34,305 nt of DNA from Nitrospira sp. GTDB lineage: Bacteria; Nitrospirota; Nitrospiria; Nitrospirales; Nitrospiraceae. The position numbers and the translations under genes are program-made. The first letter of the stretch is position 1, and each line of letters opens with the position of its first letter. Below are positions 1-34,305 of the stretch, in pieces. The notes under the pieces are model-generated. The model was not told the origin of the DNA. It did not search any database and saw only the letters and a program-made list of their open reading frames with translations. The stretch spans positions 1 through 34,305 of the forward strand of contig JADYYH010000085.1 in assembly GCA_020853775.1 (NCBI GenBank), in the 5' to 3' direction.

Positions 1-40
1 TGAAACAGTATGTTGAGGCCGCGAGGAGCGAGCCCGCCCG

Positions 41-67
41 CTGGCATGCCGCACAACCGCATGCCAG
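41..67. repeat. Perfect 9-bp inverted repeat (hairpin)
   Basis: CTGGCATGC at 41-49 and GCATGCCAG at 59-67 are perfect inverted arms around a 9-base loop. There is no U-tract after it, so it could be the terminator of a gene left of the window, a protein-binding palindrome or part of a repeat. It lies about 75 bases upstream of the first gene. Confidence 0.45.
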
Positions 68-143
68 CTTGTCGCAGCGGCGTATCGGCGGTTGCAGTAG
101 AAGTCATCGTGAATAATGCGGGCTAGGTTCTGAAGGAGATGCC

Positions 144-2015
144 ATGAGGCTGAAATTACATCCTGTCCGAGGTGTAGTCGCGGCTGCGTTACTCGTGTGC
201 GGGTGTGATGCCGTACACTTCACGCCAGAAGCAAAGATCAATGCGGCAGTTCCGCTCTCTCAGGAACTAGTGTCGGCATTGGCCGATATGCGTGGACAGT
301 TACCCTTGGAGCAGGTGGAACGTCTGGAGACAGAGGTTTCTGATCGACTAAAGATTCGTGCCACCAACTGTGCCGCCGGCTATTCACCAGGTTGGTTTTC
401 TACGGTTGAGGCCGTCAGGTCACGCTTAACTGATCTTGCATGTTTTACACAAGCAGATAGCGCGGCCCTTAAATGGCTCGGTCTTCGTCGTGTGGGCTTG
501 CTTCTGGAGCAGACTCCCTTGCGGCCCCTTCCCCAGAAGCCCTTGAGCTTCTATGTCGCTGATGGGTTCATCATGGGCGCAAGCTTTGCGGAGAATGCAG
601 GGGTTGCACTACTGGAGACAAAGGAACGAGTGCAGATTATTGATCTGGCAACCGGTCAGACAATGATGCAGGAGCCGAAGTCCGACTTCCGCCATGCGGC
701 ACTTTCTCCCAACGGCAGGGTGTTCGTAATGGGCGTGCAGCGTGGTAGTCAGATCCGGCACACGGAAACAGGCAAAGTGTTGGCTGAACTACCATATGCC
801 CGTCCCTACGGTTTTCACTGGGTAAGTCGGAACATCGCTGTATACAACAATCATGAGCATCAGAATGATTTGGACAGGGCTACCATTATCGATTTTGGAA
901 CCGGCCTGGAGACTCGATTGAAGGAAGTAGACGGTTCAGTTCAAGGTATGAGGCCTGTTCCGGGAAATCCTCACAGGTTTGTGGTCGGCTCCAATCAGAA
1001 AGTGTCAACCATCGAAATTCTCAAGAATAAGAGCGCGGTAGACGTAAAACTCCTACGGGAAGAGACTCTCCTTAGCCCACCGTGGGCTCTCAATAATTCT
1101 GGCATCACGAGCGATGGAGCCTATTGCTTTAGTGCCGTGAAAGATCTGCATCTGATCACAACGTCTTCGCTTGAACAAATGGCCATTCCGTTCGGACGAT
1201 TTTATCTTCAGGAGGCGGTTCCTGCCCCTGATCCAGATAAGGTGCTACTCACAGGTTTCAGCACCGATGCCACGCAGATCGCCGTTCCGCAACTTCTTTT
1301 CTCCATTGGGAAGCGCACGCTCACACCCATTAAATCCCGGCAGGGTGTTCCAGAACGATTTCAATACCTCCCATCGTTCAATCGGCTCATCGCGATTGAC
1401 GGGGCGAAGATAGCCGTTCTAGAGCATCTTCCGTTAGGTGAGCCTGTGGCACTTGAAGATTTCGTAGTCGATCCGTCCCTCGTCAATGTATCAACCGCTC
1501 ACCGAGAGACCCAGAAGGTTGACAGGAATACGCTGGCGGAATTTGCCAGGGATGCGAAGATAGAGGCCGTGGGAGTGTACGAAGGGGCTGGTGGGACACA
1601 CGCATTTGGCAAACAGTCACAGGCTGGTACCGTGGAGGTGAGGATCCGTTCTTCCTCCATACCAATAGCGCTGGTCTTGAGTTCATACGAACCCGTGCGG
1701 TGGAGGCTAACCCCTGAGCCTGGGGCCAAGATTGCTGCGGTGTTGGTGTCGAGCTACCAGGCTTCAGAAGTGGAGGGTGCGGGATCGGCTCGCGTGATGG
1801 TGATAGCCAACATACACGCCTACAAAAGTGGAACCTCCGAGTTCAACAACTTGGATGGTCAAGTCTTTCGTCTAACCGGCAAACACATTTCCCTATTTCA
1901 AGGGGCCTATACCGGAGTCGCCTTTCGCGTTGGAGGGGAACCATTGGTAAAGCCCATGGTTCCTCCGGTTCACGGTGGTAGGCTTGGGATCCAATTGCAA
2001 GGCACGGATCACTGA
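144..2015 (+). CDS. Predicted lipoprotein with WD40-like propeller segment, unknown function
   Basis: This encodes a 623-residue protein with a lipoprotein signal: a basic start, a hydrophobic stretch and a lipobox ending at Cys21 (LVCGC), so it is probably anchored in the envelope. The start is supported by GAAGGAG about seven bases before ATG. Residues from about 140 to 440 contain segments resembling WD40-like or quinoprotein propeller strands, for example DLATGQT followed by LSPNGRVFVMG. The C-terminal 150 residues look like a separate beta-rich domain. Base composition is visibly poorer in GC than the rest of the window, with more AT-ending codons, which suggests a different history. I do not recognise a named family. 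The next gene starts about 100 bases later on the same strand. Confidence 0.8.
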   Translation: MRLKLHPVRGVVAAALLVCGCDAVHFTPEAKINAAVPLSQELVSALADMRGQLPLEQVERLETEVSDRLKIRATNCAAGYSPGWFSTVEAVRSRLTDLACFTQADSAALKWLGLRRVGLLLEQTPLRPLPQKPLSFYVADGFIMGASFAENAGVALLETKERVQIIDLATGQTMMQEPKSDFRHAALSPNGRVFVMGVQRGSQIRHTETGKVLAELPYARPYGFHWVSRNIAVYNNHEHQNDLDRATIIDFGTGLETRLKEVDGSVQGMRPVPGNPHRFVVGSNQKVSTIEILKNKSAVDVKLLREETLLSPPWALNNSGITSDGAYCFSAVKDLHLITTSSLEQMAIPFGRFYLQEAVPAPDPDKVLLTGFSTDATQIAVPQLLFSIGKRTLTPIKSRQGVPERFQYLPSFNRLIAIDGAKIAVLEHLPLGEPVALEDFVVDPSLVNVSTAHRETQKVDRNTLAEFARDAKIEAVGVYEGAGGTHAFGKQSQAGTVEVRIRSSSIPIALVLSSYEPVRWRLTPEPGAKIAAVLVSSYQASEVEGAGSARVMVIANIHAYKSGTSEFNNLDGQVFRLTGKHISLFQGAYTGVAFRVGGEPLVKPMVPPVHGGRLGIQLQGTDH

Positions 2016-2117
2016 CGAGGCGAAAAGATGATCGGGGGTTGGCGCATAATGGGGAGTCACGTCGCTGGGAGATGTGCATTGCTCTCGTTCGGTTGTGGTC
2101 GCAAAGGAGGTCCGACT

Positions 2118-3014
2118 ATGGGATGGCCTCAGCTCTGGGGCGTGGTAATGGTTATGGCGTCGTTGTGTGGTTGGCCCTTGCCCGCCTTGGCCGATGAGCC
2201 GAAGTCGTCTGGCCTGCACTGGCTTGAGGGGCCCACCGACGCGAAGCTGGGTGACCAAGCATTGCTGAAGCTGCCCAAAGGCTATCAATTCCTGGGTGCA
2301 CAAGAGACGCAGGCGCTGTTGAAGAGAATGGGGAACTTCCCTTCCGGTTCCGAGCTGGGTTTGATTACGGCGACCGGCGAAGGCGAACAGTGGTTTATGG
2401 TCGTGCGTTATATCGATGCGGGCTACGTCAAGGACGACGAGGCGGCCAATTGGGACGCCGATGCGCTCATGACCTCCATTAAAGAAGGCACGGAAGAAGA
2501 CAACAAGAACCGCCAGGCGCAGGGGTTCCCGCCGTTGATCATTCGCGGGTGGGAAGAGAAGCCGCATTATGACAAGGCGGCGAACAAGGTGGTCTGGGCG
2601 ATTTCGGCGCAGGAACGGGATTCGCCGATGGGGGTCAATTACAACACGTTGGCCTTGGGGCGGCAGGGGTATCTCAGCATGAACATGGTGGGGTCGCTGG
2701 AACAGCTGCCGATGCTGAAGCCGCATGTCAGCCAATTACTGGCCAATGTGGAATTCGTCGAAGGGAAACGGTACACCGACTTCAACAGCACGACAGATAA
2801 GGTGGCGGCGGTCGGCCTGACGGCGCTCATTGCGGGCGCAGCCGTCAAGTCCGGTTTGCTGGCGAAGCTGTGGGCCTTCATCATTCCCTTGGTGTTGGCC
2901 GGCAAGAAGCTGTTGATGTTGCTGGTGATTGCGCTCGGCGGATTGGCTGCCAAATACCTCAAGAAGAAACCGCAGGCCGAGCAGCCTGGCGGGGGCGGAG
3001 GATCGCCCTCGTGA
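2118..3014 (+). CDS. DUF2167 family membrane-anchored protein
   Basis: This 298-residue protein matches the DUF2167 family (COG4714) as I know it. Signs are a signal peptide ending in ALA-DEP, a motif LGDQALLKLPKGYQFL near the start of the mature part, then GYVKDDEAANWDADALMTSI, GFPPL, KPHYD and INYNT-like (VNYNTLALGRQGYLS) blocks. A C-terminal double hydrophobic segment ends in a basic, Gly/Pro-rich tail, so most of the protein should sit outside the cytoplasm. The frame is open from 2028, but ATG 2118 was chosen because GGAGG lies seven bases before it and because the signal peptide begins there. Its stop overlaps the start of the M50 protease gene (GTGA), implying translational coupling. 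The family's biochemical role is unknown to me. Confidence 0.85.
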   Translation: MGWPQLWGVVMVMASLCGWPLPALADEPKSSGLHWLEGPTDAKLGDQALLKLPKGYQFLGAQETQALLKRMGNFPSGSELGLITATGEGEQWFMVVRYIDAGYVKDDEAANWDADALMTSIKEGTEEDNKNRQAQGFPPLIIRGWEEKPHYDKAANKVVWAISAQERDSPMGVNYNTLALGRQGYLSMNMVGSLEQLPMLKPHVSQLLANVEFVEGKRYTDFNSTTDKVAAVGLTALIAGAAVKSGLLAKLWAFIIPLVLAGKKLLMLLVIALGGLAAKYLKKKPQAEQPGGGGGSPS

Positions 3015-3724
3015 AGATCCTCCTCCTGCTCCTCGGTGGCCTCAAATTCGGCAAGATCGCCCTCACCGGCGGGACTATGCTGCTGTCGATGGTGGCGTAT
3101 AGTTTTATTTTTGGCTGGTGGTACGCGGTCGGGTTTGTGCTCCTGATTCTGTTTCACGAGTTGGGGCATTATGCTGCCGCGAAACAGCGTAACCTGAACG
3201 TCGGCGCTCCCACCTTCATTCCTTTCGTCGGTGCCTGGATTCAACTCAAAGAGCAGCCGATGGATGTGGAAACCGAAGCCTATGTGGGGATTGCCGGGCC
3301 GGTCGCCGGTACCGTGGCGGCCATGGCCTGTTATTACGCCGCCGAATATACGCAGAGCCAATTGATGTTGGCCCTGGCCTACGCCGGGTTCATGATCAAT
3401 CTGTTCAATCTCATTCCGCTCTCTCCGTTGGACGGCGGCCGGATCACCGCCATTATCTCCCCGAAGGTCTGGTGGCTGGGGGTGCCGATCCTGATCGGTC
3501 TCTTCGTCATGAACCAGAGTCCCATGTTGCTCTTGATTGCGATCATGGCGATCCCGCATGTCATGTCCACCTTTCGTGGAGGCCCCTCGGGCCTGCCCGA
3601 ACGCTACTACGAGGTGCCGCTCTCAACCAAGGTCAGCTATGGCCTGTACTACCTCGGGCTCGCCGCCTTTCTTGGTATCATGAGTTATGAGACGCACCTG
3701 CTGCTGCCGTCCGGTCGCGGGTAA
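3011..3724 (+). CDS. M50-family (site-2-protease-like) membrane zinc metalloprotease
   Basis: This is an integral membrane protein of 237 residues. The zinc-binding motif HELGH is at residues 49-53 inside a hydrophobic segment, and a second motif NLIPLSPLDGG has its Asp at about residue 141. Both are diagnostic of M50 proteases, so an intramembrane or membrane-proximal peptidase is well supported. No PDZ domain is visible, unlike RseP; size and layout resemble the shorter M50B-type proteins. GTG 3011 was chosen: GGAGG at 2997-3001 is well spaced and the start overlaps the DUF2167 stop by four bases. The longer open frame from 2870 lies inside the upstream gene. The coupling suggests that the DUF2167 protein is a partner or substrate, which is inference. 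Confidence 0.9.
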   Translation: MKILLLLLGGLKFGKIALTGGTMLLSMVAYSFIFGWWYAVGFVLLILFHELGHYAAAKQRNLNVGAPTFIPFVGAWIQLKEQPMDVETEAYVGIAGPVAGTVAAMACYYAAEYTQSQLMLALAYAGFMINLFNLIPLSPLDGGRITAIISPKVWWLGVPILIGLFVMNQSPMLLLIAIMAIPHVMSTFRGGPSGLPERYYEVPLSTKVSYGLYYLGLAAFLGIMSYETHLLLPSGRG

Positions 3725-3757
3725 CCGGATGTCCCATCTCAGCTCTTCCTCCTCAGG

Positions 3758-4477
3758 GTGGATGCCGTGAACACTTACACGGCGGAAGTGAACCGCATTC
3801 AGGATTTGACGCATGACGTGCGAGCGATCGAGCTGCGCCTGCTGGATCCACCGACGATGAGCTTTAAGGCCGGCCAGTTTGTCTCGTTCGAGGTGCCGAA
3901 GGAGGGACAGCCACGGCCCGTGACGAGGCCCTATTCCATTGCCTCGCCGCCGGAGCAGCAGGATCGGATCCTCCTTGTTCTCAATCTCGTTCAGGGCGGA
4001 CCCGGTTCGAGCTACTTGTTTAGTTTGCGCGAAGGGGAGCGAACGTCATGTAAGGGGCCGGCTGGCGCGTTTTACCTCCGGGACGACGGGACGAAAGATC
4101 TGCTGTTCGTGGCGACGGGAACCGGCATCGCGCCCATGCGGAGCATGATTCTGACGCAATTGCAACGACAGCCGGACCGGCCGGTCACGTTGTTTTGGGG
4201 ATTGCGCAGTCAACGGGATCTCTACTGGCAGGATGAACTGGCCATGCTGGTCGCCGCCCATCCCCGGTTGACTGTGGTGACGACGTTGTCCCGGCCTGAG
4301 CCGGGGTGGCAGGGCGCGAGCGGGCGCGTGACAGCCTTGGTGGAGGAACGGATCGCTTCCGTGAGAAATCTCGCCGTCTATCTCTGCGGCGGGAGCGGCA
4401 TGATCAAGGATGTGACAGCCCGGATCAACGCCAAGGGGTTGTGTCCGATCTATCGCGAGAAGTACTACGACGAATGA
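3758..4477 (+). CDS. Ferredoxin-NAD(P)H reductase-like flavoprotein
   Basis: This 239-residue protein has the two-domain FNR fold. RPYSIAS at residues 57-63 is the FAD-binding motif of the beta-barrel domain. GTGIAPM from residue 121 is the NAD(P)-binding motif, and CGGSGM near residue 211 is the conserved C-terminal Cys-Gly segment. It ends in a Tyr-rich tail (YREKYYDE). Such proteins move electrons between NAD(P)H and ferredoxin, flavodoxin or an oxygenase partner. No iron-sulfur domain is fused and no obvious partner is adjacent, so the acceptor is unknown. The start is GTG 3758 or GTG 3767; neither has a strong ribosome site. The stop is followed one base later by an inverted-repeat element. 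Confidence 0.9.
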   Translation: MDAVNTYTAEVNRIQDLTHDVRAIELRLLDPPTMSFKAGQFVSFEVPKEGQPRPVTRPYSIASPPEQQDRILLVLNLVQGGPGSSYLFSLREGERTSCKGPAGAFYLRDDGTKDLLFVATGTGIAPMRSMILTQLQRQPDRPVTLFWGLRSQRDLYWQDELAMLVAAHPRLTVVTTLSRPEPGWQGASGRVTALVEERIASVRNLAVYLCGGSGMIKDVTARINAKGLCPIYREKYYDE

Positions 4478-4478
4478 C

Positions 4479-4599
4479 GGCCGATGAAAGAGGTCGCCAG
4501 CGGCGTTCTCTGTCGCATGCCTCCCTGCGACGTACCCAGAGGGTACGCCTCAGTCGTCAGGCTCCTTGTGGCCTTGCTGGACGACCCCTTTGATCGGCC
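4479..4599 (+). repeat. Dispersed inverted-repeat element, copy A
   Basis: This 121-base element starts one base after the stop of the flavoprotein gene. The left arm (from 4479, GGCCGATGAAAGAGGTCG) pairs with the right arm (4576-4599, complement GGCCGATCAAAGGGGTCG) over about 22 of 24 positions. An inner perfect hairpin CGTACCC-aga-GGGTACG sits in the middle. The order of blocks is left arm, CGTTCTC, inner hairpin, GCCTC, GGCCTTGCTGGA, right arm. The same order occurs at 31810-31935. It may be a MITE-like element or a structured 3'-end RNA. Confidence 0.75.
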
Positions 4600-4612
4600 T
4601 GGTTGTTGGCGC

Positions 4613-4675
4613 GCTGAAAGAGGCCGCCGGCATCGTTCCCGGTCGCACGACGTCCCGTGATGTACGACCCTCGAC
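4613..4675 (+). repeat. Truncated tandem copy of the same repeat (A2)
   Basis: GCTGAAAGAGGCCGCCGGC from 4613 resembles the left arm of copy A. It is followed by a GTTCCCGGTCGCA block (copy A has GTTCTCTGTCGCA) and a decayed inner-hairpin region GACGTCCCGTGATGTACG. No right arm is recognisable. It reads as a second, partial copy next to copy A. Confidence 0.45.
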
Positions 4676-4696
4676 GAATAACGGCTGATGCAGGTC

Positions 4697-4876
4697 CTAC
4701 TTGGCGGCGCGCTTGGTGGTATGTTGAAAGACGCACTTGGGGCAGGTGTAGTGAATGAATTGCCCCCCGGCGACCAGGCGTTTCGTCATGGCCACCTTGC
4801 ACCAGGTGCACAGGCGGTCGGGCAAGTCAGCGGTCTGAGACGGGGCGTTGGACGGCGATGTGGATGGTTCAGTCAT
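4697..4876 (-). CDS. Small zinc-ribbon protein
   Basis: This 59-residue protein (62 from the upstream ATG at 4885) has two CxxC knuckles, CTWC and CPKC, about 20 residues apart, typical of a zinc-ribbon fold. The N-terminus is Ser/Pro-rich and probably disordered, and the tail is basic. Such small proteins often bind nucleic acids or act as modules, but no specific function can be assigned. ATG 4876 was preferred because a possible promoter (TTGACA at 4913-4908, GAGAAT at 4889-4884) would place the -10 box over the upstream ATG and start transcription almost at 4876. The gene diverges from the SpeD-like gene. Confidence 0.75.
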   Translation of the reverse strand: MTEPSTSPSNAPSQTADLPDRLCTWCKVAMTKRLVAGGQFIHYTCPKCVFQHTTKRAAK

Positions 4877-4883
4877 GGCGCGC

Positions 4884-4913
4884 ATTCTCGCTAAGGGCTC
4901 ACAAGTTTGTCAA
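4884..4913 (-). promoter_or_regulatory. Possible sigma70 promoter of the zinc-ribbon gene
   Basis: On the minus strand a perfect TTGACA (4913-4908) is followed after 18 bases by GAGAAT (4889-4884). The predicted transcription start is at or just before ATG 4876, which would give a leaderless mRNA. Confidence 0.35.
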
Positions 4914-4948
4914 TGCGAGCGCGGCGTGAGAAATTTCCGAGATAAATA

Positions 4949-4977
4949 TTTACAGTGTTTTCATCGTTCAGTATAGT
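4949..4977 (+). promoter_or_regulatory. Predicted sigma70 promoter of the SpeD-like gene
   Basis: TTTACA (4949-4954), a 17-base spacer and TATAGT (4972-4977) match the sigma70 consensus at five of six positions each, in an AT-rich island. The leader to ATG 5032 would be about 48 bases. Confidence 0.65.
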
Positions 4978-5031
4978 GCATAGATATGCTTCACCACTCC
5001 CACCACCCCCAACAGAAAGGTCGTATCGCAT

Positions 5032-5475
5032 ATGCACAACGCCGAAGGTGCCACCTCCGACGACATCTCATCATCTTCACCCAGGATTGCTGACTCCGCA
5101 GTCCATCCGGACTCTGTCGGACCCGGCAAGGCCTGGGGTATTTGCACCTCCGTTGACCTCCACGATTGCATTCCCGAACGCATTCGCGATGCCAAACAAA
5201 TCGAAGCCTACGTTGTGCAGCTCTGCGAGCTGATCGAGATGAAGCGATATGGCGCCTGCCAGATCGTCAATTTCGGTGAAGGTCGCGTGGCGGGCTACAG
5301 CATGGTGCAGTTGATCGAGACCTCCTTGATCAGCGGTCACTTCGCCAATGACACCAACAGCGCCTATCTCGATATTTTCAGTTGCAAGGGCTATGAGCCG
5401 ACCGTCGTCGAAGAATTCTCCAAAGCCTTCTTCGGTGCCCGTCGTTCGAGCCATCGGGCCATGTTGCGGTACTAG
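5032..5475 (+). CDS. S-adenosylmethionine decarboxylase-like (SpeD-fold) pyruvoyl protein
   Basis: This 147-residue protein resembles bacterial class 1b AdoMet decarboxylase, the pyruvoyl enzyme that makes decarboxylated AdoMet for spermidine synthesis. The usual Glu-Ser-His cleavage site is replaced by E96-T97-S98. The spacing of the three catalytic residues is still that of the Thermotoga enzyme (Ser63, His68, Cys83): Ser98, His103 (+5) and Cys118 (+15). A one-residue shift therefore preserves the active-site layout, and self-cleavage at Ser98 is plausible. The first 30 residues are Ser/Pro-rich and extra. SpeD relatives with changed substrates (arginine or ornithine) have been reported, so the substrate is open. 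No spermidine synthase gene is nearby. GAAAGG at 5015-5020 is a fair ribosome site. Confidence 0.75.
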   Translation: MHNAEGATSDDISSSSPRIADSAVHPDSVGPGKAWGICTSVDLHDCIPERIRDAKQIEAYVVQLCELIEMKRYGACQIVNFGEGRVAGYSMVQLIETSLISGHFANDTNSAYLDIFSCKGYEPTVVEEFSKAFFGARRSSHRAMLRY

Positions 5476-5479
5476 TCTG

Positions 5480-5518
5480 GTACGTCCGCCCCGGCGGGGG
5501 ACGTACTCTCGCCGGGGC
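5480..5518 (+). promoter_or_regulatory. Two mutually exclusive hairpins between the SpeD-like and SCP2 genes
   Basis: Hairpin 1 has perfect 8-base arms GTACGTCC (5480-5487) and GGACGTAC (5499-5506). Hairpin 2 has perfect 9-base arms GCCCCGGCG (5488-5496) and CGCCGGGGC (5510-5518). They share bases and cannot form together. Hairpin 2 covers the only purine-rich stretch before ATG 5527, so the layout could act as an RNA switch or attenuator. Confidence 0.5.
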
Positions 5519-5526
5519 GCCATCGC

Positions 5527-5871
5527 ATGACTCACTCACAACCCAAAACGGTACGAGCCTTCTTTGCCACGCTTCCCGGTAAGTTGGATCCTGAAGCGGC
5601 CGAGGACCTGGATGTCGTCTATCAGTTCGATCTGAACGGGGCCGACGGCGGACAGTACCAACTCCAGATTCGAGACGGAGCCTGCCAGGTGTCCGAAGGG
5701 ATGCATCCGGACCCGAATGTCACGCTCGCGATGTCGGGTGAAGATTGTCTGCGAGTACTGAATGGTCAGGTCAGTGGCACCATGATCGCTATGACCGGCC
5801 GTCTCCGCATCAGCGGTGATATGGGGTTAGCGCTTCAGCTGGCGTCCCTCTTCCCCAGTCTCCGTCCTTAA
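5527..5871 (+). CDS. SCP2 sterol-binding domain protein
   Basis: This 114-residue protein consists of a single SCP2-like domain. The pattern is a short helix (VRAFFATLPGKLDPE), a strand VVYQFDLNG, GGQYQLQI, then DPNVTLAMSGEDCLRVLNGQ and a final helix after GRLRISGDMGLALQL. Family members bind hydrophobic ligands such as lipids in a tunnel; bacterial members are often of unknown ligand. It has no signal peptide, so it is cytosolic. It lies 51 bases after the SpeD-like gene on the same strand and is probably co-transcribed. The intervening hairpins may control its translation. The gene converges on the RND operon. Confidence 0.88.
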   Translation: MTHSQPKTVRAFFATLPGKLDPEAAEDLDVVYQFDLNGADGGQYQLQIRDGACQVSEGMHPDPNVTLAMSGEDCLRVLNGQVSGTMIAMTGRLRISGDMGLALQLASLFPSLRP

Positions 5872-6040
5872 GAATCTGTCCGAGTCATGCCATTCTGCTG
5901 CGGCAAATGAGCTGCCGGCATCTGCATCGTTCTCGGCGCGAAAAATCCTCAACGTATTCCAGTGATTACGCCTCCGGTTTTTTGCGCCTGCGGCCTCGCA
6001 TCTACCATCAGCTCCTGTGCCTCGCAACGAAGGATGACTC

Positions 6041-6064
6041 GGACAGACTCTTGGCAGTCTGTTC
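6041..6064. terminator. Hairpin between convergent genes
   Basis: ACAGACT (6043-6049) and AGTCTGT (6056-6062) are perfect arms around a 6-base loop, extended by one G-U and one G-C pair. It lies between the convergent SCP2 and RND genes and could end transcription from both sides. There is no clear U-tract. The remainder of 5872-6140 holds no gene that I can support. Confidence 0.45.
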
Positions 6065-6072
6065 AGACCCAC

Positions 6073-6088
6073 CGCCAGCGGCGTTCTC
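6073..6088. repeat. Fragment matching the dispersed repeat (C)
   Basis: A 16-base stretch CGCCAGCGGCGTTCTC is identical to bases 4495-4510 in repeat copy A. The inner hairpin and the other arm are not clear, so this is at most a decayed or partial copy, placed downstream of the RND gene stop. Confidence 0.35.
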
Positions 6089-6140
6089 GATTGCTTTCCT
6101 CGGATTCCATTCAACCCGCGTCCGCCCGCAAAGGCCTCCG

Positions 6141-9100
6141 TCAAGCCTGTTGTCCGGCCAACTCAGCGTCTGCCGGTGTCTCTCCCAGTTCGTCCGCTCG
6201 CCGCGGGAACCGTTCTTCCAGCATCGTGTAGACCGTCGGGACCAAAAATAACGTCAGGATCGTCGAGACGGTGAGGCCGCCCACCACCGCGCGGGCGAGC
6301 GGCGCGTTGGTTTCGCTGCCGGTCCCTAAGCCGAGCGCCATCGGGACGAGGCCCACGACCGTGGCGAGTGACGTCATTAAAATCGGCCGGAGTCTGGTGC
6401 GGGAGGCCGTGACGACGGCGGCGGAGAGGTCGAGCCCCCGACGTCGCAGCACGTTGGTGTAGTCCACCAGCAAGACGCCGTTCGAGACGACGATGCCCAG
6501 CATCATGATGATACCCATCAAGGATGACGTCGAGATCGTCGTGTTCGTGAGGTAAAGAATCACGATCACGCCGGGGATGCCCATCGGCACCGAAAACATG
6601 ATGATGAAGGGATCGATCAGCGACTTAAACTGCGCGGCCATTACCATGTATACCAGAATCAATGCCAGGACGCTGGCATACATGAGGCCTTCGAAGGTCT
6701 CGCGTTGTTGCTGGATTTGGCCGGCGAGCCGGATGCTGAAGCCTGTCGGCAGCTGCATTTGGCCGAAGGCCGTTTCCAGGTCCTGGGCGATCGCGCCGAG
6801 ATCGCGACCGACGGGATTCGCCGTGATGTGGACGACGCGCTGAAAGTATTTGCGCTCGATTTTGACGGGGCCGGCGTTGAGTTTAAGGGTAGCCAGGTTT
6901 TTGAGCAGCACCGGCTCGCCGTTTTTGGTGGTGAGCAGCACATGCTCGATGGCGCTCAGATCCTTGCGATGTTCCTCGGCAAGCCAGGCGCTGATGTAGT
7001 ATTCGTTCCCGTTCTGTGGATCGGTGTAGATGATCGGGTCGGTCTGGCCGTTGCCGTTTAAGGAAAACAGTACGGCATTCGCCACATCCGTTTCGCTGAT
7101 CCCCAGAAGCGCGGCCTTTTCTCGATCCACCACCACGTTGACCTCTGGATAGTTCTCTTCTCGACTGACTTCGATGTCGGCCATGCCGGGGATTTTGTGC
7201 ATGATCTCCTGCACCTGCTGGATGACGGTGCGGGCCTTCTCGAAGTCGTAGCCGTAAATTTCCACGTCGATGGATTTCTGCGACCCGAAGCTCGTCACAC
7301 GTTTGACCAGCCCTCCCGGATCAAAAAACATCGCCACGCCGGGAAACAGTTTGACCACCGACGGCCGCACGGCGTTCATGATCTCAACCTGGTTGCGCCG
7401 TCGCTTGTCGGGCGACGCGAGGTAGACCGAAATGACCGAGGTATGCGGTCCGGTGTTGGGATTGAAGAGCGACGAGCGGCCCTGCGCGAGCACGCCGGTG
7501 CTGGAGGCAATCGCTTCCAGTTCGTCCGGCGGGATCTTTTCCCGCAGCACCCGTTCGACCTCGGCGACCTGATCCACGGTTTTTTCCACTCGCTGGCCGA
7601 CGGGCGCGCGCAAGACGATGCGGAACTGGCTTTCATCCGACACCGGCAAAAACTCGGTCCCGATAAAGGGCAGGAGTGTCAAGGAGCTGACGAACAGCGC
7701 GACCACAGAAACCAATAATGTGCGGCGATGGGCTAACACCCAGCGCAGGCTGCGTTCGTAGCCTTCATCGAGGGCTTCGTAGCGCCGCTGGCTCCACTGC
7801 ATGATACGCACGAACCAGGCGGGCAGGGACTGGTGCGCTTCCTGCTCCGACTTCAGGAAACGATAACAGAGCGCCGGGGTCACCGTGCGGGAAACAAAAA
7901 ACGAGGTGAACAGGGCGATAGCGATCGTAAGGGTCAGGGGAATGAGTAGGAGGCGCGCGATGCCGACGATAAAAAACATGGGCAGGAACACCACGACGGT
8001 CGTCACCGTGGACGCGAAGATCGGCATGGCGACTTCGCGTGCGGCGTTGACGATGGCATCCCAGCGGTTCCGGTCGACATTCAAGTGACGTTGTATATTT
8101 TCGAGCTCGACGATCGAATCGTCGACCAGACGGCCGATGCCGAGCGCCAAGCCGCCCATCGTGAAGACATTCAGTGTTTGGTTGGTGAAATACAGCACGA
8201 TGAACGTGACCAGAATCGAGAGCGGGATGGCGACCGAAATGATCAGCGTGCTGGTGAGGTTTCGCAGGAACAGGAGGATCACCGCCGCCGCGAGCAATGA
8301 CCCGTGCAGCGCCTGCTCGATCAGGTTCTTGATCGATTGCCGGATGTAGATCGACTGATCGAAGGAGATCCCCAACTGCACCCCCGGTGGAATGCCGATC
8401 ATTTTGGGGATCGCTTTGCGCAAGGCATCGACGACTTCCACCGTGTTGGCAATCGGCTGCTTGTTGACCCTGAGATAGACGGACCGTTTGCCGTCCGTGC
8501 GGACGACGTTGGTTTGAATGTCAGAGGAGTCGGTCAGGACGCCGACATCCCGCACACGCACGGGATTGCCGCGCGCGTCGATCTTGACGACGACATCGTT
8601 GATCGGCTCCACGGTTTTGAACTGGGTGTTGGTGAACACGTTGTAGTCGAGGTTCCCGGCCTTGATGTCGCCCGAAGGCAGGATCAGGTTGGAAGCCTTC
8701 ACCGCCTTGACCACGTCGAGGATGGAGAGGCCGCGTGCCTGCAGCAAAGCCGGGTCGAGATTGATATTGATCTGCCGGATCTTGCCGCCCTCTACCGTGG
8801 CGGCGGCGACGTTGGCGATCTGTTCGATTTGCGGCGCGATGGTGTTGTAGGCCAGGTCGTAGAGCGCCCGTTCGTCAAGATCGCCGCCGGAAGCCGTCAC
8901 GAACGCGACCGGAATATTGGAGACATCGAACTTGACGATGAACGGCTGAAGAATGCCGGGTGGTAGGCTGTTCAAAATCTGGGTGATGCGTTGCATCACC
9001 TCCATTTGGCCCACGTTGATGTCCGCGCCCCAGTTGAACCAGATCTGCACCGCCCCGATGCCCTGCTTGGCAAAAGACTCCACATGTTCAACGTTGGAGG

Positions 9101-9320
9101 CGGAACTGACGGCTTTCTCAATGGGATAGACGACGCTCTGTTCGATGTCGAGCGGAGGCGCGCCCTTGTAAATGACTCCGACGAAGGCGACCGGAACCTG
9201 AATGTTGGGAAAGAGATCGACCGGCAGCCGTTCCAGCGACGTGGCCCCCAGGATCACCATGGCCAGGGACAACATCAGGATGCCGATGCGATTGCGGAGT
9301 GCGAGGAGTGTCAGCCACAT
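6141..9320 (-). CDS. RND efflux transporter permease (AcrB/HAE1-like)
   Basis: This 1059-residue protein is a full-length RND pump. It has TM1 at residues about 10-30 (IGILMLSLAMVILGATSL), LPVDLFPNIQVP after it, the first periplasmic loop, a TM2-6 block from about 335, and a second loop and TM7-12 block in the C-terminal half. TM4 carries the proton-relay pair Asp400-Asp401 (GRLVDDSIVELENI), and the late segment GIVVSNGVLLVDYTN is also typical. It would export drugs, lipids or other amphiphiles using proton motive force, with the adaptor encoded upstream. The acidic pair and overall look favour the HAE group over the metal (CzcA) group, though substrate cannot be read from sequence. The gap to the adaptor gene is 93 bases. 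No outer-membrane factor gene is adjacent. Confidence 0.96.
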   Translation of the reverse strand: MWLTLLALRNRIGILMLSLAMVILGATSLERLPVDLFPNIQVPVAFVGVIYKGAPPLDIEQSVVYPIEKAVSSASNVEHVESFAKQGIGAVQIWFNWGADINVGQMEVMQRITQILNSLPPGILQPFIVKFDVSNIPVAFVTASGGDLDERALYDLAYNTIAPQIEQIANVAAATVEGGKIRQININLDPALLQARGLSILDVVKAVKASNLILPSGDIKAGNLDYNVFTNTQFKTVEPINDVVVKIDARGNPVRVRDVGVLTDSSDIQTNVVRTDGKRSVYLRVNKQPIANTVEVVDALRKAIPKMIGIPPGVQLGISFDQSIYIRQSIKNLIEQALHGSLLAAAVILLFLRNLTSTLIISVAIPLSILVTFIVLYFTNQTLNVFTMGGLALGIGRLVDDSIVELENIQRHLNVDRNRWDAIVNAAREVAMPIFASTVTTVVVFLPMFFIVGIARLLLIPLTLTIAIALFTSFFVSRTVTPALCYRFLKSEQEAHQSLPAWFVRIMQWSQRRYEALDEGYERSLRWVLAHRRTLLVSVVALFVSSLTLLPFIGTEFLPVSDESQFRIVLRAPVGQRVEKTVDQVAEVERVLREKIPPDELEAIASSTGVLAQGRSSLFNPNTGPHTSVISVYLASPDKRRRNQVEIMNAVRPSVVKLFPGVAMFFDPGGLVKRVTSFGSQKSIDVEIYGYDFEKARTVIQQVQEIMHKIPGMADIEVSREENYPEVNVVVDREKAALLGISETDVANAVLFSLNGNGQTDPIIYTDPQNGNEYYISAWLAEEHRKDLSAIEHVLLTTKNGEPVLLKNLATLKLNAGPVKIERKYFQRVVHITANPVGRDLGAIAQDLETAFGQMQLPTGFSIRLAGQIQQQRETFEGLMYASVLALILVYMVMAAQFKSLIDPFIIMFSVPMGIPGVIVILYLTNTTISTSSLMGIIMMLGIVVSNGVLLVDYTNVLRRRGLDLSAAVVTASRTRLRPILMTSLATVVGLVPMALGLGTGSETNAPLARAVVGGLTVSTILTLFLVPTVYTMLEERFPRRADELGETPADAELAGQQA

Positions 9321-9413
9321 GATGGAGACGCGAGACGTGAACCGTTAGAGGTGAAGCGCACGGAGTGTACCGTCAACGCAGGGAGCCTCTTGTTAGGATT
9401 GCTTTGATGATTC

Positions 9414-10598
9414 CTATTTCGCGTCGTCCAGCGGTTGGACTTGGACCGGGACGCCTTCGCTGACCAGATCCTTGCCGGACACAATCAATTGCTCGTCCCC
9501 CGCAAGGCCCTTCACGACTTCCACCCGATTCTCGGCGCGAGCTCCCAGCTCAACCGGAACCTGATGGGCCTTCCCATCCTTCACGACATAGACGTACTGC
9601 GATTCTTCGAGCCGGCTCACGGCGTCCAGCGGAATCTGAATCGCCTGAGGATGTTTCCCGACCAGGACTTCGACGCGAGCGAACATGCCGCCTTTGAGGC
9701 GATGGTCCTTGTTCGGCAGATCGACTTCCACGGTCATCGTGCGGGTGGCGCGGTTCAAGGCCTGGACAATGCGCGTGACCCGGCCCTCGAAGACCTCATG
9801 GGGATAGGCCTCGGCGCGGACGTCGGCGCGTTGCCCGACTTGCACGAGCGGGACGTCCTTCTCCACGACTTCAATCAACGTGCGTACGGTTTCGACGTCG
9901 TGCACGCTCAAGATGCCGCGCGACACGGTGGATGTGCTGGCCGTGGTGCCGCTGACGTAGGCGCCAGGATCGAGATTGCGCTCGGCGATATACCCTGCGA
10001 AGGGGGCGCGAATGTAGGAGTAGGCCAAGTTGGTTTCGGCTTGAGCCAGGGCGACGGTCATTTGTTGCACCTGCGCTCGCAAAGAGTCCTGTAAGGCGAC
10101 CGCCGCATCGCGGTTCACTAGGGCTGTGTCGAGATCCTGTTGGGACACGAATTGGTCTTTGATCAGTGCTTGCATGCGGTCGAGCGTGAGCGTGGCATTG
10201 CGCACCCCGGCATCCTGCTGGACGACCTTCGCTTTGGCCGACAAGAGATTGGCCTTGGCTTGGTTGACGGCATGGATGTAATCGGTATGGTCGATCTCGA
10301 CCAGCAGCTGATTCGCTTTCACCAGATCGCCCTTATCCACATAGATTTTGGCGATGTAGCCGTCCACGCGGGAGAAAATGTTGACGAGCTGGTTCGGAAT
10401 CAAATCGGCGGTGTAGGCCAACCGGACGTCGAGATCCTGCTTGATCGGAGCCATGGTGCCCACGGTCAGGATGCGGTTCTTGCGTGGGTCGGTTTTGGCG
10501 CCGCTGGTGAGTCGGAACGCCACCAGGGCCGCCACGGCGACGAAGAGGATGAGGCCCAGGGTGACAATCGGATGTCGTCGAATCGGATTACCGGACAC
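9414..10598 (-). CDS. RND efflux periplasmic adaptor (membrane fusion protein)
   Basis: This 394-residue protein has an N-terminal membrane anchor (residues about 10-30), then a barrel-sandwich/lipoyl half (VDGYIAKIYVDKGDLVKANQLL). A coiled hairpin rich in Ala, Gln and Asp follows (AVNQAKANLLSAKAKV ... ALAQAETNLAYS). Next come the second lipoyl half (IRAPFAGYIAERNLDPGAYV) and beta-barrel and membrane-proximal domains, ending in GLAGDEQLIVSG. It bridges the RND pump and an outer-membrane channel. Its start overlaps the end of the TetR gene by 11 bases, so the three genes form one operon read from the regulator. Confidence 0.95.
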   Translation of the reverse strand: MSGNPIRRHPIVTLGLILFVAVAALVAFRLTSGAKTDPRKNRILTVGTMAPIKQDLDVRLAYTADLIPNQLVNIFSRVDGYIAKIYVDKGDLVKANQLLVEIDHTDYIHAVNQAKANLLSAKAKVVQQDAGVRNATLTLDRMQALIKDQFVSQQDLDTALVNRDAAVALQDSLRAQVQQMTVALAQAETNLAYSYIRAPFAGYIAERNLDPGAYVSGTTASTSTVSRGILSVHDVETVRTLIEVVEKDVPLVQVGQRADVRAEAYPHEVFEGRVTRIVQALNRATRTMTVEVDLPNKDHRLKGGMFARVEVLVGKHPQAIQIPLDAVSRLEESQYVYVVKDGKAHQVPVELGARAENRVEVVKGLAGDEQLIVSGKDLVSEGVPVQVQPLDDAK

Positions 10599-11235
10599 GA
10601 GTCAGGCCTCGCTTCTTATCGGTGGATGAAGGTTGAAGGCCTTTCAAAAACAATTCCACATAGGTGGAGACAATGTCTTTATGGGAACAGTGCAAGGGCA
10701 CGTCGAAAATCTCGTGCAACAGCCGGTGGTGGACCACCATGCCGATGAAGGCGTGTGCCGCCAACAGGGGATCGATCGCATGAAATGCCCCTTCGTCGAT
10801 CCTGGTCTGAATGTAGCCGGCTAAATAGTCGTAGAACACCCGGTGCTGCTTCCCGAAAAACATGTCGGCCAGCTCATGGCCCTCCAGCGCGCTGAAGAGC
10901 AGCAGGCGTAACATCGTGGGATCGGCTCCAGGGCGGATACGGTAGCTGGCGATCAACGTAAAGACCCGATGGTCGTCACGTTTGCGCGCAAATTCCTCGA
11001 CGGCGCTCAGCAGTTCACTCAACGGGGCCTTTTCGGCCAGGATGGCGGTGTACAGTGCCCGTTTGGTCGGAAAGTACTTGAACACCAACGCTTCGCTCAC
11101 GCCGGCAGCTTTGGCGATTTCTTTGGTGGTGGTGCCCTTGAACCCTTTCGCGGCGAACAGATTCGCGGCAGAAGAAATCAGGCTGGCCTGACGATCCTGG
11201 CTGGCGTGGCGGGAGATGGCGCTCGTCGCTTTCAC
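10588..11235 (-). CDS. TetR/AcrR-family transcriptional regulator of the efflux operon
   Basis: This 215-residue protein has an N-terminal TetR helix-turn-helix. LISSAANLFAAKGFKGTTTKEIAKAAGVSEALVFKYFPTK spans roughly residues 18-57, with the recognition helix in GVSEALVFKYF. The C-terminal ligand-binding half is helical and divergent. The start codon is GTG at 11235 with a weak ribosome site. The gene is first in the operon with the adaptor and RND genes. A perfect palindrome at 11255-11270 lies about 20 bases upstream of the start. The likely role is autorepression and control of the pump in response to a small molecule; the effector is unknown. Confidence 0.93.
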   Translation of the reverse strand: MKATSAISRHASQDRQASLISSAANLFAAKGFKGTTTKEIAKAAGVSEALVFKYFPTKRALYTAILAEKAPLSELLSAVEEFARKRDDHRVFTLIASYRIRPGADPTMLRLLLFSALEGHELADMFFGKQHRVFYDYLAGYIQTRIDEGAFHAIDPLLAAHAFIGMVVHHRLLHEIFDVPLHCSHKDIVSTYVELFLKGLQPSSTDKKRGLTRVR

Positions 11236-11254
11236 GTGTTCAGCAGTCCGGTAA

Positions 11255-11270
11255 GTGAGTGATTACTCAC
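11255..11270. promoter_or_regulatory. Palindromic operator candidate for the TetR regulator
   Basis: GTGAGT-GATT-ACTCAC is a perfect 6+4+6 palindrome directly upstream of the TetR gene. Size and composition are typical of TetR/AcrR operators. No second copy was noticed elsewhere in the window. Confidence 0.65.
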
Positions 11271-11364
11271 CCCAGGCTATCACGCAAGAACGAAGCAAGA
11301 CAAGAATCGTGAGATTTCCGGCCTCGTGCAGCCAGGCCACTGGAATTGAGGGGGGCGAAGACCG

Positions 11365-11904
11365 TCAGGGCGCTGAAGGCGAGTTACCCTCGTTCAAGTT
11401 GACGCGGAACGCTTCGCTCTCGAAGAAAATCACACCCTGGCTTGTGCGGAGGTCGTAACGGAGGATGATGGCACTGTCGGGCCCTTGCCAGTTGAAAAAC
11501 TTCACCGCGCCGCCGGCCATCTGGCCGGGGGTCTGATCGATCGGGCCGAATTGTTGTTGCAGGAACGTCAGCAGCCGGTCGTGGGTCTCCTTGCCGGTAT
11601 ACCGAACCATGACGCGGGCGAATTTGCCTTCGACCGTGCTGAACTTCATCGACTCCACCGTCGCCGGGCCTAGCTTCCTGGGTGTGGAGGTCAGTTCATA
11701 CGTCTGGATTCGGCCGGCCTCTTCTACTTTCACGAACTGGTCCGATTCGGTAAAGGCCGCTCCCCAAGGAATGCCCTCGAACCCGTTCGGATCGTTCTCC
11801 ATCGGGACGGCCAGCACCGGGGCGATCGGGGATAGCAGTATGACGCCAAGCGTGAGAACCAACAGGAAGCGGGATGGATGGAGGAAGGTCTGTCCGTGCA
11901 GCAT
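11365..11904 (-). CDS. Secreted hypothetical protein, paralogue of the neighbouring gene
   Basis: This is a 179-residue protein with a signal peptide (hydrophobic residues about 13-30, ending in VLA) and a mature part starting PMENDPNGFEGIPWG. The pattern NDPxGxxxxxWG, the block (V/A)ESMKFSTVEGKFARVMVRYTG and the block LLTFLQQQFGPIDQTPGQM are all shared with the gene immediately upstream. This shows that the two arose by duplication. The likely location is the periplasm. I do not recognise a characterised family. It starts three bases after the stop of its paralogue, so the pair is one transcription unit. Confidence 0.8.
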   Translation of the reverse strand: MLHGQTFLHPSRFLLVLTLGVILLSPIAPVLAVPMENDPNGFEGIPWGAAFTESDQFVKVEEAGRIQTYELTSTPRKLGPATVESMKFSTVEGKFARVMVRYTGKETHDRLLTFLQQQFGPIDQTPGQMAGGAVKFFNWQGPDSAIILRYDLRTSQGVIFFESEAFRVNLNEGNSPSAP

Positions 11905-11907
11905 CGG

Positions 11908-12450
11908 TTATTCCGCCGTATCCGACATGCGATCTTGAAAGCGTGGCGCCAGGTTCCGGCTTTCGATAAAGACAAACCCAAGATCACGGTTGGCTTCATA
12001 GGTCAGCGTGATCTCTGTTTCCGTTCCACGCCAAGTATATTGCTGGTTCAGCCCTCGCATCATCTGCCCGGGAAGCCGCTCGATCGCGCCGTAGGTCCGT
12101 TCGAGATATTGCAGCACCTGCTTGTGGGCCTGCGCGCCGCGATACCGGATGGTGACGCGCGCAAACTGGGCGTCAACCGTCGAGAGGTGCACGCTTTCGA
12201 CCGGGATGTCGGCATAGACGGGCTGGCGGTCGCGAAATTCATAGTCGGTGGTGTGTGTATTCTCACGGGTCACCATGAGGTCGGGAATGTCAGTGAGAGG
12301 AATCCCCCAGGAAAGATCGTGGTAGCCGTGCGGATCGTTGGCCATCGTGATGGCGAAACTCGGCCCGGCCGTGAGGAGGAGCAACGCGCAGACGCACCCG
12401 AGGCGCTGCAGGATGCGGAGAGGCGACCATCTTGAACACGCGTTGCGCAT
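11908..12450 (-). CDS. Secreted hypothetical protein, first of a tandem paralogous pair
   Basis: This 180-residue protein has a signal peptide (LGCVCALLLLTAGPSFA) and a mature part beginning ITMANDPHGYHDLSWG. It shares with the downstream gene the NDPxG...WG start, VESVHLSTVDAQFARVTIRYRG and VLQYLERTYGAIERLPGQM, and the closing GFVFIESR (versus GVIFFESE). The two differ widely elsewhere, so the duplication is old. The function is unknown. It diverges from the AEP/glycan operon; its own promoter is not obvious in the 140-base gap. Confidence 0.8.
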   Translation of the reverse strand: MRNACSRWSPLRILQRLGCVCALLLLTAGPSFAITMANDPHGYHDLSWGIPLTDIPDLMVTRENTHTTDYEFRDRQPVYADIPVESVHLSTVDAQFARVTIRYRGAQAHKQVLQYLERTYGAIERLPGQMMRGLNQQYTWRGTETEITLTYEANRDLGFVFIESRNLAPRFQDRMSDTAE

Positions 12451-12521
12451 GGCTTTCAGCGAGTCCCACCTGGCACGCTACCATGGCCGTTCACATGGCG
12501 GCAACTCTCAGTGCGGCGTTC

Positions 12522-12550
12522 TTGTGAATGGAGGACCCCTTGGCTATAAT
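12522..12550 (+). promoter_or_regulatory. Strong sigma70 promoter of the AEP/glycan locus
   Basis: TTGTGA (12522-12527), a 17-base spacer and a perfect TATAAT (12545-12550) precede the first gene by about 45 bases. The start of transcription would be near 12557. AGGAG at 12582-12586 sits eight bases before ATG 12595. Confidence 0.75.
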
Positions 12551-12594
12551 GCGCCTCTTGTGCCGAGACCCGTGAGGCGACAGGAGCATGGTTC

Positions 12595-13092
12595 ATGGTC
12601 GACAGTGATGTGTTCGTGCAGGCGCTCGAAAGTCTGGGCGTCAATTTCTTCACCGGTGTGCCCGATTCCCTGCTGGGTGGCATTATCGAGGAGTTGCTCA
12701 CGCGCAAGCTGTACACGTCGGCCGTGCGCGAGGATGAAGCGGTCGCCATGGCGGCCGGCGCCTTCATGGCCGGAAAAATCCCTGCGGTGCTCATGCAGAA
12801 TTCCGGCCTCGGCACCTCGCTCAACACGCTGCTCTCGCTCAACATGATTTATCGGCAGCCGTGCATCCTGTTGGTATCCTGGCGCGGGTTTGAGGGCAAA
12901 GACGCGCCGGAACATCTGGTGATGGGCGAGACGATGCCGCAGTTGCTCGATACGATGAAAATTCCACACAGGACCTTATCGGAGCAGACCATGGCGGACG
13001 ATCTCCGGTGGGTGGGACAGACGTTTATGAAGCAGCGCATTCCCGTGGCCTTGTTGATCAAGAAGGGCATCATCAAGGGGTTGCACCCATGA
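12595..13092 (+). CDS. Phosphonopyruvate decarboxylase-like, alpha (ThDP Pyr-domain) subunit
   Basis: This 165-residue protein is the pyrimidine-binding half of a ThDP decarboxylase. FTGVPDSLLGGIIEEL at the N-terminus, REDEAVAMAAGAFMAG with the likely cofactor-activating Glu48, and QNSGLGTSLNTL (68-79) match the phosphonopyruvate/sulfopyruvate decarboxylase family. Classical Ppd is one chain of about 380 residues, while archaeal sulfopyruvate decarboxylase is split (ComD/ComE). This gene with the next is the split form. Given the AEP transaminase and nucleotidyltransferase downstream, phosphonopyruvate to phosphonoacetaldehyde is the likely reaction, but sulfopyruvate cannot be excluded by sequence alone. 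AGGAG precedes the ATG. The stop overlaps the next start. Confidence 0.85.
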   Translation: MVDSDVFVQALESLGVNFFTGVPDSLLGGIIEELLTRKLYTSAVREDEAVAMAAGAFMAGKIPAVLMQNSGLGTSLNTLLSLNMIYRQPCILLVSWRGFEGKDAPEHLVMGETMPQLLDTMKIPHRTLSEQTMADDLRWVGQTFMKQRIPVALLIKKGIIKGLHP

Positions 13093-13667
13093 GACCGGAA
13101 CAGGGAACGATGCAGAGCCGGGCGCAGGCGATGGCCGCGCTGCTCGAACTGCTGACGGATCAGCCGGTCATCATCTGCAATGGGTTTCCCTCGCGGGAAG
13201 CCCAGAAGCTTGCCGACCGGCCGACGCATTTCTATATGATCGGCTCGATGGGTAATGCCGCCGCCATTGGCTTGGGCGTGGCGCTCTCCAAACCGTCCAA
13301 GAAGGTGATCGTGTTTGACGGAGACGGCAATGTGTTGATGGGCATGGGCACGCTCGCCACGGTGGGCGCCTTACGGCCGAAGAATTTTGTCCATGTTGTA
13401 TTCGACAATGAAGTGTATGGCTCGACGGGCAATCAGCCGACCATCTCCAACGTCGTCCAATTGGAAAAGGTGGCGAAGGCCGCCGGATACGTGGCGGTTG
13501 AACGGGTGCTGGACCGTGAAGATCTCGTGTACGAATTCAAAGATATGTTGACGAACGACGGGCCCAGCATGTTGCTCGTCAAGGTAAACGAGTTTGTCGA
13601 GGATGTCGGCCGGATTGCCTTGGAGCCGCCGGCGATCACCGCGCGCTTCATGAAAGCCATTGAGTAA
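13089..13667 (+). CDS. Phosphonopyruvate decarboxylase-like, beta (ThDP PP-domain) subunit
   Basis: This 192-residue partner carries the diphosphate/Mg-binding motif. GDGNVLMGMGTLATVG starts at residue 78, and Asn107 of FDNEVYGSTGNQ closes it, at the usual 25-30 residue distance. NGFPSREAQ and FYMIGSMGNAAAIGLGVALS are also typical of Ppd/ComE. The active site needs both this and the alpha subunit, so an alpha-beta complex is expected. The start ATG 13089 overlaps the alpha stop (ATGA), which couples translation and favours equal amounts. The frame is open from 13008, but that part lies inside the alpha gene. Confidence 0.87.
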   Translation: MRPEQGTMQSRAQAMAALLELLTDQPVIICNGFPSREAQKLADRPTHFYMIGSMGNAAAIGLGVALSKPSKKVIVFDGDGNVLMGMGTLATVGALRPKNFVHVVFDNEVYGSTGNQPTISNVVQLEKVAKAAGYVAVERVLDREDLVYEFKDMLTNDGPSMLLVKVNEFVEDVGRIALEPPAITARFMKAIE

Positions 13668-13736
13668 TTTCGGTACGCTGACTCTGTCGGGTGAGCCCGT
13701 CGTCCTCCGTTCCGATTAACAGTCTGAGGCACAACC

Positions 13737-14831
13737 ATGATACTTCTGAATCCAGGTCCCGTAAATGTGAGCGAACGGGTGCGGCAGGCCTTGTTGCGTC
13801 CGGACATCTGCCATCGGGAATCCGAGTTCTCCGACATGCTGCTGCGCATTCAGCAGAAGCTGCTCACCGCATTCGTGCCCGGTGCGGAGTCTGACTACGT
13901 GGCGGTCATCCTGACAGGGTCCGGCACGGCGGCCGTAGAATCGGCGGTCATGTCCTGCCTGCCCCTGGGCAAGCGCATGTTGGTGCTCAATAACGGGGTC
14001 TATGGCGAACGTCTGTCCAATATGATCGGTTTGCAGCGGCTGGGTGTCTCCGAACTCAAATCGGAATGGCAGGTCAGGCCGGATCCGGAACGACTGCGGT
14101 TGGCCCTGCGCCAGCATCCCGAGGTCCACGCGGTGTCGATGGTGCATCATGAGACGACGACCGGCTTGATCAATCCGGTGAAAGAAATTGCGGAGGTGGT
14201 CGACAGCCTGAACCGGGTGTTTGTCCTCGATTCCGTCAGTGGTCTGGCTGGCGAACCGATCGACATAGCCGGGTCGCACATCTATATGGTGGCGGGCACA
14301 GCGGGTAAGTGCATACAAGGGTTCCCTGGCGTGTCGTTTGTCCTGCTCCGTAAGGGATTCCTGGATCAAATGCGAAAATATCCGAAGCGGTCCTGGTATC
14401 TGACCCTGACCCATTATGTCGATGAACAGGGCCGAGGGATTGTGCCCTTCACGCCGGCCGTGCAGGTGTACTACGCGTTTGAGGAGGCGCTGGACGAATT
14501 GCTGGAAGAGGGGGTGACCAACCGCTTTCAGCGCTATCGTCGCATCGCCACGAGAATTCGGGAACGGATGGCGGGCATGGGGGTGCAGCCATTTCTGCCG
14601 GCGGACCTGCAATCGAATACGATTACGGCGTTCCATCTGCCGGCCGGCCTCAGCTATGCCACTATGCATGATCAGCTCAAAGCCCGCGGGTATGTCATTT
14701 ATGCCGGTCAAGGGCAGCTGGAATCGAAGATCTTCCGTGTCGCGAACATGGGGGCTCTCACTGAGGCCCAGATCGACGGATTTCTGGGCGCCGTCGAAGA
14801 GGTGTTGGCAGGAGCGGCGGCGCGCGCATGA
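13737..14831 (+). CDS. 2-aminoethylphosphonate-pyruvate transaminase-like (PhnW/AepT family)
   Basis: This 364-residue class V PLP aminotransferase begins MILLNPGPVNVSERVRQALL and RPDICHRESEF, the signature of AEP transaminases. TGSGTAAVES (60-69) binds the PLP phosphate, Asp165 (VLDSVSG) pairs with the pyridine nitrogen, and Lys191 in GTAGKCIQG is the Schiff-base lysine. Here it would work in the biosynthetic direction, aminating phosphonoacetaldehyde to AEP. Its stop overlaps the start of the nucleotidyltransferase gene (ATGA). In some bacteria these two activities occur in one fused PntC protein, which supports the pairing. GAGG seven bases before the ATG supports the start. Confidence 0.9.
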   Translation: MILLNPGPVNVSERVRQALLRPDICHRESEFSDMLLRIQQKLLTAFVPGAESDYVAVILTGSGTAAVESAVMSCLPLGKRMLVLNNGVYGERLSNMIGLQRLGVSELKSEWQVRPDPERLRLALRQHPEVHAVSMVHHETTTGLINPVKEIAEVVDSLNRVFVLDSVSGLAGEPIDIAGSHIYMVAGTAGKCIQGFPGVSFVLLRKGFLDQMRKYPKRSWYLTLTHYVDEQGRGIVPFTPAVQVYYAFEEALDELLEEGVTNRFQRYRRIATRIRERMAGMGVQPFLPADLQSNTITAFHLPAGLSYATMHDQLKARGYVIYAGQGQLESKIFRVANMGALTEAQIDGFLGAVEEVLAGAAARA

Positions 14832-15547
14832 GGGCGATCATCCTCGCGGCGGGAGTCGGCAAACGCCTCTGGCCGGTGACCCAGCATAAGCCGAAATGCT
14901 TGATCGAGATCGGCGGGCAGACCTTGCTGTCGCGCTACTTGGAATCCCTGGCCTCGGTCAAAATCAGGCAGGCCACGATTGTGGTCGGATACAAACAGGA
15001 GATGATCCGGGCTGCCGTGGGCTCCCACTCCCATGGCGTGGACATCTCGTATCTGGTGAACGAGGAGTTCCACCGCGGCAGCATTTCGTCGTTATGGATC
15101 GCCGGGCAGGCGTTGACTGACGATGTGGTCATCATGGACGCGGACGTGTTGTTTCATCGGGAAATCCTTCGGCGTTTGGTGGCGTCGCCGTATGAAAACT
15201 GTCTACTCATGGACGACACGGTGAAGCAAACAGGCGAGGAGTGTATGGTCGTCGTGCAGGGTGACCGCGTCATTGCGTTGAGCAAAAAGGTGCCTGATCG
15301 GTACGATCTCGCCGGCGAAGGTGTCGGGTTCCTCAGGGTGCGCCGGGCGGATGCTCCCCACGTGATCGGCTCCCTGAAAGGCTATATCGATCAAGACCGC
15401 TGGGACATGGAATACGAAGATGGATTGTTGCAGTATTTCCGTGACGTCAAGGTCGGACATGAGAAAATCGGAGGGCTGCCCTGGACGGAGATCGATTTCC
15501 CTGAAGATATAACGAAGGCGGAGCGAGAGGTCCTGCCACGGCTGTAA
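14828..15547 (+). CDS. LicC/PntC-like nucleotidyltransferase, probable CMP-AEP synthase
   Basis: This 239-residue protein has a complete sugar-nucleotidyltransferase fold: LAAGVGKRLWP (7-17) with KPKCLIEIGG after it, metal-binding Asp104 and Asp106 in IMDADVLF, and the closing EIDFPEDI (221-228) with the second metal site. Size and layout match LicC (CTP:phosphocholine cytidylyltransferase) and the cytidylyltransferase part of PntC, which makes CMP-AEP. Direct overlap with the AEP transaminase makes CTP + AEP the best guess for substrates. Phosphocholine, phosphoethanolamine or a sugar phosphate are alternatives. The product would feed the CDP-alcohol phosphatidyltransferase encoded next. Confidence 0.85.
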   Translation: MRAIILAAGVGKRLWPVTQHKPKCLIEIGGQTLLSRYLESLASVKIRQATIVVGYKQEMIRAAVGSHSHGVDISYLVNEEFHRGSISSLWIAGQALTDDVVIMDADVLFHREILRRLVASPYENCLLMDDTVKQTGEECMVVVQGDRVIALSKKVPDRYDLAGEGVGFLRVRRADAPHVIGSLKGYIDQDRWDMEYEDGLLQYFRDVKVGHEKIGGLPWTEIDFPEDITKAEREVLPRL

Positions 15548-15584
15548 CCGAGGCGGGAGTTCGCAAAACACGTGAATCGTGAAG

Positions 15585-15674
15585 CGTCTCTCGTCGGGGT
15601 CAGCGCGCAGGCCCGGTGGCGGAGAGCTGAGAGTGGAGAGGTCCGCGCTAGCTCTTTTCTGCTGAGGAGAGACG
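15585..15674. repeat. Imperfect inverted repeat in the 157-base gap
   Basis: CGTCTCTC (15585-15592) and GAGAGACG (15667-15674) are perfect 8-base ends. Extending outward, TCGTGAAGCGTCTCTC and the complement of the right flank (TCGTGGTTCGTCTCTC) match at 13 of 16 positions. A related string ACGTGAACCGT...GTGAAGCG lies near 9335-9360. It looks like a small mobile or structural repeat interrupting the operon. The gap has no gene. Confidence 0.4.
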
Positions 15675-15704
15675 AACCACGAAATACAAACGACGAGTCC
15701 GGCG

Positions 15705-17159
15705 ATGAGTGAAAGTACCTTACAACGAGGCGCGGAGCTGCAGGGATTGAGCACGGCCATCCTCTTGCCAGGGGCCGGTCTCTTCGGCGAGCGTCCAGGT
15801 CGTGGCCTTGCCGACGTCGGCCCCTTGACCCACATCGGAGGGTTGAGCCTCTTTCAGCGGACCGTCCTCACCTTGCAGCGGGGCGGCATTCGTCAATTGA
15901 TCGTACTGGCCGGTCCCGATGAGGAGTTGCTCAAGCAAGCGCTGGCGCGTGGAGCCCGCGTGACGATTCCGGTCCGCTGGATGCCGGTCCGGGAATTCCC
16001 GCTTGACGATCCGCGCACCTGGGAATCCCTGGCCGCGGAAGTCCGGGGCTTCTGTCTCGTGGCCGGTGTCCAGGCGGTGTTTTCCAAGGGCCTGATCGAA
16101 CATTTGCGGCAGACCGTGCGTGATGGCGAGGCGTTGGTGGTGACGCGTGAAGCGGGCCCTGTCGAACCTGCGGTCGGACGTCGCAATCCAGTGGTCGCCT
16201 TGCAAGAAGGGCGGCTGATTTCATTTCACAATCAGCCGGGCCAGCAAGGACATCAGGTCGCGGCCGATCTGGTGGTGTTGCCCGCGAGTATTTTGAACCC
16301 GCCCAACGGGGCGGCTGCGGTTTCGACGAGCGGCGTCGCGGAAGCTCCCGGGATGACTCCCATGCGCCGCTGGCTGGAACGGGCCGCTGTCGAAGGTCGA
16401 GTGCGGGTCGTGGCCGCCGCGTCCCACGCCGGACTCTGGTATCGCGACGTATGGGATCAGGCCAGTGCGGGCCATGCCGAGCGGACGTTATTCCGTTCGC
16501 TGAAAGGCGAGGCCGAAGGGTTCGTCGATCGGTATTTCAACCGGACCTTTTCGCGGCTCTTAACACGGCTCTTCCTCCAATTGAAGTGCTCCCCGAACAC
16601 CATCACGATGGTGGCGACCGCCGTCGGATTGCTCGCCGCTGTCGGATTCGGTCTCGGAAGCTATACAGCCGGCATCGTGGCCGCATTGTTGTTCCAGCTG
16701 GCTGCCATCATCGATTGTTGCGATGGTGAAGTCGCGCGCCTCACCTTTACGGAATCCCCCTTCGGCGCGTGGCTGGATATCGCCATGGACAATGTGGTGC
16801 ATATCGCCATTTTTGCAGGAATTGCCTGCGGAGCCTATGTTCGCCAAGCCGGGACCGCCGAGGCGTGGATCCCGTTGGCGCTCGGCGGCGCGGCCGTATT
16901 CGGCAATGCCATGGCGTTCTGGCTGGTCACGAAGGCCCAAAAAATCGGTGCGACGCGAGGATGGAACACGCCGAAGCAGGCGGCCTGGTCCGACTTCATC
17001 CTCAAGAATGTGGCGAGTCGCGACTTCTCGGTGGTCGTCTTCCTGTTTGCCATCTTGGATAAACTGGACTGGTTTCTATGGATGGCCGCCCTCGGCTCTA
17101 CCGTCTTCTGGCTGATGATGGTGTGGGTCATTCGACCCTCGGCACGGGCCCGTGCTTAA
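15705..17159 (+). CDS. CDP-alcohol phosphatidyltransferase with degenerate N-terminal nucleotidyltransferase domain
   Basis: The C-terminal half of this 484-residue protein (about 280-480) is a membrane CDP-alcohol phosphatidyltransferase with the whole motif present: Asp337, Asp340-Gly341, Ala344-Arg345, Gly354, Asp358 and Asp362. The N-terminal 250 residues look like a nucleotidyltransferase fold, but the nucleotide loop is worn (LPGAGLFGERPG). The expected metal site reads VAGVQAVFS where the neighbour has MDADVLF, so this half is probably inactive. Fusions of this shape exist as IPCT-DIPP synthase in thermophiles. Here the active cytidylyltransferase is probably the separate upstream gene. 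The likely reaction transfers an AEP moiety from CMP-AEP to a lipid or glycan alcohol, which is inference. The gene overlaps the next by eight bases. Confidence 0.88.
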   Translation: MSESTLQRGAELQGLSTAILLPGAGLFGERPGRGLADVGPLTHIGGLSLFQRTVLTLQRGGIRQLIVLAGPDEELLKQALARGARVTIPVRWMPVREFPLDDPRTWESLAAEVRGFCLVAGVQAVFSKGLIEHLRQTVRDGEALVVTREAGPVEPAVGRRNPVVALQEGRLISFHNQPGQQGHQVAADLVVLPASILNPPNGAAAVSTSGVAEAPGMTPMRRWLERAAVEGRVRVVAAASHAGLWYRDVWDQASAGHAERTLFRSLKGEAEGFVDRYFNRTFSRLLTRLFLQLKCSPNTITMVATAVGLLAAVGFGLGSYTAGIVAALLFQLAAIIDCCDGEVARLTFTESPFGAWLDIAMDNVVHIAIFAGIACGAYVRQAGTAEAWIPLALGGAAVFGNAMAFWLVTKAQKIGATRGWNTPKQAAWSDFILKNVASRDFSVVVFLFAILDKLDWFLWMAALGSTVFWLMMVWVIRPSARARA

Positions 17160-18147
17160 AGCGGCCCTCCTTGTCCTCGGGGCGCTGACACTCTCGGCAC
17201 TGGTCTGGCACATCGGCATCGGGCGTATTTACGAGGCGGTGACGCAATTGGGTCCCGCCGCCATGGTGCTGGTCCTTCTTCCCTCTCTCCTCATGTATGT
17301 GCTCGAAGCCTATGGCTGGCGCGTGACACTCGGCGCCTGGGCCGATGGCGTGCCGTTTTGGCGCATCTTAGCCATTCGCACCGCCGGCGAGGTCGTGAAT
17401 ATGACCACGCCGACGGCCTATGTGGGGGGCGAACCTCTGAAGGCGTATCTTCTCAATCGCCATGGCGTGCCACTCGTCGAGGGCCTCGCGTCGGTGGTGA
17501 CGGCTAAAACGACCATGACCGTGGCTCAGATCCTCTTCATTCTTGCAGGCATCGGCTTGGGATTCTGGTTATTGGGGGCCGGTGGATCGGCCGGGCAGAC
17601 AATCACTGCAGGGTTGGTCAGCGTGGGCCTGCTGCTGTTCGGAGTGGGCGCCTTTGTCGTCGTTCAGCATCAGGGCATGTTTGGGTGGATCCTGGCTCTG
17701 TTGAGACGCATCGGCCTGCGCATTCAGTTTCTGGAAGCACGCGAGCAGCAGCTGCTTGAACTGGATCGCACCATTGCCGGTTTCTATTCTCACCAGCGGC
17801 AGGCCTTTCTCCTTTCGACGGGATTATTTCTGATGGGGTGGCTGGCGGAGGCGTTAGAGGTCTATGTCATGGTGCTGTGCATGGGGCAATCCATCAATGT
17901 CCTGCCGGCTATCGCGATTGGGGCGTTATCCGTCTTTATCAAAGGAGGGACGTTTTTTATCCCTGGCAGCTTGGGCGCACAGGATGCCGGCAATCTCTTT
18001 CTCCTCTCGGCGTTCGGGTATGGTGAAGTCACGGGCATCACCTTCGCGCTCCTGCGGCGCTTTCGAGAATTCGTGTGGATCGCGTTAGGGCTGGGCTGCC
18101 TGGCGATGATGACCAAGGGCGCCGATCACGCCCTTCCGCAAAAATAA
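17152..18147 (+). CDS. Flippase-like membrane protein (LPG-synthase TM / UPF0104 family)
   Basis: This is a polytopic membrane protein of 331 residues with about eight hydrophobic segments. The blocks NMTTPTAYVGGEPLKAYLLNRHG and FFIPGSLGAQDAGNLFLL are hallmarks of the lysylphosphatidylglycerol-synthase transmembrane family (TIGR00374-like, also called flippase-like). Members are thought to move or modify lipid-linked intermediates. No catalytic LPG synthetase domain is attached, so aminoacylation is unlikely. The start is GTG 17152, overlapping the previous gene, so the two membrane proteins are translationally coupled and may act on the same lipid product. Confidence 0.88.
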   Translation: MLKAALLVLGALTLSALVWHIGIGRIYEAVTQLGPAAMVLVLLPSLLMYVLEAYGWRVTLGAWADGVPFWRILAIRTAGEVVNMTTPTAYVGGEPLKAYLLNRHGVPLVEGLASVVTAKTTMTVAQILFILAGIGLGFWLLGAGGSAGQTITAGLVSVGLLLFGVGAFVVVQHQGMFGWILALLRRIGLRIQFLEAREQQLLELDRTIAGFYSHQRQAFLLSTGLFLMGWLAEALEVYVMVLCMGQSINVLPAIAIGALSVFIKGGTFFIPGSLGAQDAGNLFLLSAFGYGEVTGITFALLRRFREFVWIALGLGCLAMMTKGADHALPQK

Positions 18148-18299
18148 TCGTCCCTCCTTCCGAAAGCCGCTCTGTATCAGGGTGCGACAGGTGGGCTTCC
18201 GAAAATCCTACACTGCGATTTCACGACAAGATGTGGCCCATTTCGACCTCCTCCGCTACACTAGGGACAACACTGAGAGAGCTATCCCAGTTAACGGTT

Positions 18300-18317
18300 T
18301 TACGTTCATACACGTAA
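18300..18317. promoter_or_regulatory. 6-bp inverted repeat just upstream of the GT2 gene
   Basis: TTACGT and ACGTAA are perfect arms around a 6-base spacer, ending ten bases before ATG 18328. It could be an operator or a small hairpin over the leader. The remainder of the 180-base gap contains two copies of CTTCCGAAA (near 18158 and 18197) and no gene. No convincing promoter was found in it. Confidence 0.3.
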
Positions 18318-18327
18318 GAGTGTCCCT

Positions 18328-19491
18328 ATGCAGCCATCACCGCAGTCCGGTCCTCGGGATTGGTCCGGCCGTCATGACGTCTCGCCCGCAACAGGCCGGA
18401 AGCCGGCCGGCTGGCGGCAATTGCCACCGACACAGGATCAGCAGGAAGCGCTGGAGTTCTGCCGGGCCCTGGCCTCGGCCATGGAATTGACCACCACTGC
18501 CGAGGACCATCGTCAGTCACCGGCGGTCGTCGCTGCGATTCTCGGACAGCGTGCCGCCTCTCTTCCTTCGCCAATGTTGTCGATCGTTATTCCGGTTTTT
18601 AACGAAGAAGAGAATTTGCCGGCGCTCCATACCCGGCTTACCAGGACGCTCACCGAGCAGGGACTGGATTATGAAATTGTCTTTGTCGACGATGGTAGCC
18701 ACGACCGGAGCCCGGAGATTTTGCGGCGTCTGGAGGCGGAGGATCATCGAGTTGTCGTCGTAGAGTTTGCCAGAAATTTCGGCCACCAGGTCGCGATCAG
18801 CGCCGGGCTGGAGCATACTCGCGGGCGTGTCGTCAGTATTATGGACGCCGATCTCCAGGATCCTCCCGAAGTCCTTCACACCTTTTTGGCTAAGTGGCAG
18901 GAAGGGTGGGAAGTGGTCTATGCGGTACGAACCGAGCGGAAGGAATGGTGGGGGAAACGGTTGGCCTATGCGGGGTTCTACCGGTTGCTGCAGCGGGTGG
19001 CCAACATCGAGATTCCGTTGGATGCCGGCGATTTTTGCGTCATGGACCGGAAAGTGGTCGACTTGCTCGTCCGCATGCCTGAACGGAATCGATTTGTCCG
19101 GGGCATCCGCAGCTGGGTCGGATTTAAGCAAGTCGGCGTGCCCTATGAACGCCAGGCACGCCATGCCGGGACTCCCAAGTACACGCTACGGAAACTGATC
19201 TATCTGGCGCTCGATGGCTTGATCTCATTCAGCCACATGCCGCTGCGCATCATTACGTTGCTGGGGTTTACCGTTTCGCTGCTATCCTTCCTGGTGGCGT
19301 TGTTTTATTTCATCAAGAAACTCACCATCGGCGTCGGGGTGGCCGGGTTCACCACGCTGGTTGTCTCGATTTTCTTCCTCGCAGGGATTCAACTCATGAC
19401 GATCGGTGTCATCGGGGAATACATCGGACGCATTTCCGATGAAGTCAAACATCGGCCGCTGTACGTCGCCCGTCGCGTGACCAGGAGATAA
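18328..19491 (+). CDS. GT2 glycosyltransferase (dolichol-phosphate-mannose synthase/ArnC-like) with two C-terminal TM helices
   Basis: This 387-residue protein has a GT-A domain starting with LSIVIPVFNEEENLP (84 on), VFVDDGSHDRS, FARNFGHQVAISAGLEH and the DxD segment MDADLQDPPE. Two hydrophobic helices near the C-terminus (about 305-365) end in GEYIGRISDEVKHRPLYV, exactly as in GtrB/ArnC-type enzymes that load a sugar onto polyprenyl phosphate. About 80 residues precede the domain, rich in Gln, Pro and Arg, and are not part of the family. ATG 18574 would remove them but has no ribosome site, so 18328 is kept with reserve. The likely role is making a lipid-linked sugar donor for the GT39-like enzyme at the end of the locus. 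Confidence 0.92.
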   Translation: MQPSPQSGPRDWSGRHDVSPATGRKPAGWRQLPPTQDQQEALEFCRALASAMELTTTAEDHRQSPAVVAAILGQRAASLPSPMLSIVIPVFNEEENLPALHTRLTRTLTEQGLDYEIVFVDDGSHDRSPEILRRLEAEDHRVVVVEFARNFGHQVAISAGLEHTRGRVVSIMDADLQDPPEVLHTFLAKWQEGWEVVYAVRTERKEWWGKRLAYAGFYRLLQRVANIEIPLDAGDFCVMDRKVVDLLVRMPERNRFVRGIRSWVGFKQVGVPYERQARHAGTPKYTLRKLIYLALDGLISFSHMPLRIITLLGFTVSLLSFLVALFYFIKKLTIGVGVAGFTTLVVSIFFLAGIQLMTIGVIGEYIGRISDEVKHRPLYVARRVTRR

Positions 19492-19496
19492 CCGCC

Positions 19497-20720
19497 ATTC
19501 GCATTCTCATGTTCGATAACGAGTTCCCTCCGCTCGGGGGCGGCACCGGCGTCGTCAATCTGCACCTGCTGGAAGAGATGGCCCTGCGTACAGATGTCAC
19601 CGTGGATCTCGTGACCTCTTCGCGGACCAGGGCCCGATACGAAACCGAAGCGTTCGCCGATCGCATCACGATCTACAAGGTGCCGGTCGATAATCGCAAC
19701 ATCCACCACGCCACCAATCGCGAGTTGCTGCGGTATAGTTGGCGGGGGCTGCGTCTGGCGCGGCAGTTGGCATCGACACATCGGTATGATGTGAGCTTCG
19801 CCTTTGCAGGGGTGCCGGCCGGCGCCATCAGTTACCTGCTGCGCCTCACGCATGGACTGCCGTACGTGTTGTCGCTACAAGGGCCGGATGTGCCAGGGTT
19901 CGAGGCGCGATACCACTACCTCTACCCGGTGTTGACGCCGTTCATCGCCAGGATCTGGCGTCAAGCCGGGGTGGTGACAGCCATCAGCGCGGAGCAGGTA
20001 GCCTTGGCACATCGAACCATGCCGGATCTGCCATTGGTCACAATTCCCAACGGGGTCGATACGCACGCGTTTGTGCCGGCTGCGCATACCCCGGCTCGGC
20101 CGTTCACCATGATTTGTGTGGCGCGTCTGATTGAGCGCAAAGGGCAGCACCATCTGTTGGAGGCCTTTGCCCGATTGCGTGCAGCCAGCCCGGAACCAAT
20201 GGTGCTGATTTTCGTCGGGACAGGAGATGCCGAACCGCAGTTGCGAGAATTAGCGGCGAGGTTGCAGGTGGCGGAGGCGGTGACGTTCAAGGGCTTTGTG
20301 CCACGCGAACACATGCCGGCTGTTTATCACGAGGCCGATGTATTCGTGTTGCCGTCTCAGCATGAAGGCATGTCGATCGCGCTCCTGGAAGCGATGGCCT
20401 GTGGACTGCCGGTGATCGTGTCCGATACGGGAGGCACCGCGGAATTGGTCACGCAGGGCGCCAATGGTGAGATTGTGCCATGGGCTGATGTCCAGGCGCT
20501 CGCGACCGTGTTGCAGCGCCTGCTGAAAGAGGGAGCGCATCGGACGCGCATGGGACAAGAGAGTCGCCGCCGTGCGCTTGCATTCGGGTGGCCGGCGCTC
20601 GCAGCCCGCTATTTGGAGTTGTGCGCGAAGGTCGCGGTTCCATCGGTCGAAAGCCGAGCCAAGGAATCTCGCGGTTCGAAAAAAATCGCCCGCGATTGGA
20701 CCAGGGAGCCGCGGGTATGA
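19497..20720 (+). CDS. GT4 glycosyltransferase, probable ATT start
   Basis: This is a GT-B retaining glycosyltransferase of 407 residues (403 from ATG 19509). It has a Gly-rich N-terminal loop (FPPLGGGTGVV), donor-site residues in ARLIERKGQHHLLEAF and VGTGDAEP, and the EX7E motif EGMSIALLEAMACGLPVIVSD. ATT 19497 was preferred: AGGAG at 19483-19487 is nine bases before it but 21 before ATG 19509, and the reading then gives (M)RILMFDNEFPP, the normal first strand of the family. If only ATG is used, the first strand loses three or four residues. The stop overlaps the next start (ATGA). The sugar donor cannot be read from sequence. Confidence 0.9.
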   Translation: MRILMFDNEFPPLGGGTGVVNLHLLEEMALRTDVTVDLVTSSRTRARYETEAFADRITIYKVPVDNRNIHHATNRELLRYSWRGLRLARQLASTHRYDVSFAFAGVPAGAISYLLRLTHGLPYVLSLQGPDVPGFEARYHYLYPVLTPFIARIWRQAGVVTAISAEQVALAHRTMPDLPLVTIPNGVDTHAFVPAAHTPARPFTMICVARLIERKGQHHLLEAFARLRAASPEPMVLIFVGTGDAEPQLRELAARLQVAEAVTFKGFVPREHMPAVYHEADVFVLPSQHEGMSIALLEAMACGLPVIVSDTGGTAELVTQGANGEIVPWADVQALATVLQRLLKEGAHRTRMGQESRRRALAFGWPALAARYLELCAKVAVPSVESRAKESRGSKKIARDWTREPRV

Positions 20721-21826
20721 GGAAGCTGCCGCATGTCTGTATTCTGACCAGTCAGTATTTTGATTGGGGGATTTATGGCGGCTTCGGCAGCATGTCGCGT
20801 AAGCTGGCCGAAAGCCTGGTGCGTGCCGGCCATCGGGTCAGCGTGATCGTGCCGGGGCGCCAGGGCCAACAGCCCACTGAAACCATCGGCGGGGTGGAGA
20901 TCCGCAGTTTCTCGCCGCGCAACATCATGGACGCCTGCCGCCTCATTCGCGCGTCGAGCGCGGATATTTTTCATTCCCAGGATCCCACGGTTCTGACCTG
21001 CCTGGCGCAACGTATTCACCCGTGCCGGGCGCATCTGGTGACCAGTCGAGATCCGCGGGAGTTGAGCGACTGGTGGGTCGAGTTTCTCTATGCGACGCCG
21101 ATGCGCCGTCTGCTGACGCCGCTAAACTATTTGACAGAATCAGGATTTCTGGTCAGGCAAGCGGTGCGGCGGGCCGATGCCGTCTACTGCCCGGCCCATT
21201 TTCTCAAGGAGAAGGTCAAGCGCCTGTACGGGCTCACGCAGCTGCCGTCACTGCTTCCGAACCTCATTGACGTGCCGACGGCGGTCCCTCGAAAAAGCGA
21301 GCGGCCGACGATTACCTTTGTCGCCCGTTGGGACAAACGCAAGCGCCCCTGGCTGTTTCTCGAATTGGCCGCACAATTTCCCGACTATCGATTCGTGGCC
21401 GTCGGGAAGGGGAGCGCGTCCGCGGAGACCGGGTTTGATGCCGAGTTGCGGCAGCGCTTCCGCGGCGTGTCCAACCTCGAAATGCCGGGGTTGATCAATC
21501 GGTTTCGTGAGCCGGAACGAATGCACCAGTTGCTCTCCGATACCTGGATCTTCGTCAGCACGGCGGTGCGGGAAGGCCTTCCATTGACCTTCCTGGAAGC
21601 GGCCGCTTATGGATGTCCGATCATCAGCCGGGTCGATCCGGATCAGTTCGCGACGCGGTTTGGAAAACAAGTGCACGATGACAACTACGCCGCCGCGCTG
21701 CGGAGTCTCCTTGCCGAGGCACCGCTGGAAAAGGGCCGTGCCGCCTATGACTATGTGCGGGAAACGTATGAAACCTCCAGAGCCCTGGCCGCCCATCAAG
21801 AACAATACGCGCGTTTTGCAGCATAA
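20717..21826 (+). CDS. GT4 family glycosyltransferase
   Basis: This 369-residue GT-B enzyme has an N-terminal acceptor domain starting HVCILTSQYFDWGIYGGFGS and a linker LPNLIDVPT. Its donor domain has TFVARWDKRKRPWLFLELAAQFPDYRFVAVGKG and the EX7E motif EGLPLTFLEAAAYGCPII. The start ATG 20717 overlaps the previous stop, and GGGAG at 20704-20708 is well spaced. The longer open frame from 20588 lies inside the previous gene. It is probably one of the sequential sugar transferases building the repeat unit of this locus. Confidence 0.92.
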   Translation: MRKLPHVCILTSQYFDWGIYGGFGSMSRKLAESLVRAGHRVSVIVPGRQGQQPTETIGGVEIRSFSPRNIMDACRLIRASSADIFHSQDPTVLTCLAQRIHPCRAHLVTSRDPRELSDWWVEFLYATPMRRLLTPLNYLTESGFLVRQAVRRADAVYCPAHFLKEKVKRLYGLTQLPSLLPNLIDVPTAVPRKSERPTITFVARWDKRKRPWLFLELAAQFPDYRFVAVGKGSASAETGFDAELRQRFRGVSNLEMPGLINRFREPERMHQLLSDTWIFVSTAVREGLPLTFLEAAAYGCPIISRVDPDQFATRFGKQVHDDNYAAALRSLLAEAPLEKGRAAYDYVRETYETSRALAAHQEQYARFAA

Positions 21827-21887
21827 GCGTCTGTGAGGGGTGCGTACACCGACCTCGGAACAGTGAGGCGTTCGATGCTGAAGAGTC

Positions 21888-23432
21888 ATGTCGGCGAAAG
21901 CGATTTCTAAAGGGATTCTCTCCGTCGGTGGATGGTCGATGGCCAAATTGGCCACGTCGGCCGTGGTCCTGCCCATTCTCGCGCGATACCTTGGCATAGA
22001 GGGCTATGGTCAATACGCCTATTACCTGGCGGTGCTCTTGCTCGCGTCGCAGTTTGCCAACGTCGGGATGATGCAAACCATGACCAGGCGCATTGCCGAG
22101 CGGCCGGATGAGGTGGCCTGGTGCCGGGCGGTGGCTCGGTCCGGCGCGCTCATCAATGGCGCAGGAGTGGTGTGTGCGGGGCTTGCGGTGGGCGTGCTGA
22201 TTTGGAGGACGGCGTCGCACGGCACGGCGGCGGTGCCGATTGCCTTGGCCGTGGTGGGCGTCCTCGTATGTGACCAGGTCTGGTTTTATGCACGCGGCGT
22301 GTTGCACGGTTTTCGGCATGAGGAACGTGCCGCAGTGCCCGGCATCATCGGCGTGTTGATGGCAGGAAGTTGTGGCATCCTTGCGGCGGTCACGGGCATG
22401 GGCCTGGTCGGGGTGTTTGTGGGACTGCTCGTGGCGAACATCTTTGTCGCAGTGGCCTGTCTGCGAGCGGTGATGGTGGCGCTCAACGGAGCCGGCCTCC
22501 GGGCGTCTGAGGGCGCCCCGTCTTTGACGACAGCGGCCATGCTGCGATTCGGATTGTCGGCCATGGTCTTTTCCGTGCTTAACATGGCGCTCTGCTCGCT
22601 GGACATCATTCTCGTTCGCCATTTGGCAGGCGAGGCTCAGGCGGGCCTCTATGCTGCGGCGGTGCAATGGTCGCAATTCGTCTGGTTCATTCCGATTGCC
22701 GTCGAAGGAGTGATGCTGCAAGCGACGGCCCGGCTGTGGGCTGAAGAGCGGGTGGAGGCGGTCACCAATCTGGTGAGCCGCCTCGTACGCTACGTCATGC
22801 TGGGCACGATCTTTTTGCTGATCGTGGTGTTTGTGCTGGGCGATCGGATTATCACGGTGTACTTTGGCCCTCAATTTTCAGAGGCGGCTTTGGGATTGCG
22901 CCTGCTGGTGCCAGGCGCTCTCTGTTATGCGTTGGCCCGTGTGCTCTGGCCGGTGATTCAGGCGGGTGGTCAGGGTCTGTCCCTGATCCGAGTCATGCTG
23001 ATGACGCTCGTGGTGGATGTTGGACTGTGCGTGATCCTGATTCCCGTTGGTGGCGCAGCCGGCGCGGCTTGTGCGACGTCCCTTTCGTTTGCGCTGGTGG
23101 CGGGTGGCTATGCCTGGATTTTACGTCGGCTGAAGGTCGGCATCTTCGAAGGGCTGGCATGGTCGCGCGTATTGGTGCTTGTGGGCGTGACGGGTCTTTC
23201 GATGGCCGGTTTCTCCGCACTCGTCTCCACACCGCTGCTTTCTCTTCTGGTCGGCGGTGCCGTCGGCGTCCTGCTCTATTGGGGGGGCGTGTTCAGCCTG
23301 GGGATTGTGCAGGTGAACGAACTGGAATCGCTCGTGCAGAGTCTGCCGGACACGTTTCGCCAGGCGGGAGAGGTGGTATTCCGAATGGTGGCACCCCTGT
23401 TATTGCGGCTGAAAGCTGCGTCATCCAACTAG
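21888..23432 (+). CDS. Wzx-like polysaccharide flippase (MOP superfamily)
   Basis: This is a 514-residue protein with about 12-14 hydrophobic segments and short, partly basic loops. The N-terminus (GWSMAKLATSAVVLPILARYLGIEGYGQYAYYLAV) and the block FGLSAMVFSVLNMALCSLDIILVRHLAGEAQAGLYAAA are typical of PST/Wzx exporters of lipid-linked oligosaccharides. It would turn the finished unit across the inner membrane. GAAGAG lies close to the ATG. Together with the upstream flippase-like protein, the locus carries two possible lipid movers. Confidence 0.93.
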   Translation: MSAKAISKGILSVGGWSMAKLATSAVVLPILARYLGIEGYGQYAYYLAVLLLASQFANVGMMQTMTRRIAERPDEVAWCRAVARSGALINGAGVVCAGLAVGVLIWRTASHGTAAVPIALAVVGVLVCDQVWFYARGVLHGFRHEERAAVPGIIGVLMAGSCGILAAVTGMGLVGVFVGLLVANIFVAVACLRAVMVALNGAGLRASEGAPSLTTAAMLRFGLSAMVFSVLNMALCSLDIILVRHLAGEAQAGLYAAAVQWSQFVWFIPIAVEGVMLQATARLWAEERVEAVTNLVSRLVRYVMLGTIFLLIVVFVLGDRIITVYFGPQFSEAALGLRLLVPGALCYALARVLWPVIQAGGQGLSLIRVMLMTLVVDVGLCVILIPVGGAAGAACATSLSFALVAGGYAWILRRLKVGIFEGLAWSRVLVLVGVTGLSMAGFSALVSTPLLSLLVGGAVGVLLYWGGVFSLGIVQVNELESLVQSLPDTFRQAGEVVFRMVAPLLLRLKAASSN

Positions 23433-23442
23433 GAGCGGAACG

Positions 23443-24363
23443 CTGAAGCTGCCGGCCGATCAGCACAAGATCTCCGTCGTCATTCCAACCGTGGGGCGGG
23501 AGACGCTTGCGTTGTGCCAGGCGGCACTCGCGAAACAGACGAGACCGCCGGATGAAGTCCTCGTCATTCTTGATCGAGACAGGCGCGGCGCTGCGTGGGC
23601 GAGAAATGAAGGCATTGGCCAAGCGACAGGGGACTTGATTGCGCTTGCCGATGATGACGGGATTCCACCTCTGGATTGGTTAGAGCGATTGGTGGCTGCG
23701 CTCGATCGATATCATGCGGACGTGGCCGGCGGGACATTTCAAGAAACCGATCCGCTTCTGGATGCCATTCGTCGTCGCCACTCGCTTCCGACGGTCGAAC
23801 AGCTCGATCCGGGAGGATTGGTCGGCAACACCGGCAACATTCTGTTCCGGCGGGATTGCCTGATGAGATGTGAACGCGAAGATGGATATGTCTTCAATCC
23901 GCTCTTCACCGGCGCGGGCGAAGACTGGGAGTTGATCTGGCGGCTGCGCAAGCGAGGCGCCAAGATGGTGTATGTACCCAATCTCGTGACACACTTGCGC
24001 CGGGCGACAGGGCTACAGCATTTGCGCCATGCTTTCCATCGAGGCGCGGCGATTGCGATGCTGTTTCGAGTCATGCGAGCAGATCCAAGCGGGATCGTAC
24101 CTCAGGATAGCCTGTTGTGGGGCGAGGGCGGGAAAAAAACCAAGCCGCGCTGGCTGAAAGCTCTCTGGCTGAAAACCCTGGGGCCGTTTGAGTGGCATCA
24201 GTTCCAGCATAAACGGCATTTCTGGCTCTTTTGGCTGGGAGAAAAATGCCAAGCCGCCGGCTTTTTCTGGGAGATGTGTCGCGGAACACCGGCGATTTCT
24301 GGTGAAACGAATTCGAAAGCGGTGGGACAGATGAATGCTTCCAGGGTGGGGCGCAAATTATGA
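23443..24363 (+). CDS. GT2 glycosyltransferase, probable CTG start
   Basis: This is a GT-A glycosyltransferase of 306 residues from CTG 23443. Family motifs are KISVVIPTVGRETL, ARNEGIGQATGDLIALADDDGIPPLDWL (the DDD metal site) and the acidic GAGEDWELIWRLRKRG. The only standard start, GTG 23491, would delete the first strand (ISVVIPT) of the Rossmann-like fold. In the same frame a stop lies at 23410. CTG 23443 has AGGAG at 23431-23435 seven bases before it, directly after the flippase stop. CTG initiation is therefore inferred, with CTG 23449 as a weaker alternative. The end overlaps the LarA homologue by four bases (ATGA). Confidence 0.88.
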   Translation: MKLPADQHKISVVIPTVGRETLALCQAALAKQTRPPDEVLVILDRDRRGAAWARNEGIGQATGDLIALADDDGIPPLDWLERLVAALDRYHADVAGGTFQETDPLLDAIRRRHSLPTVEQLDPGGLVGNTGNILFRRDCLMRCEREDGYVFNPLFTGAGEDWELIWRLRKRGAKMVYVPNLVTHLRRATGLQHLRHAFHRGAAIAMLFRVMRADPSGIVPQDSLLWGEGGKKTKPRWLKALWLKTLGPFEWHQFQHKRHFWLFWLGEKCQAAGFFWEMCRGTPAISGETNSKAVGQMNASRVGRKL

Positions 24364-25694
24364 GTGAGCTGCACTTGCGCACAAAAGCATGGTTCGGCGA
24401 TGAGCCGCTGTCCATTAATTTTCCGCCTGCGTGGAAGATTGTGGAAGTGGGCCCTCAGGACGCGCCTGCGTTGACTGTCGCGGCGATGCGGGAGCAACTG
24501 CTTCAGCCCATTGGTTCGCCACCACTCCGCGAGATCGCCAAGGGGAAAACCAGGTGCGTAATTATTGTCGATGATCTCACGCGGCCGACTCCTGCGGCAG
24601 ACCTGCTTCCGTCAATTATTGCCGAGCTCACCCAAGCCGGAGTGAGCGAACAAGCGATTACCATTCTCCTGGCCGGCGGTACACATCCTCCCGCTTCCGT
24701 GCAAGACATGGCGAAGAAGGTGGGAGCGAAACTCTCGCCGGCCGTGCGAGTCATGGCGCATGACAGCCGGCGAGACCTCGTGGATTTGGGCACGTCGCCT
24801 GGCGGCTTGCCGATTCGGATCAACCGCACGGTCATGGACTGTGATCTGAAGATCGGAGTGGGATGCATCTATCCTCATCCGATAGCGGGGTTCTCGGGCG
24901 GCGCAAAAATTGTGCTCCCCGCCGTCTGTGGCGTGGAGACCACGAGGATGATGCACGACTACTTGCGTGGTTCACGCACACGTGGCGGCTCCATCCGTAC
25001 GGAGCTGCGGCAGGATATGATCGCGGTGGCCCGGAAAGCCGGCCTCGATTTTATCGCCAACGTCACGCTCAATCATCGTCGCGAAATCAGCGGCTTGTTT
25101 GCGGGCGATCTGGTCAAGGCGCATGAGGCGGGCGTTCGCGCGGCGCAGCGGATGTATGCCGTGCCGGTGGTGCCTGGAGCGGACATTGTCGTGGCGGATA
25201 TGTATCCGTTCGATACGAGTTGGCAGTTCGCCCAGGACCGCGGTATGTGGCCGGTCGAATGCGCCGGGCCGGAGGCGTCCCGCGTGGTGATTGCCGCCTG
25301 CCCGCTCGGACTGGGCACGCATGAGTTGTTTCCGGTGGACAGTCCGCTCTGGTCACGAGTGGCCCGGCGTCTGAAGCATTTTCGCGTGGCTGATTTGGAC
25401 CGTCCGTTGGAAAAGCTGCACACCGTCGTGAAACTGATTCGACAGAAGCAGCATCACCTGATGGTGCTGTCGCCCGGGTTGGATGGGAAGGCGTTGCAGT
25501 CGATGTTTCCTCATGCGCAGCGATTCGAAGCGTGGCCCGCGCTGCGGGCCGCGTTGTTGGCGCGTCACGGCGAAGGGCCTCTGACCGTGGCGGTGTATCG
25601 GTGCGCGCCCTTTCTCATTCCGGGTGCGGCAGAGGCGAAGCAGGGGATTGGAGTGCAGAATTCTATTCTTTCTGAAAGACTGACCTCGGCCTGA
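24360..25694 (+). CDS. LarA-family nickel-pincer racemase/epimerase homologue
   Basis: This 444-residue protein aligns over its length with lactate racemase LarA (DUF2088). All key residues I know from Lactobacillus LarA have counterparts at nearly the same positions: Asp72 and Arg75 in DDLTRPTP, His109 in GGTH, His173 in YPHPIAGFSGGAK, Lys183 (covalent site of the nickel-pincer cofactor) and His199 (nickel ligand). It is therefore likely to be a real cofactor-dependent enzyme and not a relic. LarA homologues act on various 2-hydroxy acids. Inside a glycan/phosphonate locus the substrate could be a hydroxy acid or hydroxyphosphonate decorating the polymer. The cofactor genes larB, larC and larE are not in the window. 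Confidence 0.88.
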   Translation: MSELHLRTKAWFGDEPLSINFPPAWKIVEVGPQDAPALTVAAMREQLLQPIGSPPLREIAKGKTRCVIIVDDLTRPTPAADLLPSIIAELTQAGVSEQAITILLAGGTHPPASVQDMAKKVGAKLSPAVRVMAHDSRRDLVDLGTSPGGLPIRINRTVMDCDLKIGVGCIYPHPIAGFSGGAKIVLPAVCGVETTRMMHDYLRGSRTRGGSIRTELRQDMIAVARKAGLDFIANVTLNHRREISGLFAGDLVKAHEAGVRAAQRMYAVPVVPGADIVVADMYPFDTSWQFAQDRGMWPVECAGPEASRVVIAACPLGLGTHELFPVDSPLWSRVARRLKHFRVADLDRPLEKLHTVVKLIRQKQHHLMVLSPGLDGKALQSMFPHAQRFEAWPALRAALLARHGEGPLTVAVYRCAPFLIPGAAEAKQGIGVQNSILSERLTSA

Positions 25695-25765
25695 TTGCAA
25701 GGAGCGGAGGATATTCTCCTCTGCGATGCTTCGACAACCGGTTCATTCGTCCAACGTCATCTGTT

Positions 25766-27418
25766 ATGCCTATCACCTCGCCTCGTCCATTGCCGCATGA
25801 CGACGATCATGATGCGATTTCCCGAACAAGCGGATCTGCTGGTGCCGGGGTGAGCTCGGCTGATCGTTCCCCGATCGAACGGCTGGACGCGGCTTCGTGG
25901 GGCACGGACCTCGTGGTGGCCGCCTGTTTGTTCGTGACGGTCTTCAGCAGCGGTCTCATCCATATCCAGAGTTTCCCTCCGCTGTGGTTCGACGAAGGCT
26001 GGACGGTCTGTGTCGCGCGGACGTGGGTCGAGTCGGGGCACTACGGCTGCCTGCTCCGGGGAGAACCAGCGCCGCCTTCACTGGCGGCCCATTTCCCCGT
26101 GGTGGCCTCGGTCGCGGCGAGCTTTTCTCTGTTGGGTGTCGGGGTCTGGCAGACGAGATTGGTGGGACTGATATACACCTTCGTTGCGTTGCTGCTGCTG
26201 TATGCGGTAACTCGTCGACTCTATGGACGATCGGTCTCGATTGCTGCTCTTGCCCTGCTAATCCTCGTGCCGCTGAAATGGTCGATCCATCCTCTGTATA
26301 TCGGTCGCCAGGTGCTGGGTGAGATGCCGCTGTTATGTTTCCTCCTGGCGGGCGTCCTGTGTTTTCTCCGCAGCCCGCAACGACCGATGTGGAGGCTCGC
26401 CGCGATGGCTTGCTGGTCGTTCGCCTTGATGACCAAAGCGCAGGTTGCCCCGTTCCTCATCGCGTCTTTCGCGGGGACCATGGTCATCCTGAGTCTTCGG
26501 AGGAACTGGTCGGCTGTGTGGGAAATGGGCCTCGTCACGATCGGTTCCTGGGGGGGATTTCAGGTCCTGATCGAATCCAAAAACTGGCTGTTAAGCGGCC
26601 ACACGATGGCGCATCCATCAACCGACGGCATGACGGTAGCGATTGCCTTGGTATTCGTGCCGGCTATCCGTTTGGAGACGATCCAGTATCTATTCGTGGC
26701 GTGGGTTGAATATCCAGTCGGACTGGCCTATGCAGCCTGGCGTCTTCATCGAGCGCCTGCCACCGGTGGCAAGGCTTCCGTTGAACAGACGGCGCAGATC
26801 ATATTGTTGTTGCTGGCAGGGAGCTGGTTGGCCTGGTTCGCGTTTCTCTGCGCCGGAGAACCGCGCTATGCGCTGCCCGGACTATTTCTTGCGGCGCCGT
26901 GTACGGCCCTGCTTTTTCACGACGCGACCAGAGGATTCAATGTGGGCTATCTGTTGAGGACGATGTCTGGACTTGTGCACCGCAGGCGTCTGACAGCTCA
27001 GGGATTCAAGGCCGCCGTCGTCGTGGTGCTCCTGGCGATCATGGGGTGGGGCGCGGTGCAGGAACGGTATGCATTTCGAGCACGAGAGGACGATCGCGAC
27101 TTGTTCGCGGTGACACAGTATCTGAATACGGCCATCCCGCCGACGGCATTGATCGAAACCTATGACAGCGAACTCTTCCTCTTTCTGAATCGCCCGTACA
27201 CCTATGCCTTGCCCAGACACCTGGTGGAGATTATCCGGCGTGAACAGGGGCAGGCGCAGGCGGTCACCTACGATCCGCTGCAGAGCAACCCCGACTATCT
27301 CGTGGTCGGCGAATATGGCCGATGGGCCGGATTCTACAAGCCATTGATTGCGCAAAACCGGGTGCGACTCGTGACCACCATCGGCCGCTATCAAATCTAC
27401 GAACCGGTGCGTTCCTAG
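25766..27418 (+). CDS. GT39/ArnT-like membrane glycosyltransferase
   Basis: This is a 550-residue polytopic membrane protein. After about 45 hydrophilic residues comes TM1, then PPLWFDEGWTVCVARTWVESG, where the Asp-Glu pair in the first outer loop is the catalytic signature of PMT/ArnT/RgtA-type GT-C enzymes. Many hydrophobic segments follow, with EPRYALPGLFLAAP in the second half, and the C-terminus is a soluble domain of about 120 residues. Such enzymes use polyprenyl-phosphate sugars and act on the outer face of the membrane. It may use the lipid-linked sugar made by the ArnC-like GT2 at 18328. It is the last gene of the locus. Confidence 0.9.
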   Translation: MPITSPRPLPHDDDHDAISRTSGSAGAGVSSADRSPIERLDAASWGTDLVVAACLFVTVFSSGLIHIQSFPPLWFDEGWTVCVARTWVESGHYGCLLRGEPAPPSLAAHFPVVASVAASFSLLGVGVWQTRLVGLIYTFVALLLLYAVTRRLYGRSVSIAALALLILVPLKWSIHPLYIGRQVLGEMPLLCFLLAGVLCFLRSPQRPMWRLAAMACWSFALMTKAQVAPFLIASFAGTMVILSLRRNWSAVWEMGLVTIGSWGGFQVLIESKNWLLSGHTMAHPSTDGMTVAIALVFVPAIRLETIQYLFVAWVEYPVGLAYAAWRLHRAPATGGKASVEQTAQIILLLLAGSWLAWFAFLCAGEPRYALPGLFLAAPCTALLFHDATRGFNVGYLLRTMSGLVHRRRLTAQGFKAAVVVVLLAIMGWGAVQERYAFRAREDDRDLFAVTQYLNTAIPPTALIETYDSELFLFLNRPYTYALPRHLVEIIRREQGQAQAVTYDPLQSNPDYLVVGEYGRWAGFYKPLIAQNRVRLVTTIGRYQIYEPVRS

Positions 27419-27457
27419 TGGACCGTCCATGTCACAGAGATCGGCGACGGTCGGTTG

Positions 27458-27592
27458 ATGCGGATATTCCGATTGCCGACCTACATTGACTCCGAGAACG
27501 CGTCGGCCGTGCAGAAGAAGGGCTTGCTGATTGTGACGTTTCCGAAACGGGAAGAAGCCAAGAGCCGACGGATCATGATCGAAGGGACATAA
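27458..27592 (+). pseudogene. Hsp20 (alpha-crystallin) C-terminal remnant
   Basis: An ATG-to-TAA frame of 44 codons reads MRIFRLPTYIDSENASAV, then QKKGLLIVTFPKREEAKSRR. This matches the final part of the alpha-crystallin domain of small heat-shock proteins (F-R-L-P...D, then K-x-G-L-L-x-V-T-x-P-K). Codons before the ATG (VHVTEIGDGRL) continue the resemblance back to the preceding stop. The N-terminal arm and first strands are missing, so it cannot form a normal Hsp20. It is probably a degraded gene left at this junction; expression as a small protein is possible but unsupported. Confidence 0.65.
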
Positions 27593-27635
27593 GGTCCCCA
27601 ATTGTCTTGCGCTACCGGAGCATCGTGGGTCCTTC

Positions 27636-27660
27636 CCCGCGGATGTCGCTCATCTGCGGG
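27636..27660. terminator. Hairpin between convergent genes
   Basis: CCCGCGGATG (27636-27645) pairs with CATCTGCGGG (27651-27660) at nine of ten positions around a 5-base loop. It sits between the glycan operon and the convergent hydrolase gene and is a candidate bidirectional terminator. It lacks a strong U-tract. Confidence 0.5.
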
Positions 27661-27669
27661 CAAGGCACC

Positions 27670-28677
27670 TCAGGGCCGGTGAGGAGTGATCCGCTCGCGA
27701 TCGATCAGTTGACGAACTGCATGTGAGATGAGTTCCGGTTGGTCAAACGGAATGAAATGGCTGCTTTGATCGGCGAATACCTGACGGCTGTTCGTCGAAA
27801 GTGTGGTCAACTGCTGCTGCAGCTCGAGCCACATTTTCCTGAACTTGACCGGGTTCACCTCGCCCGGCATCTCCGGCCACCAGACCGGGCCGGTGGCGGT
27901 GATGACGACCAATGGTAGATTGCCGAGCGAACCGCTGCGCCGCACTTGCTCCAGCGTGTCAATCAATCCGTCACTCTCATCCGTCAGGGTGGAATAGTAG
28001 CCGGTCCGCAGCCAGCCCGCGCGCAACATCGGGCGGATCTCCGCAGAAACCTTTTCTTCCTGTTGGGTCAAGAGCTGCGGCAGCTGATCAGCGGAGGCCA
28101 TCAGCCGAGTCACGCCCAGCATCGTCAGGATGCGAATGACGGGCAGCATGGATTTGCCGGCGTTGGCGAAGAGTCGAAATTCTGCCTGACGCATTTCCGA
28201 TTCATGTCCCGCATCCACCAGGACCATGCCGACGACTTCTTGAGGATAGTCGTGTTGGTAGAGTCGGGTGACCAGGCCGCCGAGAGAATGTCCTACCAGA
28301 ATGTACGGCCCGCGAATGCCGGCGCGTTCGAGCAGGCGATGGAGTTCCTTCGCCATCCGTTGTCCCGTGCGCGGCAGGGGACCGCGCTCACTCCATCCGA
28401 GGCCGGCGCGATCATACGCACAGACACGAGTCGTTCGCGCGAGCTGCGGTTGCATGTTGCTCCAATACAATGACCAGCCAGGCGCAGCTGCCTCCAGGAT
28501 TACCGTGGGAGTGCCCGTCCCAACGCAATAGAGATGCAGCCGATGCCCTCCGATATCGACCATGTGGCCTGGGGGGGGATAATCGCGCCGATTCAGCAGC
28601 ATCCCGCCCATTTGATACACGGCACCTACGGTCGCCAGTGCGACGATTATACCGAGGAGCCATCTGAGCGCGCGCAT
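27670..28677 (-). CDS. Membrane-anchored alpha/beta hydrolase
   Basis: This is a protein of 335 residues from ATG 28677. An N-terminal hydrophobic helix (LLGIIVALATVGAVYQMGG) is followed by an alpha/beta-hydrolase domain: GHRLHLYCVGTGTPTVILEAAAPGWS, RVCAYDRAGLGWS, nucleophile elbow GHSLGG and a late His in QSSHFIPFDQPE. It is likely to be an esterase or lipase-like enzyme facing the periplasm; the substrate is unknown. The frame stays open upstream to 28797, and ATG 28725 is an alternative. The 28797 start would overlap the PilZ gene, and AGGGGA about ten bases before ATG 28677 decides for that start. Confidence 0.88.
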   Translation of the reverse strand: MRALRWLLGIIVALATVGAVYQMGGMLLNRRDYPPPGHMVDIGGHRLHLYCVGTGTPTVILEAAAPGWSLYWSNMQPQLARTTRVCAYDRAGLGWSERGPLPRTGQRMAKELHRLLERAGIRGPYILVGHSLGGLVTRLYQHDYPQEVVGMVLVDAGHESEMRQAEFRLFANAGKSMLPVIRILTMLGVTRLMASADQLPQLLTQQEEKVSAEIRPMLRAGWLRTGYYSTLTDESDGLIDTLEQVRRSGSLGNLPLVVITATGPVWWPEMPGEVNPVKFRKMWLELQQQLTTLSTNSRQVFADQSSHFIPFDQPELISHAVRQLIDRERITPHRP

Positions 28678-28729
28678 AGGCGCATCATCCCCTGTAACAG
28701 GGCGCGGAAGCAAACGGCGGAGCATGCGG

Positions 28730-29125
28730 TCAGGCGGAATAGTGTTCCTGTAAGTGGTCGCGCTGAAAACGAAGGATGTATCTGACGAGGAGCTCACGGT
28801 CTTGCGTGCTCAGCTTGACGAATCGAGCGTGGAGGCGATAGACATCGCCCAGGAGCGGGAGCGGATCCAGCCGTAACACTTCGATAGAAGCTGTAAAGGG
28901 AACGTGATCCGGGAGGAGAAGCCTGAGGGACAGGACGTCACCGTCTGTGTAGTGTGTGGTGACCATCGCGCCGATGCCGCCGGCGCTGAGGTTGACAGAT
29001 GTCTCAGTCAACTCGCCTTCCGTGTCGTCTCCTGCGACTTGGATGCACATAGGGAGAAGAACGGTGATGCGATAAAACTCGCGGCGTTCTCGACCGGATG
29101 GCTCTGAAGGCGTGGCAGGCGACAT
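28730..29125 (-). CDS. PilZ-domain protein (c-di-GMP binding)
   Basis: This 131-residue protein is a single PilZ domain. RERREFYR near residue 12 supplies the arginine-rich switch. The strand motif SVNLSAGGIGAMV matches (D/N)xSxxG, and the rest is beta-strand rich with a C-terminal helix (ELLVRYILRFQRDHLQ). Asn replaces the usual Asp in the second motif, but binding remains likely. It would act as a c-di-GMP effector on an unknown target. ATG 29125 was chosen over TTG 29146, since the extra residues are hydrophobic and not part of the fold. It lies upstream of the hydrolase gene on the same strand. Confidence 0.88.
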   Translation of the reverse strand: MSPATPSEPSGRERREFYRITVLLPMCIQVAGDDTEGELTETSVNLSAGGIGAMVTTHYTDGDVLSLRLLLPDHVPFTASIEVLRLDPLPLLGDVYRLHARFVKLSTQDRELLVRYILRFQRDHLQEHYSA

Positions 29126-29266
29126 GGCTATAAAAAAGTATAACAAACCCGGTAAGCACGTTCTCGCTCAACCGTGCGGCACGTCCTCTTTACCTACATG
29201 CTCCGGATCCGGACGGCTGGTTCCTCGCCGCTCCCATCCCACTGCGTTTGTGCTAGTATCCCGCGC

Positions 29267-31273
29267 ATGAAAACAGCCTTCACGGTGCTCTGGATACTGC
29301 TGTCGGTTCTCGCGGCAGTGGCGTTCGCCCATGTGGTCGGTGTCATCAATCCTGCAGAAAAAGTGAACGGGCTGTGGCTGGTTGTGGCGGCGGCCTGCAT
29401 CTATGTCTTGGCCTATCGCTTCTACGGCCGGTGGTTGGCCCGGAAGGTGGTGCAGCTGGATGATAGGCGTCTGACGCCGGCCGTGCGCTTGAATGACGGC
29501 GTTAACTTTCATCCCACCAATAGGGTCGTGCTGTTCGGCCATCACTTTGCGGCCATTGCAGGGGCAGGTCCCTTGCTCGGGCCGGTGCTGGCGGCGCAAT
29601 TCGGTTTTCTCCCCGGCTTCCTCTGGCTGGTGATCGGCGCGGTCCTGGCCGGGGCTGTGCAGGATTTTATTATCCTGGTCGCTTCGATGCGGCGCAATGG
29701 TCGCTCCTTGCCGGAAATCGCGCATGATGAACTGGGGTCCGTCACGGGCACGGCGACGGCCGTGGCGGTGCTGTTTATTGTGGTGGTCGCGCTGGCGGGA
29801 CTTGGTTTTGCGGTGGTGAATGCGCTGTACCATAACGCCTGGGGGACCTTCACGATAGCCATGACGATTCCCATCGGCTTCATCATGGGGTTCTACCTTC
29901 AGAAGTTTCGCCCGGGCGCGGTCGCCGAAGTCTCGGTGATCGGCCTGGTGTTGCTGGTGGCGGCGGTGCTCTTTGGCCGCGTGGTGGGCCAATCGTCCTA
30001 TGCCTGGTTGTTCGAATTCGAGAAGCCGGCGCTCGTCTGGTTGCTGGCCGGCTACGGATTCATCGCCTCGGTCTTGCCGGGGTGGATGTTGCTGGTGCCG
30101 CGAGGCTATCTCTCGACCTTCATGAAACTTGGTGTGGTGTTTCTGCTCGGGCTCGGCGTGATTCTCATGGCCCCGACGATTGAGATGCCGCGCCTAACCT
30201 CCTTCGCCGATGGCGGGGGGCCGATTATTCCCGGCACGCTCTTTCCCTTTCTGTTCATCACGATCGCCTGCGGCGCCGTATCGGGCTTTCACTCGCTGGT
30301 CTCGTCGGGGACCACGCCGAAGATGATCGAACAGGAATCGCAGGCAGTGGTGGGGTATGCGGCGATGCTGTTGGAAAGTTTCGTCGGGGTCATGGCCTTG
30401 ATTGCGGCGTCGGTGCTGATTCCCGGCGATTACCTGGCGATCAACACGATGTTATCGGCGGAGACTCTGACGGCCATGGGCTTCGCGCCGTCCCGGATTG
30501 CGGAGCTGTCCCAGCTGGTCGAAGTCAATGTGGCGGGGCGGCCAGGCGGGGCGGTGTCGCTCGCGGTGGGGATGGCGTCCATCTTTTCGGCGTTGCCGGG
30601 CATGGCCGGCCTGATGGCCTATTGGTATCAGTTCGCGTTGGTCTTCGAGGCGCTCTTCATCTTGACCACGATCGATACGGGAACACGTGTCGCGCGTTAT
30701 CTGATTCAGGAAATGGTCGGACGTGTGTATGCGCCCTTTCGTCAGATGAATTGGCGGCCTGGGGTCACGCTGAGCAGTGCTTTTGTGGTGGGAGCTTGGG
30801 CGTATTTGATCGGGACAGGCAGCATTTCCACGATCTGGCCGATGTTCGGCGCGGCCAATCAATTGTTGGGCACGCTGGCTCTCTGTATCGCCACGACGGT
30901 GTTGATCAAGATGTGGAAATCGCCGTACCTCTGGGTAACAGCCGTTCCCATGTTGTTCGTCGGAGGGATTACGCTGGCCGGCTCCTACGAAATGTTCTGG
31001 ATGTTTCTGGCGAAGGCGGCCACGCTGGCGGCGGGACAAGCGTTTGCGCTCTATCTGGATGCCGTGCTCGTCGCGGTGGTGGCGATCCTGGGCATCGTCG
31101 TCTTGAGCGACAGCATGAAGCAGTGGTATGGATATGTGGTGCTAAAGCGCCCGTTCAGCAGCAGTGAAGTGATCGCGACCGCCGGCGGGGGTTCGGCGGG
31201 TCGCGCCCAGACGGCGATTCATCGGCATGATGACCGCAAGTTCACGCTGCCGCCTGGCGGCGGCTGCTGTTAA
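29267..31273 (+). CDS. cstA: CstA-family carbon starvation transporter
   Basis: This 668-residue protein has some 16-18 transmembrane segments. Strong family blocks are NFHPTNRVVLFGHHFAAIAGAGPLLGPVLAAQFG, GAVQDFIILVASMRRNGRSLPEIAHDELG, FHSLVSSGTTPKMIEQE and FGAANQLLGTLAL. Homologues (CstA, BtsT) import pyruvate or peptides on starvation. The end HDDRKFTLPPGGGCC has paired cysteines. ATG 29267 was chosen because the family N-terminus begins there; the frame is open from 29174 but the extra part is not conserved-looking. No ribosome site is visible. TGCTAGTAT at 29251-29259 could be an extended -10 box, so the mRNA may have a very short leader. Confidence 0.95.
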   Translation: MKTAFTVLWILLSVLAAVAFAHVVGVINPAEKVNGLWLVVAAACIYVLAYRFYGRWLARKVVQLDDRRLTPAVRLNDGVNFHPTNRVVLFGHHFAAIAGAGPLLGPVLAAQFGFLPGFLWLVIGAVLAGAVQDFIILVASMRRNGRSLPEIAHDELGSVTGTATAVAVLFIVVVALAGLGFAVVNALYHNAWGTFTIAMTIPIGFIMGFYLQKFRPGAVAEVSVIGLVLLVAAVLFGRVVGQSSYAWLFEFEKPALVWLLAGYGFIASVLPGWMLLVPRGYLSTFMKLGVVFLLGLGVILMAPTIEMPRLTSFADGGGPIIPGTLFPFLFITIACGAVSGFHSLVSSGTTPKMIEQESQAVVGYAAMLLESFVGVMALIAASVLIPGDYLAINTMLSAETLTAMGFAPSRIAELSQLVEVNVAGRPGGAVSLAVGMASIFSALPGMAGLMAYWYQFALVFEALFILTTIDTGTRVARYLIQEMVGRVYAPFRQMNWRPGVTLSSAFVVGAWAYLIGTGSISTIWPMFGAANQLLGTLALCIATTVLIKMWKSPYLWVTAVPMLFVGGITLAGSYEMFWMFLAKAATLAAGQAFALYLDAVLVAVVAILGIVVLSDSMKQWYGYVVLKRPFSSSEVIATAGGGSAGRAQTAIHRHDDRKFTLPPGGGCC

Positions 31274-31310
31274 CTCGGGCCGATTGACGGACGCGTAAAA
31301 GGAGGGACTC

Positions 31311-31808
31311 GTGGCTGACCAATCATCATTCGATGTGGTGTCGGAAGTGAATATGCAGGAGATGAAGAATGTCGTCGATCAGGCGACGAAGGAGATCAAG
31401 CAGCGATTTGATTTCAAGGACTCGAAGACCGAGTTGACCTTGAAGGAGAAGGAGAAAGAACTCGTCGTGCTCTCCGACGATGAGTACAAACTCAACGCCG
31501 TTATTGAAATCATCAAGAGCAAGTGTGTGAAGCGCGGCGTGTCCTTGAAGGCCTTCGATTACGGCAAGATCGAGGAGGCGCTTGGGGCCACCGTGCGGCA
31601 AACCATTAAAATTCAAAGCGGGATCTCTTCGGAAAAGGCGAAGGACATTACCAAGGCCGTCAAAGAGTCCAAATTGAAGGTGCAGGCGCAGATCCAGGGG
31701 GAACAGGTGCGAGTGATCAGCAAGAGTAAGGACGATCTGCAGTCCGCGATTGCCTTTCTCAAAGGGAAAGATTTTGGGATTGATTTGCAGTTCACCAACT
31801 ACCGCTAG
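31311..31808 (+). CDS. yajQ: YajQ-family nucleotide (c-di-GMP) binding protein
   Basis: This 165-residue protein matches YajQ (UPF0234) along its full length: [32 protein letters not shown] at the start, [17 protein letters not shown] in the middle and [20 protein letters not shown] at the end. The fold is two tandem ferredoxin-like domains. Homologues bind c-di-GMP in Xanthomonas and were first noted for binding nucleic acids or nucleotides. GTG 31311 has GGAGG at 31301-31305. Its stop is followed one base later by repeat copy B. A second c-di-GMP-type protein (PilZ) lies 2 kb away. Confidence 0.96.
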
Positions 31809-31809
31809 T

Positions 31810-31935
31810 CCCGGATGCTGAAACGGGTCCCCAACTTCGTTCTCGGTTGATCGGTTGCTTCAACGTGCCGATAACGCACGCCTCGGCCACCGATCTTCCT
31901 GCGGCCTTGCTGGATGGCCCGTTTGAGCATCCGGG
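31810..31935 (+). repeat. Dispersed inverted-repeat element, copy B
   Basis: This 126-base element starts one base after the YajQ stop. CCCGGATGCTGAAACGGGTC (31810-31829) pairs with the right end (31916-31935, complement CCCGGATGCTCAAACGGGCC) at 18 of 20 positions. Inside are CGTTCTC, an inner stem CGTGC/GCACG, GCCTCGG and TGCGGCCTTGCTGGA, in the same order and orientation as in copy A. It ends about 22 bases before the next gene start. Confidence 0.75.
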
Positions 31936-31957
31936 CTCGTCTTCAACGACAGGTTGC

Positions 31958-32977
31958 ATGAAACGGGTCCTCGCTCTCGTATTACTCCTCACGCTCTTGC
32001 TCGGCGGCTGCGGCGGCCGTGATCCGATCGTCGTTATCCAACTCCATCCCACCAATCCGGACATTCTCTACATCGCCACCAACGACTACATTTACAAGTC
32101 GCGTGACGGCGGCAAGACCTGGAGTAATCTCTCGAAGGGAATGAGCTACTCGCGGGTGATTGCGATGGCGATCGATCCCATCTATCCCGCCACGATCTAT
32201 GCGGGCACGAAGGGGGATGCGGTCTATAAGAGTTATGACGGCGGCCAGCGCTGGACCTCGGTGCGAATGGGCTTGGACGACGCGACGATCTCGTCTGTCG
32301 TCAATCAGTTCGTCTTCGATCCGGCGGATGACAATCACATCTTCTTGGCGACCACGATGGGTGTCTTTGAGTCGAAGAATGCCGGGGAGCGGTGGGTCAA
32401 GAAGATGGAGGGGATGAAGGAAGTATTAATGGTCGTGACACTGGGGATGGATCCCGCGCATCCCTCCGTGATGTATGCGGGCACCAGCGGCGGCGTGTAC
32501 AAAACGAATGATCAGGGGGCGCATTGGTTACAGGTGAATACCGGGTTGGTGCCGGAACGGATGGTGAAGACGTCGCGCGCGCTCGGCGTGACGTCGGTGC
32601 AAGTAGACCCGTTCGCGCCGGAGACGGTGTACGCGGCGACGCTGGCGGGTCTGTATAAAACCACGGATGGCGCAGCGTCCTGGATGCGTATCGGTGAATC
32701 GTTGCAAGATCAAATGATCGTGGCGATGGTGCTGGACCGTGCGCGGGCCGGTGTGATGTATCTTGCCGGGCGGGATGGTATTCATCGCAGCGAGGATGGC
32801 GGCAAAACCTGGAAGACGCTCAATGAAGGATTGACGACCACCAATATCCGTTCACTGGCGCAGAGCGCCATGGATCCACAAGTGTTGTTCGCGGGCACGA
32901 ACGGCAGCGGGCTCTACAAAAGCGTGGATGGCGGCGCCCATTGGCAGGCGATGCCGTCGGTATTTCCCAAGGATTAA
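31958..32977 (+). CDS. Asp-box (BNR) seven-blade propeller lipoprotein
   Basis: This 339-residue protein has a lipoprotein signal (LLLTLLLGGCGG, Cys at about 18). Seven Asp-box repeats follow: SRDGGKTW, SYDGGQRW, SKNAGERW, TNDQGAHW, TTDGAASW, SEDGGKTW and SVDGGAHW. Each comes after a strand of the type P..IYAGT, which gives a seven-bladed propeller like the Ycf48/YCF48-like and sortilin-type proteins. Its role is probably binding or assembly in the envelope; no enzyme motif is visible. The third box has Asn for Asp. The frame is open from 31847 but that part is the repeat element; ATG 31958 starts the signal peptide. Confidence 0.9.
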   Translation: MKRVLALVLLLTLLLGGCGGRDPIVVIQLHPTNPDILYIATNDYIYKSRDGGKTWSNLSKGMSYSRVIAMAIDPIYPATIYAGTKGDAVYKSYDGGQRWTSVRMGLDDATISSVVNQFVFDPADDNHIFLATTMGVFESKNAGERWVKKMEGMKEVLMVVTLGMDPAHPSVMYAGTSGGVYKTNDQGAHWLQVNTGLVPERMVKTSRALGVTSVQVDPFAPETVYAATLAGLYKTTDGAASWMRIGESLQDQMIVAMVLDRARAGVMYLAGRDGIHRSEDGGKTWKTLNEGLTTTNIRSLAQSAMDPQVLFAGTNGSGLYKSVDGGAHWQAMPSVFPKD

Positions 32978-33016
32978 CGGAGTGGGTGCTCGGGGTACCG
33001 ACGGGTAAAGCGGAAG

Positions 33017-34105
33017 CTATCGGCGAGGTTGGCTGTTCAAAGAGGAGTCACCGATGGCGGGACCGACTCCACGAATGTTCGTGGAAGAGGAATGGGCGTT
33101 CTCGCCTGCGTTGATTTCAAATCCGAACGCATTGGGCAACGTGGTGTCTTGCGTGTTAGCCCCGACACGATCAGTCAAGGTGCTGTCTCTGAGATCTTCC
33201 CCTCTCCGTGGGCGGAGCGATTCGTTGACGTTGCTGTAGGGCGAGACCGTAGCGCCGATGTCCGCGCCGAAGCTCGGGTTGAGCGAACGATTCAGCTGCG
33301 AGCTTTCGATGTCCCCGCCGATTCTGGTGGGAATGGTGGTGTCCTGAATATCCATGCCGGTCGGCGCAGAGGCTGCCGGTCGTTTTGGCCTGAGATCGTG
33401 TGCAATCGTCTCGCGTTCGTCTTCGATGCGCCGTTCCTCTCTCCCGCGCTGTTCGTAATCCAGTGAGTCGAGTTTTTCGTACTGCGTGATGAGCCCCTTC
33501 ATGCGGGTTTTGAGTCTTTTGAGGTCATCTCTCGCAATGGCAACGGTGCCCACAATTTCGCTGAGCGTCCATTGTCGGGCAAAGGTGCCGAGTTTTGGAG
33601 ACTGGCCGGGGCCGCCGCCCAAACCGTCTGATCCGGTTCCCACGCCGAATCCCGCGCTGTTATAGATGCCCTTTTGTTGCACCGACATCAAAATGTGGTT
33701 GGACCGTTCCACGAGTTCGTCGATGCGATCGAGGGAATCCCATTCGCTCGCGCAGCAATCCAGAAATTCACGGTAGTCACGGGTGAACTTCGAGGCTTCA
33801 TTTTGAATGTCCAGGATCTTGAGGGGTTCTTTTGCTGCGGCATCGTTGTGTTCGTCGTGGTTGGGTGAGGCGGGTTTCTTTTCATCCCGCTCCGCGTCGT
33901 ACAGTGCCGTGCAACCGGCATCAGGGGTGGCGGTAATGCGCTTGTCGGCAGTGCGATTCGGGCACCAATAGATTTTCCCGGGCTGGTTGAGCGGATTGTC
34001 AGATCTGAATTCTCCTGCCTGGGCCTCAGGCAGAAGGCCCATCAGAAAGAGCACAGTGAGTGCTGACGCAAGCAGGGGATGAGTGCGCTGAATCGTCGTT
34101 GACAT
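33017..34105 (-). CDS. Secreted hypothetical protein with C-terminal short repeats
   Basis: This 362-residue protein has a signal peptide (HPLLASALTVLFLMGLLPEAQAG). The N-terminal region has four cysteines (WCPN, GC, LDCC). A probable coiled-coil region follows (DDLKRLKTRMKGLITQYEKLDSLDYEQRGREERRIEDERE). The C-terminal tail of about 120 residues is low-complexity, with a recurring unit (Q/R)D(T/S)T(I/L)xxRxG seen as QDTTIPTRIGG, RDSTLTDRVGA and QDTTLPNAFGF. The function is unknown. ATG 34105 was chosen over TTG 34144 because the signal peptide starts there. An IS630-type element lies about 75 bases upstream of its start and may have disturbed its promoter. Confidence 0.75.
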   Translation of the reverse strand: MSTTIQRTHPLLASALTVLFLMGLLPEAQAGEFRSDNPLNQPGKIYWCPNRTADKRITATPDAGCTALYDAERDEKKPASPNHDEHNDAAAKEPLKILDIQNEASKFTRDYREFLDCCASEWDSLDRIDELVERSNHILMSVQQKGIYNSAGFGVGTGSDGLGGGPGQSPKLGTFARQWTLSEIVGTVAIARDDLKRLKTRMKGLITQYEKLDSLDYEQRGREERRIEDERETIAHDLRPKRPAASAPTGMDIQDTTIPTRIGGDIESSQLNRSLNPSFGADIGATVSPYSNVNESLRPRRGEDLRDSTLTDRVGANTQDTTLPNAFGFEINAGENAHSSSTNIRGVGPAIGDSSLNSQPRR

Positions 34106-34182
34106 TGTAACGTTGATGATGCCCCCCGAAGAACATTGTGTCAATCAAAGGGACGAATTGTGATGCGCTTGAAAAGCCCCTA

Positions 34183-34305
34183 GTGTAGTGCGTCATAAAT
34201 AACTTGACAATTGGCCACAACGAGAGTCAGCTTATGCATCGTGAACCTTGCTCCTCCCATTGTCTTGTCCCTGAAAGAGCGCGCGACGTTGACCGCGTGG
34301 GCTCA
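34183..34305 (+). mobile_element. Left end of an IS630-family insertion sequence (cut by window end)
   Basis: After a TA dinucleotide at 34181-34182, GTGTAGTGCGTCATAAAT begins an AT-rich end followed by the transposase start at 34241. TA target choice fits IS630/Tc1 elements. The right end and target duplication lie outside the window, so the boundary is tentative. Confidence 0.55.
34241..34305 (+). CDS. IS630-family transposase, N-terminal fragment
   Basis: From GTG 34241 the frame reads (M)NLAPPIVLSLKERATLTA and continues to the window edge. The APPIVLS...ER..L..WA pattern is the usual N-terminus of IS630 transposases, just before the helix-turn-helix region. Only 21 codons are visible, so completeness and activity cannot be judged. 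Confidence 0.65.
   Translation, partial: MNLAPPIVLSLKERATLTAWA

Follow-up and report, generated by a model that had tools for sequence, protein, structure and literature searches.

Results

Two hairpins behind stop codons

The window analysed here, the whole stretch of 34,305 nucleotides of a Nitrospira contig (JADYYH010000085.1, assembly GCA_020853775.1), contains two copies of a hairpin-forming repeat, A and B, each located downstream of a protein-coding gene (Table 1). Copy A follows the gene of a flavin-reductase-like protein, referred to here as gene A, and copy B follows yajQ. Both copies had been reported in a sequence-only reading of the window, and their coordinates and sequences were confirmed. 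The covariance model described below matched positions 4475-4602 with 111.7 bits and positions 31809-31935 with 116.4 bits, and the RNA folds of A and B showed z-scores of -5.5 and -6.0, respectively, with none of the shuffled sequences folding as well in either case. The orthologs of gene A were roughly full length across the genus, and YajQ was complete up to its conserved C-terminus. The yajQ stop codon together with the preceding C forms CTAG, a target sequence of the type discussed below.

Two further features are related to these copies. Copy A is followed by the remains of a second, tandem copy, which was found intact in the orthologous locus L308 (2348-2475, 91 bits). The window also holds a palindrome of a second, related family of MITE-like elements, whose inner hairpin core is that of A and B; it contains an inverted repeat of 19 nt (95%) and was matched by the covariance model at 5897-6025 with 40 bits. 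The Rfam search of the window gave no family at the gathering threshold.

Table 1. Hairpin copies, related repeats and adjacent genes in the window
Feature	Position	Strand	Remarks
Gene upstream of copy A, flavin/NAD(P)H oxidoreductase-like, 239 aa	3758..4477	+	PF00175 and PF00970
Stop codon TGA upstream of copy A	4475..4477	+	one C between the stop and the arm start at 4479
Copy A, hairpin domain	4479..4599	+	old MITE copy, right third lost
Degenerate 5' half of second, tandem copy	4609..4665	+	similarity by eye
Palindrome of second, related MITE-like family	5870..6052	+	ends AAGAATCTGTCCGAGTCAT/ATGACTCGGACAGACTCTT
Gene upstream of copy B, yajQ (DUF520), 165 aa	31311..31808	+	NF003819, 211 bits; PF04461, 1-161/161
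yajQ stop codon TAG	31806..31808	+	one T between the stop and the arm start of copy B at 31810
Copy B, hairpin domain	31810..31935	+	old MITE copy, right third lost

A widespread hairpin family with covarying arms

The covariance model was built on 19 aligned copies from the own genome. In this alignment, 25 of the 41 pairs changed on both sides, and the covariation score was reached by none of 500 shuffles, which confirmed the covariation of the arms noticed between A and B. Searching with the model, as had been suggested, revealed further copies in the own genome (83-95 matches, corresponding to about 85 copies) and in its relatives. The family was present in all the 29 genus genomes searched, with 37-109 copies in 28 of them and two in the complete genome G004. 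The latter genome gave no match to the terminal repeat or to the partner transposase described below, and neither of its conserved sites, behind yajQ and behind gene A, carried the element. In the phylum sample, 111 of 246 genomes had matches to the model, and nearly all the matches in a pattern scan of named genomes were Nitrospira/Nitrospirota records, with N. moscoviensis and N. defluvii among them. One pattern scan gave five hits in viral contigs, and the consensus was unmatched in plasmid records. Further copies, covariation and non-random placement were all found, the opposite of the outcomes that the sequence-only reading had named as grounds for abandoning its proposal.

The core GGCCTTGCTGGA occurred 37 times in the own genome, in some cases within ordinary genes. 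A G.G mismatch in the outer stem was invariant in the alignment (19/19 copies), and was kept in 67/81 own copies, in 166/185 in another count and in 51/74 copies from other families. The end boxes of integron attC sites (RYYYAAC...GTTRRRY) were absent by inspection, the hairpin ends being CAGGATGC...GCATCCTG and variants. Tandem clusters with at least three hairpins within a few kilobases were observed at four loci (L158, L254, L191 and L100). Longer versions also occurred, three of 271-346 bp in the complete genome G001 (L387, L388 and L389) and two with hairpin matches of approximately 190 nt in the own genome (L265 and L259), all with a further hairpin (GACGCGC...GCGCGTC) inside the core.

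The hairpin as part of a transposable unit

The sequence-only reading had considered the hairpin by itself, and overlooked approximately 75 nt to its right, where well-preserved copies carry a second terminal inverted repeat and a target duplication. This 3' flank of about 75 nt is common to many copies and terminates with TTTTTCCGCAGCCTGCTAG, which repeats the left end CTAGCAGG.TGC.GAAAAA in inverted orientation. The full element is approximately 200 bp in length with terminal inverted repeats CAGGMTGCKGAAAAA, and consists of the left terminal repeat CAGG(A/C)TGC(T/G)GAAAAA, the 127-nt imperfect palindrome with the conserved core, about 60 nt of further sequence and the right terminal repeat. 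The 127-nt hairpin makes up its left two thirds. The right end has been lost in most copies, A and B included. The conserved G.G mismatch is the base at which the inner arm departs from the true terminal repeat, and we speculate that it may stop the inner arm from acting as an end.

The target duplication was a 4-bp NTAR, mostly CTAG or CTAA. Identical 4-mers (including ATAG/ATAG, TTAG/TTAG and CTAA/CTAA) flanked 14 of the 24 copies whose right end was well preserved; the expectation from shuffling was 5.9, and a number this high was not reached in any of 10,000 shuffles. The genome G001 carried fifteen full-length copies of 205 bp (the TAR at both ends being counted), some of them near-identical, with the ends CAGGATGCGGAAAAA...TTTTTCCGCAGCCTG and no coding capacity. 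Empty sites were also identified. The locus L116 was matched by L168, which has a single CTAG, with 93.8% identity across approximately 500 nt; L227 was matched by L140, where a single GTAG stands at the end of the aligned reading frame (TAG stop) and the upstream differences fall at third positions; and L096 and L118 formed a third pair. The full-length copies therefore have the inverted repeats, target duplications, empty sites and dispersed copies of a MITE. The proposal of a MITE-like element with preferred target sites, one of two left standing side by side in the sequence-only reading, was borne out by these features and by the autonomous element described next, which shares the ends.

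An autonomous element of the IS5 type

The probable autonomous partner was a 1316-bp element in G001 (L386/L406), flanked by a TTAG/TTAG duplication, with ends of 19 nt that are 95% complementary. It encodes a transposase of 342 amino acids, assigned to the IS5 family by NCBIfam (279 bits against a cut-off of 140) and matching Pfam DUF772/DDE_Tnp_1. Further autonomous elements were found (L407, L408 and L418); in the set including L386/L406, the NF033581 scores were 279-286 bits where scanned, and similar elements in other genomes were flanked by duplications of CTAG, ATAG, TTAG or CTAA. The own genome carried one such element, of which one end was visible before the contig edge. Of three longer inverted pairs considered as autonomous elements (L203, L226 and L231), L203 and L226 were discarded because their open reading frames resemble genes of the host. 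IS5 itself duplicates YTAR (PMC10359306). The partner transposase was matched in only 12 of the 29 genus genomes, though MITE copies were present in all of them, and the partnership therefore rests on the shared ends and target rather than on co-occurrence. These shared features point to the IS5-type transposase as the probable agent moving the MITE in trans.

Placement and orientation at stop codons

In 50 of the 78 own copies, and in 38 of 87 from other Nitrospira, no more than 8 nt separated the left end of the element from the stop of a same-strand coding ORF; the corresponding figures were 1.0% for random positions and 3 of 174 for the other end of the hairpin. Adjacency to stop codons is hence general in the family. 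The stricter rule that the element begins exactly one base after the stop holds for A and B and fails as a general one, the offset varying by a few bases; in the commonest arrangement, a TAG or TAA stop overlaps the first two model positions of the element. The stops adjacent to elements were TAG in 56 cases, TAA in 20 and TGA in 12, whereas the usage in all genes was 37% TGA, 36% TAA and 27% TAG, indicating depletion of TGA and enrichment of TAG near the elements (p=2e-5 and 9e-10, respectively).

The main cause of this stop adjacency is the target duplication of the transposon. TAG and TAA stops are NTAR sites, and their duplication keeps the gene whole, which accounts for the stop-codon rule. 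Stop switching can explain the occurrence of TGA beside old copies: the orthologous copies behind one and the same gene, gene A, follow TGA, TAG or TAA. The stop adjacency is weakened as a proof of RNA function by the NTAR duplication and the depletion of TGA. Another idea, that the element supplies the stop by truncating genes, was rejected because YajQ is complete to its C-terminus and the empty site L140 has the same stop.

Of 80 full-length copies, 39 had a stop codon at one of their ends, the hairpin end in 27 cases and the other end in 12 (p=0.02), whereas about 6% (4-10% by tetramer) of the available non-coding NTAR sites are at stops, a rough estimate as the simple gene caller used for the intergenic regions misses genes. 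This difference requires selection against other sites or additional targeting. Among the short copies, 103 had the hairpin end at a stop, and no more than 31 were candidates for the reverse orientation; the orientation tally that had been called for thus gave a mostly sense placement. The direction of this bias in old copies is certain and its size uncertain: 96 versus 2 in the first count was an overestimate, and 103 versus at most 31 is the cautious range.

Retention of the hairpin after orthologous genes

Of 26 genomes, 22 had the hairpin after yajQ, and the figure for gene A was about 22 of 27 genomes. Its identity among the orthologous loci was higher than that at the third codon positions of the adjacent gene (0.77 versus 0.68 for yajQ and 0.81 versus 0.48 for gene A), and in the 30 nt downstream of the hairpins the identity was 0.59 and 0.53, near random (0.47-0.48 when shuffled). 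The arms of orthologous copies differ and still pair, as in GATGCTGAAACGGG/CCCGTTTGAGCATC and GATGGTGAAACAGG/CCTGTTTGACCATC, and the score for double changes was above those of all 300 shuffles in both ortholog sets. The selection for pairing that the sequence-only reading had postulated is supported by this maintenance of pairing in changing arms and by the higher conservation of the hairpins than of third codon positions and spacer. Gene conversion between copies could account for part of the higher conservation.

Individual loci showed other changes. Two copies after gene A (L324 and L330) carried complementary inserts in both hairpin arms, suggesting template switching across the palindrome. 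In the genome G020, the first 19 nt or so of the element after yajQ (L302) were followed by an unrelated palindrome, GTATGGCACCCGTGA...TCACGGGTGCCATAC.

Related hairpins beyond the family

Other families of Nitrospirota had the same core between arms of different, locus-specific self-complementary sequence. These hairpins followed stops in 15 of 22 cases in G151 and in 5 of 5 in G040 (control, 5%), and in fewer cases in G207, G146 and G045. In the more distant Nitrospirota, TGA was as frequent as TAG or TAA at the adjacent stops, a pattern which the NTAR duplication leaves unexplained. Within Nitrospira, the second MITE-like family combines the same core with AGGAGCCTGTCCGACATTG-type ends (copies L268, L272 and L170). 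The occurrence of the core in other Nitrospirota and in this second family indicates that its origin either predates the IS5-type ends or is unconnected with them. It is possible, though we hold it doubtful, that the core represents an old 3'-end element common to the whole phylum Nitrospirota, which is placed right behind stop codons, maintains its pairing as the arms drift, and was captured by two or more transposon families that differ in their ends. If so, transposition would keep supplying genes with a working 3'-end structure.

Discussion

The findings are very probably accounted for as a whole by an NTAR-targeting MITE that is moved by an IS5-type transposase, lands at stop codons, and leaves a hairpin which is then kept or domesticated. 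The element of about 200 bp would be mobilised in trans by the IS5-family transposase of an autonomous element whose ends it shares, and the insertion would duplicate the NTAR, mostly CTAG or CTAA. When the NTAR contains the TAG or TAA stop of a gene, the stop would be duplicated, leaving the protein unchanged and the element starting right after the stop. Insertions at stops would be safe and hence over-represented. Most copies would subsequently lose the right third, and the hairpin, mostly in the sense direction relative to the stop, would be long kept with compensatory changes. Its domestication as a structure at gene 3' ends is the likeliest reading of this retention, one that we favour with restrained confidence, and the hairpin may in this way have some effect on mRNA ends. 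Such an element would represent a near-harmless route for a transposon, in which a stop within the duplicated target restores the gene and structured DNA is delivered to its 3' end. As each genome offers dozens of natural replicates, with recent insertions, older ones that have been retained, and empty sites, the step from a selfish element to a 3'-end structure of the host can be followed and tested in this family, and the host genus, comprising nitrite oxidisers and complete ammonia oxidisers, is ecologically important.

We consider it rather unlikely that the hairpin is itself the original RNA element (a terminator, a stability element or a ribosome-linked 3' UTR structure, comparable to the REPs found near stop codons in E. 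coli), the transposon ends being a late addition in Nitrospira. The hairpins of other Nitrospirota, which share the core, have their own self-complementary arms and follow stops including TGA, agree with this, as do the second MITE-like family with the same core and different ends and the orthologous retention exceeding that of third codon positions. However, the specific roles at RNA 3' ends put forward in the sequence-only reading found no support. A scan restricted to loops of 3-8 nt detected no intrinsic terminator (GC stem and T run) at A or B, and the U-run was unconserved in old copies (GTTTG in the yajQ copies). An RNA helix maintained by selection accepts G-U pairs much more readily than A-C pairs, and in the outer arms G-U was not favoured over A-C, with 111 versus 160 cases in the model columns, a count open to a register-shift artefact. 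The excess of A-C persisted in the alignment-free count (50 versus 139 in Nitrospira and 7 versus 45 in other families), which disfavours a constraint acting on RNA only. As the copies are related by ancestry and the family counts are not independent, these numbers were used only against the RNA-only reading. It is unlikely, too, that the hairpins are neutral remnants of a selfish element, whose arms match owing to template-switch correction of the palindrome rather than selection. In favour of such a process, most changes in the arms replace one Watson-Crick pair by another, G-U intermediates being few, and L324 and L330 carry complementary inserts. Against it stand the conservation of the unpaired core, the persistence of the G.G mismatch in own and other-family copies, and the higher conservation of the hairpins than of third codon positions.

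The remaining alternatives concern the way of insertion. Transcription or translation might steer insertions to the 3' ends of genes, beyond the NTAR preference and selection against gene damage, which would produce the large excess of stops among the full-length copies (about half) over the available sites, but purifying selection against insertions in promoters could yield the same excess, the intergenic estimate being rough, and we regard such steering as quite unlikely. A system of the REP/RAYT type, in which hairpins are mobilised by a Y1 (IS200-like) transposase, shares with the present family the extragenic palindromes, a mismatch conserved in the stem and, on the 5' side of the hairpin, a TAG-like tag. 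Nevertheless, 10 of the 29 genus genomes lacked a Y1 transposase, among them several with 60-99 copies, its presence was uncorrelated with the copy number, and the full-length copies are bounded by terminal inverted repeats and flanked by 4-bp duplications; a Y1 partner is contradicted for the Nitrospira family, and we give this system hardly any credence.

An earlier description of the preferred candidate, the IS5-type MITE, in Nitrospira was not found in the open-access literature. Mycobacterial MIRUs are repeats that overlap the stop codons of upstream genes, as does the present element, and differ from it in sequence and size; we know of no terminal-repeat/IS5 system for them. The ERIC sequences of enterobacteria are imperfect palindromes. 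By description, the 127-bp ERIC / RU-1 repeats are intergenic and MITE-like (PMC2759123), resembling the Nitrospira element in these respects and in size. They belong to another host group, and the mobile unit in Nitrospira is longer than the hairpin, with its partner and target duplication identified. Known MITEs mobilised by IS5-family elements are likewise short and non-coding, with terminal inverted repeats in common with the autonomous element and 4-bp duplications of the NTAR type. In contrast to these, the Nitrospira element has a 127-nt subterminal palindrome, the core of which is conserved and kept after loss of the right end, and is strongly placed at stop codons; a review of prokaryotic MITEs mentions neither stop codons nor Nitrospira (PMC10969869). 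The REPs of E. coli are also palindromes right after stops, although they are short and tied to Y1 transposases, which are uncorrelated in the Nitrospira family. E. coli REPs within 15 nt of stop codons are reported to stall ribosomes (as cited in PMC12306157).
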